From positions 5,427,001 through 5,491,000 of the forward strand of contig NZ_CP107902.1 in the NCBI RefSeq assembly GCF_036013935.1: 64,000 nucleotides of DNA. Reading direction: 5' to 3'. The stretch's first letter is position 1, and every line of letters starts with the position of its first letter. The translations under genes were made by a program, and so were the position numbers. Positions 1 through 64,000 of this stretch are shown piece after piece. This DNA comes from Streptomyces sp. NBC_00461. GTDB lineage: Bacteria > Actinomycetota > Actinomycetes > Streptomycetales > Streptomycetaceae. Under the pieces are notes generated by a model that made no database searches, was not told the origin of the DNA, and saw only the letters and a list, made by a program, of their open reading frames with translations.

Positions 1-461
1 TCCGAGGCCCAGTCGAACTGCAGCACCTGCAGCCGCCGTTGCACGGCCTGCGCGGTCGCGACGTCCCTTATCCATCCCGACGTCACACCGAAGAACCGGT
101 CCACGGCCACGCACGCCACCGCGAGCAGCAGCGCCAGGTACCCCCACGCGGCCAGCCCCGCGACCATCCCGGTCAGATCCAGCAGGGGCAGCGCGGCCCC
201 GGTGACGGCCCCCGCCGCGGCCCCCGTGCGCAGCGCCCGCGCGCCCCGCCGTTTCCACGCCCGGTCCGCGAGATACCAGGCCGCCGTCTCAAGCGCCCCC
301 TGCTCCACCCACCGGTACAGCTCGTGCAGGCGCTCGGCCGGCTCGCCCCAGTCCCCCAGGGGGAACGCGCGCCCGGTCAGATCGCCCGGCCGCAGTCCGG
401 CCGCACCCTCTCCCCACCCGTCCTGGGGCGGACCCTCGGGCTGCATCTCCGGCTGACCCAC
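1..461 (-). CDS. SLATT-domain membrane protein, C-terminus beyond the window
   Basis: The reading frame runs leftward off the window edge, so only the N-terminal ~153 residues are visible. An acidic/Pro-rich leader is followed by the motif WVEQGALETAAWYLADRAWKR and then two hydrophobic stretches (AAAGAVTGAALPLLDL and WGYLALLLAVACVAVDRFFG). This is the layout of SLATT (SMODS/SLOG-associated two-TM effector) proteins. I chose GTG at 461 because GGGAG lies 5 nt upstream; the ATG at 446 has no usable spacing. In streptomycetes this gene sits next to ybaB-recR as a housekeeping-type locus with no nucleotidyl cyclase beside it, so a defence role is not implied. Family call is by pattern. Confidence 0.7.
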   Translation of the reverse strand, partial: MGQPEMQPEGPPQDGWGEGAAGLRPGDLTGRAFPLGDWGEPAERLHELYRWVEQGALETAAWYLADRAWKRRGARALRTGAAAGAVTGAALPLLDLTGMVAGLAAWGYLALLLAVACVAVDRFFGVTSGWIRDVATAQAVQRRLQVLQFDWAS

Positions 462-629
462 CCGCACTCCCTACTGATCACGAGACTGATCACGAACGAA
501 CACGTTGCGTGACACCCGATGCTGATGTGCCGGACCCTTCCTACCGCCCAATGGGTGGCGAAGCCCCGGGATTCACCTCTTTTCCGCTCGGAAGTGGGTC
601 TTGATCAGGTATAGGACTCGGCAAAGGCT

Positions 630-643
630 CACTCGAAAGAGTG
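630..643 (+). promoter_or_regulatory. GNRA-tetraloop hairpin in the ybaB leader
   Basis: CACTC-GAAA-GAGTG, a 5-bp stem with a GAAA tetraloop, lies about 90 nt before the ybaB start in the 268-bp gap between the divergent SLATT and ybaB genes. The gap presumably holds both promoters, but I could not assign -35/-10 boxes. No SRP RNA core motif is visible here, although ffs is close to ybaB in some actinomycetes. Confidence 0.35.
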
Positions 644-729
644 CTGGGGCGATGGCTGCCGGGACCACGTAGGCTCGTGCCAGGCGGGAAAAACTCGCCC
701 AGACAGCCGTACGAAACCAGGAGCTGATC

Positions 730-1074
730 GTGATTCCCGGTGGTGGCCAGCCCAATATGCAGCAGCTGCTCCAGCAGGCCCAGAAGATGCAGGAGGACCT
801 GCAGCGTGCGCAGGAGGAACTGGCGCAGACCGAGGTCGACGGGCAGGCGGGCGGCGGCCTGGTGAAGGCCACCGTCACCGGCTCCGGCGAGCTGCGTGCG
901 CTGAAGATCGACCCGAAGGCGGTGGACCCCGAGGACACTGAGACCCTCGCGGACCTCGTCGTCGCGGCGGTCCAGGCGGCCAACGAGAACGCCCAGAACC
1001 TCCAGCAGCAGAAGCTCGGCCCGCTCGCGCAGGGCCTGGGCGGCGGCAGCGGTATTCCCGGCCTGCCTTTCTAA
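730..1074 (+). CDS. YbaB/EbfC family nucleoid-associated protein
   Basis: A 114-residue protein whose Gln-rich N-terminus ([22 protein letters not shown]) forms the long helix of the YbaB fold. It is followed by the conserved [22 protein letters not shown] segment and a glycine-rich tail. YbaB proteins form tweezer-like dimers that bind DNA with little sequence preference. The GTG start at 730 has GGAG 8 nt upstream and gives the usual family length. The gene is 59 bp ahead of recR on the same strand, the common bacterial ybaB-recR pairing, which suggests co-transcription. Confidence 0.93.
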
Positions 1075-1133
1075 GACGGGTGTCCGCCAACTACCGTACG
1101 TACTGAAGGAACCCCAGGAAGGACGGCAGTCCG

Positions 1134-1733
1134 TTGTACGAAGGCGTGGTGCAGGACCTGATCGACGAACTGGGGCGGCTGCCCGGCGTCGGTCCCAAGA
1201 GCGCCCAGCGGATCGCCTTCCACATCCTGCAGGCGGAACCGACGGACGTACGGCGCCTCGCGCAGGCCCTCATGGAGGTCAAGGCGAAGGTCCGCTTCTG
1301 TGCGACCTGCGGCAACATCGCGCAGGAAGAGCTGTGCAACATCTGCCGCGACACGCGCCGCGACGCCTCCGTCATCTGCGTGGTGGAGGAGCCGAAGGAC
1401 GTGGTCGCCATCGAGCGCACACGTGAGTTCCGGGGCCGCTACCACGTCCTGGGCGGAGCGATCAGCCCCATCGAGGGTGTGGGTCCCGACGACCTGCGTA
1501 TACGAGAACTTCTCGCGCGGTTGGCCGACGGGACGGTCACGGAACTGATCCTGGCCACGGACCCGAACCTGGAGGGCGAGGCCACAGCCACCTACCTCGC
1601 CCGCATGATCAAGCCCATGGGCCTCAAGGTCACCCGCCTGGCCAGCGGCCTCCCGGTGGGTGGCGACCTGGAATACGCGGACGAGGTGACCCTCGGCCGC
1701 GCCTTCGAGGGGAGACGACTCCTAGATGTCTGA
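1134..1733 (+). CDS. recR: Recombination mediator protein RecR
   Basis: 199 residues, the standard RecR length. It has an N-terminal helix-hairpin-helix ([20 protein letters not shown]), a C4 zinc finger ([16 protein letters not shown]), and a Toprim domain with [14 protein letters not shown] and the later [12 protein letters not shown]. RecR works with RecO (and RecF) to load RecA onto single-stranded DNA in gap repair. The start is TTG at 1134 with AGGAAGGA upstream. The 3' end overlaps the DUF5063 gene by 8 bp, indicating translational coupling. Confidence 0.96.
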
Positions 1734-2385
1734 CGCCACGCTGCATGCCACGACGCATGACCCGGACGACTTCGCGGTCCAGATCGCGGACCAGGTGGAG
1801 AGCTTCCTGGTGGCCGTCACCGAGGTGGCCAAGGGCGACGAGCCGGACTCGGCGGTCCCCTTCCTCCTCCTGGAGGTCTCCCAGCTGATGCTGGCCGGCG
1901 GCCGCCTCGGCGCGCACGAGGACATCGTCCCCGACGAGCGCTACGAACCCGACACGGGCCCGGACGCCGACGTGGACGAACTCCGCGAGAACCTGGCCCG
2001 GTTGCTGGAGCCGATCGACGTCTACTCCGAGGTCTTCGACCCGTACGAGCCCCGTACCGCACCGGTCCCGGCCCGTATCTCCGACGACCTGACCGACGTC
2101 ATCACCGACCTCCGCCACGGCATGGCCCACTACCGCGCGGGCCGCACCTCGGAGGCCCTGTGGTGGTGGCAGTTCTCCTACTTCTCCAACTGGGGCTCCA
2201 CGGCGTCGGCCACGCTGCGCGCCCTCCAGTCGATCGTCGCCCACGTGCGCCTGAACCAGCCCCTGGAGGAGCTGGACGGCCTGGACACGGACCAGAGCAT
2301 GGGCGACGAGACGCTGGAGTTCGAGGCCGGCAAGGTGATGCAGGAGGAGATCGCGGCGCCGTTGGGGATGCGAGAGGTCAAGTAG
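1726..2385 (+). CDS. DUF5063 domain protein downstream of recR
   Basis: 219 residues, acidic and soluble, with no signal peptide or membrane span. It contains [24 protein letters not shown] near the N-terminus and a central [27 protein letters not shown] segment. This matches the DUF5063 family, conserved after recR in actinomycetes. The function is unknown. The 8-bp overlap with recR and shared strand suggest one transcript, but that does not prove a role in recombination. Confidence 0.8.
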
Positions 2386-2449
2386 CCGTCGGGTCAGGAC
2401 GTGGCCGCGCGAAGCAGTGCTTCCGGGGCCACGTACGGCACGGCCGACA

Positions 2450-3184
2450 TCACAGCCCCCACAATCCCTTTCCCAACGCCGTGACCCCGCCCGCCAGGGC
2501 CAGCACCAGCACGAGCAGGCGGGCCCGCTGCTCGGGTATGTGTGAGGCGAGCCCTCTGCCGATCAGCCCGCCCACGAGCATGGCCGTGACCGCCGAGGTC
2601 CACCTCGTCCCGCTCAGCTGCGGCACCCCGTTCGCCGCCACCGAGAACGCGTTGACCACCACCCCGTAGAACTGCGCGTTCGGCACGAACTCCCGTACCG
2701 TCCAACCCGCGTTGAGTGCGTACAACGACACCGGTGGCCCGCCCACCCCCGCCGCCGAGTTCATGAACCCGCCCACCGCGCCCGCGGCGACCGCGCCCTT
2801 TGTGCCGCGCAGTGCGGGCACCCGGGCGCCGCGCATGACCAGCAGCACGGCTGCCGTCACCAGGCCGCCCATCACCAACAGCAGGACGGGCTCGGGGAGT
2901 TGACGGGTCATCCACGCTCCAGCCGGCACCGTGCACGCCGCCGCCACGCACAGCGGCACCATCGCGCCGGGGCGCACCCGCCGCCAGCCGCCGGCCAGCC
3001 CCACGATGCTGATGGCCCCGGCCGCGCAGTTGGCGAGGACGACCCCGTCCACCGGCCCCAGCAACAGCACCAGCGCGGGCACGGCGACCAGCGCGAACCC
3101 CATGCCGGTGAGCCATTGGACCGAGGAGCCGAGCAGCACGATGCCCGCCAGAAGTACGTCGCCCGGCCAGCCGTTCGTCGTCAT
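2450..3184 (-). CDS. TauE/SafE family sulfite exporter-like permease
   Basis: 244 residues with seven to eight hydrophobic segments, beginning VLLAGIVLLGSSVQWLTGMGFALVAVPALVLLLGPVDGVVLAN. A second half resembles the first: GGFMNSAAGVGGPPVSLYAL corresponds to the Gly/Pro-rich loop of TauE/SafE proteins. Members export sulfite or organosulfonates, but the substrate cannot be read from sequence. The frame is open upstream to 3505. I chose ATG at 3184 because the family homology starts there, and the upstream stretch overlaps the divergent small gene. Confidence 0.85.
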   Translation of the reverse strand: MTTNGWPGDVLLAGIVLLGSSVQWLTGMGFALVAVPALVLLLGPVDGVVLANCAAGAISIVGLAGGWRRVRPGAMVPLCVAAACTVPAGAWMTRQLPEPVLLLVMGGLVTAAVLLVMRGARVPALRGTKGAVAAGAVGGFMNSAAGVGGPPVSLYALNAGWTVREFVPNAQFYGVVVNAFSVAANGVPQLSGTRWTSAVTAMLVGGLIGRGLASHIPEQRARLLVLVLALAGGVTALGKGLWGL

Positions 3185-3319
3185 GACTCGGCATCCTGCG
3201 GTCCGTGGGGTGTAGTCCGCTACACCCCCGGTTCGGGAGGGCACTCCCTCGTTGCAGTCCCCGGGAGACGGGATCGTTGATCTCACCAGGTCAACAGCAC
3301 CGTTCCGAAGGAATACGCC

Positions 3320-3493
3320 ATGAAGTCGCTGCTCGCCTCCAAGCCCGCCCTCTGGTTCCTGTTCCTCTTCAACGCCGTCGTCGCCGTGGTCGCCCCATTC
3401 GTGGTCGACGGCGCGCAGGGCGTCATGACCGCGGTGGGAATGGGCGTTGTCACGGCCGGAGCGGGCGTCGGTCTCATACGCGGCCGAACGTGA
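3320..3493 (+). CDS. Small two-TM membrane protein (57 aa)
   Basis: An ORF below common length cut-offs. The translation starts MKSLLASKPALWFLFLFN and has two hydrophobic helices (WFLFLFNAVVAVVAPFVV and AVGMGVVTAGAGVGLI) joined by DGAQGVMT, with a basic RGRT end. GAAGGA is 6 nt before the ATG, and codon third positions are strongly G/C. It is divergent from the TauE/SafE gene 136 bp away. Function unknown. Confidence 0.7.
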   Translation: MKSLLASKPALWFLFLFNAVVAVVAPFVVDGAQGVMTAVGMGVVTAGAGVGLIRGRT

Positions 3494-3675
3494 GTGAGTA
3501 GTCACTCCGCGTGAGTTGGGTGCGTCTTGGATGTGCGCTGCACGACGCCTGCACGGGCCCTAACCAGTGAAGAGCGAGTCTGGAGTCACTTCCTCAGCAG
3601 GAACCGCAGACACAGATACCGCGGAGAACGTGAAGGGAGCCCACCGCCCAGATCCGTACCGCACTGGAGACAGCG

Positions 3676-4182
3676 ATGACCCGTCGTTCCATAAGCAAGC
3701 GCGCAGCCATCGTCACCGCCACCGCCACCGCCGTCGTCGCCCTCGGCGCCGTGGGTACCGTCGTCGCCACCGCCGGCCCCTCGGCCGAGGCCATGCCCGC
3801 CAAGTCGCAGATCGCCGGCCTGTTCGACACCTGGAACAAGGCCCTGCAGACCGGTGACTCGGACAAGGTGGCGGACCTGTACGCGAACAACGCGGTCCTG
3901 CTGCCCACCGTCTCCAACAAGGTCCGCACCGACCGTGCCGCGATCGTCGACTACTTCGACCACTTCCTGCAGAACAAGCCGGTCGGCACGAAGGTCAAGA
4001 CGATCGTCAACGTCCTCGACAGCAACTCCGCGATCGACACGGGCGTCTACAAGTTCACGCTCACCGACCACGACACCGGCAAGAAGAAGGTCGTCGAGGC
4101 CCGCTACACGTACACGTACGAGAAGATCGACGGCAAGTGGCTGATCGTCAACCACCACTCCTCGGCGATGCCCGAGAAGTGA
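3676..4182 (+). CDS. Secreted SgcJ/EcaC (DUF4440, NTF2-like) protein
   Basis: 168 residues. A twin-Arg-like start (MTRRSISKRAAIVTATATAVVALG) and an Ala-rich hydrophobic stretch to about residue 35 indicate export. The mature part starts IAGLFDTWNKALQTGDSDKVADLYAN and includes VLLPTVSNKVRTDRAAIVDYFDHFL and KWLIVNHHSS, the alpha+beta cone fold of SgcJ/EcaC proteins. Despite the 'oxidoreductase' label this family often carries, no catalytic residues or cofactor site are evident. It ends 3 bp before the convergent histidine kinase gene. Confidence 0.82.
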   Translation: MTRRSISKRAAIVTATATAVVALGAVGTVVATAGPSAEAMPAKSQIAGLFDTWNKALQTGDSDKVADLYANNAVLLPTVSNKVRTDRAAIVDYFDHFLQNKPVGTKVKTIVNVLDSNSAIDTGVYKFTLTDHDTGKKKVVEARYTYTYEKIDGKWLIVNHHSSAMPEK

Positions 4183-4185
4183 CCG

Positions 4186-5556
4186 TCAGCCGCCGGTGCG
4201 CTGTGCGGCCGCCCGCAGGCGGATCTCCACGCACAGCCCGCCGCCGGGAGCGTCCCGCAGCGCCACGGTTCCGCCGTCGTCCGTCACCAGCTGTTTGACG
4301 ACGGCGAGGCCGAGGCCCGAGCCGGAGCGCCCGGTCAGGCCCTGGCCGCGCCAGAAGCGGTCGAAGGCGCGGGACTTCTCCGCGTCGGACATGCCGGGGC
4401 CCTCGTCCAGGACGGAGAGGATCACCTCGTCGCCCGCGGTCTCGAACCGGGCGGTGATCGTGCCGCCGTCCGGCGAGACCTCCAAAGCATTCGAGAGCAC
4501 GTTGTCCAGCACCTGGTCCAGATGACCGGGGCTGGCCAGCACAGACGGCCGGCCGTCGGCACTCCCCCAGAGCGTGATGGTGACTCCGCGCTCGTCGGCG
4601 GCCGGCCTCCACACCGACAGGCGTTCCTCGACGATGTCCCGCAGGGCGAGCGGCTCCGCGGCCGTGACCTTCGCCTCCGCGCGCGCCAGCACCAGCAGGC
4701 CGTTGACCAGGCGGCTCATCCGGACCACCTCGGCCGTCGCCTGCTCGACGTCCTCCCGTACGAACTCGTCGTCCACCCCGTCCGCGATGTTGTCCAGCGA
4801 CAGCCGCAACGCCGTGAGGGGCGTACGGAGTTGGTGGGAGGCGTCGGCCACGAAGATCCGCTGGGATGCCACCAGGGTGTCCAGGCGTTCCGCGCCCTGG
4901 TTGAGGGTGCGCGCCAGCGTCTGCGTCTCCGGCGGACCCGTCACCGGCGAGCGCGCGGTCAGGTCGCCGTCGCTGAACTTGCTCGCCATGGAGTTGAGTT
5001 CGCGCAGCGGCGCGGTGATCCGGCGGGCCGCGAACGCGCCGATCAGCGCCGCCACACCGAGCACGGTGACCGCGAGCCCCGCCCTGAAGCCCCAGATCGT
5101 CCACAGCCTGTGGGCGAGATGGGACGTCGAGTACACGATCCGGACGGCGCCGACGACCTGTCGTCCGTCGTCTCTGGCGGGGACCGTGATCACCAGGTCG
5201 CGGCCCCAGATGAAGTCCGAGCCCCAGTCGGTGGTCGAGTCGCCCTTCTCCAGGGCCCTCGTCAGGGCCGCGTCCCCCTCGGGACGGGGCACGTCCGCCG
5301 TGCACCGGTCGGTGGTCGTGACCTGGACCTCGTCGTCGGTCTCCGCGGCGTACGCCTTGGCCATCGTCGTCAGCGCCCGGCACGACGGCTCGTCGCCGGT
5401 GCCCAGCAGCAGTGCCATGGTGGTCGCCTCGCGCTTGAGGGACAGCTCGGTGTCGTCCCGCAGCTGCTTGGTGAGCGTGAAGGCCACGGGCACCGTGAAG
5501 AGCAGGATGGCGACCGCGACGAGCAGGATGTAGCTGCGGATGAGCTGACGGTTCAT
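4186..5556 (-). CDS. HAMP-domain sensor histidine kinase
   Basis: 456 residues. TM1 is about 7-28 and a ~120-residue extracellular sensor follows. TM2 is about 152-177, then HAMP (RRITAPLRELNSMASKFSDGDL). The phospho-acceptor is His241 in ASHQLRTPLTAL. The ATPase domain has the N box (DQVLDNVLSNALEVSP), DEGPGMS and GSGLGLAVV. It autophosphorylates and passes phosphate to the response regulator just upstream. The ATG overlaps the regulator's TGA by one base, so the two are translationally coupled. The signal sensed is unknown; the sensor has two Cys residues (59 and 85). Confidence 0.93.
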   Translation of the reverse strand: MNRQLIRSYILLVAVAILLFTVPVAFTLTKQLRDDTELSLKREATTMALLLGTGDEPSCRALTTMAKAYAAETDDEVQVTTTDRCTADVPRPEGDAALTRALEKGDSTTDWGSDFIWGRDLVITVPARDDGRQVVGAVRIVYSTSHLAHRLWTIWGFRAGLAVTVLGVAALIGAFAARRITAPLRELNSMASKFSDGDLTARSPVTGPPETQTLARTLNQGAERLDTLVASQRIFVADASHQLRTPLTALRLSLDNIADGVDDEFVREDVEQATAEVVRMSRLVNGLLVLARAEAKVTAAEPLALRDIVEERLSVWRPAADERGVTITLWGSADGRPSVLASPGHLDQVLDNVLSNALEVSPDGGTITARFETAGDEVILSVLDEGPGMSDAEKSRAFDRFWRGQGLTGRSGSGLGLAVVKQLVTDDGGTVALRDAPGGGLCVEIRLRAAAQRTGG

Positions 5557-6251
5557 CAGGCGCCGCTGCCGCCGGCGTCCCGCGCGATCTCCAGCCGGAA
5601 GCCGACGCCCCTGACGGCCTCGATGGTGATTGCCCCGGCGAGCTTGCGCCGCAGCGCCGCCACGTGCACGTCCAGCGTCTTCGTCGGCCCGAACCAGTTC
5701 GCGTCCCAGACCGCCTCCATGATCTGCTCGCGCGACATCAGCGCGCCGGGCTCCTCGGTGAGGAAGGCCAGCAGGTCGTACTCCTTGGGGGTCAGCGACA
5801 CCTCCTCGCCGGCCAGGCGCACGCGGGCCGCCTTGCGGTCGATGGTGAGCCGGGTGCCGTACCGGTCCGGGGCGCTTTCCGGAGCAGAGGCGGTACGGGG
5901 CTGCACGCGCCGCATGACCGCTCGTATCCGTGCGATGACCTCCCGCACCCCGAACGGCTTGGACACGTAGTCGTCCGCGCCGAGCTCCAGGCCGACCACC
6001 CGGTCCGTCTCGTCGCTGCGCGCGCTGATCACGATGATCGGCACGTCACCGCGCTCGCGCAGTGCCTTGCAGACGTCGAGCCCGTCGGTGTCGGGCAGCC
6101 CGAGGTCGAGGAGTACGACGTCGTAGGGGTCCGCGTGGCTCAGCGCAGCGCCGCCCGTGGTGACCCATGCCACCTCGAAGCCGTAACGCAGCAGTCCTCG
6201 CCGTAGTGACTCGGCGACCGATTCGTCGTCTTCCACCAGCAGTACGCGCAC
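5556..6251 (-). CDS. OmpR/PhoB-family response regulator
   Basis: 231 residues. The receiver domain has the acidic pair in VLLVEDDE, phospho-acceptor Asp49 (VVLLDLGLP) and Lys98 (SKPFG). The C-terminal winged helix is recognisable from SLTPKEYDLLAFLTEEPGALMSREQIMEAVW and LDVHVAALRRKL. I chose GTG at 6251, where the receiver fold begins; the frame stays open to 6389 but that region is the divergent promoter of aspartokinase. It is first in a two-gene operon with the kinase. No regulon can be inferred. Confidence 0.93.
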   Translation of the reverse strand: MRVLLVEDDESVAESLRRGLLRYGFEVAWVTTGGAALSHADPYDVVLLDLGLPDTDGLDVCKALRERGDVPIIVISARSDETDRVVGLELGADDYVSKPFGVREVIARIRAVMRRVQPRTASAPESAPDRYGTRLTIDRKAARVRLAGEEVSLTPKEYDLLAFLTEEPGALMSREQIMEAVWDANWFGPTKTLDVHVAALRRKLAGAITIEAVRGVGFRLEIARDAGGSGA

Positions 6252-6485
6252 ACGCGAACCATAGTGGTTGAACTTTAAAGACGGCCGGTCGCCGAGCAGC
6301 GGCAGCGTCAGCAGGTGACCTGGCCCACTTTGCGGAGTGTTCACGTGCCGGGCGGGCAGGGACCGTGCTGGAGCGCCGGATCTCACCATGTGGTTTCACG
6401 AAGGTCTATTTCGGGCGCTCGATAGAATGAGCCGACCGCAGTGCATGCGTATCTGCGGTAAGAGACGGACGAGCGAGGAGCGCAC

Positions 6486-7763
6486 GTGGGCCTTGTCGTG
6501 CAGAAGTACGGAGGCTCCTCCGTAGCCGATGCCGAGGGCATCAAGCGCGTCGCCAAGCGAATCGTGGAAGCGAAGAAGAACGGCCACCAGGTGGTCGTCG
6601 TCGTTTCCGCGATGGGCGACACGACGGACGAGCTGATCGATCTCGCCGAGCAGGTATCCCCGATGCCGGCCGGGCGTGAGTTCGACATGCTGCTGACCGC
6701 CGGAGAGCGTATCTCCATGGCACTGCTGGCCATGGCGATCAAAAACCTGGGCCACGAGGCCCAGAGCTTCACCGGCAGCCAGGCAGGCGTCATCACCGAC
6801 TCGGTCCACAACAAAGCCCGGATCATCGACGTCACGCCCGGCCGGATCCGTGATTCGGTGGACGAGGGCAACATCGCCATCGTCGCCGGCTTCCAGGGCG
6901 TCAGCCAGGACAAGAAGGACATCACGACCCTCGGTCGCGGTGGTTCCGACACGACCGCCGTCGCGCTGGCCGCGGCCCTCGACGCCGAGGTGTGCGAGAT
7001 CTACACCGACGTCGACGGCGTGTTCACCGCCGACCCGCGTGTGGTGAAGAAGGCGCAGAAGATCGACTGGATCGCCTTCGAGGACATGCTGGAGCTGGCC
7101 GCGTCCGGCTCCAAGGTGCTGCTCCACCGCTGTGTGGAGTACGCCCGCCGCTACAACATCCCGATCCACGTCCGCTCGTCCTTCAGTGGACTGCAGGGCA
7201 CGTGGGTCAGCAGTGAGCCGATCGAGCAAGGGGACAAGAAGGTGGAGCAGGCCATCATCTCGGGTGTCGCGCACGACACCTCCGAGGCCAAGGTCACGGT
7301 CGTCGGGGTCCCGGACAAGCCGGGCGAGGCGGCGTCGATCTTCCGCGCCATCGCCGACGCCCAGATCAACCTCGACATGGTCGTACAGAACGTGTCCGCC
7401 GCCTCCACCGGGCTGACGGACATCTCCTTCACGCTCCCCAAGACCGAGGGCCGCAAGGCCATCGACGCGCTGGAGCGGGCGAAGACGGCCATCGGGTTCG
7501 ACTCGCTGCGCTACGACGACCAGATCGGCAAGATCTCGCTCGTCGGCGCCGGCATGAAGACCAACCCGGGTGTCACGGCGACCTTCTTCGAGGCGCTCAG
7601 CGACGCCGGGGTCAACATCGAGCTGATCTCGACCTCCGAGATCCGTATCTCGGTCGTCACCCGCGCCGACGACGTGACGGAGGCCGTGCGCGCCGTCCAC
7701 TCCGCCTTCGGCCTCGACTCCGACACCGCCGAAGCGGTCGTCTACGGGGGCACAGGCCGCTGA
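6486..7763 (+). CDS. ask: Aspartokinase (LysC type, alpha and beta subunits from one gene)
   Basis: 425 residues. It phosphorylates L-aspartate, the first step toward Lys, Thr, Met and Ile. The N-terminal kinase domain has [21 protein letters not shown], and [17 protein letters not shown] followed by [11 protein letters not shown]. Two ACT domains (about 265-410), including [24 protein letters not shown], are the Lys/Thr feedback site in relatives. Start is GTG with GAGGAG upstream. An in-frame internal start at codon 253 probably yields the beta subunit. The stop overlaps the asd ATG by one base, forming an ask-asd operon. The divergent promoter lies in the 235-bp gap upstream. Confidence 0.96.
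7226..7244 (+). promoter_or_regulatory. Internal RBS and GTG start for the aspartokinase beta subunit
   Basis: An AAGGGG sequence (7228-7233) lies 8 nt before an in-frame GTG (7242-7244, codon 253 of ask). The product would start [20 protein letters not shown]. This aligns with the known beta-subunit start of Corynebacterium glutamicum LysC (MEEAVLTGVATDKSEAKVTV), where alpha and beta overlap in one gene. Placement is seen; use as a start is inferred. Confidence 0.6.
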
Positions 7764-8833
7764 TGGCCGGGACAGGGTCGGTCCGGCCGACGCTCGCGGT
7801 CGTGGGTGCGACCGGAGCCGTCGGCACGGTCATGCTCCAGATCCTGTCCCAGCACGCGGACATCTGGGGCGAGATCCGGCTGATCGCCTCGCCGCGCTCG
7901 GCCGGCCGCAAGCTGGCCGTGCGCGGCCAGCAGGTCGAGGTGGTGGCCCTGACGGAGGAGGCCTTCGACGGGGTCGACGTCGCCATGTTCGACGTACCCG
8001 ACGAGGTGTCCGAGCACTGGGCGCCGATCGCCGCGGCCAAGGGCGCGGTCGTGGTGGACAACTCGGGCGCCTTCCGGATGGATCCCGAGGTGCCCCTCGT
8101 GGTGCCCGAGGTCAACCCGCACAAGGCGCGCCTGAGGCCCCGCGGGATCATCGCCAACCCGAACTGCACGACGCTGTCCATGATCGTCGCCCTGGGCGCG
8201 CTGCACGCCGAGTTCGGGCTGCGCGAGCTGGTCGTCTCCTCGTACCAGGCCGTGAGCGGGGCGGGACGCGCCGGTGTCGAAACGCTGCGTCAGCAGCTGG
8301 CGCTCGTCGCCGGTACGGAACTGGGGACCAGCCCCGGTGACGTGCGGCGGGCCGTGGGCGACAACACCGGCCCGTTCCCGGAGCCGGTCGCCCTGAACGT
8401 CGTGCCGTGGGCCGGGTCGCTGCGTGAGGACGGCTGGTCCTCGGAGGAGATGAAGGTGCGGGACGAGACCCGCAAGATCCTCGGCCTTTCCACCCTGCCC
8501 GTGGCCGTGACCTGTGTACGGGTGCCGGTGGTCACCACGCACTCCCTCACCGTCCACGCCCGCTTCCAGGGCGAGGTCACCGTCGACGGGGCCCGCGAGA
8601 TCCTCGCCACCGCCCCCGGCGTCGTCCTCTTCGACGACCCGGGCGCCGGGGAGTTCCCCACACCCGCCGACGTCGTGGGCACCGACCCGACCTGGGTGGG
8701 CCGGGTGCGGCGGGCGCTGGACGACCCGACGGCCCTCGAACTCTTTGTCTGCGGCGACAACCTGCGCAAGGGCGCGGCCCTGAACACCGCACAGATCGCG
8801 GAGCTGGTGGCGGCGGAATTCCTGGGGTCGTGA
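7763..8833 (+). CDS. asd: Aspartate-semialdehyde dehydrogenase
   Basis: 356 residues. It reduces aspartyl-4-phosphate to the semialdehyde with NADPH, using the product of the upstream kinase. The Rossmann start is [18 protein letters not shown]. The catalytic cysteine is Cys135 in [11 protein letters not shown], and the [15 protein letters not shown] loop follows. It is coupled to ask by a TGATG overlap. A very stable hairpin about 190 bp downstream is the likely end of the operon. Confidence 0.96.
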
Positions 8834-9269
8834 CGGAGCGTGACGATGTTCGCGCTCCCATGACGTGCCGTGTCGTGCGCAACACATCCACAAGTAAGGG
8901 GTTGCCGCCGGAAAAGCCCTGGCTGTAGCCGGTTTGATTTGTAGGATCTGTGGGCTGGGTGTGGTTAGGGCAATGGTCCGTACCACTTGCCCCGGACCCC
9001 CTCGGCATCCGAAGATTTTCTCCCCGCCCTCCGCAACCGCGCGGAGGGCGGGGAGCGTCTTTGCGAACGCCCTTCGGGGTGTGGGGATGCGCTGCGAGGC
9101 GTGGGGACGCCTCGGACATTCAGGACACAGGGGAAGAGCGGGTAAGCATGAGGGCGTTCGACGCACGGTCGGTTGTGCTGCCTGACACCAGACAGCCGGC
9201 TGCGGCACATGACGCAAAAGTGACGCTCGGCACGTACAACCCTGACGGGGGGAAGCGTGTCCAACTGGC
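8834..9269. other. Gap between asd and the sigma factor gene
   Basis: 436 bp with no convincing gene. It contains a strong hairpin (9020-9055) and a lightly structured stretch up to the sigma factor start. A frame beginning at 9148 (MRAFDARSVVLPDTRQPAAA) has poor codon bias later and runs into the sigma gene in another phase, so I did not call it. A promoter for the sigma factor probably lies within 9060-9260, but no clear -35/-10 pair could be assigned. Confidence 0.5.
9020..9055 (+). terminator. Strong hairpin downstream of asd
   Basis: CTCCCCGCCCTCCGC pairs perfectly with GCGGAGGGCGGGGAG (15 bp) around the 6-nt loop AACCGC. There is no long U-tract after it, as is usual for Streptomyces terminators. 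It could end ask-asd transcription or act in the leader of the next gene. Confidence 0.6.
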
Positions 9270-9956
9270 GTGGCAGAGGTTCTCGACTTCAGTGCGGCGA
9301 CCCGCGGTACGGCCCTACGGCCTCCCCGGGCGTCCCTCCGACCCCGCTTGTCCGGCGCGCCCGGCGGCGGCATGCCGGTGATCGCGCCCATGCCTGCAGC
9401 GCGGCCCGCCCGCATACCGAATCAGCGCGACGGCGCCGAACTCGCCGATGACTCCGCGGCGGCCGGCACCACCGTCGACCACCTCACCGAGACCTATCGG
9501 GCGCACTACCGCTCCCTGCTGGGTCTCGCGGCCCTCCTGCTCGACGACACCGCCTCCTGCGAGGACGTCGTCCAGGAGGCCTTCATCCGCGTGCACTCGG
9601 CACGCAAACGAGTCCGCGACCCGGAGAAGACGCTCGCGTACCTGCGTCAGACGGTCGTCAATCTTTCCCGCTCCGCCTTGCGCCGCCGCATCCTGGGCCT
9701 CAAGCTCCTCTCCAAGCCGATGCCGGACATGGCGAGCGCCGAGGAGGGTGCGTACGACCTGCTGGAGCGCGACTCCCTGATCAACGCGATGAAGGGACTG
9801 CAGCGCCGCCAGCGGGAGGTGCTGGTCCTGCGGTACTTCGCGGACATGACCGAGGCGCAGGTGGCCGAGACGCTCGGGATATCGCTGGGCTCGGTCAAGG
9901 CGTACGGCTCCCGCGGCATCGCGGCCCTCCGTCTCGCGATGGAGGCATCGGCATGA
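9270..9956 (+). CDS. ECF-type (SigE-like family) RNA polymerase sigma factor
   Basis: 228 residues. After a ~65-residue Pro/Arg-rich N-terminal extension comes region 2 (YRAHYRSLLGLAALLLDDTASCEDVVQEAFIRVH) and region 4 (LQRRQREVLVLRYFADMTEAQVAETLGISLGSVKAYGSRGIAALR). The GTG at 9270 has a weak RBS. ATG at 9372 is an alternative that removes 34 residues of the disordered N-terminus. The stop overlaps the next ATG by 4 bp, so the downstream membrane protein is a candidate regulator of this sigma factor. Confidence 0.88.
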   Translation: MAEVLDFSAATRGTALRPPRASLRPRLSGAPGGGMPVIAPMPAARPARIPNQRDGAELADDSAAAGTTVDHLTETYRAHYRSLLGLAALLLDDTASCEDVVQEAFIRVHSARKRVRDPEKTLAYLRQTVVNLSRSALRRRILGLKLLSKPMPDMASAEEGAYDLLERDSLINAMKGLQRRQREVLVLRYFADMTEAQVAETLGISLGSVKAYGSRGIAALRLAMEASA

Positions 9957-11110
9957 ACAAGGACGGCGCGGGACGTGACTCCCACGAGCGTCATGAGCCC
10001 TTCGCATGGCATGAACCGACGCGAGGGCACGAGCAAGACCACAGGACAACGCACGCTGGGAACGGAACTGTGAACCACGGCCCCGACGACCAGAGCCCCG
10101 ACGACGGGCTCGACTCGGACGAGCTGGCTCTGCGCAGGATGCTGCACCAGGCGGTGCAGACGGTCGAGCCGCGCGACGGCACGCTCGACCACCTGCGGCG
10201 GGCCGTACCCGCACGGCGCGCCCGGAAGCGGCAGGCCGTCGTCGGCATGGCGGCCGCCGCCCTGTTCATCGGCACCGCCGTCCCGGCCCTGCTGCACGTC
10301 TCGAACGCCATCGGCTCCGACGTCAACCCGTCCGTCGCCGGCCAGGCCTCACAGGCGCAGGGCGGCGCAGGGCAGGGAAAAGACGCGGACGGCAATGAGA
10401 GCACCGCCGGGGGCAACTCCGGCAAGGCCGAGGACCACGGCAAGGGCAGCCCGAAGGGCGACGGCAAGGGCAAGGGCACCGGTACCGGCCCGGGCAGCAG
10501 CGCGGGCACCGGCCCCGCTGCCACCAGCGCGGCGGGCGTCCCCGTCTGCACGGCCGAACAGCTCGGCTCGCCCACCCAGTCCGTCGACGCCCCCGATTCC
10601 GCGAACACGGTCTACGGCACCTTCCGCGTCGTCAACATCTCCACCACCGTCTGCGCCGTGGGCGGCCCCGGGTCGGTGAGCACCCTGGCGCAGGGCGCCG
10701 CGGACGCCACCAAGATCGTCACGCAGCGCCATGTGTCCGGAGACGCCGCGGCAGGTCTGCCCGACCCCTCCACCGAGGTCACGGGACTGCAGCTGCAGCC
10801 GGGCGCGGCGTACGAGGTGAAGTTCGCCTGGGTGCCCTCGGCGACCTGTCCCACCACGGGCAGCGGTGACGGCGGCGGCGACGGCGGGCCCACCGCGAGC
10901 CCGAGCCCGACCGAGGAGACCGGCACCACGTCCGGCACCACCGGCACCGACAGCGGTGTGACGACTCAGATGCTGGCGGCGGACGGCACGGCGGACGGCA
11001 GCGTGACCGTGTCCCACACGAGCGAGGCGGGGTCGCCCACGGTGTCGGCGACGGTGCCCAACGCGTGCTCGGGGACGGTGTACTACACCGGGCTGCTGGC
11101 CGGGGCGTGA
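9953..11110 (+). CDS. Single-TM protein coupled to the sigma factor, possible anti-sigma partner
   Basis: 385 residues. The cytoplasmic N-terminus (~80 aa, His/Asp-rich) includes LALRRMLHQAVQTVEPRDGTLDHLRRAVPARRARKRQ. One TM follows at about residues 95-115 (AVVGMAAAALFIGTAVPALL). Then come a long Gly/Ser/Lys low-complexity linker and an extracellular domain with paired Cys residues (VCTAEQLG, STTVCAVG, SATCPTTG, NACSGTVYY), resembling DUF4232-type domains. The 4-bp overlap with the sigma gene and this topology fit an anti-sigma role, but no ZAS zinc motif is visible. Function is inferred from context only. Confidence 0.7.
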   Translation: MNKDGAGRDSHERHEPFAWHEPTRGHEQDHRTTHAGNGTVNHGPDDQSPDDGLDSDELALRRMLHQAVQTVEPRDGTLDHLRRAVPARRARKRQAVVGMAAAALFIGTAVPALLHVSNAIGSDVNPSVAGQASQAQGGAGQGKDADGNESTAGGNSGKAEDHGKGSPKGDGKGKGTGTGPGSSAGTGPAATSAAGVPVCTAEQLGSPTQSVDAPDSANTVYGTFRVVNISTTVCAVGGPGSVSTLAQGAADATKIVTQRHVSGDAAAGLPDPSTEVTGLQLQPGAAYEVKFAWVPSATCPTTGSGDGGGDGGPTASPSPTEETGTTSGTTGTDSGVTTQMLAADGTADGSVTVSHTSEAGSPTVSATVPNACSGTVYYTGLLAGA

Positions 11111-11203
11111 CCTTCCGGCCGTAGGGGCACCGCGCAGGGGCGTGCTGGAGGCCCGATGATGCCGAGCGGCGTCAGAGGTGTCCCGTTCTGATGCCGGCAG
11201 GCG

Positions 11204-11983
11204 TCAGACGGTGACCCGTTCCTCCTCCGTCACGAGCCCCATTTCCGCGTCCCGGGCGAACTCGACCTCGCGGCGCAGCAACCGGAACCACATGAACACC
11301 ACGAACCCGGCGAAGACGAACCACTCGCCGGTGTAGCCGAGGTTCTGGAAGGCCTTCAGGTCGAGGCCGGAGTCCGCGGGCGCCGTCGCAGGCACGGCCG
11401 TCATCCCGGCGTCGGCCTTGTCCAGTGTGACCCACGCGTCGTACACGTCGTACGGCACGAGGTTCACCAGGGACGCCGAGCTGATCGCCGCGGTCTGACC
11501 GGCCGGCAGCCCGCCCTGGGCACTCACCCCGTTGTCCCCCGGCGTCTCGGAGGCCTGCAGCGCACCCGTGACGGTGACCTCACCGGTGGGTGCGGCGGGC
11601 GCCTTGGCGGTGTCGGCGGAACCCGGCAGCCAACCCCGCACCACCGGCAGCGCCTTGCCGCCGTCGGTGCGCAGCAGTGTCAGGACGTAATAGCCGCGCC
11701 TGTCGTCGAGTTCGCGGCCGGGGACGAGCAACTGCTTGCCGTAGCGTCCGGTCGCGGTGATCTGCCTGCCGGACGTCGCCTTGTCCACGGGCAGCAGCTC
11801 CCCGAGGGGACGGGCCGTCTCGTGCCGGTCGGTCGTGACCTGCTCGGTCGCGTCACGGTGGTCCTGCACACGGTCCTCGAACCGGCTCAGCTGCCACGAC
11901 CCCATGAAGATGCAGAAGGGGATGGCGAGCAGCACGAAGACGTTGATCCCCCACCAGCGGCGCGTCAGCAGAAACCGGTACAC
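11204..11983 (-). CDS. SURF1 family cytochrome oxidase biogenesis protein
   Basis: 259 residues. It starts VYRFLLTRRWWGINVFVLLAIPFCIFMGSWQLSRFEDRV, the first TM with the GxWQLxR motif of SURF1/Shy1. The periplasmic part has the signature VVRGWLPG, and a second TM near the C-terminus (WFVFAGFVVFMWFRLL) precedes a basic tail. SURF1 proteins assist heme a insertion or assembly of cytochrome c oxidase. The frame remains open upstream, but GTG at 11983 matches the family start. Convergent with the gene ending at 11110. Confidence 0.88.
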   Translation of the reverse strand: MYRFLLTRRWWGINVFVLLAIPFCIFMGSWQLSRFEDRVQDHRDATEQVTTDRHETARPLGELLPVDKATSGRQITATGRYGKQLLVPGRELDDRRGYYVLTLLRTDGGKALPVVRGWLPGSADTAKAPAAPTGEVTVTGALQASETPGDNGVSAQGGLPAGQTAAISSASLVNLVPYDVYDAWVTLDKADAGMTAVPATAPADSGLDLKAFQNLGYTGEWFVFAGFVVFMWFRLLRREVEFARDAEMGLVTEEERVTV

Positions 11984-12027
11984 GCCATCCAAGGTACGGG
12001 GCTGCCGCGCAGGGCCTGGCCGCGGGG

Positions 12028-12396
12028 TCAGAACCGCTCGGTGAGGTGGTCCCGGCCGGCCGGGGGCTCGTAGGGCTCGGGCCAGAAGTCGGTTATGGAC
12101 GTGATCCGCCCGTCCCCGGAGAAGAACGAGATCCCGTACATCTCCTCCAGTCCGACCGTGAAGTGGACCCAGGTGACCACCTGTCCGGGCTCGGCGACGA
12201 TGCGCTCGACCCGCAGATGCCAGTCGCCCGGGTACTCCCGGTTGAACTGCACGTACCTCTGCCTGCCGGTGATTTTCTCGCGTGTCTGCGGCAGGGTGTA
12301 GACGACGTCCTCGGCCAGGGTGTCGGCGAACGCGGTCCAGTCCCGGGACTCGGCGGCCGCCCAGAACCTCTCGACTGTCTTGCGCAGATCGGTCAT
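12028..12396 (-). CDS. NTF2-like (SnoaL-type) protein
   Basis: 122 residues, cytoplasmic. MTDLRKTVERFWAAAESRDWTAFADTLAEDVVYTLP is the opening helix of SnoaL/NTF2-like folds. ITDFWPEPYEPP near the end is typical of small polyketide-cyclase-like or binding proteins of this superfamily. I chose ATG at 12396 over an upstream in-frame start at 12426, because the fold begins there. No catalytic residues can be assigned. Divergent from the S9 peptidase. Confidence 0.75.
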   Translation of the reverse strand: MTDLRKTVERFWAAAESRDWTAFADTLAEDVVYTLPQTREKITGRQRYVQFNREYPGDWHLRVERIVAEPGQVVTWVHFTVGLEEMYGISFFSGDGRITSITDFWPEPYEPPAGRDHLTERF

Positions 12397-12524
12397 GCCG
12401 GGAAGTCTGCACCCCGCCACTGACAACCGGCCCCGGGCCGGTACGGGTAAGGGACCGGTAGAAGTTGTCCACAGGCTGAGGATCCCGTCGGCGCATTGTC
12501 ACCGCGAGCAGGCACTATGGGGCC

Positions 12525-14351
12525 ATGACTGAGAGCAACGGGTCCGCTGCGCCGGAGCGGAACGAGGAGATGCCGGACTGGGAGAAGCGCTTCCGAGCAC
12601 CACGGGTGTCGCTGCCGGACTGGGCGGAGGACGCGCCCGAGCGTTCCCTGTTCGTGTCGAACGCGACGGGGACGTACGAGCTGTACGCCTGGGACCGGGC
12701 GACGGGCGGCCAGCGCCAGGTGACGGACCGGCCCAACGGGACGACGGACGGCGTGCTCACCCCGGACGGCGCGTGGATCTGGTGGTTCGACGACAAGGAC
12801 GGCGACGAGTTCGGCGTCTGGCGCAGACAGCCCTTCGACGGTGGCCCGGACGAGCCCGCGGTGCCCGGTCTGGAAGCCTCGTACCCGTCGGGCCTGGCCC
12901 TCGGCAGGGACGGCCGTACGGCGATCGTCGGCCGCTCCACGGACGAGGAGGGCACGACGATCCACCTCGCTCGCGGGGGCGAGGACCCGGTGGAGATCTA
13001 CCGCCACCGCGAGTCGGCGGGCGTCGGCGACCTCTCGCGCGACGGTTCGCTGATCGCGATCGAGCACACGGAGCACGGCGACGCGATGCACTCCGCGCTG
13101 CGCGTCCTGCGGGCCGACGGCACGGCGGTCGCCGAGCTGGACGACACCGAGGGAGGCAAGGAGGAACTGGGCCTGGAGGTCCTGGGCTTCGCCCCCGTCG
13201 ACGGCGACACCCGCCTGCTCATCGGCCACCAGCGCCGCGGCCGCTGGGAGCCCCTGGTGTGGGACGTGGCCACGGGCGAGGAGACCGACCTGGCGCTCGA
13301 CCTGCCCGGCGACGTGAGCGCCGAGTGGTACCCGGACGGCACGGGCCTGCTCATCGCGCACGGCTTCGAGGCCCGCAGCGAGCTGTTCCGGTACGACCTG
13401 GCGAGCCGCACCCTGGACAGGATCCCCACCCCGCCCGGCTCGGTCTCCGGCGCCACACCCCGCCCCGACGGCAGCGTGGAGTACCTCTGGTCCTCGGCGG
13501 CCGAGCCGTCGGCGGTCCGCTCGACGACGGGCGAGGTCGTCCTCGACCCGCCCGGCTTGAAGTCCCCGGGCTCGGTGCCGGTTCAGGACGTGTGGGTGGA
13601 CGGCCCCGGCGGCCGCATCCACGCCCTGGTCCACAAGCCTGCCGACGCGACGGGCCCGTTGCCGACGGTCTTCGACATCCACGGCGGCCCCACCTGGCAC
13701 GACAGCGACGCGTTCGCGGCGGGCCCGGCGGCCTGGGTCGACCACGGGTACGCGGTGGTCCGCGTCAACTACCGCGGCTCCACGGGCTACGGCCGCGCCT
13801 GGACCGACGCACTGAAGCACCGGGTGGGCCTGATCGAGCTGGAGGACATCGCGGCGGTCCGTGAATGGGCGGTCAGCTCCGGCCTGGCGGATCCCGACCG
13901 GCTCGTCCTGACCGGCGGTTCCTGGGGCGGCTACCTCACCCTCCTCGGCCTCGGCGTCCAGCCGGACGCGTGGACCCTGGGCATCGCGGCGGTCCCGGTC
14001 GCCGACTACGTCACGGCGTACCACGACGAGATGGAAGCCCTGAAGGCCATGGACCGCACCCTGCTCGGCGGCACCCCAGAGGAGGTCCCGGAGCGCTTCG
14101 AGGCCTCGTCCCCCCTCACCTACGTCGACCAGGTCAAGGTGCCGGTCTACATCTCGGCCGGAGTCAACGACCCCCGCTGCCCCATCCGCCAGATCGAGAA
14201 CTACGTCGAACGCCTCCAGGCACGCGACGCGGCCCACGAGGTGTACCGGTACGACGCGGGACACGGTTCGCTGGTGGTGGACGAGCGGATCAAGCAGGTG
14301 CGGCTGGAACTGGACTTCGCGGAACGGTACTTGGGGGGTGGGGCCGCATAA
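12525..14351 (+). CDS. S9 family (prolyl oligopeptidase-like) serine peptidase
   Basis: 608 residues. The N-terminal ~340 residues form a beta-propeller, with WD-like strands such as YAWDRATGGQRQVTDRPNG. The C-terminal alpha/beta-hydrolase carries the triad: Ser466 in GGSWGGY, Asp549 in GVNDPRCP and His580 in AGHGSLV. An HGGPTWHDSDAF oxyanion strand is also present. No signal peptide, so it probably acts on cytoplasmic peptides. It resembles acylaminoacyl-peptidase/dipeptidyl-peptidase types; the exact specificity is unknown. Confidence 0.92.
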   Translation: MTESNGSAAPERNEEMPDWEKRFRAPRVSLPDWAEDAPERSLFVSNATGTYELYAWDRATGGQRQVTDRPNGTTDGVLTPDGAWIWWFDDKDGDEFGVWRRQPFDGGPDEPAVPGLEASYPSGLALGRDGRTAIVGRSTDEEGTTIHLARGGEDPVEIYRHRESAGVGDLSRDGSLIAIEHTEHGDAMHSALRVLRADGTAVAELDDTEGGKEELGLEVLGFAPVDGDTRLLIGHQRRGRWEPLVWDVATGEETDLALDLPGDVSAEWYPDGTGLLIAHGFEARSELFRYDLASRTLDRIPTPPGSVSGATPRPDGSVEYLWSSAAEPSAVRSTTGEVVLDPPGLKSPGSVPVQDVWVDGPGGRIHALVHKPADATGPLPTVFDIHGGPTWHDSDAFAAGPAAWVDHGYAVVRVNYRGSTGYGRAWTDALKHRVGLIELEDIAAVREWAVSSGLADPDRLVLTGGSWGGYLTLLGLGVQPDAWTLGIAAVPVADYVTAYHDEMEALKAMDRTLLGGTPEEVPERFEASSPLTYVDQVKVPVYISAGVNDPRCPIRQIENYVERLQARDAAHEVYRYDAGHGSLVVDERIKQVRLELDFAERYLGGGAA

Positions 14352-14384
14352 GAGGCCGGGTCTTCGGCGCCGGGTGGCTATTTT

Positions 14385-14453
14385 CAGCCCGTCCGGCGTT
14401 TGAGGACGAGGCCGTTCAGGCCAAAAGCGGGGTCTGGGGGCGGCAGCCCCCAG
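14385..14453. repeat. Streptomyces-type intergenic repeat, copy 1, with terminal hairpin
   Basis: Begins CAGCCCGTCCGGCGTTTG and shares GCCGTTCAGGCC with the copy at 57728-57797. It ends in a hairpin CTGGGGGC-GGCA-GCCCCCAG (14434-14453). It lies between two convergent genes, where it can serve as a terminator. Similar sequences recur between streptomycete genes. Confidence 0.7.
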
Positions 14454-14461
14454 CAACGCCC

Positions 14462-14506
14462 GCCCCTGCACAGGGCACCGTCAAGCCCCTGCACAGGGCA
14501 CCGTCA
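14462..14506. repeat. 22-bp tandem duplication
   Basis: GCCCCTGCACAGGGCACCGTCA occurs twice (14462-14483 and 14485-14506) with one base between. The second copy covers the stop codon of the NAD-binding protein gene. Each unit contains the palindrome CCCTGCACAGGG. Confidence 0.8.
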
Positions 14507-16432
14507 CGCTCCGGCCCGCTCCCTCGGGCGCCTCCCCAGCAGCTCCGCCAACCCCCGCCGCGTAGCCGCCAGTACCACCCGATCCGACCCCCGCAGCACA
14601 TACGTATCCGGTAGATCCCACACCAGCCCGGCCCCGGCCACCGACCGAACATCCTCGTACGCCTCCTCCGCGGCAGGTTCCTCCCGCCGCCCGCCGGAGG
14701 CCTTCGTGTCGAGCGCCAACACCCGCCACGCTCCCGCCCGGAACGCCTCAGCGACCGTCTTCCCCTCCAGCTGCGGATGCCCACCCACGTCCACGGCGGC
14801 GAACAGCAGCACCCGCCGCTCCACCGGAATCGCCCCCAGGATCTGCCGCCCCATCATCGCCCCGGCGAAGGCGGGCGCCGCCAGGTGGGACACGCTGCGG
14901 CTCCGGGTGGACGCCCGTGGATGGGCGGCCCGCAGCGTCCGGTAGACGGCGGTCGCGAAGTCGTCGTCGTACAGCCGCAGCACGACCCGTAGATCCGGCC
15001 GCACGGACCGTGCGTACAGCGCGGCCTCCAGGTTGGTGGTGTCCGCGCTGGTCACCGCGAGCAGCGCGTGCGCGCGGTGGATCTTGGCGGCCTCCAGGAC
15101 GCCCTCCTGGGTGACGTCCCCGAGCACCACAGGCACCCGCAGCCGCCGCGCCGTGGCCAGCCCGCGCGCGTCGGGGTCGGACTCGACGCACACCACGGGG
15201 ATGTTCAGCTCCCGCAGCCGGGTCAGCACCCGCGTACCGATCTTGCCGAGCCCGAGGAGGACCACATGACCGCCCAGCCCCCGGGGCGGCTTCCGCAGCG
15301 CGGACGCGGTCCGGAAGGTGCCGAGCGCCTCCAGCACCGCGGCCAGCAGCACCGGCAGCAGCAGCAATCCGGTGAGCCCGGAGAGGAGTTGCAGGATCTG
15401 CCGCCCGACGGACGCACCGATGGCGGGATCGTCGATGGCGAAGAGGTCGAGCAGCGTCAGATAGAAGGCGCTCAGCGGATGTATCCCCGTCACCAGCCAC
15501 AACGCCACCGCGAGCGCGAGCACACACGCGATCATGCCGGCCAGCGACCAGCGCAGCCGCCGCGAGAACAGCGACGCGAAGACAACGCCCCCGCGCGCGG
15601 ACGGCAGTTCGGGCCCGGTGTACGACACCTGTTCCAGTACGACGGTCCCGCGGCCGGTCGCGGCCCGGGCCGCCGCCGCGTCGGGCAGCAGCTCCGGTCC
15701 GTGCTCCTCGCCGTGCTCGGCCCCTTCCGCGGACAGCAGTGCCAGCGTGGCCAGGCCCGGTTCGGCCACCTGCCCGGCCCGTGGCGTCCGTTCCACCGCC
15801 CGCAGCAGCAGCCCGTCGGTCTGTACGACCTTGCTGGTGCCGGCGACGGCGGTGGCGGCCAGCGCGGGCGCGGCCGTGTCGGCGTCGGACAGTACGGTGG
15901 TGGAGGCGTCGCCGCCGGAGGACTCGCCGTCGCCCGTCGCCAACGCGGCCGCCTGGTCGAGGAGTTCCTCGATGTGCTGGCCGAGCCGCCGGTTGTACAG
16001 CCGCAGGACCAGCCGCAGCCGGGGGTTGAGCCGGCGGGCGGTGAGGGCGGCGCGGATGTTGGTCTCGTCGTCGTCGTACACGAGCGCCAGCGCGGTCGCC
16101 CGCTCCACTCCTGCCGCGCCGAGTGCCTCCTCGGTCGCCTCGGCGGCCTCCACGAGCTGGGCGTTTCCCACGGGTTCGGCGGCGGCGCCGTTCGCCCGGT
16201 TGACGGTCGCGTTCACCACGCGGTCGAGCAGCGCAGCCGTCGTAGCCCGCGCGCGTCCGACCACCGGCGGTCGTACACCGCGGTCGGCGGGCGGTACGAC
16301 GAGCGTGACCTGTTCGCCGTAGACACCTCGGAGTTCGGCGGCCAATCGATGCGCCAGTCCGTCGTCGCCGCACACCACCATGTGCGCGGACCCGTCGCCG
16401 CCCGGCTGACTTTGATTCGGAACGCTCGCCAC
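14504..16432 (-). CDS. TrkA-N/RCK NAD-binding channel-like protein
   Basis: 642 residues with a duplicated plan. An N-terminal Rossmann-like unit starts HMVVCGDDGLAHRLAAELRG. A central membrane part has LAGMIACVLALAVALWLV, a pore-like segment AFYLTLLDLFAIDDP, and LLSGLTGLLLLPVLLAAVLEAL. A second TrkA-N domain follows (HVVLLGLGKIGTRVLTRLRE, then VCVESDPDARGL). It looks like a two-TM potassium-channel relative regulated by nucleotide, but the usual TVGYG filter is absent, so ion conduction is uncertain. GTG at 16432 lacks a good RBS; ATG at codon 18 is possible. Confidence 0.8.
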   Translation of the reverse strand: MASVPNQSQPGGDGSAHMVVCGDDGLAHRLAAELRGVYGEQVTLVVPPADRGVRPPVVGRARATTAALLDRVVNATVNRANGAAAEPVGNAQLVEAAEATEEALGAAGVERATALALVYDDDETNIRAALTARRLNPRLRLVLRLYNRRLGQHIEELLDQAAALATGDGESSGGDASTTVLSDADTAAPALAATAVAGTSKVVQTDGLLLRAVERTPRAGQVAEPGLATLALLSAEGAEHGEEHGPELLPDAAAARAATGRGTVVLEQVSYTGPELPSARGGVVFASLFSRRLRWSLAGMIACVLALAVALWLVTGIHPLSAFYLTLLDLFAIDDPAIGASVGRQILQLLSGLTGLLLLPVLLAAVLEALGTFRTASALRKPPRGLGGHVVLLGLGKIGTRVLTRLRELNIPVVCVESDPDARGLATARRLRVPVVLGDVTQEGVLEAAKIHRAHALLAVTSADTTNLEAALYARSVRPDLRVVLRLYDDDFATAVYRTLRAAHPRASTRSRSVSHLAAPAFAGAMMGRQILGAIPVERRVLLFAAVDVGGHPQLEGKTVAEAFRAGAWRVLALDTKASGGRREEPAAEEAYEDVRSVAGAGLVWDLPDTYVLRGSDRVVLAATRRGLAELLGRRPRERAGA

Positions 16433-16567
16433 GAGGGAGAAGACTGCCTCACCGGGAGGATAGGTTCCACAAACAGCCGAAGGGAGTCACTGAACGATCG
16501 CCCCTTCTCCACCGTATTGAGGGGGAGGGAGCCAGCGCCCCGCCGCACCACCGGAGGTACCTCGCCC

Positions 16568-17698
16568 GTGGCCATCACCAAAGCAGCCCCTACGGGGGCG
16601 GACAGCCATGAGCCGCTGGGCCACGAACCGGAGCCCGGGAAACCGGGGCAGAAGAACACGGCGGAGAAGCCAGAGAAGCCCGAAAGGTCCGAGAAGTCGG
16701 AGGAGCCCGAGAAGCCGGGAAAGCCGGATGAGCAGGCGGCCGACGGGGGGCGTGAATCGAAGTCGCCGCTCGTCCTGACCATGCTGCTGCTCGTGCTGGT
16801 GCTGCTGCAGGGCCCGATCCGCAGCGCGCTGTCCGCACCCGTCATGCAGAGCTGGATGACGGTGTTCGTGGCCGTGCTCGTGCAGGCGCTGCCCTTCCTC
16901 GTCCTCGGTGTGCTGCTCTCGGCGGCGATCGCCGTGTTCGTCCCGGCGTCGTTCTTCGCCCGCGCCCTGCCGAAGCGGCCCGCGCTGGCGGTTCCGGTCG
17001 CCGGGCTGGCGGGCGCGGTGCTGCCGGGCTGCGAGTGCGCGTCGGTGCCGGTGGCGGGCGCGCTCGTGCGCCGGGGTGTCACCCCGGCCGCCGCCCTCGC
17101 CTTCCTCCTCTCCGCCCCGGCGATCAACCCGATCGTGCTGACGGCGACCGCGGTCGCCTTCCCGCGCAACCCGGAGATGGTCCTCGCCCGGTTCGTCGGC
17201 AGCCTGCTGGTGGCGTGCGTGATGGGCTGGCTGTGGCAACGCCTCGGCCGCACCGACTGGCTGCGCCCGCCGGAGCGCCCGCACTACGAGGGCCGGAGCA
17301 AGGGCGCCGCCTTCTGGGGCTCGGTCCGGCACGACGTGATGCACGCGGGCGGCTTCCTGGTCATCGGCGCGATGGCCGCCGCGACGCTCAAGGCCGTCGC
17401 CCCGGCGAGCTGGCTGCGCACGGCGGCGGACAACCCGCTGGTGGCGATCCTGGCGCTGGCCGTCCTCGCCGTACTCCTGTCCATCTGTTCGGAGGCGGAC
17501 GCGTTCGTGGCGGCGTCACTCACCCAGTTCTCGCTCACGGCCAAGCTGGCGTTCCTGGTCGTCGGCCCGATGATCGACCTGAAGCTGTTCGCGATGCAGG
17601 CGGGCACGTTCGGCCGCGGCTTCGCCCTGCGCTTCGCCCCCGCCACCTTCGCCCTCGCGATCGCGGGCGCCGTCCTGACCGGGGCGGTGCTCCTGTGA
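16568..17698 (+). CDS. UPF0718/DUF318-type permease
   Basis: 376 residues. About 75 N-terminal residues are Lys/Glu/Pro low complexity (repeats of EKPEKPERSEK type). At least eight TM segments follow. Diagnostic motifs are VLPGCECASVPVAGALVRRGV and FLLSAPAINPIVLTATAVAF, with LSICSEADAFVAASL in the second half. This is the permease family often paired with TIGR03943 proteins. The GTG at 16568 has GGAGG about 10 nt upstream; the frame is open far upstream but overlaps the divergent channel gene. The stop overlaps the next GTG (GTGA). Confidence 0.87.
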   Translation: MAITKAAPTGADSHEPLGHEPEPGKPGQKNTAEKPEKPERSEKSEEPEKPGKPDEQAADGGRESKSPLVLTMLLLVLVLLQGPIRSALSAPVMQSWMTVFVAVLVQALPFLVLGVLLSAAIAVFVPASFFARALPKRPALAVPVAGLAGAVLPGCECASVPVAGALVRRGVTPAAALAFLLSAPAINPIVLTATAVAFPRNPEMVLARFVGSLLVACVMGWLWQRLGRTDWLRPPERPHYEGRSKGAAFWGSVRHDVMHAGGFLVIGAMAAATLKAVAPASWLRTAADNPLVAILALAVLAVLLSICSEADAFVAASLTQFSLTAKLAFLVVGPMIDLKLFAMQAGTFGRGFALRFAPATFALAIAGAVLTGAVLL

Positions 17699-18453
17699 AC
17701 CGCCAGGCACAGGCCGCGGTCCTGTTCCTCATCGGTGCGGCCCTGCTGCACGCGGGCTTCACCAACCTGTACCTGCGCTACGTCAAGGCGGGCCTGCAGC
17801 CGCTGTTGCTGCTGTCGGGCGGGGTGCTGATCGCGGCGGCGCTGGCGACGGTCTGGTACGAGTGGCGGGAGCGGAAGGGGACGGGGGAGGGGAACAGAGG
17901 CGTCGATCCGGAGGACGGGCACGGTCACGGTCACGGTCACGTCCACCGTGAACCCCGCGTCTCCTGGCTCCTCGTCCTCCCTCTCCTCGCCCTCATCCTG
18001 GTCGCCCCGCCGGCCCTCGGCTCGTACAGCGCGATGCGCACCGGTACGGCGCTGCAGCAGCCGTACGGCTACAACAAGCTGCCCGCCACCGGCCCGCTCC
18101 GCCTCAACGTGGTCGACTACGCGACCCGCGCGGTCTACGACCACGGCCGCCTGATAGCGGGCCGCCCGATCGAGATCACGGGCTTCGTCGCCTTGGACAA
18201 GGCCGGCCACCCCTACCTGGTCCGCATGGCTCTCAACTGCTGTGCGGCGGACGCCCAGCCGGTGAAGATCGCCCTGACCGGCAAGATCCCCCCGGTGCTG
18301 CAACCGGACAAGTGGCTGGAAGTGACCGGGACGTACACCGCCAGGCGGACCAAGGACCCCGTCAACAACGGGCCGATCCCCTATCTCCAGGTCACGGCGG
18401 CGACACCGGTGGCGACGCCGAAGGATCCGTACGACGAGTCGTGGAACAACTGA
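17695..18453 (+). CDS. TIGR03943 family permease-partner protein with His-rich loop
   Basis: 252 residues. Two TM segments (about 5-25 and 33-55), a cytoplasmic or loop segment with HGHGHGHVH near residues 79-87, and a third TM (VSWLLVLPLLALILVAPPALG). An extracellular domain follows with NVVDYATRAVYDHGRLIAGRPIEITGF and MALNCCAADAQPVKI. The His run and the CC pair suggest metal handling, but that is inference. Translationally coupled to the UPF0718 permease by the GTGA overlap. Confidence 0.85.
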   Translation: MNRQAQAAVLFLIGAALLHAGFTNLYLRYVKAGLQPLLLLSGGVLIAAALATVWYEWRERKGTGEGNRGVDPEDGHGHGHGHVHREPRVSWLLVLPLLALILVAPPALGSYSAMRTGTALQQPYGYNKLPATGPLRLNVVDYATRAVYDHGRLIAGRPIEITGFVALDKAGHPYLVRMALNCCAADAQPVKIALTGKIPPVLQPDKWLEVTGTYTARRTKDPVNNGPIPYLQVTAATPVATPKDPYDESWNN

Positions 18454-18802
18454 CGACCGTCCACCCGGCCTCGCGCGCCGCGGCGACGGCCGGCTCCTCG
18501 GCGTCGTCGGCGGCGGAGTTCAGGGACGGGTCCCTGCCCGGCGCCGGTCCGCCGGCCGCGACCGCGGCGGCCTGAGAATCGGCGAGGGCGGCTCGCAACG
18601 CCCGGAGTGCGGCCTCGCTGCCGTCGGCCGAGTGAGCGACCTGTGCGGCAAGTGCGGCCGCGGCGGCGGCGTTACGCGCACAGCGGGCGTCGGCCGCGGG
18701 GTCGGGTGCGGCGTCGGGTGCGCTCGCGGAGAGCGCGTCGAGGGGACGGGCGGATAGGCGCAGGGCGCCCGCTGTCCGCCCGGCGGGAGTCTTCGCATGC
18801 AT
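18392..18802 (-). CDS. Ala-rich hypothetical protein (136 aa)
   Basis: Not recognised. Third codon positions are overwhelmingly G/C across most of the frame, supporting coding. The protein is Ala-rich and helical (ARCARNAAAAAALAAQVAHSADGSEAALRALRAALADSQAAAVAAG). ATG at 18802 has AGGG 5 nt upstream. Its 3' end overlaps the convergent TIGR03943 gene by 62 bp, which lowers confidence in the last ~20 residues. A 13-bp palindrome lies just upstream. Confidence 0.5.
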   Translation of the reverse strand: MHAKTPAGRTAGALRLSARPLDALSASAPDAAPDPAADARCARNAAAAAALAAQVAHSADGSEAALRALRAALADSQAAAVAAGGPAPGRDPSLNSAADDAEEPAVAAAREAGWTVVSCSTTRRTDPSASPPVSPP

Positions 18803-18815
18803 CCCTGGATATCTG

Positions 18816-18828
18816 ACTGACCGTCAGT
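18816..18828. promoter_or_regulatory. ACTGAC-C-GTCAGT palindrome, possible operator
   Basis: A perfect 6+6 bp inverted repeat around one C, between the divergent genes starting at 18802 (minus) and 18872 (plus). Palindromes of this form are typical of TetR-family operators, but no TetR gene is nearby. Confidence 0.45.
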
Positions 18829-18871
18829 TATCGTCCCCCTGCCGCGCAGCTTCCGGAAGGGTCATGAAGGG

Positions 18872-19357
18872 GTGAACGCAGTGGAGACGACGACACGTCC
18901 CCGGAGTCCGCAGCCGACCGGGACGCCACGCTGGGTCGCGCAGTTCTACCAGCCCTCCTCGGCGTCCTGGCAGGTGTGCGCCGAGTCGCCCCACCGCGCG
19001 CCCGTGCAGTACGCGCTCGGCGAGATGGCCCACACCGTGCGAGCACGCGGCGGCGACCTCGCGGTCAGCCTCTGGGGTCCGGAGGACGGTGCGTGGCAGC
19101 GCTACGACGTGTCGACCGCGGCCCCCGCCGATACGGCACCGCAGGCGCCGTCCGTCGCTCCTGGGGAACCGAGCAGACTCACGGAACGCATGAACAGCCG
19201 CCGGCAGCAGGTGCTCCTGGCCGGGCTGAGCAAGGCCGGTGTCTACGACCTCGCGCCGGACGACCTGACCGCCGTACAGGAGATCGTCGACCACCTCGAC
19301 GAGACCACCGTACGCAGGATCGCTCACTGGCTCGCCGCCGCCGGCGGCAGCCGCTAG
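18872..19357 (+). CDS. Conserved-type hypothetical protein (161 aa)
   Basis: Not recognised. The N-terminal part reads like a compact domain (GTPRWVAQFYQPSSASWQVCAESPHRAPVQYALGEMA, then VSLWGPEDGAWQRYDV). A helical C-terminal part (RLTERMNSRRQQVLLAGLSKAGVYDLAPDDLTAVQEIVDHLDETTVRRIAHWLAAAG) resembles a small DNA- or protein-binding bundle. GTG at 18872 follows GAAGG; a second GTG 9 nt later is also possible. No signal or TM. Confidence 0.65.
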   Translation: MNAVETTTRPRSPQPTGTPRWVAQFYQPSSASWQVCAESPHRAPVQYALGEMAHTVRARGGDLAVSLWGPEDGAWQRYDVSTAAPADTAPQAPSVAPGEPSRLTERMNSRRQQVLLAGLSKAGVYDLAPDDLTAVQEIVDHLDETTVRRIAHWLAAAGGSR

Positions 19358-19457
19358 CCGCGCCTTCTCGACCGGTGCCTGCCGCGGCACTGGCATCCGC
19401 CGCCCGCCCGCCCAGCCCTGCCGGAACATGTTCGCGATCACTTCGTAAGCTTTCGCC

Positions 19458-20282
19458 ATGAGTCCCGGAGAGGCCCGCAAGAACAAGATCGTCTCGGTTG
19501 TCACGCCGGTGCACGGAGAGGGCGTGAGGTTCCTCCCGGAGGCGTACACATCTCTTCGCTCCCAGGACCTTCCTGACGGATGGTCATGGGAGTGGTGTGT
19601 GCAGGAGGACGGAGACGACGTGCAGAGCTCCGCGCATCTTCCGGCGGACGATCCGCGCATCCGGATCTCGGCATCCCGGCGCGGCGGCCCACACGTGGCG
19701 CGGACCTTGGCGTTCGCCCGGTCGACGGGGGTCTACGTGCGGAACCTGGACGCCGACGACCAGCTCACCGCCAAAGCTCTCGCGCGCGACATCGCCGTGC
19801 TGGAGGAGCACCCCGCGGTGGGCTGGACCACGTCCCGGGTGCTCGACCTCCTCGATGACGGCAGCACCGTCTCCTTCGACGGCGATCCGGAACCCGGCCG
19901 GCTCCCGAGAGGGAGCGCGTACGCGTTCTGGGCCGAGCATCGCCGGCCCGGGATCCACCCCGCCACGCTGTGTGTGCGGCGCCCTCTGCTGGCGCTGCTG
20001 GGCGGGTGGATGGCCCTGCCGGCCTCCGGTGACACGGGACTTCTGCTCGGACTCGACGCTCTGGCGGACGGATGGTTCACCGGCGACACCGGCCTCATGT
20101 ACCGCAAGCACCCGGGGCAGATCACCACGCACCCGAACCACCGGGCCGGGGCGGAATGGGAAGCCCGGATGTCGTTGATCGAGGAGCACACCAAGGCCCT
20201 GCACGCCTGGGCCGGCCTCGCGATCGAGCCGGAGGCCGAGGCGCTCGTCACCGCCCTCCGCGAACTCCGCGGCGGCCGGTGA
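19458..20282 (+). CDS. Family 2 (GT-A) glycosyltransferase
   Basis: 274 residues. KIVSVVTPVHGEGVRFLPEAYTSLRSQ opens the nucleotide-sugar binding fold. RTLAFARSTGVYVRNLDADDQL contains the DxD metal site (Asp-Ala-Asp). WRWSWEWC-type strands and WEARMSLIEEHTKAL complete the domain. It transfers a sugar from a nucleotide donor, but donor and acceptor cannot be read. No TM segments, so it is soluble or peripheral. It stands alone on its strand. Confidence 0.85.
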   Translation: MSPGEARKNKIVSVVTPVHGEGVRFLPEAYTSLRSQDLPDGWSWEWCVQEDGDDVQSSAHLPADDPRIRISASRRGGPHVARTLAFARSTGVYVRNLDADDQLTAKALARDIAVLEEHPAVGWTTSRVLDLLDDGSTVSFDGDPEPGRLPRGSAYAFWAEHRRPGIHPATLCVRRPLLALLGGWMALPASGDTGLLLGLDALADGWFTGDTGLMYRKHPGQITTHPNHRAGAEWEARMSLIEEHTKALHAWAGLAIEPEAEALVTALRELRGGR

Positions 20283-20511
20283 TCCACCGGAGAGACGGGC
20301 GCTGCGGGGCGTACGAAGGCCCGACCGCTGGCGACGGGGGATGCACCAGCGATCGGGCTGCGGCCCAGCCTAACAAGGCCGCGGCCGCCGCGGGAGCCGA
20401 TGGCCCGGCCGCGGCTCGTGGTCGTGGCTGAGATCATGTGGTCCATAACGGTCAACGCGCAGGTGGCGCACCGCAGTTGGTGATTCCGGCCATCCTCGAA
20501 CACCGTGCGTT

Positions 20512-23500
20512 CTACTGGCCGCACGGAGGTTTGTACGAGAGCCGCGGCAGATATTCGTGCCACTTCTCCGGTGTCAGGACGTCCCGCGTGGTCGAGCAGA
20601 TGTGCCGGATGGCGTCGTCGGGGTCCAGGTTCCACAGCCGGACGGTGTCGGCGCCGCTGGAGACTCCCAGCATGTTGCTCGTGGGACTGAACGACAGGAA
20701 GTTGCCGGTCTTGGCGTTGGGGCTCATCGACTGCCCGATCGGGGCGGCCTCGGAGGAGTCGGCGACGTTCCACAGCCGGACCGTGTTGTCGTTGCCGCCG
20801 CTGGCCAGGATGTGGCCGTCCTGGTTGAAGGTGAGCGACGCGACCGCTTCGGTGTGGCCGGTCAGCGGCCTGCTCAGCCCGGTCGCCCTGACCGGGTCGG
20901 CGACGTTCCACAGCCGGACCGTGTCGTCGTCGCTGCCGCTGGCCAGGGTGTGGCCGTCCCGGCTGTAGGCGAGCGAGTTGACCGGACCGGAGTGACCCGT
21001 GAGGGGAGTGCCGAGCGGGGTGGTGCGGCGTGGGTCGGTGATATCCCAGAGCCGGATGGTGCCGTCCGCGCTGCCGCTGGCGAGGGTGTGCCCGTCCGGG
21101 CTGAACGCGAGGGCGTTGATGTAGCCCTTGTGGCCGGCGAGCGGCGCGCCGTACGGCACGACGTGCGAGGGGTCGCCGACGTTCCACAGCTGGAGCGCGC
21201 GGTCGGTGTACGCGGTGGCGAGCGTCCGCCCGTCCTGGCTGAACGCCAGCGCGTCCGGCCCCATGAACCGGGTCTGAAGGACGATGGGCGGGCCGTAGGG
21301 GACCGGCTTCGCCGGGTCGCCGACATTCCACAGATACACCGTGCGGCTCGCCGTCAGCACCGCGAGGGTGTGGCCGTCGGGGGAGAACGCCAGCGCACCG
21401 TCACCGCCGCTCCCGGGCTTGAACGGCTTGTTCAGCGCCCTGGGCCGGCCGGGATGCCGTACGTCCCACAGCCGGATCCGTCCGTCGCTCGCGGTCGTGG
21501 CGAGCACCCGCCCGTCCGGGCGGAACGCTCCGCTGCGGCCGACCATGTCGGCCGTCGGCACCGACCACAGACGGACCTTGCTGTCGCCGCTGCCGGTGGC
21601 CAGGGTGCGGCCGTCGGGGCTGAAGCCGACCGCGTACATCTCGCCGCTGCTTCCCGCGAGCGGCTCGCCGACCTGCGAGGGATAGGCGGGATCGCTGACG
21701 TTCCACAGACTCGCCGTACTGTCCGCGCTGCCCGCGGCGAGCATGCTGCCGCCGGGGCTGAAGGCCACGGACCACACGGGACCGGTGTGGCCGGTGAGCG
21801 GCGCGCCGAGCTGCCCTGCGCGCCGCGGATCGGTGACGTCCCAGAGCCGGATGGTGTCGTCCGCGCTGCCACTGGCGAGGGTGTGCCCGTCCGGGCTGAA
21901 GGCCACCGAGTGCACCGTGTCCGTGTGACCCTTCAGCACGGCGTCGATCGGCTTCGCACGGTGTGGATCGGCCGTGTTCCACAGCCGGATCGTGTCGTCG
22001 TCGCTCCCGGCCGCGAGCAGGCGCCCGTCGGAGCTGAAGGCCACCGAGCGCACGGCGGCCGTGTGACCGGTGAGGGCGCCGAGCGATGTGGGACGGCTCG
22101 TGCTCATGTCCCACAGACGTACGGTGTGGTCCTCGCCGGCGGAGGCCAGGGTCCGTCCGTCCGGGCTGAAGGCGAGCAGGTAGATCGTGCCGGTGTGGCC
22201 GGTCAGGGGCGTACCGAGCGGCCTCGGGTGGCCGGGATCCCGTACGTCCCACAGCCGGATGGTGCCGTCGTCGCCGGCGCTGGCGAGGGTGCGGCCGTCC
22301 GGGCTGAAGACGGCGGTGCTCACCCAGCTCGTGTGGCCGGTGAGCGGCGTGCCCAGCGGTTTCGGGCGCGAGCGGTCGCTGACGTCCCACAGGCGGACCG
22401 TCCGGTCGTAGCTGGCGGTGGCCAGGACCTTGCCGTTGGGACTGAACGAGGTGAGGTAGACGGCGCCGGTGTGGCCGAGCAGCGGTGTGGCCAGCGGCGC
22501 GTTCACGATCGAGATCAGCCGGTTGTTCGTGGCCGCGTCACCCGGCCGCAGGTCATGGGCCACCAGGTCGAGTTGGGCGGAGAGCGAGGGGTCGGTGTAC
22601 TGGACGCGGTCGGCCTCGGCGACCACCTGTTCGAACACCGCGTCGTTGCGCTGCTGCCACGCGAGCACCGCCGCGCCGACGGCCAGCATCGACAGCACCA
22701 CCAGCGCTGACACCGCACCGCGCCGCATCACGAGCGTGCGCCTCCGCAGCCGTACCGCTGCGGCCAGGAACTCCACCGCGCTGCGGGTCAGGAAGGTGTC
22801 ACCGGCCGACTTCGCCCAACTGCGGGCCTGCTCCAGACGGGAACCCCGGTACAGCATCGACGAGTCACGGGCCGAGCCCTCCCAGGCCCGGCCGTCCTCC
22901 TCCAGCTGCTGGCGCAGCAGATGGTCGTTGCGGTCCTCGTCGATCCAGTCGCGCAGGCGCGGCCAGGCATGCAGCAGCGCCTCATGGGTGATCTCCACGG
23001 TCTCCGCGTCGAGCGTCACCAGCCGGGCGCGGACCAGCGCCTCCAGCGACTCCTCCGTCTTGCCGGGATCCGTCGACTCCTCCGCCAGCTGACGCCGTGT
23101 GCCTCGCCGACGGGTGGCCTGGGTGTCCTCGCCCAGCCGGACCAGCCGCAGCAGCAGCAGCCTGGCGGCCGTACGGGCCGGCGGATCGAGACTCGACCAG
23201 GCCCGCTCGGCGGTCGCGGCCACCGCGCCCTGGATCCCGCCCGCGGCCCGGTAGCCGGCCAGCGTCAGCCGCCCCGCCTTCCGCCGCTGCCAGGTGGCGA
23301 GGAGCGCGTGGGAGAGCAGCGGCAGCACACCGGCGTCGTGCGTCCCACGGGGCCCGTCGGTGCTGACCTCCCGGACGATCAGTTCCGCGAGGCCCGGTTC
23401 GAGCTCCAGCCCCACGGCCTTGGCCGGCCCGGTCACCGCCTCGCGCAGCTCCGCCGTGCTCAACGGCCCCAGCACCATGTGCCGGTGCTGCAGCGCGTCG

Positions 23501-24576
23501 GCCAGCTCGGGATACCTCAGGCACTGCTCGTAGAAGTCGGCGCGGATGCCGAGGACCACAAGCACGGGCGCCGCCTCGTCCGGTCCCGCGGGCGAGCACG
23601 CGGCGTGCAGGATCTGCACGAACGCACGCCGGCTCGCCTCGTCGGCACAGAGGGTGAAGGCCTCCTCGAACTGGTCCACGATGACGACGGGCCGCTCGGC
23701 GGAGGGCGCCTCGCGCCGCGCCCACGTGGCGACGGCCCCCCGGACGGCACGCGCGAACTGCGGAGTACCGGGCTCTCCTTCCCCCGCGTGCTTTGCTTCC
23801 GCGTGCTTTGCTCCCGAGCCCGCCGGCACCCTGTCCCCGGCCGCGGGCACGACAGGGGCGAGGGGTACGAGTTCGGGGATCCGCCGGGTCAGCTCCCCGA
23901 CGGGATCGGCCCCCGGCACGAGCTGCACCACACCCCTCGGCCGGCTGTCGTCGTCGCTGAGCGCGCCGTTGTGCAGGGCGGTCACCAGACCGGCGTTCAG
24001 CAGGGAGGACTTCCCCGCGCCCGAGGCGCCGACGAGCATGACCAGCCCGCCCGTCCTCTCCGCCGCCCGGAGCTGGTCGACGAGGGCGCCCGTGCTGCGC
24101 TCCCGGCCGAAGAACCAGCGGGCGTCCTCCTGCCGATAGGAGGCCAGCCCCCGGTACGGGCACACGCCGGGCGCGGTCGGCGCCTCGTCCGAGGATCGTT
24201 CCTCCACGTCGGCGGTCGCCGCCGGACGGTCACCGGCGGGGTCGGCCACGGCGCGCTCCCACAGGCGCTGCCACTGGCCCATGTCATACAGCCCGGCCGA
24301 CACCGGCGCCGGACGCGAACGCCGGGCCTGGGGTATCAGCACGTGCAGCACCGCGGCGAGTGCGGCGAACTGCGCGGGCACGTTCTTGGCCCGCCGCCAG
24401 TCACTGATCCGCTGGGCGGACACCCGTACGGGCCGCCCCCGCTCGTCCACCCGCTGAAGCTGCACGACCGCCTCGGCCACGCGCGCGAGGGGAGGGTTGC
24501 CGGCCTCCTTGTACAGCAGCGCGAGCCGCTCCGCGAAGGCGTTACGCGCCCCTGAAGGGGAACTCAAGGCCCCCAC
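20512..24576 (-). CDS. STAND-type NTPase with N-terminal HTH, TM and 14 WD40 repeats
   Basis: 1,354 residues. An N-terminal helix-turn-helix-like part (about 1-85, VSAQRISDWRRAKNVPAQF) is followed by CPYRGLASYRQEDARWFFGRE and the P-loop GASGAGKS (183-190). Walker B is RPVVIVDQFEEAF (~295). A helical STAND region follows, then a TM near 635-655 (VVLSMLAVGAAVLAW). Fourteen repeats ending in xRLWDV-type strands come next, enough for two seven-bladed propellers. Such proteins are switch-like signalling ATPases; several nSTAND families act in antiphage defence, but no effector domain is evident here. GTG at 24576 has GGGGGAAG upstream. Confidence 0.87.
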   Translation of the reverse strand: MGALSSPSGARNAFAERLALLYKEAGNPPLARVAEAVVQLQRVDERGRPVRVSAQRISDWRRAKNVPAQFAALAAVLHVLIPQARRSRPAPVSAGLYDMGQWQRLWERAVADPAGDRPAATADVEERSSDEAPTAPGVCPYRGLASYRQEDARWFFGRERSTGALVDQLRAAERTGGLVMLVGASGAGKSSLLNAGLVTALHNGALSDDDSRPRGVVQLVPGADPVGELTRRIPELVPLAPVVPAAGDRVPAGSGAKHAEAKHAGEGEPGTPQFARAVRGAVATWARREAPSAERPVVIVDQFEEAFTLCADEASRRAFVQILHAACSPAGPDEAAPVLVVLGIRADFYEQCLRYPELADALQHRHMVLGPLSTAELREAVTGPAKAVGLELEPGLAELIVREVSTDGPRGTHDAGVLPLLSHALLATWQRRKAGRLTLAGYRAAGGIQGAVAATAERAWSSLDPPARTAARLLLLRLVRLGEDTQATRRRGTRRQLAEESTDPGKTEESLEALVRARLVTLDAETVEITHEALLHAWPRLRDWIDEDRNDHLLRQQLEEDGRAWEGSARDSSMLYRGSRLEQARSWAKSAGDTFLTRSAVEFLAAAVRLRRRTLVMRRGAVSALVVLSMLAVGAAVLAWQQRNDAVFEQVVAEADRVQYTDPSLSAQLDLVAHDLRPGDAATNNRLISIVNAPLATPLLGHTGAVYLTSFSPNGKVLATASYDRTVRLWDVSDRSRPKPLGTPLTGHTSWVSTAVFSPDGRTLASAGDDGTIRLWDVRDPGHPRPLGTPLTGHTGTIYLLAFSPDGRTLASAGEDHTVRLWDMSTSRPTSLGALTGHTAAVRSVAFSSDGRLLAAGSDDDTIRLWNTADPHRAKPIDAVLKGHTDTVHSVAFSPDGHTLASGSADDTIRLWDVTDPRRAGQLGAPLTGHTGPVWSVAFSPGGSMLAAGSADSTASLWNVSDPAYPSQVGEPLAGSSGEMYAVGFSPDGRTLATGSGDSKVRLWSVPTADMVGRSGAFRPDGRVLATTASDGRIRLWDVRHPGRPRALNKPFKPGSGGDGALAFSPDGHTLAVLTASRTVYLWNVGDPAKPVPYGPPIVLQTRFMGPDALAFSQDGRTLATAYTDRALQLWNVGDPSHVVPYGAPLAGHKGYINALAFSPDGHTLASGSADGTIRLWDITDPRRTTPLGTPLTGHSGPVNSLAYSRDGHTLASGSDDDTVRLWNVADPVRATGLSRPLTGHTEAVASLTFNQDGHILASGGNDNTVRLWNVADSSEAAPIGQSMSPNAKTGNFLSFSPTSNMLGVSSGADTVRLWNLDPDDAIRHICSTTRDVLTPEKWHEYLPRLSYKPPCGQ

Positions 24577-24601
24577 CCCTTACTTCCCCCGCGCTTGGAC
24601 C

Positions 24602-24619
24602 TCCGGATGGACATCCGGA
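24602..24619. promoter_or_regulatory. Inverted repeat upstream of the STAND gene
   Basis: TCCGGAT-GGAC-ATCCGGA, 7-bp arms, about 26 bp upstream of the STAND GTG. It is followed by an A+T-rich stretch (ACTTTATATGG) unusual for this genome. Candidate operator. Confidence 0.4.
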
Positions 24620-25278
24620 CCGGAAAACTCACTTTATATGGCTGACCTGGGAATTAAGTCTCCGGACCGGACCCGGAATCTCCTCACGGGGAGCCACGGC
24701 TGGCAGGATCACGGCGCAGGGCGAACCACCCCGCACCGTCAGTGCGGGCCGTCAGCGCAGGCCGTCAGCTCAGCGCACGTGGAAACAGTCCATGACGCCG
24801 AACGTTCTCGGTCAGCTTCCACAGGATCCACGAGACGGCGGCGCCGGTCTCATGGCCTGAGGCCGACAGCCCGCCCCGCAACGTTCGGCACCGGTCCCCA
24901 CGAGGGGAGGGACCGGAGCCGAACCACGCGGGGCGCGGGGCGGGAGCGCGCCGGGAACTGGCAGGAGCGCTGGGGCGGGGGCACGGGGCAGGAGGACGGG
25001 GCAGGATCAGGCGCCGGTGCCCGCCCGGGAGCCGTTCGCCGTCGGGGAACCTTCTCGTCCGGCTCGGGCGCACCTGCCCGGTGACGGCGTGATCTTCACA
25101 GGACTTCCCGATACGAGTTCGGGACCCGGGCGTGGCTTCTGCCTGCCGGAGCCGCCCACGACGAGGGCCCCGCCACCGGGCGCACCCGGGTCGCCCCGCC
25201 CAGTGTGCTCGGCTGTGTTTGCCAATCGAAACGTTCTACCCGAGTCGCCGTCGGGCCAGCCGTCTCCGGGACGTGCGC

Positions 25279-25305
25279 CTGCAGAACTTGCAGAACCTGC
25301 AGAAC
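25279..25305. repeat. Three tandem 9-bp units (YTGCAGAAC)
   Basis: CTGCAGAAC, TTGCAGAAC and CTGCAGAAC follow each other directly. The stretch lies in the gene-free region ahead of the protease; no function is evident. Confidence 0.75.
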
Positions 25306-25507
25306 CCGTGTGCCGACCGGTCCGCGTTCCTGGCGACCCTCCCCACCAACAAGCAAGACGCTCGTGCCGATAGGGGCCCCACGCGCCAGGCCGCACCCCG
25401 CATGAGCCAGGTGGCCACTCGGAGGATAGATTCCCCCATCCAGCCTTGGGCAGGCTTCCGGCCTCGTCGCGGTGCGCGCGCAGGGACGGTCCGGTGCCCG
25501 CCCACCC

Positions 25508-25556
25508 TCCCGTGTCCCCGTCACGGGAGAAAACGCCGGCCGCACTCAGGCCGGCG
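25508..25556 (+). promoter_or_regulatory. Two tandem hairpins upstream of the secreted protease
   Basis: TCCCGTG-TCCCCGT-CACGGGA (25508-25528) and CGCCGGCC-GCACTCA-GGCCGGCG (25534-25556). They end 48 bp before the GTG start. They could be a terminator for upstream read-through or a structured leader. No c-di-AMP riboswitch consensus is apparent. Confidence 0.5.
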
Positions 25557-25604
25557 CTTCCCGCTGCCCCCCAAACCGCAGACGTGTTCACAGATGAGGA
25601 AGCC

Positions 25605-27491
25605 GTGCAACTACCCACCCGTGGTGACACGTTCGGTATATGTGCCGCGATAGCGGCCTCCACGCTCGTCCTTGCGACGGCGTCTCCCGCCTCCGCGCAC
25701 ACCCCGCGTTCCTACGCCACCACCCGTACGGTGCCGACCGTGTCCAGCCCCGTCAGCGCGTCCCCCGCCCGCACCACGACCGCGCACGACGCGAGCCCGG
25801 CAGAAGCATGGACGAGTGCGGCGGCCGAGAAGTTCTGGACCCCCCAGCGGATGGCCCAGGCCACCCCGGACAGCCCCCGCGGCGGGGCCCCGGCCGGCTG
25901 GAGACCCGCATCCACCGTCAACGGGGCGGCTGCGGCTAGGAACGGCAGCTACTTCGCGGGTGTCCCCACGGTAGGAACGTTTTTCCACTACGTGACGGAC
26001 CCGGCCACCGACAAGCTCATGGGACGTTTCTGCTCCGCGAGCGTCGTCGACAGCCCGCAGGGCAACGTCATCCTGACCGCCGCGCACTGCTCCGGCGGCT
26101 CCAAGGGCATGTTCGTGCCCCGCTACGACGGCGCCGCGACGAACCCCGCGCCCTACGGCCGGTTCGCGGTCCAGCGGTGGATCCGCGACGCACGCTGGTA
26201 CCAGGCCGACGGCCACCCCACCCGCGATGCCTACTCCGACTTCGACTACGCCTTCGCTCGGGTCGCCGACAACAAGCGAGGCCAGAATGTGCAGAAGGCT
26301 GTCGGCGCAGCGCTCAAGCTCGGCAAGGTGAACGGCCAGTACAAGCAGAACGTCACCGTCATCGGCTACCCCGGCAGCCACAACCCGAAGAACCGGCCCT
26401 TCATCTGCGCCGGTATCGGCACCCGCCAGTTGCCCGGCTACCACCAGATGCGCATGGACTGCGGCGGCTTCTACGGGGGCACCTCCGGAAGCCCCTGGAT
26501 CACCGGCCTGAACGAGAGGACCGGCAGCGGAACCGTCATCGGCAACCTCGGCGGCTACTTCGGCGGCGGCCTGGAGAACAACAGCGACCGCATCTCGTTC
26601 GCCGCCACGTACGACCAGCGGGCCTTCGAGATCTACGATGCCGCGAAGAGGAACACCACCCCCCGCCAGTACCCGCGCGGTTACAGCATGTACCCCACCG
26701 GCGGAGGCGTGTGGCAGCACGCCATGAAGACCGCCTCCGGTGACTACACCGGCGACGGCAGGACCGACATGATCGCCATCTGGTCGGACGGCGAAGTCAC
26801 CCTGTACATCGGAAACGGCAACGGCGGCTTCTCCGGCGAACGCCGGATCGCGAAGTCCTCGACCTGGACCCACGCCAAGACCATCGCCGGCGGAGACTTC
26901 AACGGCGACAACGTCTCCGACCTCATGGTGGTCTGGTCGGACGGCGAAGTCACCCTCTACACCGGAGACGGCAACGGCGGCTTCGCCAACGAAACCCAGA
27001 TGGCAAAGCCCGGCAGCACCTGGAAGGACGCCGTCCAGATCACCGCCGGCCGCTACAGCGCCAACCAGTGGACCGACGACCTCATGGTCCGCTGGGCCGA
27101 CGGCGAAACCACCCTCTACACCGATGTCGACAGCCGCGGATTCCTCCACGAGAACAAGCTGAAGTCCCCTAACGACACCTGGCGCCACGCCACCGTCCTC
27201 GCCGCGGGAAACTTCACCGGAGGCGCCAACTGGGACGTCATCGTCCGCTGGTCCGACGGCGAACTGACCCTCTACCGCGACTCCTCCGCCTCCGGCGTGG
27301 GAACGGAGATCAAGCTGAAGTCCTCTAACAAGCTGTGGACCCACGCCACCGTCATGACCGCCGGCGCCTACACACCCGGGGACCCCAACGACCTGCTCGT
27401 GCGCTGGTCCGACGGCGAGACCACCCTCTACACCGACACCACGACGACCCTCGGCCGCGAACACGTACTCGTCCCGCCGAAGGCCAGCTGA
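25605..27491 (+). CDS. Secreted trypsin-like serine protease with five C-terminal WSDGE repeats
   Basis: 628 residues. The signal peptide (about 1-31) ends ATASPASA. The peptidase part carries His161 (LTAAHCSGG), probable Asp214 (SDFDYAFARV) and Ser296 (GGTSGSPWIT). The C-terminus has five ~52-residue repeats, each with W(S/A)DGE-TLY and Asp/Gly-rich loops (GDYTGDGRTD, GDFNGDNVSD). These resemble FG-GAP/VCBS beta-propeller blades that bind calcium or polymers. GTG at 25605 has GAGGA 4-5 nt upstream and starts at the signal peptide. A secreted protein follows 29 bp later. Confidence 0.88.
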   Translation: MQLPTRGDTFGICAAIAASTLVLATASPASAHTPRSYATTRTVPTVSSPVSASPARTTTAHDASPAEAWTSAAAEKFWTPQRMAQATPDSPRGGAPAGWRPASTVNGAAAARNGSYFAGVPTVGTFFHYVTDPATDKLMGRFCSASVVDSPQGNVILTAAHCSGGSKGMFVPRYDGAATNPAPYGRFAVQRWIRDARWYQADGHPTRDAYSDFDYAFARVADNKRGQNVQKAVGAALKLGKVNGQYKQNVTVIGYPGSHNPKNRPFICAGIGTRQLPGYHQMRMDCGGFYGGTSGSPWITGLNERTGSGTVIGNLGGYFGGGLENNSDRISFAATYDQRAFEIYDAAKRNTTPRQYPRGYSMYPTGGGVWQHAMKTASGDYTGDGRTDMIAIWSDGEVTLYIGNGNGGFSGERRIAKSSTWTHAKTIAGGDFNGDNVSDLMVVWSDGEVTLYTGDGNGGFANETQMAKPGSTWKDAVQITAGRYSANQWTDDLMVRWADGETTLYTDVDSRGFLHENKLKSPNDTWRHATVLAAGNFTGGANWDVIVRWSDGELTLYRDSSASGVGTEIKLKSSNKLWTHATVMTAGAYTPGDPNDLLVRWSDGETTLYTDTTTTLGREHVLVPPKAS

Positions 27492-27520
27492 TCACCGTCC
27501 AGGAAGGCGAGGCAGCACCG

Positions 27521-28066
27521 ATGTACCTGCGCGTAGCCGGCATCGTCCTCACCGCGACCGCCCTCGGTCTGGCAACTGCCCCCGGAGCCCACGCAGCCGA
27601 TGATCCGGGCCTCGCCGTCAGCCTCGCCCCCACAGACAGCGACAGCACCCCCGACGGGCCCCTCCAGCCGGGCGCGCCCGTCGAGGTCACCTCAGGCGTT
27701 GACCTGACGTCCCTGGCCGTGGGTGACAACGGCGGCTTCACAGTGACCTCTGGGGCGTTCGCGCACCCCGTCAAGGTGACCATGCAGAAGAACAGCTACG
27801 GCCAGGGCGAAGGCGCGATCCGTTGCGGCATCAAGCCGGGCAGCTATCCCGTCGACATCGCCGGACACCACGAAGGATCCGGGCTCACCGCGAAGCAGAC
27901 GCATACGACCATCACCATCGCCGGGGGCGGCTCGCACTGCGATCAGGCATCCGGATCGTCCGCGAAGAGCACCACCACCCTCGCGGCCGTCGGCGGCGGC
28001 GCCGTCCTGGCGGTCGGAGCATTCGCCGTCGCCCGGCACCGGCGCAGCAAGAAACAGCGAGGCTAG
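27521..28066 (+). CDS. Secreted, C-terminally anchored hypothetical protein
   Basis: 181 residues. The signal peptide ends near GAHAADDPG (~27). An extracellular domain (VEVTSGVDLTSLAVGDNGGFTVTSGAF, MQKNSYGQGEGAIRCGIKPGSYPVDI) is Ig/beta-sandwich-like with two Cys. A C-terminal TM (LAAVGGGAVLAVGAFAVA) and Arg/Lys tail anchor it without a sortase motif. GAGG lies 8 nt before the ATG. The 29-bp spacing from the protease suggests one operon and a shared surface role. Confidence 0.75.
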   Translation: MYLRVAGIVLTATALGLATAPGAHAADDPGLAVSLAPTDSDSTPDGPLQPGAPVEVTSGVDLTSLAVGDNGGFTVTSGAFAHPVKVTMQKNSYGQGEGAIRCGIKPGSYPVDIAGHHEGSGLTAKQTHTTITIAGGGSHCDQASGSSAKSTTTLAAVGGGAVLAVGAFAVARHRRSKKQRG

Positions 28067-28869
28067 CTGCTCTTGGCTTTCTGGGACTCCGGAGGTCTCC
28101 TGGCGTGGTGCTGCCGGCGACGGGAGGCTCGCTGGCGCGGAGGGCGGGTCAGCGTGATCTGACGGACCAGTTGTTGGAAGCAGGCCAGGGAGGCGACGGC
28201 CGGCAAGGCGGCCGCGGCGACACTCGTGAACGTCCTCTCGGCCTCGGCCATACAGAGGATCATCGCGAGGGAGGAAAACAGCAGAACGACGAACCAGGAG
28301 TGCACGGCACGGCGTTGGTGCAGGGCGGTCCGCAGGATGGACAGTGAGGCCACCATCCAGGGGCCATAGATCAGAAGAGGCCAGGCGTAAGTCGTGGCGC
28401 CCCGTGCACCCGGCGCGACGTGCTGCAGAGGTGAGTAGGCCACCATTCCGCCGAAGACGCTCACCATCGACACGATGGCGGCCGCCAAGGCGGCGATCAC
28501 GAAGCTGACAGTCTGCAGCCACGTGAAGCGCAGTTTGCGAGAACGTACCTTCCGATGCCCGGCAGAGAAGCGCCGGATGGGTGGCAACTCAGCAGTGAGT
28601 TGTACCAGGTTGTCCATCGCATCGTCGGCGTCGGCGCCAGAGGACGGCTTGCTACGAGGGGGCCGGGCGGCAGCCCCCTGCTCTGCCGTCGCGACATCCT
28701 GCAAAAGGTGGGTGAGTTCCTCGACCGGGTCCCAGTTCTCCTGCGGGGGTGACATCGAACGCAGCGTGTCGGAAGCGCCCCTATGCCAATCGGTCGACTG
28801 TTCGTCGGTGTACGTACCGGGATACCGACTTTGCGGGGCGAACCAATGATCCGGATAATCGTGATTCAC
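28063..28869 (-). CDS. DUF2637 membrane protein outside the element
   Basis: About 268 residues. A ~115-residue hydrophilic N-terminus precedes four TM segments (LQTVSFVIAALAAAIVSMVSVFG; WPLLIYGPWMVASLSIL; WFVVLLFSSLAMILCMA; VAAAALPAVASLACF) and a strongly basic tail. This is DUF2637, the family of SpdB-like spread proteins on Streptomyces plasmids and AICEs. GTG at 28869 has GAGGGG 8 nt upstream; another GTG 9 nt earlier overlaps that RBS. The 3' end overlaps the convergent gene by 4 bp. It sits just left of attL and could be debris of an older element. Confidence 0.75.
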   Translation of the reverse strand: MNHDYPDHWFAPQSRYPGTYTDEQSTDWHRGASDTLRSMSPPQENWDPVEELTHLLQDVATAEQGAAARPPRSKPSSGADADDAMDNLVQLTAELPPIRRFSAGHRKVRSRKLRFTWLQTVSFVIAALAAAIVSMVSVFGGMVAYSPLQHVAPGARGATTYAWPLLIYGPWMVASLSILRTALHQRRAVHSWFVVLLFSSLAMILCMAEAERTFTSVAAAALPAVASLACFQQLVRQITLTRPPRQRASRRRQHHARRPPESQKAKSS

Positions 28870-28884
28870 GAAATCCACCCCTCG

Positions 28885-29169
28885 TTACGCGCGGGATGCG
28901 TGGCAATCGGAACGCCCCTGACTGTTCCAACGCCGGCTGAGTTCCTCCTGGGTCGTATCCAGCAGGGTCAGGAGGTCACTGAGCAGCGGCTCAGTGACCC
29001 GCAGTTCGACCTTCGCACCGTCTACATGCAGGGTGCCGCGGGCATCGGGCGATGAGTACGCCGCGGCGGGCGTGAAGATGTATCGCCCTACCACCACAGC
29101 ACGGGTCGCGGGAAGATTCTCTGCCGTCGCTCCCGAGTGGGGCGAGGGAAAGAGCCTTGCTTTCGTCAT
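28885..29169 (-). CDS. Hypothetical protein (94 aa) upstream of the DUF2637 gene
   Basis: Not recognised. A compact soluble protein (VVVGRYIFTPAAAYSSPDARGTLHVDGAKVELRVTEPLLSDLLTLLDTTQEELSRRW). It ends 15 bp before the DUF2637 start, so the two are probably one transcript. No strong RBS is seen before ATG at 29169. An inverted repeat (GCCGCGC/GCGCGGC, 29185-29208) and an A+T-rich stretch (29230-29270) lie upstream. Confidence 0.55.
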   Translation of the reverse strand: MTKARLFPSPHSGATAENLPATRAVVVGRYIFTPAAAYSSPDARGTLHVDGAKVELRVTEPLLSDLLTLLDTTQEELSRRWNSQGRSDCHASRA

Positions 29170-29506
29170 AGTCCGCTAACGCATGCCGCGCTTCTCCAGA
29201 TGCGCGGCAAACGAGTGAGGCAATTTGGTGAAATTTTTAGAGAGGGAATTAATAATTAGAGCCAACCGGGCTGCGTTCAATGGCTAAAGAGTCGAAAGGT
29301 TTGTCCTTTGAGCTTTTTTCGGAAAGAAGGAACAGCTCGCCGCTCACGGATGGGGCCCGGCGGCATCTTCAGGGGACTTCGGGCTCGGCCGTCGCGGCAT
29401 CGCTCAGTCGATCACGATCGGCGACCGCGAGCGCCACATCGAGAAGGATCCTTCCGGGATCGTGCAGCGCACAGACCCCGGCGCCACAGCGAGGGCTTCG
29501 GTCGGT

Positions 29507-29616
29507 CCCTGTTTGGCCCCCGAGCACGACAGAGGGCCAATCGCGATCACGCGATTGGCCCTCTGACTGGCGTCGGGGTGGCGGGATTTGAACCCACGAC
29601 CTCTTCGTCCCGAACG
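29507..29616. repeat. attL: tRNA-Pro 3' stub plus its terminator hairpin
   Basis: A 110-bp match to 46244-46353 with five mismatches. The last 47 bp are identical and cover the tRNA T-arm, variable region and anticodon 3' side. The left part covers a hairpin beyond the tRNA 3' end. This copy should be the displaced chromosomal end. Confidence 0.88.
29530..29565 (-). terminator. Hairpin of the displaced tRNA-Pro 3' end (attL copy)
   Basis: CAGAGGGCCAATCGC pairs with GCGATTGGCCCTCTG (15 bp) around GATCAC. Same stem as the attR copy, with one change in the loop. Confidence 0.7.
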
Positions 29617-29717
29617 CGATAGGGCTCTCTGTGGCCTTGGCTTGGTGGTGCTGACCTGTTGGTTTGGCTCCGGGATAGTCCACCATCGTCCAGGACCGTC
29701 TTGACTCGGTCGCTTCG

Positions 29718-29739
29718 TTTGGCCCCCTGTTTGGCCCCC
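29718..29739. repeat. Double TTTGGCCCCC site at the left end
   Basis: TTTGGCCCCC-TG-TTTGGCCCCC, identical to 46237-46258. A single TTTGGCCCCC also lies at the outer edge of attL (29512-29521). Candidate arm-type integrase sites. Confidence 0.5.
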
Positions 29740-29958
29740 GGACATCCGCTCTCGGGGCAGTTCGTGGCTAGGAGCTGGCTCCAGTGGACTTCTCACGCTG
29801 TGGCCGATTGCCCCTGCATCTCGACGGCATGTTCAGGCGCCGTAGCCACGACCCAGCGGCTGGTTGGCATGAGTGCAAGGTCTAAACCTCGACGACAGAC
29901 TCCCGTCTACAAGCGCAAGGGGTTATAGTATGGCCTTCGTCACGTCTGGGGGGACTGT

Positions 29959-31623
29959 ATGGCGTCAAGTGGTGCGCGCGGAACCAACTTCAGCATCGGC
30001 GGAGAACAGGCCGAGGCCGATCCGCTTTTGATGGAAGCCTTCTATGAATCCGATGATTACAGGACAGTGTCATCGCGGGAAGATCCTCGTTGTTTCGTCA
30101 TTGCACGCACCGGTGGAGGCAAATCCGCCCTTCTGCAGCGACTAGAAGAAGAACATCCCGACCACGTCGTAAGGGTGGCCCCTGAGGACCTTTCACTGGG
30201 CTACATTACGAGTCTTGGCGTGATGCGGTATTTGGATGAGTTGGATGTCAGCCTTGACCCCCTTTTCATTGCGCTTTGGAAGCATGTTCTGCTCGTCGAA
30301 CTGATACGTCATAGGTACAAGGTCGATTCCTATGCAGCCAAAATGAACTTCCTTACGACGCTGCGAGAGAAGATCAAAAGAGATCCCGGAAAACGCGTTG
30401 CGCTCGACTACTTGGAGGACTTCCAAGATCGATTCTGGGTGGAAGCGGATGAGCGTGTTCGGGAGATCACAGAAAAATTCGAAGAAAAAATAAATAGCGA
30501 GACTAAAGGAACCTTCGGCCTAGCCAGCAATCAGGTGGCAAATGCGTCAGCCACCGTAGGGTCGGGGACTGCGGACACTTTCGCCACCGAAACCCGTCGG
30601 GAACTCACGGAGCGATTTCAGCGCATCGTCAATGAAACTCAGATGGCGCGCCTAAACAAAATGATAAAGGTTCTCGACGAGGACATCCTCGACAGTCGTC
30701 AGAACTTCACCTACGTGGTCATTGACGACCTGGACCGTGACTGGGTGGATGAGAAAATATCGAATGCTCTAATCCGGTGCCTCTTCCGGGCCGTGCTTGA
30801 CCTGCACCGCGTGAAGAACCTCAAAGTCATCGTCGCGCTCCGCACGAACATCTTCGAGAACCTAGACTTCGGGCACAGAACAGGTGGACAGGAAGAGAAA
30901 TTCCGCTCCCTATCTCTCCATATGCGATGGGGCCCGGCAGAATTGCGCGACCTCGTCAGCAGCAGACTTCGCGTTGCGACAAAGAAGCACGGCGTACCAG
31001 TTAACTCCATATCCGACGTGCTTCCACGCGTCAACACCGCACGCGGTGACGCTTTTGATTACATGCTCGCCCGAACCCTGATGCGGCCGCGCGACATCAT
31101 CGCCTTCGTGAATGAGACATTCGCGATATCTGCGGGCAGCGGCAGGACATCCTGGGAAGACATCAAAAACGCCGAGGACTCTTACTCGTACAAAAGACTC
31201 CTGGCGCTACGCGACGAATGGAAGATGACTTACCCTGACATTGACAGGGTCTTCGCGATATTTGCGGGAGCAGTAGTTCCAATGTCCAAGGAGGAATTCA
31301 CGCGGCGCATTGACGACGCTGCTCTACTACTAGCTGATCCGTACTTTCGCGGCACAGAGTGGCTAGACTACATGACTTCAAACATGTGGAATAACCCGGC
31401 AGCAAGTTGGGTCGGCTGGTACGGTCCTCTACTCGCGCTCCTCTACAATATTGGATTCGTGGGGTGTACGACGGGTAGACAAAGCACCGTTCGCTATGTT
31501 CGCATGTTTCCCGACTTTGCGGAAAGAGTCAGTAACCTAGAAGCTGCAGACGGTTTCACAATCCACCCCGCATTCCAGGCTGCATTGGATGTAAGAGTGG
31601 ATAGTCTCCGTCAGAGCGGCTGA
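29959..31623 (+). CDS. P-loop ATPase of the Sll1717-like family, low-G+C cargo
   Basis: 554 residues. Walker A is TGGGKS (51-56) in CFVIARTGGGKSALLQRLEEEH. Walker B is YVVIDDLDRDWVDEK (~252-266), with an arginine-bearing segment KVIVALRTNIFENLDF after it. This is the layout of stand-alone KAP/Sll1717-type P-loop ATPases that occur singly in accessory and defence-rich regions. No TM segments or nuclease motif seen. G+C is clearly lower than in flanking genes, with many A/T third positions, indicating recent transfer. GGGGG is 5 nt before the ATG. It is the main cargo of the element; a protective role is inference. Confidence 0.78.
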   Translation: MASSGARGTNFSIGGEQAEADPLLMEAFYESDDYRTVSSREDPRCFVIARTGGGKSALLQRLEEEHPDHVVRVAPEDLSLGYITSLGVMRYLDELDVSLDPLFIALWKHVLLVELIRHRYKVDSYAAKMNFLTTLREKIKRDPGKRVALDYLEDFQDRFWVEADERVREITEKFEEKINSETKGTFGLASNQVANASATVGSGTADTFATETRRELTERFQRIVNETQMARLNKMIKVLDEDILDSRQNFTYVVIDDLDRDWVDEKISNALIRCLFRAVLDLHRVKNLKVIVALRTNIFENLDFGHRTGGQEEKFRSLSLHMRWGPAELRDLVSSRLRVATKKHGVPVNSISDVLPRVNTARGDAFDYMLARTLMRPRDIIAFVNETFAISAGSGRTSWEDIKNAEDSYSYKRLLALRDEWKMTYPDIDRVFAIFAGAVVPMSKEEFTRRIDDAALLLADPYFRGTEWLDYMTSNMWNNPAASWVGWYGPLLALLYNIGFVGCTTGRQSTVRYVRMFPDFAERVSNLEAADGFTIHPAFQAALDVRVDSLRQSG

Positions 31624-31701
31624 GCACGGTGTGACTCTCTACGCTGCTATTGCCGTGCGGCATGGGCAATAAGCGACGCTGAATTTCGTGTTTTCTTTGA
31701 T

Positions 31702-32949
31702 TTACCGAGGCATGAATCCGGGCTTCTGCTCAGCGAGCGAGTGAAGTCGTCCGAGGTAGTCCTGTGCCGCCGGTTCGGAGCTGTACCGGCGCCGCATCTC
31801 GGCAGCGAGTTCGCGGCTGGTCATGATGAGCGACGGCACCGACTGCCGGTCACCTTCGAGGGCCCGCTCGCCCATGATGAGTGCCTGCTCCAAGTCGCCT
31901 TCACGCGCCGCTGTGACGCCTAGCGTGACGCGGGCTTCAGCGTTGCGCATGGGCGAGCGCTCGATGCCGTCAAAGTCCGTTCCTGCCCTCAGCACCTCTT
32001 CGGCGAGTGTGCGCGCGAGCTTGTCCTCACCGACCAGGCGATAGCAGTCCATCGCGTAGAAGTCGAACTTGGCCGGGTCCACCACGAAGTGGTTGTCCAG
32101 GTTCTCGGGATACGGCATCCCTTCGAGCAACCGCCGCCCCTTGTCCAACGCCACTTCGACCTGCCGGCGGTCCCCGATCCGCGCCCACGCCTTGGCCTCC
32201 TGGGCTGCGAGCTGCACGGCCACGCCGTGGTGCTGCGCTGTCTCGGCTCCGGCCCGCGCCGCCGCGATGACGCCGCGGTAGTCGCCAGTCGTGAGAGCGA
32301 ACCAGGCCCGCATCTCGTGTGCCCACCCGGCGACCTCCGCGTGGTCAGCCTCGGTCGCGAGCGAGAGCGCGGCCTGTCGCGTCGACTCGGCTGCGTGGCG
32401 GGCGCCTGTGTCGTACTCGACACAGCCGACCAGAAGCGCAAGCCAACCGGACAGTGCGAGAACTTCGCGGTGCTGCGCGAGCGTGAGGCTCTTCGTGTGT
32501 AGTTCTACGACACGACGAAGCCACTGCCGCCCCTCGATAAGGAGCTGTTCGCTCGGCATGAACGGGTATTCCGAGGCGAGCCGGTCCGCCGTGATCCGCA
32601 GTGCATCAAGCGTGGCGTTGTCGACGTCAGACCGGTTGAGGCGACTCACGATCTCCAGCGTCTCCATGCCGGACGCTGCCAGAATCTCCGTGTCTCCGTC
32701 CCGCCGGGAAGGCGCCGGGAAGAGTGCGTGCGTCACGGTGCCGAAAACGGCTGCGATGATCGGTTGATAGAAGTCGTTCGGCATCTGGCCTGACTCCCAG
32801 CGCTTCCACTGGCGAATCATGCTGTCTTCCGCGGGCAGCTCTGTAGGAGCGTGCCCCCGCAGCGCCCTTACGGCGTCACGCTGCGACCAGTCGCGGGCCG
32901 CCCGTTCGGCAGCGATGCGCCGCGCCCATGCGGGCCTGTCGTCGTTCAT
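31702..32949 (-). CDS. XRE-type helix-turn-helix regulator with TPR-like C-terminus
   Basis: 415 residues. The N-terminal HTH region is WARRIAAERAARDWSQRDAVRALRGHAP, then SMIRQWKRWESGQMPNDFYQPIIAAVFGT. A ~300-residue helical repeat part follows, with ALEGDRQSVPSLIMTSRELAAEM near its end. This plan is common among streptomycete regulators that may sense a peptide or other ligand. Its position near the cargo end and divergence from the GntR module fit control of element functions. A nested inverted repeat lies 46-89 bp upstream of its ATG. Confidence 0.82.
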   Translation of the reverse strand: MNDDRPAWARRIAAERAARDWSQRDAVRALRGHAPTELPAEDSMIRQWKRWESGQMPNDFYQPIIAAVFGTVTHALFPAPSRRDGDTEILAASGMETLEIVSRLNRSDVDNATLDALRITADRLASEYPFMPSEQLLIEGRQWLRRVVELHTKSLTLAQHREVLALSGWLALLVGCVEYDTGARHAAESTRQAALSLATEADHAEVAGWAHEMRAWFALTTGDYRGVIAAARAGAETAQHHGVAVQLAAQEAKAWARIGDRRQVEVALDKGRRLLEGMPYPENLDNHFVVDPAKFDFYAMDCYRLVGEDKLARTLAEEVLRAGTDFDGIERSPMRNAEARVTLGVTAAREGDLEQALIMGERALEGDRQSVPSLIMTSRELAAEMRRRYSSEPAAQDYLGRLHSLAEQKPGFMPR

Positions 32950-32994
32950 GCGCCCTCCTCCGAGTGCCTGCTCCGAGTCTCGCGCGCGAGCCGG

Positions 32995-33038
32995 GGGGAC
33001 AGGGAAGGTGACAGGCGGGTGTCACCGGACATGTCCCC
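32995..33038. promoter_or_regulatory. Nested inverted repeat upstream of the XRE gene
   Basis: The inner pair GGTGACA/TGTCACC (33007-33013, 33020-33026) lies within the outer pair GGGGACA/TGTCCCC (32995-33001, 33032-33038). The half-sites resemble each other (GGKGACA), as expected for a dimeric regulator. Candidate operator for the XRE gene. Confidence 0.5.
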
Positions 33039-33107
33039 TCCTCCGATCTTCCGTCCCCTGGCTGTCACTTACCTCTCAACTCCCGTTCCCCGCATGCTGG
33101 TTGCAGA

Positions 33108-33488
33108 TCACGTACCACCCGGCGCGGAGCGGCTTTCGAGCGCTTCGAGCCTGCCGCGAAGTTCCGAGACTTGGGAGGTGAGATGTTCGAGGCGACGCAG
33201 GACTTCGGGAAAGTCGATACCAGCGTCACCTTCGCTGGCTTCGGCGGCTTGCTGCGGATCGCGGGCGTAGCTGCCGCGCGACGTGGTCAGAATGAGCCCG
33301 TCCTCACGCAGGAGCGCAAGGGCTCGCTGCACCGTCATCCCCGAGATCTTGAACCGTGTGGCCAAGTCTCGCACGGAGCCCACGTGGGCCCCCGGCTTGA
33401 TGTCGCCACACAAGATCTCTTGCCGCAGGATGTCGGCCGCCTGCTCGGACTCCGGTCTCGGGTCATCTTTCGAGATTTCAGCGCTCAT
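33108..33488 (-). CDS. GntR-family regulator (KorSA-like role proposed)
   Basis: 126 residues. A winged helix occupies about 15-80 (PESEQAADILRQEILCGDIKPGAHVGSVRDLATRFKISGMTVQRALALLREDGLILTTSRGSYA). A short coiled-coil tail (FPEVLRRLEHLTSQVSELRGRLEAL) replaces a ligand domain. I chose ATG at 33488; GTG at 33512 would overlap the operator-like repeats. GntR proteins of this size (KorSA in pSAM2) keep transfer and replication genes silent in AICEs. TGCTAG-type sites at its own promoter and after the translocase gene support this. Confidence 0.83.
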   Translation of the reverse strand: MSAEISKDDPRPESEQAADILRQEILCGDIKPGAHVGSVRDLATRFKISGMTVQRALALLREDGLILTTSRGSYARDPQQAAEASEGDAGIDFPEVLRRLEHLTSQVSELRGRLEALESRSAPGGT

Positions 33489-33510
33489 CACGCCATCGAG
33501 CGTACCCACC

Positions 33511-33570
33511 ACTAGTACGACCTAGCACGAATCTGTGGCGTCCACTTGCGCCGTGGTGCGTGCTAGTACA
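33511..33570. promoter_or_regulatory. TGCTAG/CTAGCA operator sites at the GntR promoter
   Basis: ACTAGTACGACCTAGCAC (33511-33528) and TGCTAGTACA (33561-33570) contain the hexamers found six times at 39751-39836. They lie just upstream of the GntR start and before the rightward transfer operon. Confidence 0.55.
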
Positions 33571-33930
33571 TGCTGTTACATGGCAGCACGGTGAGCCCGG
33601 AAGGGCTTCACCGGCTGTGCCTCGCAAGTGCTTGACCTGCATGAACTGGTTCGGGATTGCCCGTATGACTGCCGCTCGCGGCGGTCGGAAGGCGACTTCG
33701 GTCGCACGCCGCGGGCCCCTTGCTGATCGTCCCTTGAGAACTGCATAGGTGGGCCCCGTCTCCCCGAGTCGAAAAGACGGCCGCGCGGCTGTGACCGCGC
33801 ATGTCTCTCCGTTCCGCAACGCCCGTGTGGCGCTGCGGCTGGCTGCCTCCCTCGCCCGTCCGGCCGCTTGCGCGCCGTACGGGCGAGGGCGTGGGGAGCC
33901 GGAACACCCCTTCGTCTCTTGGGAGTTCGC
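33571..33930. other. Leader region of the rightward transfer operon
   Basis: No convincing gene. A frame at 33560-33748 (with KCLTCMNWF) has poor codon bias and a weak start. The region contains GC-rich hairpins, the largest at 33849-33889, and probably the main promoter of the transfer genes. Confidence 0.45.
33849..33889 (+). promoter_or_regulatory. 11-bp hairpin before the first transfer gene
   Basis: CCCTCGCCCGT pairs perfectly with ACGGGCGAGGG around a 19-nt loop. It ends 41 nt before the GTG at 33931, a position like that of the conserved-loop hairpins farther along. Confidence 0.55.
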
Positions 33931-34104
33931 GTGATTGCAACGCTCATTGCCGTGCTGGGCACGCTCGCCGGGACCGCGGTCGTCGCGTTCGTGCAGCACC
34001 TGACCACTATCCGCACCGCCCGCGCCGACGAGTCGGCATCCGGCCGCGTCACCGACCGCACCGGTGCGACATGCGCACTGATCTGGTGGCACCTCGGCCG
34101 CTGA
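33931..34104 (+). CDS. Small membrane protein of the transfer operon (57 aa)
   Basis: GGGAG is 5 nt before GTG. The protein has one N-terminal TM (VIATLIAVLGTLAGTAVVAFVQHL) and a short polar tail with two Cys/Trp-rich residues near the end (TCALIWWHLGR). Small membrane peptides of this kind start the transfer operons of many AICEs. Function unknown. Confidence 0.6.
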   Translation: MIATLIAVLGTLAGTAVVAFVQHLTTIRTARADESASGRVTDRTGATCALIWWHLGR

Positions 34105-34143
34105 TCGGTTACCCGATCTTCCGTACTTCCGCCTCGATGGTCG

Positions 34144-34203
34144 CAGGCCGGGTTCGACTCCCGGTCGGGGCGCTTTCCCCTGCCGCACTGCGGTGTGGGG
34201 CTT
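34144..34203 (+). other. tRNA T-arm-like sequence and short hairpin, block A
   Basis: CCGGG-TTCGACT-CCCGG is a standard T-arm (5-bp stem, 7-nt loop), followed by TCGGGGCGC like a tRNA 3' end. No D-arm, anticodon arm or matching 5' acceptor strand is present. A second hairpin (CCGC-ACT-GCGG with CCCC/GGGG flanks) follows. The same order occurs at 34990-35046. Confidence 0.5.
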
Positions 34204-34245
34204 CCGGAGTAGCTGTCGTCTCACCACGCGCCTACGGCTGCCCGG
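34204..34245 (+). promoter_or_regulatory. Conserved-loop hairpin A upstream of the 34274 gene
   Basis: The stem CCGGAGTAGCTGT/ACGGCTGCCCGG includes G-U pairs and one bulge, around the loop CGTCTCACCACGCGCCT. It is followed by TATCCCTCC and the SD GAGGAG, which the CCTCC can pair with. It shares loop and layout with hairpins at 35052 and 41364. Confidence 0.65.
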
Positions 34246-34273
34246 CTCGTATCCCTCCGACTGAGGAGCAGTA

Positions 34274-34504
34274 GTGAACCAGAACGACCTCAACGACATC
34301 GGTCGCCGCATCGGGTCGGCCGCGCTGGAGTTCGCCCCGAGCCACCGCCCGACCCCTGCTCAGATGGCCGACGCCGCCTCGGTCCTGCGCGACATGATCC
34401 AGGCGACCGAGATCCACGGCGTGACGTTCGCGGACTTCGACGCCGTTGCCCACTTCGCTCGGCTGGCCATTCAGCTCGTTCAGGCCCGCGACGAGAGCCG
34501 GTGA
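34274..34504 (+). CDS. Hypothetical AICE protein (76 aa)
   Basis: Not recognised. Helical and soluble (MNQNDLNDIGRRIGSAALEF; PTPAQMADAASVLRDMIQATEIHGVTFADFDAVAHFARLAIQLVQ). GTG start with GAGGAG 6 nt upstream. Its stop overlaps the next gene's GTG by 4 bp. Good codon bias. Confidence 0.72.
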   Translation: MNQNDLNDIGRRIGSAALEFAPSHRPTPAQMADAASVLRDMIQATEIHGVTFADFDAVAHFARLAIQLVQARDESR

Positions 34505-34959
34505 CCGCCGTGGACGCTGCCACCTTCGCCGCTGTGTTCATCGCCCTGTACGTCGCCCACAGCGTGGGCGACCACTGGGTGCAGACCTCTCACCAGTCCG
34601 CACACAAGGGCCGCCCTGGCTGGGTCGGCCGCCTCGCCGACGCCCGGCACGTCGCCACCCTCACCGCCACCAAGGCCGTCGTCCTGCTGCCGGTCGTCTG
34701 GCTGCTGGACCTGCGCCTGTCCGTGCTCGGCATCGTCGCCGGGCTCGGCATCGACGCGGTCACACACTGGTGGGCTGACCGGCGCACCACGCTCGCGTGG
34801 CTGGCCAAGGTGACCGGCAAGGGCGAGTTCTACCGGCTCGGCACCCCGCGCACCGGCCACGACGACAACCCGCACATCGGCACCGGCGCGTACGCGCTTG
34901 ACCAGTCCTTCCACCATCTTTGGCTTCTGGTCGCCGCGCTCATCATCGCCACCGTCTGA
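34501..34959 (+). CDS. DUF3307-like membrane protein
   Basis: 152 residues. Three or four hydrophobic segments, with FIALYVAHSVGDHWVQTSHQSAHKG near the start (the HSxGDHWxQT motif of DUF3307-type proteins) and AGLGIDAVTHWWADRR in the middle. A C-terminal TM is LWLLVAALIIATV. Conserved His/Asp residues in the membrane suggest metal or proton chemistry, but no function is known. It is coupled to the upstream gene. Confidence 0.75.
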   Translation: MTAVDAATFAAVFIALYVAHSVGDHWVQTSHQSAHKGRPGWVGRLADARHVATLTATKAVVLLPVVWLLDLRLSVLGIVAGLGIDAVTHWWADRRTTLAWLAKVTGKGEFYRLGTPRTGHDDNPHIGTGAYALDQSFHHLWLLVAALIIATV

Positions 34960-34989
34960 CCCGCATCACCGCCCCGGCATCCCGCCGTG

Positions 34990-35046
34990 AGGGCGCCGGA
35001 TCGAATCCGGCCCGGGGCACTTTCCCTCGCCGCGCTGCGGCTCGGG
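34990..35046 (+). other. tRNA T-arm-like sequence and short hairpin, block B
   Basis: GCCGG-ATCGAAT-CCGGC forms a T-arm, followed by CCGGGGCAC and a CCGC-GCT-GCGG hairpin flanked by CCC/GGG. It is a diverged copy of 34144-34203. Confidence 0.5.
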
Positions 35047-35051
35047 ATCTT

Positions 35052-35095
35052 CCGGAGCAACCGCCGTCTCACCAACACGCCTGCGGCTGCTCCGG
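35052..35095 (+). promoter_or_regulatory. Conserved-loop hairpin B upstream of the 35126 gene
   Basis: CCGGAGCAACCGC/GCGGCTGCTCCGG (12 bp with one A-C mismatch) around the loop CGTCTCACCAACACGCCT. It is followed by AGTCCCTCC and the SD AGGAG. Confidence 0.68.
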
Positions 35096-35125
35096 CTCTC
35101 AGTCCCTCCCACTTCAGGAGCTTTC

Positions 35126-35413
35126 ATGCGTACGTACATTGGCCGCCAACAGGCCATCTCTGCCCAGGACTTCGCGGAACTCGCGCTCGGCACCCCGGTT
35201 GAGCTGTGGCTCGGGGTCGCGGGCGAGACGGACGAAGAGCGCGCGGCTCGCGAGGACGCGGCGCGCGACATCCTCGCCGACAACCCCGAGCTTCCCGACG
35301 ACCTGGTCCGCATCGCCGCGCAGGTCATTGAGGAGAACCCGGACCTGTTCGACGTCGTCCCCCTGGTCCGTCCCGCCCGGCGTCGCACGGCGCGCAAGGG
35401 GGTTGCGGCATGA
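35126..35413 (+). CDS. Hypothetical AICE protein (95 aa)
   Basis: Not recognised. An acidic, helical protein (ISAQDFAELALGTPVELWLGVAGETDEERAAREDAARDILADNPELPDDLVRIAAQVIEENPDLFDVVPLV) with a basic C-terminus. AGGAG is upstream of the ATG. It overlaps the DUF2637 gene by 4 bp, so it is probably made with it. Confidence 0.72.
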   Translation: MRTYIGRQQAISAQDFAELALGTPVELWLGVAGETDEERAAREDAARDILADNPELPDDLVRIAAQVIEENPDLFDVVPLVRPARRRTARKGVAA

Positions 35414-36402
35414 CCACCGTCCCCGCCCCCGAGGCGCCCGCGCCCGGTGTGCCGCCGCTGACCCGCCCGGAGCTGGGACTTGCCGGAGTCGGCGCGTTCG
35501 CTGCTGCCGCGGTCGGCGCGCTGGGTCTGATTTCCTCCTTCGACGCGGTGTCCGCCGCCGCGGTGAGCTGGGGCTTCCACTCGCCGTGGATGCTGCCGGT
35601 CGGTATCGACGTGGCCATCCCGGTGTTCACCGTCGCCAACCTGCTGCTGATCCGCATGGATATGGCGCTCGCGTGGGTGCGGTTCGTGCCATGGCTGCTG
35701 ACGCTGATCACGTGCGGGCTGAATATCGCGGCCGGACACTCCCTGTCCGCCAAGGTCGCACACGGCACCATGCCGCTGCTGTGGGTCGTGTTCTCCGAGA
35801 TCGGCGCGCACGTCTACGCGGTCCGCATCGGCGCGGCGACCGGTCGCCGGATGGAGAAGATCCGGTTCTCCCGCTGGCTGCTTGCCTTTCCCTCCACCTT
35901 CGCGCTGTGGCGTCGCATGACGCTGTGGGAGGTCACCTCCTACAGCGAGGCACTGGCGCGGGAGAAGGAACGGCAGTTGGCCCGCGCGGACCTGCGCGAG
36001 CAGTACGGCCGCAAGTGGCGGTCCAAGACCCCGCGCCGCGAGCGCGTGATGCTGCGCATGGGCGACCTCGCCCCCGCCACCGAAGAGACCACCCCCGCCC
36101 CGGCAAAGCCGCCAGCGCCCGCGGCCGACCCCAAGCCGCGCCCGCGCCGGCAGCCCGCCACCAAGGCCAAGGCGAAGGCACAGCGCACCTTCGAGGAACT
36201 GCTGACCGAGGCGCGCACGGTCACCGCGGAATGGACGGAGACGGTGCTGACCGCGGACCGCATCCGCAACGCAGTGCACTGCTCGGCAACCAACGCCCGT
36301 GCGCTGCGCGAATCGTTGAAGGCAGAGCGCGCCGACAGCCGCGCCGTGCACTCCGTAGAGGCCCCCGACGCCGCATTGACCGGCGAAGGGGTGGCCGCCT
36401 GA
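35410..36402 (+). CDS. DUF2637 (SpdB-like) membrane protein
   Basis: 330 residues. Four TM segments occupy residues ~20-145 (ELGLAGVGAFAAAAVGALGLIS; WMLPVGIDVAIPVFTVANLLLI; WVRFVPWLLTLITCGLNIAAG; MPLLWVVFSEIGAHVYAVRIG). A long cytoplasmic part has an Ala/Pro/Lys-rich linker and a C-terminal helix-turn-helix-like region (LTADRIRNAVHCSATNARALRESL). SpdB proteins help plasmid spread between hyphal compartments, and some bind DNA or TraB. It overlaps both neighbours by 1-4 bp. Confidence 0.83.
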   Translation: MTTVPAPEAPAPGVPPLTRPELGLAGVGAFAAAAVGALGLISSFDAVSAAAVSWGFHSPWMLPVGIDVAIPVFTVANLLLIRMDMALAWVRFVPWLLTLITCGLNIAAGHSLSAKVAHGTMPLLWVVFSEIGAHVYAVRIGAATGRRMEKIRFSRWLLAFPSTFALWRRMTLWEVTSYSEALAREKERQLARADLREQYGRKWRSKTPRRERVMLRMGDLAPATEETTPAPAKPPAPAADPKPRPRRQPATKAKAKAQRTFEELLTEARTVTAEWTETVLTADRIRNAVHCSATNARALRESLKAERADSRAVHSVEAPDAALTGEGVAA

Positions 36403-36821
36403 TGGCCGCGTACGGCAAGTGCTTCGACCCGTCCGGCGTCCAGTTCGGAGTGCCCACGTTCCCTTGGCGGTTCGCCCCGGACGGTTATGCCACCCGTCGG
36501 CAATTGCGGGCGCGCGGGTTACGGCCCGGCGGTCAGCCGGTCGCCGCTCAGGTGATGCGCCGCCACCGGGGCCGCAAGGCGGGAGTGCAGGTCGCCTACC
36601 TCTACCTCATCGACCTGGCCAAGCCCGTGCGGCCGATGACTTCCCGCAGATGCGGTGCGCTCGCGCTGGCGATGCTCGCTCGCCGCACCTGCCCCGAGTG
36701 TCAGGTCATCTACGACTACTGCCTGCCGACCTCGCTCGGCATGTGCGTGCTGTGCGCCTACCCCGACACCACCACCCCCGCCACCACGAACGCCAACCAC
36801 GCGTCCATGAGGAGGGATTGA
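36402..36821 (+). CDS. RRQRL-motif zinc-binding protein
   Basis: 139 residues. ATRRQLRARGLRPGGQPVAAQVM is close to the RRQRL motif of a zinc-binding family found on actinomycete elements. Cysteines in RRTCPECQVIYDYCLPTSLGMCVLCAYP form a zinc-ribbon-like site. The ATG at 36402 overlaps the DUF2637 stop. Probably a DNA- or RNA-contacting accessory of transfer or replication; role unproven. Confidence 0.75.
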   Translation: MAAYGKCFDPSGVQFGVPTFPWRFAPDGYATRRQLRARGLRPGGQPVAAQVMRRHRGRKAGVQVAYLYLIDLAKPVRPMTSRRCGALALAMLARRTCPECQVIYDYCLPTSLGMCVLCAYPDTTTPATTNANHASMRRD

Positions 36822-36823
36822 CC

Positions 36824-37141
36824 ATGGCCAAGCCCAACACGAACCGCCTGGACCGCGAGATCCGGATCACCACCCGCAAACTCGAAGCGGTCCGCAAGGA
36901 GGAGATGTGGCCGCTGACCGGACAGGAGAGGCGGGCGGTGTTGAGGGCGCTCGCTGGAGGCTCGTACAAGGTCGCCCGAGGCAAGAGCACCGGCCGCGCG
37001 GAACGGAAGCTGGAGACGCTGTGGCAGTCGGTGCTGACCCGGCTCACCGCGGAACTGACCGCGTTGCAGACGGAGCGGCAGCGGATCGTGGGCGAGGCAG
37101 CCGCCGCCAAGGCCGCCAAGAAGTCCTCGGGGTGGTGGTGA
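36824..37141 (+). CDS. Hypothetical AICE protein (105 aa), helical and basic
   Basis: Not recognised. Long helices (LDREIRITTRKLEAVRKEEMWPLTGQERRAVLRALAGGSYKVARGK; LETLWQSVLTRLTAELTALQTERQRIVGEAAAAKAAKK) and a KKSSGWW end. GGAGG is 8 nt before ATG. The KSSGWW/KKSSWW endings of this and the next small protein are strikingly alike. Confidence 0.68.
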   Translation: MAKPNTNRLDREIRITTRKLEAVRKEEMWPLTGQERRAVLRALAGGSYKVARGKSTGRAERKLETLWQSVLTRLTAELTALQTERQRIVGEAAAAKAAKKSSGWW

Positions 37142-37143
37142 CC

Positions 37144-37314
37144 ATGGCCGCACAGCAGACGCCTCCGGGTGAGTGCCCGCAGTGCTGGCAGCACGCCCAC
37201 GACCGGCGCATCCATCGCAAGCTCCGTCCCCGCGAGGACTGCCAGCCGTGCCTGGACCACATGCACAACGGCTGCCCCTACCTCGTGCCCAAGAAGAAGT
37301 CGAGCTGGTGGTGA
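37144..37314 (+). CDS. Small zinc-ribbon protein (56 aa), pRL2-8-like
   Basis: CPQCWQHAHDRRIHRKLRPREDCQPCLDHMHNGCP has two CxxC-type pairs and several His, fitting a compact zinc fold, and ends KKKSSWW. It resembles the small protein named pRL2-8 on Streptomyces plasmids (recognised from memory). It starts 2 bp after the previous stop, so it is co-translated. Confidence 0.65.
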   Translation: MAAQQTPPGECPQCWQHAHDRRIHRKLRPREDCQPCLDHMHNGCPYLVPKKKSSWW

Positions 37315-37384
37315 CCCGGCACGAGCGTGCCGCTGAACGCCGCCTCACCTCTGGGCTAGGACGTAACCCACTACTTGGCCCCGG

Positions 37385-37402
37385 TTACTCGTCACCGAGT
37401 AA
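37385..37402. promoter_or_regulatory. Inverted repeat TTACTCG-TCAC-CGAGTAA
   Basis: 7-bp perfect arms in the 220-bp gap before the translocase gene. A+T content is higher than nearby. Candidate operator or transfer-related site. Confidence 0.35.
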
Positions 37403-37461
37403 TGGGCTTTGTCCCTGGTGCCGAGTTGTGCCACGCGAAACGCTCACCTTGCACCCAAGCA

Positions 37462-37503
37462 CAGGGCCCGGCCTTGCCCGCCAAGACAGCGGCCGGGCCC
37501 CTG
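37462..37503 (+). promoter_or_regulatory. GC-rich hairpin before the translocase gene
   Basis: CAGGGCCCGGCC pairs with GGCCGGGCCCCTG (one bulged C) around a 17-nt loop. It is followed by CCCCTCCC and the SD GAGGAAGG, giving the same hairpin, anti-SD, SD order as the conserved-loop elements although the loop differs. Confidence 0.55.
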
Positions 37504-37534
37504 CTCATCCCCTCCCGAGGAAGGAACGTCTCAA

Positions 37535-39739
37535 GTGAACCAGCCCGACGACAACGAACTGTTCAACCGGCTCGAAGCCGAGATGTCGGCCGACTCCGGC
37601 GCCGAGGTAGTCGACCTCGGCAAGGCCCGATCCGCCCGCACCGGGTCGCCCGCCCCGACTCCCGACCCGGTGCCCGACTCCCGCCCGATCGAGTCGGCCG
37701 ACTTCGACGATGAGGAGTCGGCCGACTCGGTCGCCCGACCGGTCGACCGGCCCAACCTTCCGGCGCCGGGTATCACCACCTACAAGCGTCGGCCGATCCT
37801 GCCGAGTTGGCTCACCTCCAAGCCGGGGTTCGTGGCCACCACGCAGTGGGCGACCGCCAACGCCTTCTACGCCACCGCCTTCCACGGCATCCGCACCCCC
37901 TGGTACGCCCTCCAGCTCACCCTCAACTCGCCGCGCGGTGCGGCCCGTTTCGTGCGGGACACCAACCGGTGGGTGTGGGACGCGGAGGGTGCTCCGCTGC
38001 GCGAGTACGAGGTGCGCCGGGAGAACACCGCCGAGTACCTGAAGCTGTCGCGGCAGCGGGACGGGCGGGTGCGGCTGCGCGTGCTGGTCACCACGGTGGC
38101 GCTCGTCTTCGGCGCCGCCTTCGCGCTGACCCTGTACGTCATGGCCCCCGGTTGGCTCGCGGTCCTAGCTTCCGCCGCGGTGCTGGTGGCCGGATTCTGG
38201 GGCGCCCCGCAGGACCATCCCGTGATCGGGCCCGCGGTCCTGAAGACCGAGATCCAGAAGCTCACCGGACCGATCGTGCTGCGCGCCCTGGACAACATCG
38301 GCAACCCGAAACTGACCGCCGCCATCAAAAAGGGCGGCGACATGAACGGGATGCGCTTCACCTCCGAGATCACCCGCGATGGCCCCGGCTACCGCGCCGA
38401 CCTTGACCTTCCCTGGGGTGTGACCCCGGAGGACATCATGGAGGCCCGCAAGCCGCTGGCGTCCGGGCTGCGCCGCAAGGTCGGCTGCGTGTGGCCCTCA
38501 GCCGACCCGACCGAGCACGAGGGACGGCTGATCCTATGGGTGGGCGACAAGCCCATGAACGAGACCACCAAGCCCGCCTGGCCGCTGCTGAAGTCCGGCA
38601 GCGTGGACCTGTTCAAGCCGGTCGTGTTCGGCAACGACCAGCGCATGGGCGACGTGGCCGTGACCCTCATGTTCGCGAGCGTGGTGGTCGGCTCCATCCC
38701 GCGCATGGGCAAGACGTTCCTGATGCGGCTGTTCCTGCTCATCGCTGCATTGGACCCGCGCGCCGCGCTGTACGCGTTCGACTTCAAGGGCACCGGCGAC
38801 TTCGGCGCCCTGGAGCCGGTCTGCCACCGCTACCGGGCCGGAGACGAGGACGAAGACATCCTCTACGTCCTGGAATCGCTGCGGGAGCTGCGGGCGGAGC
38901 TGCGCCGCAGGGCGAAGGTCATCAAGTCCCTGCCGCGCTCGCGCTGCCCGGAATCCAAGGTGACCCCGGAGCTGGCGAACGACAAGTCCCTCGGTCTGCA
39001 CCCGATCGTCGCCGGATTCGATGAGTGCCAGGTCCCCTTCGAGCACGAGAAGTACGGCGCGGAAATCGAAGAGATCGCCACCGACCTGGGCAAACGCGGC
39101 CCGGCCCTGGGCATGGTGACCCTGTTCGGCACCCAGCGCCCGGACGCCAAGTCGCTGCCCACCGGCATCTCAGCCAACGCCGTGCTGCGGTTCTGCCTCA
39201 AGGTCATGGGCCAGCCCGCCAACGACATGGTGCTCGGCACGTCGATGTACAAGGCGGGGTACCGGGCCACCATGTTCTCCCGCTCCGACCGCGGCATTTG
39301 CTGGATGGCCGGTGAGGGCGACGACCCCCGCATCGTGGCGAGCGCGTTCGTCGACGCGGTCGGCGCCGAGCAGGTCGTCGCCCGGGCCCGCAAGATGCGC
39401 GAGGCGTACGGCAACATCACCGGCCACGCCATCGGCGAGACGCCCGACAGCGGTGAGGCCGCCTTCGACCTGCTCGCCGACATCCTCAAGGTCGTGCCGG
39501 CCGATGAGGACAAGGTGTGGAACGAGAAGGTCGCCGTCCGGCTCGCCACGCTGCGGCCGGAGGTCTACGGCGGCTGGAAGGCCGAGACGGTGACCACGAA
39601 CCTGCGCCCGCACGGCATCGCCGCGCAGGACGTGTGGGGCACCACCGACAAGGGCAAGGGCACCACCCGCCGCGGCATCGCCCGCGCCGACATCACCACC
39701 GCCATCACCCAACGTGACGGAAAGTGGTCCGGGGGCTGA
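37535..39739 (+). CDS. FtsK/SpoIIIE-type DNA translocase (TraB/TraSA class)
   Basis: 734 residues. An acidic, Asp/Ser-rich N-terminus (~70 aa) is followed by two TM segments (VLVTTVALVFGAAFALTLYVM and WLAVLASAAVLVAGF). The motor has Walker A GSIPRMGKT (~386-394), ALYAFDFKGTGDF, Walker B LHPIVAGFDECQ, and FGTQRPDAKSLPTGISANAVLRFCLKV. A C-terminal winged-helix-like part probably reads the element's transfer site. It pumps double-stranded element DNA to the recipient and is the only conjugation motor needed in AICEs. GTG at 37535 has GAGGAAGG upstream. Confidence 0.92.
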   Translation: MNQPDDNELFNRLEAEMSADSGAEVVDLGKARSARTGSPAPTPDPVPDSRPIESADFDDEESADSVARPVDRPNLPAPGITTYKRRPILPSWLTSKPGFVATTQWATANAFYATAFHGIRTPWYALQLTLNSPRGAARFVRDTNRWVWDAEGAPLREYEVRRENTAEYLKLSRQRDGRVRLRVLVTTVALVFGAAFALTLYVMAPGWLAVLASAAVLVAGFWGAPQDHPVIGPAVLKTEIQKLTGPIVLRALDNIGNPKLTAAIKKGGDMNGMRFTSEITRDGPGYRADLDLPWGVTPEDIMEARKPLASGLRRKVGCVWPSADPTEHEGRLILWVGDKPMNETTKPAWPLLKSGSVDLFKPVVFGNDQRMGDVAVTLMFASVVVGSIPRMGKTFLMRLFLLIAALDPRAALYAFDFKGTGDFGALEPVCHRYRAGDEDEDILYVLESLRELRAELRRRAKVIKSLPRSRCPESKVTPELANDKSLGLHPIVAGFDECQVPFEHEKYGAEIEEIATDLGKRGPALGMVTLFGTQRPDAKSLPTGISANAVLRFCLKVMGQPANDMVLGTSMYKAGYRATMFSRSDRGICWMAGEGDDPRIVASAFVDAVGAEQVVARARKMREAYGNITGHAIGETPDSGEAAFDLLADILKVVPADEDKVWNEKVAVRLATLRPEVYGGWKAETVTTNLRPHGIAAQDVWGTTDKGKGTTRRGIARADITTAITQRDGKWSGG

Positions 39740-39749
39740 CCGCGCACGG

Positions 39750-39836
39750 GTGCTAGGTCTAGCAGCCTCCGCTGCTAGACCTAGCACCCCCGCTAGCACC
39801 CCAAACCGGCTCTGATCAGCAACCTCGCACCTAGCA
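39750..39836. promoter_or_regulatory. TGCTAG/CTAGCA cluster with a 38-bp perfect palindrome
   Basis: GTGCTAGGTCTAGCAG (39750-39765) and CTGCTAGACCTAGCAC (39772-39787) are perfect inverted arms around CCTCCG. Two more CTAGCA hexamers follow at 39793 and 39831, making six in 87 bp. The same hexamers occur at the GntR promoter, so this is a candidate operator for the spread operon. It lies directly after the translocase gene, so it could also terminate or be part of the transfer site. Confidence 0.6.
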
Positions 39837-39880
39837 TCCGACCTGCGAGAACGCCGGAAACCCCGCCTGGGAGGCATCCG

Positions 39881-40162
39881 ATGACCCTCGTTCTCCTTGC
39901 TAGCGCCTGCCTACTCGCCGTCACTCTCGGTTACGCGAGTCTGTGTCGGACGAGTCCGTACGGCGACTGCCGCAAGTGCCGCGGCTTCGGCTTCGCGATG
40001 AAGACCGACCGCAAGGGCCGCCTCAAGCGCGGCAAGGACTGCCGCCGCTGCAAGGGCCACGGCAAGCGCATACGCGTCGGCCGTCACCTCTACAACCTCT
40101 GGCTGCACGTCTACCGCGACGGCAGCGACACCCCCGCCAAGACACCTCCTGCGAAGGGATAA
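39881..40162 (+). CDS. Membrane-anchored CxxC zinc-ribbon protein (93 aa)
   Basis: An N-terminal TM (LVLLASACLLAVTLGYASL) is followed by CRKCRGFGFAMKTDRKGRLKRGKDCRRCKGHGKRI, a DnaJ-like pair of CxxCxGxG motifs, and a basic C-terminus. GGAGG precedes the ATG. It is the first gene after the operator cluster, so probably GntR-controlled. A nucleic-acid or protein-binding spread factor is plausible. Confidence 0.72.
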   Translation: MTLVLLASACLLAVTLGYASLCRTSPYGDCRKCRGFGFAMKTDRKGRLKRGKDCRRCKGHGKRIRVGRHLYNLWLHVYRDGSDTPAKTPPAKG

Positions 40163-40166
40163 CCCG

Positions 40167-40355
40167 ATGGCCGTCACCGTCTCCCTGGTCGCCCTGTTCG
40201 GCCTGGTCCTGTTCTTCCTGCTGCGCTCCCACAGCCTCGGCTACGGCTCCGCGTTCGTCGCCGTGATGTTCGGCTTCTACCTCGCCTCCACCGGCGCCTC
40301 CGGCCCCGTGAACGAGCTGACCGCCGCCGTCGTCGACGCCCTCGGCAAGATCTAG
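40167..40355 (+). CDS. Small two-TM spread-type protein (62 aa)
   Basis: MAVTVSLVALFGLVLFFLLRS and a second hydrophobic helix (GSAFVAVMFGFYLASTGA) form a small integral membrane protein. GAAGGG is upstream of ATG. It sits 4 bp after the previous gene. Small hydrophobic Spd proteins typically follow the translocase in Streptomyces plasmids. Confidence 0.72.
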   Translation: MAVTVSLVALFGLVLFFLLRSHSLGYGSAFVAVMFGFYLASTGASGPVNELTAAVVDALGKI

Positions 40356-40365
40356 GAGACCAGCC

Positions 40366-40968
40366 ATGAACGAACCCATCGTGGCCCGCCACTGGCTGGC
40401 CATCGCGGCGCCCAAGGCCGCACCCGCCATCGCCACCACGACCGTGCTCGCGCTGGCCCGGATCTGGAACGCCAACGGCGCCGAACACTCCGTCGGCAAC
40501 GCCGCGTTGATGACCGTGCTGTCCGCCGGTGCCGCCGCCGCGGGGGTCTGTGCGGGCAGCCACACCGCAGACAGCACCCTCGTCGGGACCGCGTTCGCCG
40601 CCTCCGGCGCGCTCGCCTTCGCGGGCGTGGCCGGATACGCCGACGGGCTCCCGCTGCCGCTGCTGCTGTGGTCGCTGGCCACCGCGGGCGCCTACGGGCT
40701 CGCCGCCCGCTACTGGCGCACCGACCGCCGCGAGACGGTGGCGTACGAGCGGCAGACGAGCGAGCGGCGCGAGGAACAAGCGCACATCGAACGCGTCGAA
40801 ACCCTCCGCGCCACCACACAGATCGAAGTGGCCCGCACCGGCGCCGCCTACGCCGAACAGCTCGCACAGGCACTCGTTACCCGCGCCATGCTGCCCGGCT
40901 TCGACCCCACCGCCCTGGAACGCGCAGGCCTGCCCGAACTCCCCACCGATGAGAGGAAGTCCGCATGA
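40366..40968 (+). CDS. Multi-TM hypothetical spread-type protein (200 aa)
   Basis: About four hydrophobic segments in residues 20-125 (AALMTVLSAGAAAAGVCAG; LVGTAFAASGALAFAGVAGY; LPLPLLLWSLATAGAYGLAARYW), then a charged helical tail (ETVAYERQTSERREEQAHIERVETLRATTQIEVARTG). It resembles Spd membrane proteins by topology only. The stop overlaps the next ATG by 4 bp. Confidence 0.72.
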   Translation: MNEPIVARHWLAIAAPKAAPAIATTTVLALARIWNANGAEHSVGNAALMTVLSAGAAAAGVCAGSHTADSTLVGTAFAASGALAFAGVAGYADGLPLPLLLWSLATAGAYGLAARYWRTDRRETVAYERQTSERREEQAHIERVETLRATTQIEVARTGAAYAEQLAQALVTRAMLPGFDPTALERAGLPELPTDERKSA

Positions 40969-41357
40969 CTCGCAAGACCGACCCGATTGAACACCCGCGC
41001 AAGGCCGCTGAGGCGGTGCGTGCCTTCAACCACGCCACTCTGCCCGCCCGCGACGCGCGCCCCGGCATCGCCTACCCGGGCACCACGTACCGCGCCATCG
41101 GCGCCTTCACCTCGCTCGCCCACCGGCTGCCGCAGTCCTTCGACCACATCGGCATGGACCTGGCCGACCTCCACAAGGCCGGACACCTCACCGCCGATCA
41201 CGGCACGCCCACCGAACAGGCTGCCGTGACCTGTGCGGCCCTGCGTGAGGCGGAGCGGCACGCGACCGCGATGGCCAAGGCCCTGGAACGCGCCCAAAGC
41301 GCCTCCGGCACCCTCGGCTACTCCGGTCCGATCGACGACTCCGACGACGACCAGTAG
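40965..41357 (+). CDS. Hypothetical AICE protein (130 aa)
   Basis: Not recognised. A soluble helical protein (KAAEAVRAFNHATLPARDARPGIAYPGTTYRAIGAFTSLAHRLPQSFDHI, then QAAVTCAALREAERHATAMAKALERAQSA) with an acidic Asp/Ser end. Members of this length and position are frequent in AICE spread operons. It is coupled to the upstream membrane gene. Confidence 0.7.
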   Translation: MTRKTDPIEHPRKAAEAVRAFNHATLPARDARPGIAYPGTTYRAIGAFTSLAHRLPQSFDHIGMDLADLHKAGHLTADHGTPTEQAAVTCAALREAERHATAMAKALERAQSASGTLGYSGPIDDSDDDQ

Positions 41358-41363
41358 CTACGC

Positions 41364-41406
41364 CCGAGGCGGGCGCCGTCTCACCACAAGCCTGCGCCCG
41401 CCCCGG
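41364..41406 (+). promoter_or_regulatory. Conserved-loop hairpin C upstream of the replication operon
   Basis: CCGAGGCGGGCGC/GCGCCCGCCCCGG (12 bp with one A-C mismatch at the same stem position as copy B) around the loop CGTCTCACCACAAGCCT. It is followed by AGTCCCTCC and the SD AGGAG. Confidence 0.68.
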
Positions 41407-41443
41407 TTCTCCAGTCCCTCCAAGAGAGCAGGAGATATCCAGC

Positions 41444-41521
41444 ATGACTCAACGTCGTGCATTCGGCGAGGGCCGTCCGGCCCATGCCACCCCATCGAGC
41501 ACGTCGGGGGTGACGACATGA
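41444..41521 (+). CDS. 25-residue ORF coupled to the prim-pol gene
   Basis: ATG with AGGAG about 9 nt upstream. The peptide starts MTQRRAFGEGRPAHATPS and ends TTSTSGVTT-like before TGA. The stop overlaps the prim-pol ATG (ATGA). As the first start after hairpin C, it could be a leader peptide or a coupling device for replication gene expression. Confidence 0.45.
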   Translation: MTQRRAFGEGRPAHATPSSTSGVTT

Positions 41522-42408
41522 ACCGTCACCTCCTGTACGCCGCCCTCGACGCTGCGGAGCGAGGGTGGGCAGTCCTTCCTCTGCGCCCCGCTGACAAGCG
41601 TCCGGCCCTGCACGGTGAAAACGTCTGCCCTGGTATCGGGGACTGCGCGGGCGGTCACCGCAAGTGGGAAGAGCGCGCCACCATCGACCCGGACCGCATC
41701 CGCCGCGCGTGGGGCGACCTGCCGTTCAACGTCGGCATCGCGACCGGCCCGTCCGGGCTGGTCGTCGTCGACCTCGACATGCCCAAGCGGAAGAGCAGTG
41801 CGGACACGCCTAACGGCGTGACGACCTTCACGGCGCTCTGCGAGCGCGCCGGACAGGCTGTGCCCACCACCCGCACGGTGCGGACCGCGAGCGGTGGGGT
41901 CCACCTGTACCTGACCGCCCCGCCCGGCGTTCGGCTCGGCAACACGGCCGGACGTCTCGGCAAGTGCATCGACACCCGCGCGTGGGGCGGCTACGTCGTT
42001 GCTCCCGGCAGCCTCACCCCTACGGGCGCCTACGCGGTTGTCAACGACACGCCGCCCGCACCTCTGCCGGAATGGCTGTACGCCCGCCTGACGGTCCGTC
42101 AGCCATCGCGGGCACTAACGGCTGCACCGTCATCAGCTAGGGCGTCCAGCTACGCCGCCGCGGGCTTGAACGCGGAAACCGCGTCCGTACGGCAGGCCCC
42201 GGAGGGCGAGCGCAACGCCACGTTGCTGCGGGCGGCGCGAGCCCTGGGGCGGTTCATCGCGTGGGGCGACCTTCCCAGGGAGCAGGTTGAGGAGGCTCTT
42301 CAGTGGGCGGGGGAAGAGGCCGGTCTTGCTCCGCGGTCGTGCGAGGCGACCATTCGCAGTGGTCTGAACTGGTCGATTACCCGCAATAGTCAGCGGAGGG
42401 CGGCATGA
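41518..42408 (+). CDS. Bifunctional DNA primase/polymerase (prim-pol, RepPP type)
   Basis: 296 residues. AALDAAERGWAVLPLRPADKRPAL opens the prim-pol domain. The metal site is in SGLVVVDLDMPK (Asp-Leu-Asp), and ASGGVHLYLTAP and VVAPGSLTPTGAY are the later motifs. A C-terminal helical part (RNATLLRAARALGRFIAWGDLPREQVEEALQWAGEEAGL) matches the primase C-terminal bundle. It starts DNA synthesis for autonomous replication of the excised element together with the DUF3631 protein. Its ATG overlaps the small ORF upstream. Confidence 0.88.
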   Translation: MNRHLLYAALDAAERGWAVLPLRPADKRPALHGENVCPGIGDCAGGHRKWEERATIDPDRIRRAWGDLPFNVGIATGPSGLVVVDLDMPKRKSSADTPNGVTTFTALCERAGQAVPTTRTVRTASGGVHLYLTAPPGVRLGNTAGRLGKCIDTRAWGGYVVAPGSLTPTGAYAVVNDTPPAPLPEWLYARLTVRQPSRALTAAPSSARASSYAAAGLNAETASVRQAPEGERNATLLRAARALGRFIAWGDLPREQVEEALQWAGEEAGLAPRSCEATIRSGLNWSITRNSQRRAA

Positions 42409-42758
42409 GCGCCCCTTCCCGCCCCTCCCTGAAGAGCCTTCCCGCCACCCCCACCGGTCCGCGCGCCGCTGCACAACCGGCGCCCGGTCCGGCCGTGGGC
42501 GAGCCGAAAGACGTCGCCGTAGGCGTCCGCACTGCTCTTCGCTCTGACCCGCACAGGAGTGACGGCCGGTACCCGGTCGCGTGGCTGCAGATCAGCGCCC
42601 CGCGCGGCGCCGTGCCTACCGCCACCTCGAAGTGCCTGTGCGGCAGGGACCGCAGCGCCGTCGGTCACACGAAGGTGCTGGCCCTGATCACCGACCACAC
42701 CGCCCACCGCGACGCATGTCCGCTCCGCACCACCCAGGAAGGGAGGGCCGCGGCATGA
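42405..42758 (+). CDS. Hypothetical replication-operon protein (117 aa)
   Basis: Not recognised. A Pro/Ala-rich N-terminus precedes a small module (YPVAWLQISAPRGAVPTATSKCLCGRDRSAVGHTKVLALITDHTAHRDACPLRT) whose CLCG, H, H and C residues fit one zinc site. It overlaps prim-pol and the DUF3631 gene by 4 bp each, so the three are made together. Confidence 0.7.
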   Translation: MSAPSRPSLKSLPATPTGPRAAAQPAPGPAVGEPKDVAVGVRTALRSDPHRSDGRYPVAWLQISAPRGAVPTATSKCLCGRDRSAVGHTKVLALITDHTAHRDACPLRTTQEGRAAA

Positions 42759-43921
42759 CCACCAATCCGCCGGCACACCCCATGGACGGCTCCGCTCTCC
42801 TCGATGAGGTCGAAGCCTTCCACCGTCGCTTCAACGTCTTCCCCCTCGAAGCCGCCTACGTTGCGGTCACGCTGTGGAACGCGCACGCGCACCTGCTCGA
42901 CTGCTTCGACGCCACGCCCCGTATCGCGTTCCTGTCGCCGGAGCCGGGCTCAGGGAAGTCGCGGGCGCTGGAGATCGTCGAAACCCTGGTGCCCAAGCCG
43001 CTCGTTGCGGCCAACGCATCCGCCTCGGTGCTCTTCCGCGCCGTCTCCACCCTGGAGACCCGTCCCACCATCCTGTTCGACGAAGTGGACACCGTCTTTG
43101 GCCCCAAGGCCGGAGATAACGAACCCCTGCGCGGGTTCCTCAACGCTGGCCACCGGCGCGGGGTCGGCATGTGGCGCTGCGTCGGAGACGGAGCTAACCA
43201 GCAAGTGCAGGAGTTCCCGTCGTACTGCGCGGTGGCGATGGCGGGGCTCGGCTCTCTGCCGGACACGATCCTGACCCGCTCGGTCATCATCCGCATGCGC
43301 CGCCGCGCGAGGAACGAGTACGTGGAGCCCTACCGGCAGCGCATCCACGAGAAGGAAGGCAACGCGCTGCGCGACCGGCTCGCCAACTGGGCACAGTCCG
43401 TGGCGCACCTGGTCGACGGAGTGTTTCCCGAACTGCCGCCGGAGGTCACCGACCGGCCCGCGGACGTCTGGGAACCGCTCATCGCGGTTGCCGACGCTGC
43501 CGGGGGCGAGTGGCCGGAGCGAGCCCGCACGGCATGCGTGGAACTGGTCAACGCGGCCAAGGTCGGAGACAAGGGCAGCGTCGGTATCCGGCTGCTCACC
43601 GACCTGCGCGACCACGTGTTCAACGGCATCGACCGCCTGCCCACGGTGGCCGTGCTCGACCGCCTTCACAGCCTCGACGAGGCGCCGTGGGCGGACATGA
43701 GCGGCAAGCCGCTGGACGCGCGGGGACTGGCGCGGATGCTGCGCGAGTACATGACCGCGGACAACACCCCGGTAGCGGCGCGGAACATCAAGGCGGGCGG
43801 CAGCGTGATGAAGGGCTACTACGCCGCCGACCTTCACGACGCGTGGGAGCGGTACTGCCCCCCACCCCCTGAGAGTCCGCTACTTCCGCTACCTCCGCTA
43901 CCGCGCAGGACAGAGGCCTAA
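42755..43921 (+). CDS. DUF3631 P-loop replication protein
   Basis: 388 residues. Walker A is SPEPGSGKSRALEI (~55-68) and Walker B is PTILFDEVDTVFG (~110). PLRGFLNAGHRRG and SVIIRMRRRARNEYVEPYR follow. It is probably the helicase or initiator ATPase that partners prim-pol in AICE replication. The extreme C-terminus (ESPLLPLPPLPRR) is encoded by the first three origin-like repeats, so the candidate origin overlaps its 3' end. The ATG overlaps the previous stop. Confidence 0.86.
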   Translation: MTTNPPAHPMDGSALLDEVEAFHRRFNVFPLEAAYVAVTLWNAHAHLLDCFDATPRIAFLSPEPGSGKSRALEIVETLVPKPLVAANASASVLFRAVSTLETRPTILFDEVDTVFGPKAGDNEPLRGFLNAGHRRGVGMWRCVGDGANQQVQEFPSYCAVAMAGLGSLPDTILTRSVIIRMRRRARNEYVEPYRQRIHEKEGNALRDRLANWAQSVAHLVDGVFPELPPEVTDRPADVWEPLIAVADAAGGEWPERARTACVELVNAAKVGDKGSVGIRLLTDLRDHVFNGIDRLPTVAVLDRLHSLDEAPWADMSGKPLDARGLARMLREYMTADNTPVAARNIKAGGSVMKGYYAADLHDAWERYCPPPPESPLLPLPPLPRRTEA

Positions 43922-44092
43922 AAAAGGTAGCGGCAAGCCCGGATTTTGCCGCTACCCGCACCGCTCTATCCGCTACCGGTCCCGCACCACCCCGAGGGCC
44001 GGTAGCGGATTTATCCGCTACCGCCACCCCTATCCGCTACCTCGATCATGCCCCTGACCAGGGCGGTAGCGGAGGTAGCGGAAGTAGCGGAC
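43875..44092. repeat. Twelve-copy GTAGCGG iteron array, candidate replication origin
   Basis: CCGCTAC/GTAGCGG occurs at 43877, 43886, 43895, 43927, 43949, 43970, 44002, 44015, 44034, 44066, 44075 and 44084. The outer triplets are spaced 9 bp apart and point toward each other, making perfect 30-bp inverted ends (43875-43904 and 44063-44092). Inside are three further perfect inverted repeats (11, 12 and 10 bp) and A+T-rich patches (AAAAAAGG, GGATTTATCC). Its place between the prim-pol/DUF3631 operon and xis-int suits a replication origin or Rep operator. Confidence 0.75.
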
Positions 44093-44144
44093 CTGACAGG
44101 AAGGGGGCCACCGTCCCCGGACCCTGCCGAGGAGGCAACGCCGC

Positions 44145-44354
44145 ATGAGCACCGCTGCCATACCGGCCGAACAGCTTCTCTACCGACCCGAAGAGGCTGC
44201 CAAGGCTCTCAGGATCGGCCGCTCGATGGTCTACGAGGAGATCCGCCTCGGACGACTTCAGACCGTCCGCATCGGCCGTCGTCGACTCGTGCCGCCGGAG
44301 TACATCGAGCAGTACGTCGAACTCCTCAAGCGCGAGGCAGAAGCCACCGCCTGA
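44145..44354 (+). CDS. xis: Excisionase-type HTH protein
   Basis: 69 residues, MerR/AlpA-like helix-turn-helix (YRPEEAAKALRIGRSMVYEEIRLGRLQTVRIGRRRLVPPEYIEQYVELL). It is the usual recombination directionality factor beside AICE integrases and bends attachment-site DNA to favour excision. GAGGAGG is upstream of ATG. The iteron array lies immediately upstream, so its expression may respond to replication proteins. Confidence 0.88.
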   Translation: MSTAAIPAEQLLYRPEEAAKALRIGRSMVYEEIRLGRLQTVRIGRRRLVPPEYIEQYVELLKREAEATA

Positions 44355-44374
44355 ACTCCCCAACCACCCATCGC

Positions 44375-44407
44375 AACAGGGCTGCGCCCCTCAAGGCGCG
44401 GCCCTGT
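44375..44407 (+). promoter_or_regulatory. Hairpin between xis and int
   Basis: ACAGGGC/GCCCTGT (7 bp) and GCGCC/GGCGC (5 bp) separated by a small internal loop, with the CCTCAA loop at the top. It ends a few bases before the integrase SD GGAGG. Confidence 0.5.
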
Positions 44408-44428
44408 CCTATGGAGGCGCAACACAGA

Positions 44429-45610
44429 ATGACCGAGACCCCGAAGCGCGCCCAAAGGGCTGGCCACGGTGCGGACACGATCTATTGGGACCCCGTCAAG
44501 AAGAGCTATGTGGGAGCCGTCTCCTTGGGGCACGCCCCGAACGGCAAACGCCGTCGACCGAAGGTGTACGGCAAGACGAAGACCGAAGTCCGCAACAAGA
44601 TCCGGGACTTGAAGAAAGAGATGCAGACCGGCGTCAAAGCGCCGGCCAACTACACCGTGGCCGATGCGGTGAACGACTGGTTGGAGCGCGGACTGAAGGG
44701 GCGCGACGAGAAGGGCACCATCGGCAAGAACCGCTCGATGGCGAACAAGCACCTGATCCCGCTCATCGGCAAGGCCAAGCTGAAGGAACTCAGCGCGGAC
44801 GATGTCGACGACTGGTTGGACGACAGGGCTGAATTCCTCGCGACGCGGAGCCTTCGTGACCTGCTCGCCATCCTGCGCCGCTCCATCGTGCACGCTCAGC
44901 GTCGCGACATGGCCGCGCGGAACGTCGCCCTACTCGTCACCGCACCGGAGGGGCGCCCCGGCCGACCGAGCAAGGCACTGAACCTGGAGCAGGCGAAAGC
45001 CGTGCTCATAGCCGCGCGCCCGTCACGCCTTTACGCCTACCTCGTGCTCTCGCTTCTCAGCGGCGTTCGCACAGAAGAGGCGCGTCCCCTCACCTGGGAT
45101 CACGTCTTCCTGGAGACGAAGGACGGCACTCCGCCCCACGTCGCGGTGTGGCGCTCTGTGCGCAAGCATGGCGAGACGAAGACCCGGAAGAGTCGCCGGA
45201 CAATCGGGCTGCCGAAGCAGGTGGTCGATGTCCTCGAAGAGCACATGCGATGGCAGAAGCAGGAGCGGGCGTCGGGAGGGATGGAGTGGAGTCCAGCGGG
45301 CCGCGTCTTCACGACCCGGACCGGTGAGCCGCTCGATGCGGCCAACGTCCGCCGCGACTTCAAGGCCATCGTGCAGAAGGCGGGACTGAAGCCGGAGTGG
45401 ACGCCGCGAGAGCTCCGGCACAGCTTCGTGTCCCTGCTCTCCGACCACGGCATTCCGCTGGAGCGAATCGCGCTCCTGGTCGGCCACAGCAGTCAGGCCA
45501 CCACGGAGGCGGTCTATCGCAAGCAGCTCCGTCCGGTGATCACAGAGGGCGCCGAGGCGATGGATGACATCTTCGCTGAAGATCGAAAGGAGAACCCCAC
45601 GCGAGGCTGA
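44429..45610 (+). CDS. int: Tyrosine site-specific integrase
   Basis: 393 residues. The N-terminus has an arm-type DNA-binding region (DTIYWDPVKKSYVGAVSLGHAPNGKRRRPKVYGKTKTEVRNKI), then a SAM-like core-binding domain. The catalytic residues are Arg214 (SGVRTEEARPL), Arg330 and His331 (TPRELRHSF), the His in LVGHSSQ, and nucleophile Tyr363 (EAVYRK). It recombines attP with the tRNA-Pro 3' end and, with Xis, excises the element. I chose ATG at 44429 with GGAGG 11 nt upstream; ATG at 44411 is an alternative. Confidence 0.94.
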   Translation: MTETPKRAQRAGHGADTIYWDPVKKSYVGAVSLGHAPNGKRRRPKVYGKTKTEVRNKIRDLKKEMQTGVKAPANYTVADAVNDWLERGLKGRDEKGTIGKNRSMANKHLIPLIGKAKLKELSADDVDDWLDDRAEFLATRSLRDLLAILRRSIVHAQRRDMAARNVALLVTAPEGRPGRPSKALNLEQAKAVLIAARPSRLYAYLVLSLLSGVRTEEARPLTWDHVFLETKDGTPPHVAVWRSVRKHGETKTRKSRRTIGLPKQVVDVLEEHMRWQKQERASGGMEWSPAGRVFTTRTGEPLDAANVRRDFKAIVQKAGLKPEWTPRELRHSFVSLLSDHGIPLERIALLVGHSSQATTEAVYRKQLRPVITEGAEAMDDIFAEDRKENPTRG

Positions 45611-45686
45611 TTGGACCCGCTGGGGCGCTACGCCAGCAACCCGTTCCTGATCACAGGATGGGTTGCTGGCTTGAGGCGGGGCACGG

Positions 45687-46205
45687 TCAGTTGTCCAGTA
45701 GCTTCCTGCCAAGCACGGTGAAGGCGTCCAAGGCCTCGTGGCTCTCGTCCTTGCCTCGCAAGACCTCCGGTACGCCCACTATCGTGGCACCGCTTGGAGG
45801 TACGAAGCGTCCCTCATCTACGGCGATGGCGAGGGCCAAGGAGTTCGCCCAAGCTCGTACAGCGCCGACCAGTTCCGTGGCCGCGACGTCTGCTTCTTCC
45901 GGTCCCTCCAGAGCTACGAGACTCAATGCTGTGTCTAGCTCACGAGCGCATTGGAGGAACTGTTCAGCAAGATCTGTAGAGGTTGGCTCGCTCTCCTGAT
46001 AGGCCTCCGCAGCCCTGCCGCCTAGCCTGATGGCCGCAGTCGTTTGGCTCACAAGTTGGCTGTAGGCGCCCCGTCGCTGCTCATGTCGCTGATTCCGCCT
46101 CTGATCTTTCCCGGTTAGCCGTGTGGCCCCCAAGGTGCCCACGACACCGACCGCAGCTCCGACTAAGCCTGCTATGCCTTGATCCACCGCATCAGTAAAG
46201 CTCAC
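45687..46205 (-). CDS. Single-TM hypothetical protein between int and attR
   Basis: 172 residues. The N-terminal hydrophobic segment (GIAGLVGAAVGVVGTLGATRL) is followed by basic KDQRRNQRHEQRRGAYSQLVSQTTAAIRLGGRA and a helical cytoplasmic part. Not recognised. GTG at 46205 lacks an obvious RBS; the frame extends upstream into the att hairpin. It is minus-strand cargo at the right end, with more A/T third positions than core genes. Confidence 0.6.
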   Translation of the reverse strand: MSFTDAVDQGIAGLVGAAVGVVGTLGATRLTGKDQRRNQRHEQRRGAYSQLVSQTTAAIRLGGRAAEAYQESEPTSTDLAEQFLQCARELDTALSLVALEGPEEADVAATELVGAVRAWANSLALAIAVDEGRFVPPSGATIVGVPEVLRGKDESHEALDAFTVLGRKLLDN

Positions 46206-46236
46206 TACGTCTGACCGCGGAGCGAGATCAACTTGC

Positions 46237-46258
46237 TTTGGCCCCCTGTTTGGCCCCC
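46237..46258. repeat. Double TTTGGCCCCC site at the right end
   Basis: Identical 22-bp sequence to 29718-29739, overlapping the outer edge of the attR repeat. Candidate arm-type integrase sites. Confidence 0.5.
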
Positions 46259-46353
46259 AAGCACGACAGAGGGCCAATCGCGATCATGCGATTGGCCCTC
46301 TGATCAGCGTCGGGGTGGCGGGATTTGAACCCACGACCTCTTCGTCCCGAACG
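46244..46353. repeat. attR: element-supplied 3' end of tRNA-Pro plus hairpin
   Basis: The partner of the 29507-29616 repeat. It rebuilds the tRNA 3' end and brings a near-identical hairpin downstream of it, so both tRNA and its terminator are restored after integration. Confidence 0.88.
46267..46302 (-). terminator. Terminator hairpin of the functional tRNA-Pro (attR copy)
   Basis: CAGAGGGCCAATCGC / GCGATTGGCCCTCTG, a perfect 15-bp stem around GATCAT, lies 7 bp beyond the tRNA 3' end on the minus strand. Confidence 0.7.
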
Positions 46354-46383
46354 AAGCGCGCTGCCAAGCTGCGCTACACCCCG
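46310..46383 (-). tRNA. tRNA-Pro (anticodon CGG)
   Basis: 74 nt. Acceptor stem CGGGGTG pairs with CACCCCG with A at position 73. The anticodon stem CTTCG/CGAAG encloses TTCGGGA, giving anticodon CGG. The T-arm is GTGGG-TTCAAAT-CCCGC. No encoded CCA. The 3' half is supplied by the element's attR repeat; the chromosomal 3' end remains at 29573-29616. Confidence 0.95.
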
Positions 46384-46426
46384 ATTGTCGCTGCTGGTCC
46401 TGCTCGTCGCGGCGACGTCGTTTACT

Positions 46427-47212
46427 TTAGCCCACCGGTGGCTGGAGACGAAATCCGGTTTTCCCGCGGTGGCGGACCGGGTTCGGGCGGGCGTGGTCGA
46501 GGGCCACCATGAGGACGGCGAGGGCGTAGAAGCCGAGGCCGAGGAGAAGGGCGTTGGCGAGGACGTTCTTGTAGCTGTGCAGGTCGACGTCCAGGAACGG
46601 GTAGAGATAGCGGCCCGGTGTGCCGGGCAGGATCAGCTCGCCTCGGGCGAAGGAGAACAGCAGGTAGGCCAGGGGGTAGAGCAGCCACGTCGCCGCCTGG
46701 CGGAGGTGCAGGCGGCCGGGGGGTGTCAGGAACAGCCAGTCCAGCAGCGCCGCGATCGGGACCGCCGTGTGCAGGATCTGGTTGCTGATCCACTGCCAGC
46801 CGGCCGGGGGCGCCGCGCTGCTCGTCATGGAGAACGGGCTGGAGGCGCCTGCCAGGAGCAGGTGGTACACCAGCCCGGTGATGGAGATGTAGAGGAGCGT
46901 CGCACCCGCCAGGGCGGAGGGGAGCGGCCGGCGGGCCGACCAGGCGCGGCGGGCCGAGAGCACGAAGACCAGGGCCAGGAGGATGTTGCTCTGGATCGTG
47001 AAGTAGCTCAGCACCCGGACGGGACTGCCGAGGAGCAGGTCGAGCGTGACGCCCGCCGCTGCCATCAGCGCGACCAGCAGGCGGTATACCGCGGTGAGCG
47101 GGTGGCGTACGGGGGTCACCACCGCGGAGGCGGGGACGGAGGAGGGCAGCAGCGTGGGCACACCGGGCAGGGCGGGGAGGTCCGGGATGTCCCTGGGTAT
47201 GGGGGCGGTCAT
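46427..47212 (-). CDS. Pr6Pr-family (FAR-17a/AIG1-like) membrane protein
   Basis: 261 residues with six TM segments, starting around residue 40 (LTAVYRLLVALMAAAGVTLDLLL; VLSYFTIQSNILLALVFVLSA; LLYISITGLVYHLLLAG; ISNQILHTAVPIAALLDWLFL; ATWLLYPLAYLLFSF; LANALLLGLGFYALAVLMVAL). SYFTIQSN and LHTAVPIAALLDW are family signatures. AIG1-like members include lipid hydrolases with Thr/His active sites, but bacterial members are uncharacterised. First gene beyond the element on the right. Confidence 0.82.
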   Translation of the reverse strand: MTAPIPRDIPDLPALPGVPTLLPSSVPASAVVTPVRHPLTAVYRLLVALMAAAGVTLDLLLGSPVRVLSYFTIQSNILLALVFVLSARRAWSARRPLPSALAGATLLYISITGLVYHLLLAGASSPFSMTSSAAPPAGWQWISNQILHTAVPIAALLDWLFLTPPGRLHLRQAATWLLYPLAYLLFSFARGELILPGTPGRYLYPFLDVDLHSYKNVLANALLLGLGFYALAVLMVALDHARPNPVRHRGKTGFRLQPPVG

Positions 47213-47369
47213 GCCCCCAAGCTAGGCAATAGGGGTATATCGGGCCATGTGGGCGGGCCGTGCGGGTTACGGCACGCCCGTCACACCGGAGCCGCGCCCC
47301 GTCAGGCCGGAGCCGCGCCCGTCATCCTGGAGTCGGCCCCCATCCCCCAGTGCCCGCGTCACCGCCACC

Positions 47370-48305
47370 TCACCGCGCCTCCTCCCGGCTCACCAGCGTC
47401 AGCAGTGTCGCCTCCGGCGGGCAGGCGAACCGTACGGGTGTGTAGCGGTTCGTTCCGCAGCCCGCCGACACGTGGAGGTATGACGTGCGGCCCTCCGCAG
47501 TATGCCGGGACAGGCCCTTCACGCGCTCCGCGTCCAGGTCGCAGTTGGTGACCAGGGCGCCGTAGAACGGGATGCAGAGCTGGCCGCCGTGGGTGTGGCC
47601 CGCCAGGACCAGGGGGTACGCGTCCGCCGTGAAGGAGTCCAGTACGCGCAGGTAAGGGGCATGGACGACGCCCATCGAGAAGTCCGCGGCGCCGGACGGG
47701 CCGCCCGCCACATGCGTGTAGCGGTCCCGCTTGATGTGCGGATCGTCCAGGCCCGTCAGCTCCACCGAGACGCCCTCGACCTTGAGCGTGCCGCGCGTGT
47801 TCGTCAGGTTCAGCCAGCCCGACGCGTCGAAACCGTCCCGCAGGTCCTCCCACGGGTTGTGGATGACGCCGGCCGCCGGTGGGTTGCCGTTCAGACCGTG
47901 CCGGCCCTGGGCCTTCTCCAGCAGGTAGCGGGCGGGGTTGCGGAGCTTGGGGCCGTAGTAGTCGTTGGACCCGAAGACGTATGCGCCCGGGAACTCCATC
48001 AGCGGGCCCAGCGCGTCCAGGACCTCCGGTACGCCCTCCGGGTCGGACAGGTTGTCGCCCGTGTTGATCACGAAGTCGGGGCGCAGGCCGGCCAGCGAGC
48101 GCAGCCAGCGCTGCTTCTTGCGCTGTCCGCCCACCATGTGGATGTCGGAGACCTGAAGGATGCGCAGTGGGTGCATTCCGGTGGGCAGGACGGGGACCGT
48201 GACCCGTCGCAGGCGGAAGGAGCGGACCTCGAAACCCGCCGCGTACACCACACCGGCGGCGCCGGCCGCCGCGATCCCCAGAGGTACTCCGTATCGAGCG
48301 CGCAT
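47370..48305 (-). CDS. Metallophosphoesterase with N-terminal TM
   Basis: 311 residues. A TM/signal anchor (YGVPLGIAAAGAAGVVYAAG) is followed by the calcineurin-like motifs LRILQVSDIHM, VINTGDNLSDPEG, FVFGSNDYYG (in place of GNHD) and VLAGHTHGGQL. These bind two metal ions and hydrolyse phosphoesters on the outer side of the membrane; the substrate is unknown. The ATG at 48305 is close to the divergent YqeY gene. Confidence 0.88.
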   Translation of the reverse strand: MRARYGVPLGIAAAGAAGVVYAAGFEVRSFRLRRVTVPVLPTGMHPLRILQVSDIHMVGGQRKKQRWLRSLAGLRPDFVINTGDNLSDPEGVPEVLDALGPLMEFPGAYVFGSNDYYGPKLRNPARYLLEKAQGRHGLNGNPPAAGVIHNPWEDLRDGFDASGWLNLTNTRGTLKVEGVSVELTGLDDPHIKRDRYTHVAGGPSGAADFSMGVVHAPYLRVLDSFTADAYPLVLAGHTHGGQLCIPFYGALVTNCDLDAERVKGLSRHTAEGRTSYLHVSAGCGTNRYTPVRFACPPEATLLTLVSREEAR

Positions 48306-48399
48306 ACCTCCATCGTGTCAGACCCGGAAGGCGCCCCGAGCCCTACCGCCCTTTAAATGAACGGGCATCGGGCGCTCGGCACCTGCGACAATCAAACCC

Positions 48400-48867
48400 A
48401 TGACCACCACGCTCAAGTCGAAGCTGCAGGAAGACCTCAACGCTGCGATCAAGGAGCGCGACGAGCTCCGCTCCTCGACGCTCCGGCTGACGCTCACCGC
48501 GATCACCAAGGAGGAGGTCGCGGGCAAGGAGAAGCGCGAGCTCTCCGACGACGAGGTGCAGAAGGTGATCACCAAGGAGGCGAAGAAGCGCCGGGAGGCC
48601 GCCGAGGCCTTCGCCCAGGGTGGTCGTGCCGAGTCGGCCGAGCGGGAGAAGGCGGAGGGCGAGGTGCTCGCCGGGTACCTGCCCAAGCAGCTCAGTGACG
48701 AGGAGCTGGAGCAGATCGTCGCCCAGGCCGTGGGGGAGGCGAAGGCGGCCGGCGCCGAGGGCCCGCGTGCCATGGGCGCCGTCATGAAGATCGTGAACCC
48801 CAAGGTCGCGGGCCTGGCCGAGGGCGGCCGTGTCGCCGCGGTGGTGAAGAGGCTGCTGGCGGGCTGA
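48400..48867 (+). CDS. GatB/YqeY domain protein
   Basis: 155 residues. TTLKSKLQEDLNAAIKERDELRSSTLRLTLTAI and the basic KVITKEAKKRREAAEAFAQGGRAESAEREKAE are typical, with VMKIVNPKVAGLAEGGRVAAVVKRLL as the C-terminal domain. It is related to the tRNA-binding tail of GatB amidotransferase, but the role of stand-alone YqeY is not settled. A 19-bp hairpin follows the stop. Confidence 0.93.
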   Translation: MTTTLKSKLQEDLNAAIKERDELRSSTLRLTLTAITKEEVAGKEKRELSDDEVQKVITKEAKKRREAAEAFAQGGRAESAEREKAEGEVLAGYLPKQLSDEELEQIVAQAVGEAKAAGAEGPRAMGAVMKIVNPKVAGLAEGGRVAAVVKRLLAG

Positions 48868-48887
48868 GCGGGGCGAGAGACGAGAGC

Positions 48888-48936
48888 GGCCCCTGATCGT
48901 CGTACGGAAGTAGTCCGCGTACGACGATCAGGGGCC
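48888..48936. terminator. Bidirectional terminator hairpin between YqeY and PBP genes
   Basis: GGCCCCTGATCGTCGTACG pairs perfectly over 19 bp with CGTACGACGATCAGGGGCC around an 11-nt loop. It lies between convergent genes, so it can stop transcription both ways. Confidence 0.8.
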
Positions 48937-48971
48937 GTCGGTCTGCTCGGGCCCGCGTGGGTCGTGGCGCG

Positions 48972-51239
48972 TCAGCCGCGCCGTCCCCCGTTCCCGTTGC
49001 CGTTGCCGCCGTCCTGGCCCTGGAACAGGTTGTCCGGGATGGAGAAGGTGGGGTTCGGGAAGGCGCCGCCGTCCGTGCCGCCGTCGGTCGTGCCACCGCC
49101 GGTCAGGCCGCCGTTGCCGGTGCCGCCGTTGTCACCGTTGTGCCCGTCGTCGTGGCCCTTGCCCTTGCCCTTGTCGGGGTCGGGGATGTTGACGAGGTTG
49201 AACTCCTGCACCGGCTTGCCGTCCAGGGCGCCGTCCATCATGTCCCGCCAGATCGGGCCGGGGACCTGACCGCCGTACACCTTCTCGTTCCAGACGCCGC
49301 CGATGCTGATGTTCTTCATCTGGCGCTTGTGGGCCGGGTCGCCGACCCAGACCGCACCCGCCATGTTCGGGGTGTAGCCGACGAACCAGGCCGCGTAGCG
49401 GTTGTCCGTCGTACCCGTCTTGCCGGCGCTCGGGCGGCTGTCGAGGCCCGCCTGCTGGCCCGTGCCGTCCTCGACCACGCCCTTGAGCAGGGTGCTCACG
49501 GTGTCGGCGGTCTTCTCCGACATCGCCCGCGAGCAGGTCGACTTGGGCACCTCGAGCGACTTCTTCTGGCTGCCGACGGTCTGGGTGATCGACTCGATGG
49601 CCACCGGCGTGCAGTACATGCCGCGGGAGGCGAAGGTCGCGTACGCGTTCGCCATCGTCAGCGGGGACATCTCCTGGGTGCCGAGCGCGATGGAGGGGGC
49701 CTGCTGGATCTTCTTTCCGTCGGCCCGCTCGACGCCCATCTTCTGCGCCATCTGCGTCACCGGGCAGATGCCGATGGCACTGATCAGCTGCACGTAGTAG
49801 GTGTTGACCGACTTGGCGGTCGCTTCCTTCATCGAGTACGGGCCGTGCTCCGACGCGTTCTCGTTGGTGAGCTTGACGCCCTTCTCGTCCCAGGTCCTGC
49901 CGTCACAGGCCGAGACCGGGGCCGGGTAGTCCATCTCGTACGGCGACGAGTACTGCTGCGTCGCCGGCGTGCCGCCCTCTATGGCGGCCGCGGCCACGAT
50001 CGGCTTGAACGTCGAACCGGGCTGGTAGCCCGCGCCGCCGCCCATGCTCTGGTTCACGGACAGGTTTATCTGCGTCTCGTGCTTGCCGAAGCCGTACGGG
50101 CGGGACTGGCCCATGGCGAGGATCTTGCCGGTGCCGGGCTGGACGATGCTGGCGGCGGTGGCCACGTCGTCGGTCTTGTAGACGTGGTCCTTGATGGACG
50201 CCTGGACGGACGACTGGGACTGCGGGTCGAGCGTCGTACGGATCGTCAGGCCGCCCTGGTTCCAGAGCTTGGCCCGGGTCTCCTTGGTCTTGCCGAACAT
50301 CGGGTCGGTGAGGAACACCTCGCGCACGTAGTCGCAGAAGAAACCGGCGCCCTTGACCGCGGTGATGCAGCCGTTCTTCGGCTTGCTGGGGTTCAGGCCG
50401 AGCGGCGCCTTCTTGGCCTTGTCGGCCTCCGTCTGCGAGATGTCACCCATGTCGGCCATGCGCTGCAGCACGACGTTGCGGCGCTTGGTGGCCTCCGCCT
50501 CGTCGTTGACCGGGTCGTAGCGGCTCGGCGACTGCACGATGCCCGCGAGGAGCGCCGACTCCTGGACGTTGAGGTCCTTGGCGTGCTTGGAGAAGTAGCG
50601 CTGGGCGGCGGCCTCGACGCCGTAGGCCTGCTCGCCGAAGAACGTGATGTTCAGGTAGTTCTCGAGGATCTTCTTCTTGCCCAGCTCTTCTTCGAGCTGA
50701 ATCGCGTACTTCAGCTCCTTGATCTTGCGGCCGAGTGTCTGCTGCGTGGCCTGCGCGACCTTGGTCGGGTCGTCGCCGGCCTCCTCGATGGCGACGTTCT
50801 TCACGAGCTGCTGCGTGAGCGTGGAGGCACCCTGGGCGACCCCGCTGCTCTGCACGTTCTTGTTCAGTGCGCGCAGGATGCCCTTCAGGTCGACCGCGCC
50901 GTGCTGGTAGTAGCGCGAGTCCTCGATCGCGACGATCGCCTTCTGCATGTACGGCGACATGTCCTTGAGGCCGACCACCGTTCGGTCGCGCGAGTAGACC
51001 GTGGCGATCTGGCCGCCGTCGGCGTCGAGGATCGTGGTGCGCTGACTCAGGGGCGGCGTCTTGAGGTTGGTGGGAAGCTCGTCGAAACTCTCCACCGAAC
51101 CCTTGGCCGCGAGTCCCAGCGCGCCGAAGGCGGGCAGCGCGATGCCGGCCAGCACTGCTCCCGCGAGCACACTGACACCGAGGAACTTCGCGGCCTGCTG
51201 CGTTGGCGACAGGCCACCGCCCGAGCGCTTCTTTGGCAT
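48972..51239 (-). CDS. Class A penicillin-binding protein
   Basis: 755 residues, a bifunctional peptidoglycan synthase. After a short basic cytoplasmic start comes one TM (FLGVSVLAGAVLAGIALPAFG). The GT51 transglycosylase follows (AIVAIEDSRYYQHGAVDLKGI; GASTLTQQLVKN; GKKKILENYLNITFFGEQAYGVEAAA). The transpeptidase has the nucleophile in PGSTFKPI, SVN and KTGTT. A Gly/Asn/Asp-rich tail of ~60 residues ends the protein. It polymerises glycan strands and cross-links them outside the membrane. Divergent from wblA, as in other streptomycetes. Confidence 0.95.
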   Translation of the reverse strand: MPKKRSGGGLSPTQQAAKFLGVSVLAGAVLAGIALPAFGALGLAAKGSVESFDELPTNLKTPPLSQRTTILDADGGQIATVYSRDRTVVGLKDMSPYMQKAIVAIEDSRYYQHGAVDLKGILRALNKNVQSSGVAQGASTLTQQLVKNVAIEEAGDDPTKVAQATQQTLGRKIKELKYAIQLEEELGKKKILENYLNITFFGEQAYGVEAAAQRYFSKHAKDLNVQESALLAGIVQSPSRYDPVNDEAEATKRRNVVLQRMADMGDISQTEADKAKKAPLGLNPSKPKNGCITAVKGAGFFCDYVREVFLTDPMFGKTKETRAKLWNQGGLTIRTTLDPQSQSSVQASIKDHVYKTDDVATAASIVQPGTGKILAMGQSRPYGFGKHETQINLSVNQSMGGGAGYQPGSTFKPIVAAAAIEGGTPATQQYSSPYEMDYPAPVSACDGRTWDEKGVKLTNENASEHGPYSMKEATAKSVNTYYVQLISAIGICPVTQMAQKMGVERADGKKIQQAPSIALGTQEMSPLTMANAYATFASRGMYCTPVAIESITQTVGSQKKSLEVPKSTCSRAMSEKTADTVSTLLKGVVEDGTGQQAGLDSRPSAGKTGTTDNRYAAWFVGYTPNMAGAVWVGDPAHKRQMKNISIGGVWNEKVYGGQVPGPIWRDMMDGALDGKPVQEFNLVNIPDPDKGKGKGHDDGHNGDNGGTGNGGLTGGGTTDGGTDGGAFPNPTFSIPDNLFQGQDGGNGNGNGGRRG

Positions 51240-51647
51240 GAGGGCAGCCTACGTTCTCATTCGCCGGACACACGTCAATGCCTTGGCCTAAGCTGCTCTC
51301 AACTGTCACAGCAGTAGGGCTACGTATCAATACGTCCGGCGACCCCGAATCGTTCCGGAGGTTCCCCAACTTTTTTGGTGGGGACGTGTCCGAATCCGCC
51401 TTGTGTGTCACCCGGCGTCCGTTGTGACTCAACAGAACTGTCCCGGTTTGCCGGGAAAATCACGCATGTCGCCAGCTCACTCCCCCGGGTGATCTGCCGC
51501 TTACGCATAGTCCGTTCGGGCCATTCAAGATTGGGCCCGAAGGGGGTGTTGCGCTGTGCCCACCTTCCGTAACGTCCTCAACTGGCGGCGGTGAATATGC
51601 CGCTGCCGCCGTGGGGGAGCCTCGATTCGGGAGAGGACGGCGCCGGT
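51240..51647. other. Intergenic region between the PBP gene and wblA
   Basis: 408 bp with no gene, unusually rich in A/T for this genome in places (ACTTTTTTGGTGG near 51370). It should contain the promoters of both divergent genes. It holds one perfect palindrome (51322-51335) and the imperfect pair GTCAC/GTGAC around 51406-51427. wblA is known to be heavily regulated in Streptomyces, but no specific site could be named. Confidence 0.5.
51322..51335. promoter_or_regulatory. Palindrome ACGTAT-CA-ATACGT upstream of wblA
   Basis: 6-bp perfect arms with a 2-bp centre, midway between the divergent PBP and wblA starts. Candidate operator. Confidence 0.4.
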
Positions 51648-51986
51648 ATGGGCTGGGTAACCGACTGGAGTGCGCAGGCCGCCTGCCGCACTACCGATCC
51701 GGATGAACTGTTTGTTCAGGGAGCAGCGCAGAACAGGGCCAAGGCGGTGTGCACCGGATGCCCGGTACGCACCGAATGCCTGGCTGATGCGCTCGACAAC
51801 CGCGTCGAGTTCGGCGTGTGGGGAGGCATGACGGAGCGGGAGCGCCGCGCACTGTTGCGCAGGCGACCCACCGTCACCTCCTGGCGCCGGCTGCTCGAGA
51901 CGGCTCGTGTGGAGTACGAGCGCGGCGTGGGCATCCTGCCGCTCGACGACGACGAGGTGTACGAGCACTACGCGGCGGTGAGCTGA
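51648..51986 (+). CDS. wblA: WhiB-family regulator WblA
   Basis: 112 residues. The four iron-sulfur cysteines are in AACRTTDPDELF and CTGCPVRTECLADAL (C-x2-C-x5-C), followed by GVWGGMTERERRALLRRRP. The long C-terminal YERGVGILPLDDDEVYEHYAAVS extension is characteristic of WblA. WblA represses antibiotic biosynthesis and promotes sporulation in streptomycetes. ATG at 51648 has GAGAGGA upstream and matches the usual start; the frame is open further upstream to 51591. The PBP/ArsA-pair neighbourhood also matches the known wblA locus. Confidence 0.94.
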   Translation: MGWVTDWSAQAACRTTDPDELFVQGAAQNRAKAVCTGCPVRTECLADALDNRVEFGVWGGMTERERRALLRRRPTVTSWRRLLETARVEYERGVGILPLDDDEVYEHYAAVS

Positions 51987-52012
51987 GGGCACCACCCCTT
52001 CAGGGGCAACCC

Positions 52013-53377
52013 TCAGGCGCGCGTCTCGGGCAGCTCCGGCCGATTGGCCGCGAGCCGGTCCCCGATGTCCCGCAGCCCCGTGAGGTCATGCACATCGCCG
52101 GGCAGCGCGGCCACTTCGGCCACCGCCACCTCGGGGTGGAGCGCGGTGAAACGGTCGCGCGTGCGCTGCTCGCGGGAGAGCAGCTGCATCCGCTCGGCAT
52201 GCAGCTTCAACAGGCCTGCGGTGAGCCGGTCGACGCTCTGTCCGTCGCCCTGGTCCTCCTGATCCGGACCGGGGGAGCCGGGCTCGGACGGGGGAGACTC
52301 GACGGGCGCGGGTGTGGGGGACGACTCGGAGGATTCTGAACTGCCGTACGTGTCGGGAGAGTTACGAAGTCCAGCTTTCCCGCCGTCCTGATCGACAATG
52401 CGGGGCTCCACAAGATTTTCCGCGGCGGCGAGCGCACGCTCGGCCGACAGCCGGACGGCGCCGCTGCCGTGGACCCGGTTGAGCACCAGACCCGCGAGCG
52501 GCATGTCCTCCGCGGCCAGCCGCTGAACGAAGTACGCGGCCTCGCGCAGCGCGTCCCGCTCCGGCGCGGCCACCACCAGGAACGCCGTCCCGGGCGCCTG
52601 AAGCAGCTTGTACGTGGCGTCCGCGCGCGTGCGAAACCCACCGAACGTCGTGTCCATGGCGGCCACGAACGTCTGGACGTCCTTGAGCAGTTGACCGCCC
52701 AGCAGCTTGCCGAGGGTGCCCGTCATCATCGACATCCCGACGTTCAGGAACTTCATGCCGGCCCGTCCGCCGAGCTTGGCCGGGGCGGTGAGCAGCCGGA
52801 TCAGTCGGCCGTCCAGGAACGAGCCCAGCCGCTTGGGCGCGTCCAGGAAGTCGAGCGCCGAGCGGGACGGTGGTGTGTCCACGACGATCAGGTCCCATGC
52901 GTTGCGCGCGTGCAGCTGACCCAGCTTCTCCATCGCCATGTACTCCTGCGTGCCGGCGAAGCCCGCGGAGAGCGACTGGTAGAAGGGGTTGTTCAGGATC
53001 ACGGCGGCCCGCTCGGGGTCCGCGTGCGCCTCGACGATCTCGTCGAAGGTGCGCTTCATGTCGAGCATCATGGCGTGCAGTTCGCCGTCGCCGTCGACGC
53101 CCTTCACCCGGCGCGGGGTGTTGTCGAGCGAGTCGATGCCCATGGACTGGGCGAGCCGGCGCGCCGGGTCGATGGTCAGCACGACCACCTTGCGCCCCCG
53201 CTCGGCGGCCCTGAGGCCCAGCGCCGCGGCGGTGGTGGTCTTGCCGACGCCGCCCGAGCCGCAGCACACCACGATCCGTGTCTTCGGGTCGTCCAGCAGC
53301 GGGTCGACGTCGAGCACACGCGTGTGGGAGAGGCGGTGACGGGCGCTCTCCTGGGCGGTGGCCGGGTCCGGACTCAT
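52013..53377 (-). CDS. ArsA/Get3-like ATPase (second of a pair)
   Basis: 454 residues. Deviant Walker A is CCGSGGVGKTTTAAAL with VVVLTIDPARRLAQSMG following, and WDLIVVDTPPSRSALDFLDAP is the A-loop. SGAVRLSAERALAAAE and an acidic, Pro/Ser-rich linker (ESSPTPAPVESPP) precede the C-terminal helical part. No arsenite-binding Cys triad is evident, so arsenic export is unlikely. Paired ArsA-like ATPases next to wblA are conserved in streptomycetes; their client is unknown. The start overlaps the upstream gene by 4 bp. Confidence 0.86.
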   Translation of the reverse strand: MSPDPATAQESARHRLSHTRVLDVDPLLDDPKTRIVVCCGSGGVGKTTTAAALGLRAAERGRKVVVLTIDPARRLAQSMGIDSLDNTPRRVKGVDGDGELHAMMLDMKRTFDEIVEAHADPERAAVILNNPFYQSLSAGFAGTQEYMAMEKLGQLHARNAWDLIVVDTPPSRSALDFLDAPKRLGSFLDGRLIRLLTAPAKLGGRAGMKFLNVGMSMMTGTLGKLLGGQLLKDVQTFVAAMDTTFGGFRTRADATYKLLQAPGTAFLVVAAPERDALREAAYFVQRLAAEDMPLAGLVLNRVHGSGAVRLSAERALAAAENLVEPRIVDQDGGKAGLRNSPDTYGSSESSESSPTPAPVESPPSEPGSPGPDQEDQGDGQSVDRLTAGLLKLHAERMQLLSREQRTRDRFTALHPEVAVAEVAALPGDVHDLTGLRDIGDRLAANRPELPETRA

Positions 53378-54351
53378 GACATCCCCTGCTTCCGCAGCTC
53401 GGTGGCCAGCTCGTACAGCCCCGCCAGGTCCATGCCCTCGGCGAGCAGCGGCAGTTCGTGCAGCGGCAGGTCCAGCTCGGCGAGCACGGCCCGCTGTTCG
53501 TGCTCCAGCGCATACCGCTCGGCGTACTCCTCGGCCTGCTGCAACAGGGGGGCCACCAGCTTCTCGGCGTTCCCACCTCGTCGCGCGCCGCCCAGCCCCG
53601 CCGCCGACAGTGCCCTTGCCACAGATGAACGCGGCACGCTCCGTACGAGTTCCAGATCCGTCCCGTCCAACACCTCCGGCCGCACCATGTTCACCATGAT
53701 CCGGCCCACCGGCAGCTTGGCGGCGCGCAGTTCGGCGATCCCGTCCGCGGTCTCCTGGACTGGCATCTCCTCAAGGAGCGTGACCAGGTGCACGGCCGTC
53801 TCCTTGGACTTCAGCACCCGCATCACGGCCTGCGCCTGATTGTGTATCGGGCCGATCTTGGCGAGGCCCGCCACCTCGTCGTTCACGTTCAGGAACCGCG
53901 TGATGCGGCCCGTGGGGGGCGCGTCCATGACGACGTAGTCGTACGCGAACCGTCCGCTCTTGTCCTTCCTGCGCACCGCCTCGCAGGCCTTGCCGGTCAG
54001 GAGTACGTCCCTGAGACCGGGTGCGATGGTGGTGGCGAAGTCGATCGCACCGAGTTTCTTCAGGGCTCTTCCGGCGCCCCCCAGCTTGTAGAACATCTGG
54101 AGGTAGTCCAGAAGGGCCAGTTCGGGGTCGATGGCGAGGGCGTACACCTCCCCGCCCCCGGGAGCGACGGCGATCTTTCGCTCCTCATAAGGCAGCGCTT
54201 CCGTTTCGAAGAGCTGCGCGATGCCCTGGCGGCCCTCGACCTCGACGAGAAGCGTCCGCTTCCCCTCGGTCGCGAGGGCCAGCGCGAGGGCGGCGGCGAC
54301 CGTCGTCTTTCCGGTCCCGCCCTTGCCGCTGACGACCTGGAGCCTGCTCAC
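53374..54351 (-). CDS. ArsA/Get3-like ATPase (first of a pair)
   Basis: 325 residues. VSRLQVVSGKGGTGKTTVAAALALALATEGKRTLLVEVEGRQG includes the KGGTGKTT P-loop. YDYVVMDAPPTGRITRFLNV is the Walker B-like loop. The shorter size and lack of Cys pairs set it apart from arsenite pumps. GTG at 54351 puts the P-loop at the usual distance from the N-terminus; an in-frame start 30 bp upstream is less likely. The pair probably acts as a heterodimer, by analogy with tandem ArsA domains. Confidence 0.86.
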   Translation of the reverse strand: MSRLQVVSGKGGTGKTTVAAALALALATEGKRTLLVEVEGRQGIAQLFETEALPYEERKIAVAPGGGEVYALAIDPELALLDYLQMFYKLGGAGRALKKLGAIDFATTIAPGLRDVLLTGKACEAVRRKDKSGRFAYDYVVMDAPPTGRITRFLNVNDEVAGLAKIGPIHNQAQAVMRVLKSKETAVHLVTLLEEMPVQETADGIAELRAAKLPVGRIMVNMVRPEVLDGTDLELVRSVPRSSVARALSAAGLGGARRGGNAEKLVAPLLQQAEEYAERYALEHEQRAVLAELDLPLHELPLLAEGMDLAGLYELATELRKQGMS

Positions 54352-54446
54352 GTCATCGAGCCTAACCAGTCTGTGTGCCAAGCACGCGACAGCCTGTGGA
54401 CAACGCGACCGCGGGAGGCGGGTGGGCAGCGGCTAGAGTCGGCCAC

Positions 54447-54605
54447 ATGACCAAGTGGGAATACGCGACTGTGCCGCTGCTCGTACACGCCACGAAGCAG
54501 ATTCTGGACACCTGGGGCGAGGACGGCTGGGAGCTCGTCCAGGTCGTGCCCGGGCCGAACAACCCCGAGCAGCTGGTGGCCTACCTGAAGCGGGAGAAGC
54601 CGTAA
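54447..54605 (+). CDS. DUF4177-type small protein (52 aa)
   Basis: MTKWEYATVPLLVHATKQIL followed by DTWGEDGWELVQVVPGPN is the DUF4177 core (WEY..., WGxDGWELV). The function is unknown. ATG at 54447 is divergent from the ArsA pair, and the TAA stop overlaps the RidA ATG by one base. Confidence 0.85.
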   Translation: MTKWEYATVPLLVHATKQILDTWGEDGWELVQVVPGPNNPEQLVAYLKREKP

Positions 54606-55069
54606 TGGGAGCCGTCGAGGCGAAGCTGGCCGAGCTCGGCCTGACCCTGCCCGAGGTCGTACCGCCGCTGGCCGCGTACCAGCCGGCCGTGCAGTCCGGC
54701 GTGTACGTCTACACGGCCGGCCAGCTTCCGATGGTGGAGGGCAAGCTGCCCGTCACGGGCAAGGTCGGCGCGGAGGTCACGCCCGAGGAGGCCAAGGAGC
54801 TGGCCCGCACCTGCGCCCTGAACGCCCTGGCCGCCGTCAAGTCCGTGACCGGCGACCTGGACCGCATCGCGCGCGTGGTGAAGGTCGTCGGCTTCGTCGC
54901 CTCGGCGTCGGACTTCACCGGCCAGCCCGGTGTGGTGAACGGCGCCAGCGAACTGCTCGGTGAGGTCCTCGGCGAGAAGGGCGTGCACGCGCGCAGCGCG
55001 GTCGGCGTGGCGGTGCTGCCGCTGGACGCACCGGTCGAGGTCGAGATCCAGATCGAGCTCGTACCGTAG
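54605..55069 (+). CDS. RidA/YjgF/YER057c-like protein
   Basis: 154 residues. It contains YVYTAGQLPMVEGKLPVTGKVG, ALAAVKSVTGDLDRIARVVKVVGFVAS, and PLDAPVEVEIQIELV. RidA members hydrolyse reactive enamines/imines formed by PLP enzymes. The usual catalytic Arg in the R(S/T)xVxV motif is represented by ARSAVGVAVLPLDAPVEVE, so activity is plausible; this longer subgroup is less studied. It overlaps the DUF4177 gene by one base. Confidence 0.88.
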   Translation: MGAVEAKLAELGLTLPEVVPPLAAYQPAVQSGVYVYTAGQLPMVEGKLPVTGKVGAEVTPEEAKELARTCALNALAAVKSVTGDLDRIARVVKVVGFVASASDFTGQPGVVNGASELLGEVLGEKGVHARSAVGVAVLPLDAPVEVEIQIELVP

Positions 55070-55128
55070 CCACCGCTCTGACCTCGGGGCCTCTCGAACA
55101 TTCGCGCACCACGGGATAGCCTCCGCCC

Positions 55129-56010
55129 ATGGCGAATGGGCAGTGGTTTCCGCAGGACTGGCCGGAACGCATCCGCGCACTCGCGGACGGCACCCTCACC
55201 CCGGTCGTCCCCAAGCGCGCGGCGACCGTCATGCTCCTGAAGGACACCGACCTCGGCCCCGTCGTGCACATGCTGCGCAGACGCGCCTCCATGGCCTTCG
55301 CCGGAGGCGCGTACGCGTATCCGGGCGGGGGCGTGGACCCCCGTGACGACGAACATCACGTCCGCTGGGCGGGCCCCACGCGCGCGTGGTGGGCCCAGCG
55401 GCTCGGCGTCGACGAGCGGGAGGCCCAGGCGATCGTCTGCGCGGCCGTCCGTGAGACGTACGAGGAGGCGGGGGTCCTGCTGGCCGGGCCGGCCGCCGGC
55501 TCCGTGGTCGGCGACACCACGGGCGAGGACTGGGAGGCGGACCGCGCGGCCCTGGTCGCCCGCGACGTCTCCTTCGCCGAGTTCCTGGACCGCCGCGGCC
55601 TCGTCCTGCGCTCGGACCTGCTGGGCGCCTGGACCCGCTGGATCACCCCGGAGTTCGAACCCCGGCGCTACGACACCTGGTTCTTCGTGGCCGCCCTCCC
55701 GCCCGGCCAGCGCACGCGCAACGCCTCCACGGAGGCGGACCGCACGGTGTGGATCCGGCCCGAGGACGCGGCTGCCTCGTACGACAAGGGTGAGCTGACG
55801 ATGATGCCGCCCACCATCGCGACCCTGCGCCAGCTCGCTGCGTGGGCCACGGCCGCCGACGCGCTCGCCGAGGCCCCCGAACGCGATCTCACCCCCGTCC
55901 TCGCGCAGGCCCGGCTGCTGGACGGCGAGATCCTGCTGTCATGGCCGGGCCACGACGAGTTCACGAAGCACATCCCGACCGACCTTCCGACCGGTGGAGC
56001 CTCGGCATGA
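55129..56010 (+). CDS. NUDIX hydrolase
   Basis: 293 residues. The N-terminal PKRAATVMLLKDTDLGPVVHMLRRRASMAFAGGAYAYPGGGVDP strand and the helix motif CAAVRETYEEAGVLLAG match the NUDIX box. There is an insertion between the Gly-rich strand and the RETYEEAG helix, as in the NUDT19-like subgroup. Substrate unknown (a diphosphate linked to a moiety X). It overlaps the MBL gene by 4 bp. Confidence 0.86.
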   Translation: MANGQWFPQDWPERIRALADGTLTPVVPKRAATVMLLKDTDLGPVVHMLRRRASMAFAGGAYAYPGGGVDPRDDEHHVRWAGPTRAWWAQRLGVDEREAQAIVCAAVRETYEEAGVLLAGPAAGSVVGDTTGEDWEADRAALVARDVSFAEFLDRRGLVLRSDLLGAWTRWITPEFEPRRYDTWFFVAALPPGQRTRNASTEADRTVWIRPEDAAASYDKGELTMMPPTIATLRQLAAWATAADALAEAPERDLTPVLAQARLLDGEILLSWPGHDEFTKHIPTDLPTGGASA

Positions 56011-56837
56011 CGGACGCAGCAGCCCTTCCCGGCCAGCCGCGGGGCGGGGTCCTCACCGGCCCCGCCACCTCCCGCGCCGTCAACGTCCTGGCGCCCAACG
56101 CCTCGGCGATGACCCTCGACGGCACCAACACCTGGATCCTCGCCGAGCCCGGCTCCGACCTGGCCGTCGTCGTCGACCCCGGACCGCTGGACGAAGGACA
56201 CCTGCGCAACGTCGTGGACACGGCCGAGAAGGCCGGCCGGCGCATCGTGCTCACCCTGCTGACCCACGGCCACCCGGACCACGCGGAGGGCGCCGTACGC
56301 TTCGCCGGGCTGACCGGCACGAAGGTGCGCGCCCTGGATCCTGCGCTGCGGCTGGGCGACGAGGGGCTGGCCGCGGGGGACGTGATCGCGGTCGGCGGCC
56401 TGGAGCTGAGGGTCGTACCGACGCCCGGCCACACCTCGGACTCCCTGTGCTTCCACCTCCCGGCGGACCAGGCCGTCCTGACCGGCGACACCGTGCTGGG
56501 CCGCGGCACGACGGTCGTGGCGCACCCCGACGGCCGCCTCGGCGACTACCTCGACTCGCTACGGCGGCTGCGGTCGCTGACGGTCGACGACGGCGTCCAC
56601 ACGGTGCTGCCGGGCCATGGCCCGGTCCTGGAGGACGCCCAGGGAGCCGTCGAGTTCTATCTCGCCCACCGTGCCCACCGCCTGGCCCAGGTCGAGACGG
56701 CCGTCGAGGACGGCTACGGCAGCCCGTCCGAGGTCGTCGCCCGCGTGTACGCGGACGTTGACCGCTCCCTGTGGCCGGCGGCCGAGCTGTCGGTACGGGC
56801 ACAGCTGGACTACCTGGAGGAGCACGGGCTCATCTAG
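56007..56837 (+). CDS. MBL-fold metallo-hydrolase (LACTB2-like)
   Basis: 276 residues. SAMTLDGTNTWIL opens the fold. TLLTHGHPDHAEGA is the HxHxDH metal motif, with TPGHTSDSLCF, LTGDTVLGRGTT, and VLPGHGPVL supplying further ligands. The C-terminal winged-helix-like part (SPSEVVARVYADV...SVRAQLDYLEEHG) is typical of LACTB2-type hydrolases, some of which act on RNA. It is translationally coupled to the NUDIX gene. Confidence 0.88.
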   Translation: MTDAAALPGQPRGGVLTGPATSRAVNVLAPNASAMTLDGTNTWILAEPGSDLAVVVDPGPLDEGHLRNVVDTAEKAGRRIVLTLLTHGHPDHAEGAVRFAGLTGTKVRALDPALRLGDEGLAAGDVIAVGGLELRVVPTPGHTSDSLCFHLPADQAVLTGDTVLGRGTTVVAHPDGRLGDYLDSLRRLRSLTVDDGVHTVLPGHGPVLEDAQGAVEFYLAHRAHRLAQVETAVEDGYGSPSEVVARVYADVDRSLWPAAELSVRAQLDYLEEHGLI

Positions 56838-56892
56838 GGCGTCCGGGAGGGGGAGGGGCGGGGCCCGGGTCCGGGCTCTTCCCGGCCCGGGC

Positions 56893-57714
56893 TCAGTCCG
56901 GCCTGGGGGCCTTCACGCCGTGCACGCGCGCGTACTCGTCGGCGAGCCATGGACCCAGGTCGTCGACGTACGACCGCAGCACGGCGGGATCGCCGTTCGG
57001 CTCGCGTCCGAGGACGGCCGCCGCGCGCAGTTGCTCGGCCCGCTGGGGGTAGTAGGCGCCGAAGACCTCGGCCATCTCCGCCAGGTCGCTGGTCCAGCCG
57101 TTCCAGCGGGGCATGACGAGCGTGAACGCGGTGCGGACGAGATGCCGGGACATGAATCGTACGAGGGGCCGCCGTGCCTCGTCCGTGTCGTCGCCGGCCG
57201 CGATCCGCTGCCGCCAGCGGGGCAGCAGCAGGGCCAGGTCCCCGTTGGTCTCGCGGGCGAGCAGGGAGTCGGGGCGATAGCGGGGCAGGTACTCGGCGAG
57301 GTCCTCACCGAGCAACGGCGTACACAGACAGGCGACGAACCAGCCCAGGTCGTACGTCTCCGCCTCGCTCAGCAGCCGCGCCCGGCCGTACAGCAGCGTG
57401 CCGACCCCGTCGATCTGCGCGAACTCCCTGTCGACGGTCTCACCGAGCGCCCGCACGGCCTCCCGGTCCCCCGCGGTCGGCTCCTCCCGCAGCGCGACCA
57501 GCAGATCCAGGTCACTGCGTCCCACGCGCGCGTGGCCCCGCGGAATCGACCCGTAGAGGTACGCGCTGTGCAGCCGCGCCCCGAACACCCCGAGCAGCCG
57601 GTCCCGGGCGGCGGCCACCACCGGGCGGAACGCGCGCGAGACGAGGCCGAGAGAGCCCTCGCGCTCGATGTAGCCCTGGGAATCAAGGCCCTTGGGGCTC
57701 GCGTTTTCCGACAT
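56893..57714 (-). CDS. Nucleotidyltransferase-fold protein
   Basis: 273 residues. LHSAYLYGSIPRGHARVGRSDLDLLVAL contains the GS...DxD signature of pol-beta-type nucleotidyltransferases (Gly-Ser, Asp-Leu-Asp). The C-terminal ~140 residues are helical, with RPLVRFMSRHLVRTAFTLVMPR. It resembles aminoglycoside-adenylyltransferase-like enzymes or HEPN-linked MNT proteins, but no substrate can be named and no antitoxin/toxin partner is adjacent. An intergenic repeat follows upstream of crp. Confidence 0.82.
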   Translation of the reverse strand: MSENASPKGLDSQGYIEREGSLGLVSRAFRPVVAAARDRLLGVFGARLHSAYLYGSIPRGHARVGRSDLDLLVALREEPTAGDREAVRALGETVDREFAQIDGVGTLLYGRARLLSEAETYDLGWFVACLCTPLLGEDLAEYLPRYRPDSLLARETNGDLALLLPRWRQRIAAGDDTDEARRPLVRFMSRHLVRTAFTLVMPRWNGWTSDLAEMAEVFGAYYPQRAEQLRAAAVLGREPNGDPAVLRSYVDDLGPWLADEYARVHGVKAPRPD

Positions 57715-57727
57715 GGGGTCACTACAC

Positions 57728-57797
57728 CAGCCCGTCCGGCGTTTGCGGACGATGCCGTTCAGGCCGAACGGGGGTCCGGAGGCTTTGCCCCCGGACC
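57728..57797. repeat. Streptomyces-type intergenic repeat, copy 2, with terminal hairpin
   Basis: Begins CAGCCCGTCCGGCGTTTG as in copy 1 at 14385. It ends in GGTCCGG/CCGGACC (57773-57797). The hairpin stem differs from copy 1 but still pairs, so structure rather than sequence is kept. Confidence 0.7.
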
Positions 57798-57814
57798 ACG
57801 GATCGGACGAGGCG

Positions 57815-58489
57815 TCAGCGGGACCGCTTGGCCAGCCGCTCGATGTCCAACAGGATCACGGCCCGCGCCTCCAGGCGCAGCCATCCGCGCTGCGCGAAGT
57901 CGGCCAGCGCCTTGTTGACCGTCTCGCGCGAGGCGCCGACCAGTTGGGCCAGCTCCTCCTGCGTCAGGTCGTGGACGACGTGGATGCCCTCTTCGGACTG
58001 CACGCCGAAGCGGCGGGAGAGGTCCAGCAGGGCACGGGCGACACGGCCGGGGACGTCCGAGAAGACCAGGTCGGACATCTGGTCGTTGGTCTTGCGCAGG
58101 CGCCGCGCGACGGCGCGCAGCAGGGCGCCGGCCACCTCGGGCCGTACGTTCAGCCAGGGCTGGAGGTCGCCGTGGCCGAGGCCGAGGAGCTTGACCTCGG
58201 TCAGCGCGGTGGCCGTGGCGGTCCGCGGGCCCGGGTCGAAGAGCGACAGCTCGCCGATCAGCTCGCTGGGGCCGACGACGGCGAGCATGTTCTCGCGGCC
58301 GTCGGGGGACGTGCGGTGGAGCTTCACCTTGCCCTCGGTGACGACGTAGAGCCGGTCACCGGGGTCGCCCTCGTGGAAGAGCGCGTCACCGCGCGCGAGG
58401 GTCACCTCGCTCATGGAGGCGCGAAGCTCCGCGGCCTGCTCGTCGTCGAGCGCCGCGAAGAGCGGGTTGCGCCGCAGAACGTCGTCCAC
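57815..58489 (-). CDS. crp: Cyclic-nucleotide-responsive regulator Crp
   Basis: 224 residues. The cNMP-binding domain (RNPLFAALDDEQAAELRASM; LFHEGDPGDRLYVVTEGKVKLHR; GPSELIGELSLFDPGPRTATATAL) is followed by a dimer helix and an HTH (LTQEELAQLVGASRETVNKALADF). Size and neighbourhood (nth, MarP) match the global Crp of streptomycetes, which controls germination, development and antibiotics. GTG at 58489 has GGAGA 6 nt upstream. A Crp-like site lies 91 bp upstream. Confidence 0.95.
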   Translation of the reverse strand: MDDVLRRNPLFAALDDEQAAELRASMSEVTLARGDALFHEGDPGDRLYVVTEGKVKLHRTSPDGRENMLAVVGPSELIGELSLFDPGPRTATATALTEVKLLGLGHGDLQPWLNVRPEVAGALLRAVARRLRKTNDQMSDLVFSDVPGRVARALLDLSRRFGVQSEEGIHVVHDLTQEELAQLVGASRETVNKALADFAQRGWLRLEARAVILLDIERLAKRSR

Positions 58490-58579
58490 GAGTACTCTCC
58501 TTGTCGACCTGCTCAGGGGATCTTGCTCCCCCTTGGTACCAGGGGACCGTGTTCCCCATTTTGCCGGACGGTCCAAACA

Positions 58580-58593
58580 GTGTGATCTGTCAC
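58580..58593. promoter_or_regulatory. Candidate Crp-binding site between crp and nth
   Basis: GTGTGATCTGTCAC fits GTG-N6-GNCAC, the Streptomyces Crp consensus as I recall it. It lies between the divergent crp and nth starts and could give autoregulation. Confidence 0.6.
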
Positions 58594-58696
58594 AAGGATG
58601 CCGCACACCTGTCCCGAGGTAAGCGGCAGGGGTCCAATTGGGGGCCGATCTTCCGGGTCCGGGGCGGATGTCAGTGCCGGGCTTTAGGCTGGCCGG

Positions 58697-59776
58697 GTGT
58701 CCAAAACGCCGGTGAGAGCACAGGCCAAAGGGGCTGGGCGGGTGGTTGTACGTCGTGATTCCGCTGTGGGCGAACAGAACTCCGGTGGTGGAAAGAAACC
58801 GGCAAAAGCGACGAAAAGCGCTCCGGTGAAGAAGGCCGCGCCAAAGAAGCCCGCCGCGAAAAAGGCAGCCTCCGCCGGGAAAAAGTCCGCGGCCGTCAAA
58901 AACGCGACAGCCGCGCCCAAGAAGGTGACCGCAGTGCCCAAGAAGGCGACCGCCGCGGTCAAGGACGTTTCTCCCGCGAAGGCCGTGGCCAAGCCGCCGA
59001 AGGACGAGTCGCGCACCGCGCTGGTCCGCCGCGCCCGCCGCATCGACCGCGAGCTGGCCCAGGTGTATCCGTACGCCCACCCGGAGCTGGACTTCGAGAA
59101 CCCCTTCCAGCTCGTGGTCGCCACGGTCCTGTCCGCCCAGACCACCGACCTCAGGGTCAACCAGACGACGCCGGGGCTCTTCGCCAAGTACCCGACCCCG
59201 GAGGACCTGGCCGCCGCCAACCCTGAGGAGGTCGAGGAGATCCTGCGCCCGACCGGCTTCTTCCGGGCCAAGACCAAGTCCGTCATGGGGCTGTCGAAGG
59301 CGCTGGTGGAGCAGTTCGGCGGGGAGGTTCCCGGCCGTCTTGAGGACCTGGTGAAGCTGCCGGGCGTGGGCCGCAAAACCGCCTTCGTGGTGCTGGGGAA
59401 CGCGTTCGGCCGTCCCGGCATCACCGTGGACACGCACTTCCAGCGGCTGGTGCGGCGTTGGCAGTGGACCGAGGAGAGCGACCCGGACAAGATCGAGGCC
59501 GCCGTCGGTGCGCTCTTCCCCAAGAGTGACTGGACGATGCTCTCGCACCATGTGATCTTCCACGGCCGCCGCATCTGCCACGCCCGCAAGCCCGCCTGCG
59601 GCGCCTGCCCCATCGCCCCGCTCTGCCCGGCGTACGGCGAGGGCGAGACGGATCCCGAGAAGGCGAAGAAGCTGCTCAAGTACGAGAAGGGCGGCTTCCC
59701 CGGCCAGCGCCTCAACCCCCCGCAGTCCTACCTGGACGCGGGCGGCAGGCCGGCGCCGCCGCTGGGGGCCGGATGA
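58697..59776 (+). CDS. nth: Endonuclease III with long Lys/Ala-rich N-terminal tail
   Basis: 359 residues. The last ~255 form EndoIII: helix-hairpin-helix [13 protein letters not shown] with catalytic Lys227, Asp245 in ITVDTHFQR, and the [4Fe-4S] cysteines C-x6-C-x2-C-x5-C ([17 protein letters not shown]). It removes oxidised pyrimidines and nicks the strand. The first ~100 residues are histone H1-like ([19 protein letters not shown] and similar), probably a DNA-binding tail; the usual enzyme is ~210-250 residues. GTG at 58697 has a weak RBS, so the exact start is uncertain. Confidence 0.92.
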
Positions 59777-59864
59777 CGGGCGGGCCGTCGGGCCGCGCGG
59801 TCCTCGCCGGCTCAGGAACGATCGCGGGGCTTTGGGGCGTTGGACTCGGCAGGACGGGGGTGCG

Positions 59865-60560
59865 ATGACGCGCGCGAGTGATACGCAGGGTGGGTCGGTG
59901 ACGATCAGCAAGGACGGGCTGCCCGAGTGGCTCGGCCCGGTGGTGCGGGCCGTGGAGACCGTGCAGCCGTTGCAGCTGAGCCGCTTCCTGCCGCCGGAGG
60001 ACGGGGCGGGGCGGCAGTCCGCCGTGCTGATCCTCTTCGGCGAGGGGGAGCGCGGCCCCGAGCTGCTGCTCATGGAGCGGGCGAGTTCGCTCAGGTCGCA
60101 CGCCGGGCAGCCCTCCTTCCCGGGCGGTGCCCTCGACCCCGAGGACGGCGACCCGAAGGGCGACGGGCCGCTCAGAGCCGCGCTGCGGGAGGCCGAGGAG
60201 GAGACAGGGCTCGACCCGTCGGGCGTCCAGCTCTTCGGCGTCCTGCCCAGGCTGTACATCCCGGTCAGCGGATTCGTCGTGACCCCGGTGCTCGGCTGGT
60301 GGCACGAACCGAGCCCGGTCGGGGTCGTCGATGTAAACGAGACGGCGCGGGTCTTCACCGTCCCCGTGGCGGATCTCACGGATCCGGGCAACCGGGCCAC
60401 CACCGTCCACCCCAGCGGCCACCGAGGTCCGGCATTTCTGGTCGAATCGGCCCTGGTCTGGGGCTTCACGGCCGGGATCATCGACCGCCTGCTCCATTAC
60501 GCGGGCTGGGAGCGGCCCTGGGACCGGGAGAAGCAGGTCCCGCTCGACTGGCGGTCATGA
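59865..60560 (+). CDS. NUDIX hydrolase, CoA pyrophosphatase-like
   Basis: 231 residues. LLMERASSLRSHAGQPSFPGGALDPEDG and LRAALREAEEETGLDP form the NUDIX box with the upstream SHAGQ(P/I)(S/A)FPGG extension typical of CoA pyrophosphatases (UPF0035). Activity on CoA or its derivatives is the family expectation. ATG at 59865 follows AGGACGGGGG; an in-frame start 33 bp earlier is possible. Confidence 0.88.
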   Translation: MTRASDTQGGSVTISKDGLPEWLGPVVRAVETVQPLQLSRFLPPEDGAGRQSAVLILFGEGERGPELLLMERASSLRSHAGQPSFPGGALDPEDGDPKGDGPLRAALREAEEETGLDPSGVQLFGVLPRLYIPVSGFVVTPVLGWWHEPSPVGVVDVNETARVFTVPVADLTDPGNRATTVHPSGHRGPAFLVESALVWGFTAGIIDRLLHYAGWERPWDREKQVPLDWRS

Positions 60561-60679
60561 CAGGGTGTCTGCCGTGCAGTGTCTTTTCGGGGGACGCCGT
60601 ATCCGATCGCCGCTGTGCGGTGCGCCGGCCCCCGGCCGACCTGAGGTGACCGCGAAGTGATGAGGCGAGGCTCGAACCG

Positions 60680-61879
60680 GTGAACGTGCTGGACATCCTG
60701 TTGCTGGTCGCCGCCGTGTGGTTCGCGATCGTGGGCTACCGCCAGGGTTTCGTCGTCGGCATCCTGTCGGTGATCGGCTTTCTCGGCGGCGGTCTCGTGG
60801 CCGTCTACACCCTGCCCGTCATCTGGGACGCGCTCACCGAAAAGGCGGAGGTGAGCACGACCGCCGCCGTGGTCGCGGTCGTGGTCGTCATCGTCTGCGC
60901 CTCCGTCGGCCAGGCCCTCACCACCCACCTGGGCAACAAGCTGCGCCGCTACATCACCTGGTCCCCGGCCCGCGCCCTGGACGCGACCGGCGGTGCACTG
61001 GTCAACGTTGTCGCGATGCTTCTGGTGGCGTGGCTGATCGGTTCCGCCCTCGCGGGCACCACACTGCCGACCCTCGGCAAGGAGGTCCGCGGCTCCAAGG
61101 TGCTCCTGGGTGTCTCCCGGGCCCTGCCCAACCAGGCCGACACCTGGTTCGCCGACTTCTCCTCCGTCCTCGCGCAGAACGGCTTCCCGCAGGTCTTCAG
61201 CCCGTTCTCGAACGAGCCGATCACCGACGTCCGGCCCCCCGACCCGGCCCTCGCGAACAGTCCCGTGGCCACGAGCGCGAAGCGCTCCATCGTCAAGGTC
61301 ATGGGCACCGCGCAGAGCTGCGGCAAGGTCCTGGAGGGCAGCGGCTTCGTCTTCGGCGACCGCCGCGTCATGACCAACGCGCATGTCGTCGGGGGCGTCG
61401 ACGAGCCCACCGTGCAGATAGGCGGCGAGGGCAGGAAGTACGACGCGACGGTCGTCCTCTACGACTGGCACCGCGACATCGCGGTCCTCGACGTGCCCGA
61501 TCTCAAGGCGCCGGCCCTGAGGTTCAGCACCACGGACGCCAGGAGCGGCGACAGCGCGATCATCGCCGGCTTCCCGGAGAACGGCTCGTACGACGTCCGA
61601 GCCGCACGCGTGCGTGGCCGTCTCCCGGCCAACGGCCCGGACATCTACCATCGCGGCACCGTCCGCCGAGACGTCTACTCGCTGTACACGACCGTCCGCC
61701 AGGGCAACTCCGGCGGCCCACTGCTCACGCCCGAAGGCCATGTGTACGGCGTGGTCTTCGCGAAGTCCCTCGACGACACCGACACGGGGTACGCCCTCAC
61801 CGCGGACGAGATCCAGGAGGACGTCACCAAGGGGCGTACCGCGAACCAGCAGGTGGACAGCGACAGCTGTGCCCTCTGA
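60680..61879 (+). CDS. MarP-like membrane-anchored serine protease
   Basis: 399 residues. Four N-terminal TM segments in a CvpA-like domain (LDILLLVAAVWFAIVGYRQGFVVGIL; LVNVVAMLLVAWLIGSALAG). A secreted trypsin-like domain follows with His235 (TNAHVVGG), Asp266 (HRDIAVL) and Ser344 (GNSGGPLL). Its paired Cys residues probably form a disulfide. In mycobacteria MarP protects against acid by cleaving cell-wall hydrolase RipA; here the target is unknown. GTG at 60680. Confidence 0.92.
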   Translation: MNVLDILLLVAAVWFAIVGYRQGFVVGILSVIGFLGGGLVAVYTLPVIWDALTEKAEVSTTAAVVAVVVVIVCASVGQALTTHLGNKLRRYITWSPARALDATGGALVNVVAMLLVAWLIGSALAGTTLPTLGKEVRGSKVLLGVSRALPNQADTWFADFSSVLAQNGFPQVFSPFSNEPITDVRPPDPALANSPVATSAKRSIVKVMGTAQSCGKVLEGSGFVFGDRRVMTNAHVVGGVDEPTVQIGGEGRKYDATVVLYDWHRDIAVLDVPDLKAPALRFSTTDARSGDSAIIAGFPENGSYDVRAARVRGRLPANGPDIYHRGTVRRDVYSLYTTVRQGNSGGPLLTPEGHVYGVVFAKSLDDTDTGYALTADEIQEDVTKGRTANQQVDSDSCAL

Positions 61880-62226
61880 GGCTTCGCGTGGAGGCTTCGC
61901 GTGGGTGAGAAGGGCGTCAGCCTCGAGGGTGACGCAGGCGTACCGTGACCCAGCGGGCCCGGCGGCGCAGAATGCGTGGAATGCCCACCCTTGGGTCCGT
62001 ATCCGGCATTTGCCGTGCACCGCCTCGCTGGTGGGAACTCAGGCCACTGCCCGAGCGGCGAGTGCGTGCTACGTCACTGTAGTCGTGCGTCCAGCCCATA
62101 CCCCGACGTCTGCCCCCGCCCCAAGGTCGATAACCGCCTCGTGGGCCCCCAATTGGCCTATGCGCCAGGCAATTGGCCGTTCGTAGGACACGTGTTCCGG
62201 TCCGGATACCGGGCGCATCGGCTCGG
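61880..62226. other. Intergenic region after marP
   Basis: 347 bp with no convincing gene. GCTTCGCGTGGA is repeated at its left edge (61882-61905). The stretch 62060-62215 is less G+C-rich, and CCAATTGGCC (62148-62157) and CAATTGGCC (62170-62178) recur. This may be eroded coding DNA continuing from the hydrolase remnant, but no frame supports it. Confidence 0.45.
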
Positions 62227-62306
62227 TCACCGATCGGGCTCGGGATCTTTCAGCCAATTGGTCAGTTCTGCGGAGAAAGCGATCGGATCCTCCGCGTGCG
62301 GACTGT
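62227..62306 (-). pseudogene. 3' remnant of a second epoxide-hydrolase-like gene
   Basis: Directly after the hydrolase stop, a frame reads SPHAEDPIAFSAELTNWLKD-PEPDR and stops. It matches the end of the intact protein (PHEEDPVAFSTELVNWLKD-PEPDR). Most nucleotide differences are synonymous, and the remnant is more A/T-rich, so it comes from a diverged paralogue rather than a fresh duplication. No start or body remains. Confidence 0.75.
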
Positions 62307-63275
62307 TCAGCGGTCCGGTTCGGGGTCCTTGAGCCAGTTGACCAACTCCGTCGAGAAGGCGACCGGATCCTCCTCGTGCGGGAAGTGCCCCAGCCCGTCG
62401 AACAGCCGCCAGCGGTACGGGGCTTCGACGTACTCGCCGGATCCGGCGGCGCTGCGCGTGCGCATCACGGGGTCGAGCGAGCCGTGGAGATGGAGGGTCG
62501 GGACCCGGAGGGGGCGCTTCATACGGCGGTTGAACTGGATGCCGTCCGGGCGGGCGATGGAGCGGACCATCCAGCGGTACGGCTCGATCGAGCAGTGCGC
62601 CGTCGACGGGATGGACATCGCGCGGCGGTACGTCTCCACCGCCTCGTCGTCCGGCGGGTTCGGCCCGGACCACTCCCGGATCAGCTCGGCGACGAGCGCG
62701 CTGTCGTCCGCGTTCAGCTGCCGCTCGGGGATCCAGGGGCGCTGGAATCCCCAGATGTAGGAGCCCGCGCGGGTCTGCTTGACGTCCGAGAGCATCGCCG
62801 AGCGCCAGCGCCGGGGATGCGGCATGGACTCCACCGCGAGCCGCCGCACCAGCTTGGGGCGCATCACGGCCGCCGTCCACGCCAGGTATCCGCCCAGGTC
62901 GTGGCCGACCAGCGCGGCGTCCGGCTCGCCCAGGGAGCGGATCACGCCGGTGATGTCGAGCGCGAGGCCCGCGGGGTCGTAGCCGCGCGGGGTGCGGTCG
63001 CTGCCGCCGACGCCGCGCAGGTCCATGGCGACGGCCCGGAAGCCCGCCTCGGCCAGCGCGGTCAGCTGGTGCCGCCAGGTCCACCAGAACTGCGGGAAGC
63101 CGTGCAGCAGCAGCACCAGCGGCCCGTCGCCGACCTCGGCGATGTGGAAGCGCGCGCCGTTGGCGGCCACGTCACGATGCGTCAGCTTCGTCCCGTCGGG
63201 GAGGGCGTCCGGTCGCACGACCGAAGTGGGTTGGGTGGAAGGTGATTGCCCCGGAGGGAGGGAGGAGCCCGTCAT
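62307..63275 (-). CDS. Alpha/beta hydrolase, epoxide-hydrolase-like
   Basis: 322 residues. HGFP (58-61) is the oxyanion motif, nucleophile Asp126 is in VGHDLGGYLAW, and His297 is in GLGHFPHEED. An Asp nucleophile indicates an epoxide hydrolase or haloalkane-dehalogenase-type enzyme rather than an esterase. The cap region has WGFQRPWIPERQLNADD and YRRAM. The ATG overlaps the stop of the upstream holin-like gene by 4 bp. A paralogue remnant follows its stop. Confidence 0.88.
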   Translation of the reverse strand: MTGSSLPPGQSPSTQPTSVVRPDALPDGTKLTHRDVAANGARFHIAEVGDGPLVLLLHGFPQFWWTWRHQLTALAEAGFRAVAMDLRGVGGSDRTPRGYDPAGLALDITGVIRSLGEPDAALVGHDLGGYLAWTAAVMRPKLVRRLAVESMPHPRRWRSAMLSDVKQTRAGSYIWGFQRPWIPERQLNADDSALVAELIREWSGPNPPDDEAVETYRRAMSIPSTAHCSIEPYRWMVRSIARPDGIQFNRRMKRPLRVPTLHLHGSLDPVMRTRSAAGSGEYVEAPYRWRLFDGLGHFPHEEDPVAFSTELVNWLKDPEPDR

Positions 63276-63766
63276 GAGGACGAGCGTGCCACAGCCTCGA
63301 TGGCCTCGGGGGCCCGGTCCTCGATCGCCCTGGGCTCGGGCCGGGGGTGCGGCTTGGCCTTCTGCAGCACGCCCGCGCTCTCCTTCATCGACGCGGCCAC
63401 CTTCTGCGGGCCCTGGCTCTTCTTGGCCTTCTTCGCGAAGACCACGCCGATCAGCGCCAGGACGACGGCGACCAGCACGTTCGCCGCGAACGACAGCAGG
63501 AAGCAGATCGCGAGGTTCCAGTGGCTCCAGGTCCGGATGCCGTACGCCAGCGCGAAGTTCAGCATCGGCAGGGAGAACAGCAGGATGGCCGCGGCCACCG
63601 AGAACGCGCCGCCGCTCGTCGCGCCGCGCTTGACGTCCTGCTTGAGCTGCGCCTTGGCCAGCGCGATCTCGTCGTGCACGAGCGCCGACATCTCGGTCGT
63701 CGCGGAGGCGAACAACTGGCCGATGCTGCGTTCGGCGCCGACCGGGCTGCCGTCGGGTGCGCTCAT
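63272..63766 (-). CDS. Phage holin-like (DUF1469) two-TM protein
   Basis: 164 residues. SIGQLFASATTEMSALVHDEIALAKAQLKQDVKRGATSGGAFSVAAAILLFSLPMLNFALAYGI is the DUF1469 start, with a second TM (LAICFLLSFAANVLVAVVLALIGVVFA) and a basic, Lys/Pro-rich tail. These proteins are common outside phages in actinomycetes; 'holin' is a similarity label only. It is coupled to the downstream hydrolase. Confidence 0.86.
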   Translation of the reverse strand: MSAPDGSPVGAERSIGQLFASATTEMSALVHDEIALAKAQLKQDVKRGATSGGAFSVAAAILLFSLPMLNFALAYGIRTWSHWNLAICFLLSFAANVLVAVVLALIGVVFAKKAKKSQGPQKVAASMKESAGVLQKAKPHPRPEPRAIEDRAPEAIEAVARSSS

Positions 63767-63797
63767 CGCGGTCTCCCTCTTCTGCCTTGCGGCTTTC

Positions 63798-63819
63798 GGA
63801 CGGTCCTTTTGTACCGTCC
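63798..63819. terminator. Hairpin between the right-edge gene and the holin-like gene
   Basis: GGACGGT-CCTTTTGT-ACCGTCC, a 7-bp perfect stem. It lies just after the stop of the gene entering from the right edge on the minus strand. Confidence 0.55.
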
Positions 63820-63826
63820 CGTCAGA

Positions 63827-64000
63827 TCATGCCGGACGGCCGTTGTCCTCGCCTGCCCCGCCCGGTACTTCGGCAAGCGCGCGTCGCTCGGCGGCCTTCT
63901 CTTCGGCGATCCGGCGGTGCTCGGCGGCCTTGCTCTCGTGGATGGCCGCCATCCGCAGGTGGTACGCCGGGTCGTCCTGCTCGTAGATGTCCGGGATGCC
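63827..64000 (-). CDS. C-terminal end of a gene running off the right edge (NhaA antiporter possible)
   Basis: Only the last 57 residues are visible: a hydrophilic tail with IPDIYEQDDPAYHLRMAAIH and ESKAAEHRRIAEEKAAERR, then a Gly/Asn end. No domain can be proved. In streptomycetes a Na+/H+ antiporter NhaA gene often stands at this place and has such a charged tail, but that rests on memory of gene order. Confidence 0.5.
   Translation of the reverse strand, partial: GIPDIYEQDDPAYHLRMAAIHESKAAEHRRIAEEKAAERRALAEVPGGAGEDNGRPA

Follow-up and report, generated by a model that had tools for sequence, protein, structure and literature searches.

tRNA-like structures between genes of actinobacterial phages, plasmids and a Streptomyces integrative element, and an accompanying hairpin family, HP3

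Results

Organization of the element

The window, a 64-kb stretch of the Streptomyces sp. NBC_00461 genome, holds an integrative Prim-Pol/DUF2637 element adjoining a tRNA-Pro gene (Table 1), which, judging by its position, is probably the attachment site of the element. This was the sole tRNA detected by ARAGORN in the window, and tRNA was also the only Rfam family above cut-off there; a riboswitch (T-box or other) was not detected above cut-off in the window or in five phage and plasmid loci. Three genes or gene groups are preceded by structured leaders. Leaders 1 and 2 begin with a tRNA-like structure (TLS) of 43-50 nt, followed in order by R73-C74, a hairpin (HP2), the hairpin HP3 and the Shine-Dalgarno sequence (SD); leader 3 has no TLS, and its HP3 starts right behind the stop codon of the upstream gene. 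An earlier note on this DNA had described the HP3 hairpins, all three of which are present where it placed them, and had missed the two TLSs upstream, which are the more consequential feature. Translational coupling of the short open reading frame (ORF) and the Prim-Pol gene is likely from the overlap of their stop and start codons.

Table 1. Features of the element in the window (positions count from the first nucleotide of the window)
Feature	Position	Strand	Basis and remarks
TLS 1, short form	34131..34173	+	Descriptor, fold; model R1 53.2 bits (in training set); acceptor GCCTCGA/TCGGGGC; connector TGGTCGCAGG with GG; T arm CCGGG-TTCGACT-CCCGG; R73-C74 = GC
HP2 of leader 1	34177..34200	+	Fold; immediately 3' of TLS 1
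HP3 copy 1, invariant loop	34204..34245	+	Sequence, fold; model R2 55.5 bits (in training set)
TCCCTCC after HP3 copy 1	34252..34258	+	Sequence
SD AGGAG of gene after leader 1	34264-34268
Gene after leader 1	34274..34504	+	76 aa, GTG start, no Pfam match
Next gene	34501-34959		Weak DUF3307 match, below cut-off; overlaps gene 34274..34504
TLS 2, long connector	34971..35020	+	Descriptor, fold; R1 52.7 bits (in training set); acceptor GCCCCGG/CCGGGGC; 17-nt connector; T arm GCCGG-ATCGAAT-CCGGC; R73-C74 = AC
HP2 of leader 2	35023..35047	+	Fold
HP3 copy 2	35052..35095	+	Sequence, fold; R2 77 bits (in training set)
TCCCTCC after HP3 copy 2	35103..35109	+	Sequence
Gene after leader 2	35126..35413	+	95 aa, no Pfam match
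DUF2637 gene	35410-36402		Next gene after 35126..35413
HP3 copy 3, rep class	41364..41406	+	Sequence, fold; R2 79 bits (in training set); no TLS
TCCCTCC after HP3 copy 3	41415..41421	+	Sequence
Short ORF	41444..41521	+	25 aa; TGA overlaps ATG of Prim-Pol gene; sequence
Prim-Pol replication gene	41518..42408	+	PF09250, E 7.6e-48
Tyrosine integrase	44048..45610	+	PF00589, E 5.9e-21
tRNA-Pro(cgg)	46309..46383	-	Rfam and ARAGORN

HP3, a hairpin family of Streptomycetaceae

The invariant loop reported in the earlier note was borne out, with CGTCTCACCA-N(2-8)-GCCT occurring exactly three times in the 64 kb (shuffled mean 0.01) and exactly three times in the whole 10.4-Mb genome, where a reversed control pattern occurred once. 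Its other observations also held, as the stems differ among the three copies yet pair, TCCCTCC lies downstream of each hairpin and the start codons follow 28, 30 and 37 nt past the hairpins (28-38 had been claimed). Folded singly, copy 1 has an ordinary energy (z -0.4) and copies 2 and 3 show a modest effect (z -2.1 and -3.2), so that the case for HP3 rests on comparison, which supports it.

HP3 was found in 30 of 297 Streptomycetaceae genomes and five of 17 genera, and in many elements it lies on the strand of the gene, immediately before the SD and start codon. The covariance search that the earlier note had proposed was carried out. Stem covariation was 0.321, compared to 0.163 +/- 0.015 after shuffling and no more than 0.099 when partners were slid, while the count of further pair types did not exceed chance (16 vs 15.3). 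Comparison across many elements thus supports the note's proposal that the RNA structure is under selection, the loop being invariant and the stem covarying. Recent copying of a larger block, which it had named as a possible refutation, does not account for the conservation, because the rep-class copy has only HP3, TCCCTCC and the SD in common with the others and because copies recur at the same gene positions in other species. The relatives suggest a short inner stem, which by eye would leave an apical loop of approximately UCNCCA-N(2-4). In line with the note, which knew of no such described family, HP3 had no match at or above gathering score in Rfam 15, and the sites in the window matched no Rfam entry even at E up to 5. 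Our literature search, whose coverage left out most subscription papers and bioRxiv, found no description of HP3 or of the TLSs.

The loop pattern by itself matched 112 of 295 genomes and the reversed control also matched often, hence lone loop matches are mostly chance and only copies with both stem and TCCCTCC were used. A scan of genome contigs returned 44 stretches, 31 of them from Streptomyces; the other 13, from unrelated organisms, were dropped since by eye they lacked the stem and start context. Among the 19 non-rep copies (class being assigned by loop sequence) 16 have a TLS upstream, 15 by computed check and one by eye, and three do not. Locus L039 has a rep-class loop, yet lies ahead of the other type of gene. 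An antisense partner for the loop was not seen in the window, where TGGTGAGACG with at most one mismatch had nine matches (6.35 expected by chance), three of which are the HP3 loops themselves.

Architecture of the TLSs

The TLSs have an acceptor stem and a T arm but no anticodon arm; a D-loop-like GG is present in the short form. TLS 2 and its kin do not have the D-loop-like GG near the connector start and have an atypical T loop (ATCGAAT). TLS 1 gave a weak Rfam mascRNA match at 34131-34171.

A very loose descriptor produced 118 hits in one plasmid against 76 after shuffling and was useless, so a strict descriptor was used, with shuffles that conserved letter counts only. In alignment A2, built from 26 hand-picked descriptor hits with a few rows misaligned on the 5' side, 95.4% of cells were paired and covariation was 0.401 vs 0.138 +/- 0.017 when shuffled and at most 0.119 with partners slid. 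It includes 13 of the 16 VanLee hits, leaving out those at 140 and 10657 (both misregistered) and at 16276 (the sole plus-strand hit). Because of this composition, model R1 has independent test cases in Cafasso, Journey13, Trine, L081-L084 and the viral contigs, but not in VanLee, the window or plasmids L078 and L079.

From the viral contigs we took 72 distinct TLSs with a pattern in which five pairs were free to vary and G1-C4, G6, GG, the T loop and AC were fixed, positions that are therefore no evidence in this set; the 72 include L118, whose connector contains an N and which may belong to a masked tRNA, and L133, misregistered across two adjacent TLSs. Pairs 51-63, 50-64 and 49-65 of the T stem and pair 5-68 were formed in 72, 68, 57 and 67 of the 72, respectively, compared to shuffled means of 28-34. 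Pair 7-66, next to the T arm, was not supported (25 vs 19.4 shuffled), so the acceptor stem often has 6 bp. Save for this pair, the acceptor stem and T arm have tRNA geometry; of the remaining parts of a canonical tRNA the D stem and anticodon arm are absent, and the connector measures 9-12 nt in 52 of 72. The connector GG was present in 52 of 53 short-connector TLSs (among the 71 without N) vs 22.3 with connectors shuffled. R73-C74, which the descriptor did not require, was present in 29 of 29 descriptor hits, counting L046 after a one-base register shift and setting aside the plus-strand VanLee hit with GT as chance; locus L204, with G73-T74, is an exception to the rule. Of the 72 viral TLSs, 43 have A at position N-1 (26% nearby) and 59 have a pyrimidine at N-2. 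A hairpin follows C74: in each of three sets the mean energy over 30 nt was lower than in any of 50 letter shuffles.

Occurrence and position of the TLSs

TLSs were found in Streptomyces and Gordonia plasmids, actinobacterial phages and at least 80 viral stretches. In annotated records 37 of 42 lie within gaps between genes, including all 17 of VanLee and all 11 of Cafasso, which are on the coding strand between same-strand genes; by eye, so do the eight distinct TLSs of the plasmids. One viral contig carries 12 on one strand, each before a G-rich SD and ATG or GTG (by eye). All three TLSs of Trine overlap or sit inside annotated gene 40 and one of two in Journey13 sits inside annotated gene 74, and the called starts of these genes may be too early. 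A TLS was missing from 4 of the 14 same-strand gaps of at least 60 nt in the stretch of Cafasso and from 3 of the 20 in that of VanLee; VanLee 1-49,999 had none despite nine such gaps, and none was found in phage MOOREtheMARYer.

Among the hits listed in a class-wide search (148 genomes, 42 candidates scored in each), three of seven were true tRNAs, and in 41 relatives all 15 weaker-hit loci retrieved (L205-L219) were tRNA genes; L201-L204 were not. Locus L093 (40.1 bits, one of three such places in the element's own genome) has the 3' letters of tRNA-Arg with no complete tRNA by ARAGORN, and was set aside as a likely attachment-site remnant. Given these tRNAs and remnants, no chromosomal TLS counts are claimed.

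Discussion

Our data suggest, on balance, that the TLS is a minimal tRNA mimic that would be cut by RNase P, punctuating polycistronic mRNA, and that HP3 is a distinct, putative element of translation control, probably bound by a protein. The bacterial enzyme measures the stack of T arm and acceptor and base-pairs with the 3' end of its substrate (PMC4919913, excerpt), and it also processes mRNAs (PMC11143913, excerpt). Cutting at the TLS, perhaps by RNase Z as well, would split the operon transcript between genes.

The TLS could instead stay uncut and, as a folded tRNA mimic, recruit an elbow-binding partner (the ribosomal L1 stalk or an RNA-binding protein) or give the upstream message a stable 3' end, so that genes on either side are expressed more strongly. 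The conserved elbow-like GG and T loop, the recognition of tRNA elbows by other machines (PMC4919913, excerpt) and a VanLee gene for a Ro-like RNA-binding protein are consistent with this; however, the N-1/N-2 preference and R73-C74 at the acceptor ends point to the ends being used, and we consider it unlikely. We give a similarly low probability to HP3 and TCCCTCC being a self-contained translational switch that sequesters the SD, with the TLS unrelated to control of these genes. The earlier note had proposed pairing of TCCCTCC with the SD, and the complementarity stands: in 48 copies the longest helix between the stretch just before TCCCTCC and the SD region averaged 5.44 vs 4.25 letter-shuffled, and CUCC-GGAG pairing appears in single-copy folds. 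Covariation with the copy's own SD is not supported, since helices with the SDs of other copies were as long (5.40); moreover, TCCCTCC reads TCCCTTC in several relatives, and most non-rep copies have a TLS upstream.

Since the repeats stand before operons for replication and transfer in a mobile element, they could also be sites in the DNA (operators, or sites of transfer or single-strand priming), but their constant orientation to genes, similar SD spacing and G-U pairs, together with an R73-C74 and GG connector that have no obvious role in DNA, make this very improbable. Least probable of all is an interpretation of the TLSs as tRNA genes in decay or remnants of attachment sites, even though the element adjoins tRNA-Pro and many weak chromosomal model hits proved to be genuine tRNA genes (all 18 loci of L095-L097 and L205-L219): both TLS stems show compensatory changes, single phages have 12-17 diverse copies between genes, and ARAGORN finds no tRNA at L090, L094 and L201-L204.

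We see an even chance that phages, plasmids and integrative elements, mainly actinobacterial, share an unrecognised RNA punctuation, in which armless mini-tRNAs between genes borrow host tRNA-maturation enzymes and split operon transcripts into messages with hairpin-protected 5' ends, coupled in Streptomycetaceae elements to HP3 as another new RNA family, through which genes for transfer and replication are coordinated. If so, the tRNA mimic would be a repeated operon-processing device of phages and plasmids in dozens of viral genomes, would carry the logic of mitochondrial tRNA punctuation into bacteria, would account for the regular ~100-nt gaps of certain actinophage gene arrays and would offer a direct test of a minimal natural RNase P substrate, and HP3 may reveal an RNA-binding regulator of conjugative elements.

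Comparison with known systems

The mascRNA and menRNA are tRNA-like RNAs, the former cut from MALAT1 by RNase P and RNase Z. This family (RF01684) matches TLSs recurrently but weakly on the TLS strand, at 22.5-26.8 bits (window 24.6; VanLee at most 26.8), below its gathering score of 42.5. Like the TLS it has a reduced tRNA-like fold within a long transcript, but it belongs to eukaryotic nuclear lncRNA, whereas the TLS is repeated between coding genes. Among phage repeats, the SAS/ESAS of cluster K mycobacteriophages also lie in gaps before right-half gene starts, but from their description they are a 13-bp sequence with 17-bp imperfect inverted repeats, for which the authors found little support for RNA pairing (PMC3203893, excerpt). 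Those of Gordonia phage CaiB are likewise repeated just upstream of genes, but their consensus blocks do not, by eye, resemble the TLS (PMC9302106, excerpt). Substrates of RNase P include bacterial mRNAs, riboswitches and the phage C4 antisense RNA; the enzyme and the intergenic or leader RNA setting are those proposed here, but these substrates are listed individually (PMC11143913, excerpt), whereas the TLS is a repeated structural family. In mitochondrial tRNA punctuation, tRNA-shaped units likewise lie between the genes of a polycistronic transcript; these are true tRNAs, whereas TLSs are armless mimics in bacterial mobile elements and phages, with cutting proposed, and they occupy the punctuation-type position, between co-directional genes on the coding strand, in 28 of 28 cases in the VanLee and Cafasso stretches.

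Results

TRNA-like structures in the hairpin leaders

The three hairpins with an invariant loop (HP3) reported by the earlier note are present in the window, in an integrative element that encodes a DUF2637 protein, a Prim-Pol replication protein, a DUF3631 protein and a tyrosine integrase, has an end adjoining tRNA-Pro(cgg) and is presumably akin to the pSAM2-type actinomycete elements. Copies 1 and 2 lie upstream of small genes in the DUF3307/DUF2637 region, and copy 3 upstream of a short ORF that overlaps the Prim-Pol gene. The note's account of the leaders had missed a mini-tRNA without anticodon arm, here termed a tRNA-like structure (TLS), upstream of copies 1 and 2.

Coordinates of the leader elements in the window (plus strand)
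Feature	Position
TLS 1 (mini-tRNA), upstream of HP3 copy 1	34131-34173
HP3 copy 1	34204-34245
TLS 2 (mini-tRNA), upstream of HP3 copy 2	34971-35020
HP3 copy 2	35052-35095
HP3 copy 3	41364-41406

When each species was represented by a single genome, a pattern scan matched 44 stretches, 31 of them from Streptomyces, and loop sequence divides the hairpins into a rep class, mostly ahead of a short ORF and Prim-Pol, and a second class, mostly ahead of a gene beginning ATGCGYACSTAY. Besides tRNA-Pro genes, a strict TLS descriptor applied to the window and 37 of 77 loci (those judged relevant) matched only HP3-adjoining elements, in 10 distinct rows, with one match in 820 kb of letter-shuffled sequence. 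With a looser descriptor a TLS was found upstream of 15 of the 19 distinct non-rep-class copies, to which inspection by eye adds one (L077, GCGGA/TCCGC), and of none of the 10 rep-class copies. In another genome (L203:1501) a TLS without HP3 stands directly ahead of a gene whose start resembles, by eye, window gene 34501-34959, the second gene downstream of leader 1. Leaders of a different kind occur in the window's own genome (L090, G000:C1:4847029-4847071) and in another (L094, G067), where more hairpin-like segments and CCCTTCGACATGGGAG separate the TLS from the start.

Structure and spread of the TLS

The pattern used to scan viral contigs left five TLS pairs free, making the test of these pairs independent of the pattern. 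Among 72 distinct viral TLSs, pair 5-68 forms in 67 (shuffled mean 30.5), 49-65 in 57 (28.3), 50-64 in 68 (33.5) and 51-63 in 72 (29.7), figures that, like those for GG below, are counts and not probabilities because the contigs are partly of shared lineage; both the T stem and the greater part of the acceptor stem are therefore real. Pair 7-66, at 25 (19.4), gains no support, and the full set of five pairs is present in 16 of the 72. The connector is short in 53 of the 71 TLSs without N, and 52 of these 53 have GG at positions 2-5 from nucleotide 7, against 22.3 in shuffles (maximum 32). The D-loop GG of tRNA packs on the T loop, and the short-connector GG occupies the corresponding place; it is present in TLS 1 and absent from TLS 2 and its relatives.

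The TLS regions had their best BLAST matches in one plasmid of Gordonia, in plasmids of Streptomyces and in Gordonia phages, for the most part where no gene is annotated; weaker matches were chance or tRNA genes. The right arm of phage VanLee holds 16 strict-descriptor matches, where a shuffle gives 0.15 on average; 15 of the 16 are on the coding strand. Whole records were searched, with E limited to 0.01, by a TLS covariance model (R1, trained on a set including the window, VanLee and two plasmids), which found TLSs in VanLee (17), Cafasso (10), Trine (3) and mycobacteriophage Journey13 (2) and none in MOOREtheMARYer; five plasmids have 1-2 each, and a viral contig has 12, all on one strand. 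The viral scan yielded at least 80 stretches, from 79 contigs, and in 69 of the 80 R1 gave 82 matches at the same threshold, although a few of the 82 may be parts of tRNAs. The GC content of these loci spans 0.42 to 0.74, so hosts outside actinobacteria are possible. One viral contig (L133:120-204, minus strand) has two TLSs head to tail with no spacer. The plasmid record L079 (NZ_CP108706.1) contains one 16-kb unit twice, and its six TLSs are thus three distinct ones. Three R1 matches of 40.1 bits in the window's own genome (G000:C1:6645040-6645083, 6649025-6649068 and 6678790-6678833) have the letters of a tRNA-Arg 3' end; the one place inspected (L093) has no complete tRNA, and all three may be what is left of the attachment sites of other integrated elements.

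Position relative to genes

Between 62,000 and 84,560 of VanLee, all 17 TLSs lie on the coding strand in gaps between same-strand genes, although gaps make up 16% of this interval. A TLS is present in 17 of the 20 same-strand gaps there that measure at least 60 nt; the left 50 kb has none, though it offers nine same-strand gaps of that size. In Cafasso, which was outside R1 training, all 11 matches obtained with an E limit of 0.5, of which two are weak, are in same-strand gaps on the coding strand, with at least one TLS in 10 of 14 such gaps. For the 28 TLSs of both phages, the distance from stop to TLS is 5-15 nt in 18 and that from TLS end to start 27-50 nt in 23. By eye, the eight distinct plasmid TLSs are all in gaps. 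Against this rule, however, all three Trine matches overlap or fall inside annotated gene 40, and one of the two in Journey13 is inside annotated gene 74. The three in Trine, which are weaker matches, occupy 273 nt (L089:11510-11782) at and beyond the start annotated for gene 40, a start that may be too early.

A hairpin 3' of C74 is more stable than shuffles, and between it and the SD GGCACCCAAC often occurs in VanLee (L080) and Cafasso (L086), perhaps as the phage counterpart of the HP3 signal. The arm of VanLee that carries the TLS array also has a Ro-like RNA-binding protein gene adjoining a tRNA-Arg gene (L080:3752-5368).

The HP3 family

Across 29 de-replicated sequences, 94.6% of HP3 stem cells are paired, both sides change in 6 of 13 stem pairs, and covariation is 0.321 against 0.163 ± 0.015 when shuffled and at most 0.099 with slid partners, part of this signal being supplied by the split between the two loop classes. 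Pair 10-35 also varies inside the second class (U-G, U-A, C-G). Further pair types in the 29 sequences, 16 versus 15.3 shuffled, are not unusual (157 of 500 shuffles reach 16). The divergent copies inspected by eye keep UCNCCA in the loop, and that of L195 has G-C in place of the inner C-G pair. An HP3 covariance model (R2) matched at least 30 of 297 genomes and at least 5 of 17 genera of Streptomycetaceae and, in a class-wide sample, at least 2 of 197 genomes, namely the window's own and one more of its genus, all lower bounds because 18-28 candidates were scored per genome. In four loci (L022, L038, L058 and L065), HP3 is preceded at a distance of some 100-190 nt by a hairpin of or near the form GACC-GAAA-GGTC and then ACGTCTCCATACGCCTAC or ACGTCTTCATACGCCTAC, resembling the HP3 loop; this is possibly a further variant of the HP3 signal.

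Discussion

RNase P is described as reading, from the elbow, the stack of acceptor stem and T arm, and as pairing with the 3' end (PMC4919913). The TLS keeps just this stack and R73-C74, the two nucleotides 3' of the acceptor stem, which are present in 29 of 29 descriptor matches and have an exception in L204. Because these parts are kept, Y-A is preferred at N-2 N-1 just ahead of G1, and the TLS is mostly where a cut would part two messages, we infer that RNase P would cut at G1; more tentatively, RNase Z might cut after R73. HP3 is an element separate from the TLS, since rep-class leaders carry it without a TLS and the phage TLSs inspected in VanLee and Cafasso are without HP3. The invariance of its loop in the leaders of two operons suggests one common ligand, most simply a putative RNA-binding protein.

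Rfam searches of the TLSs on their own strand gave only mascRNA matches, all sub-threshold, and five loci from phages and plasmids had no Rfam match above the cut-off; no published description of the TLSs or HP3 was found in the literature searched, for which library coverage was limited. Both tRNA-like structures and mRNA cutting by RNase P are of already known kinds, and what appears to be new is an armless, repeated, gap-filling tRNA-like form in mobile elements and phages.
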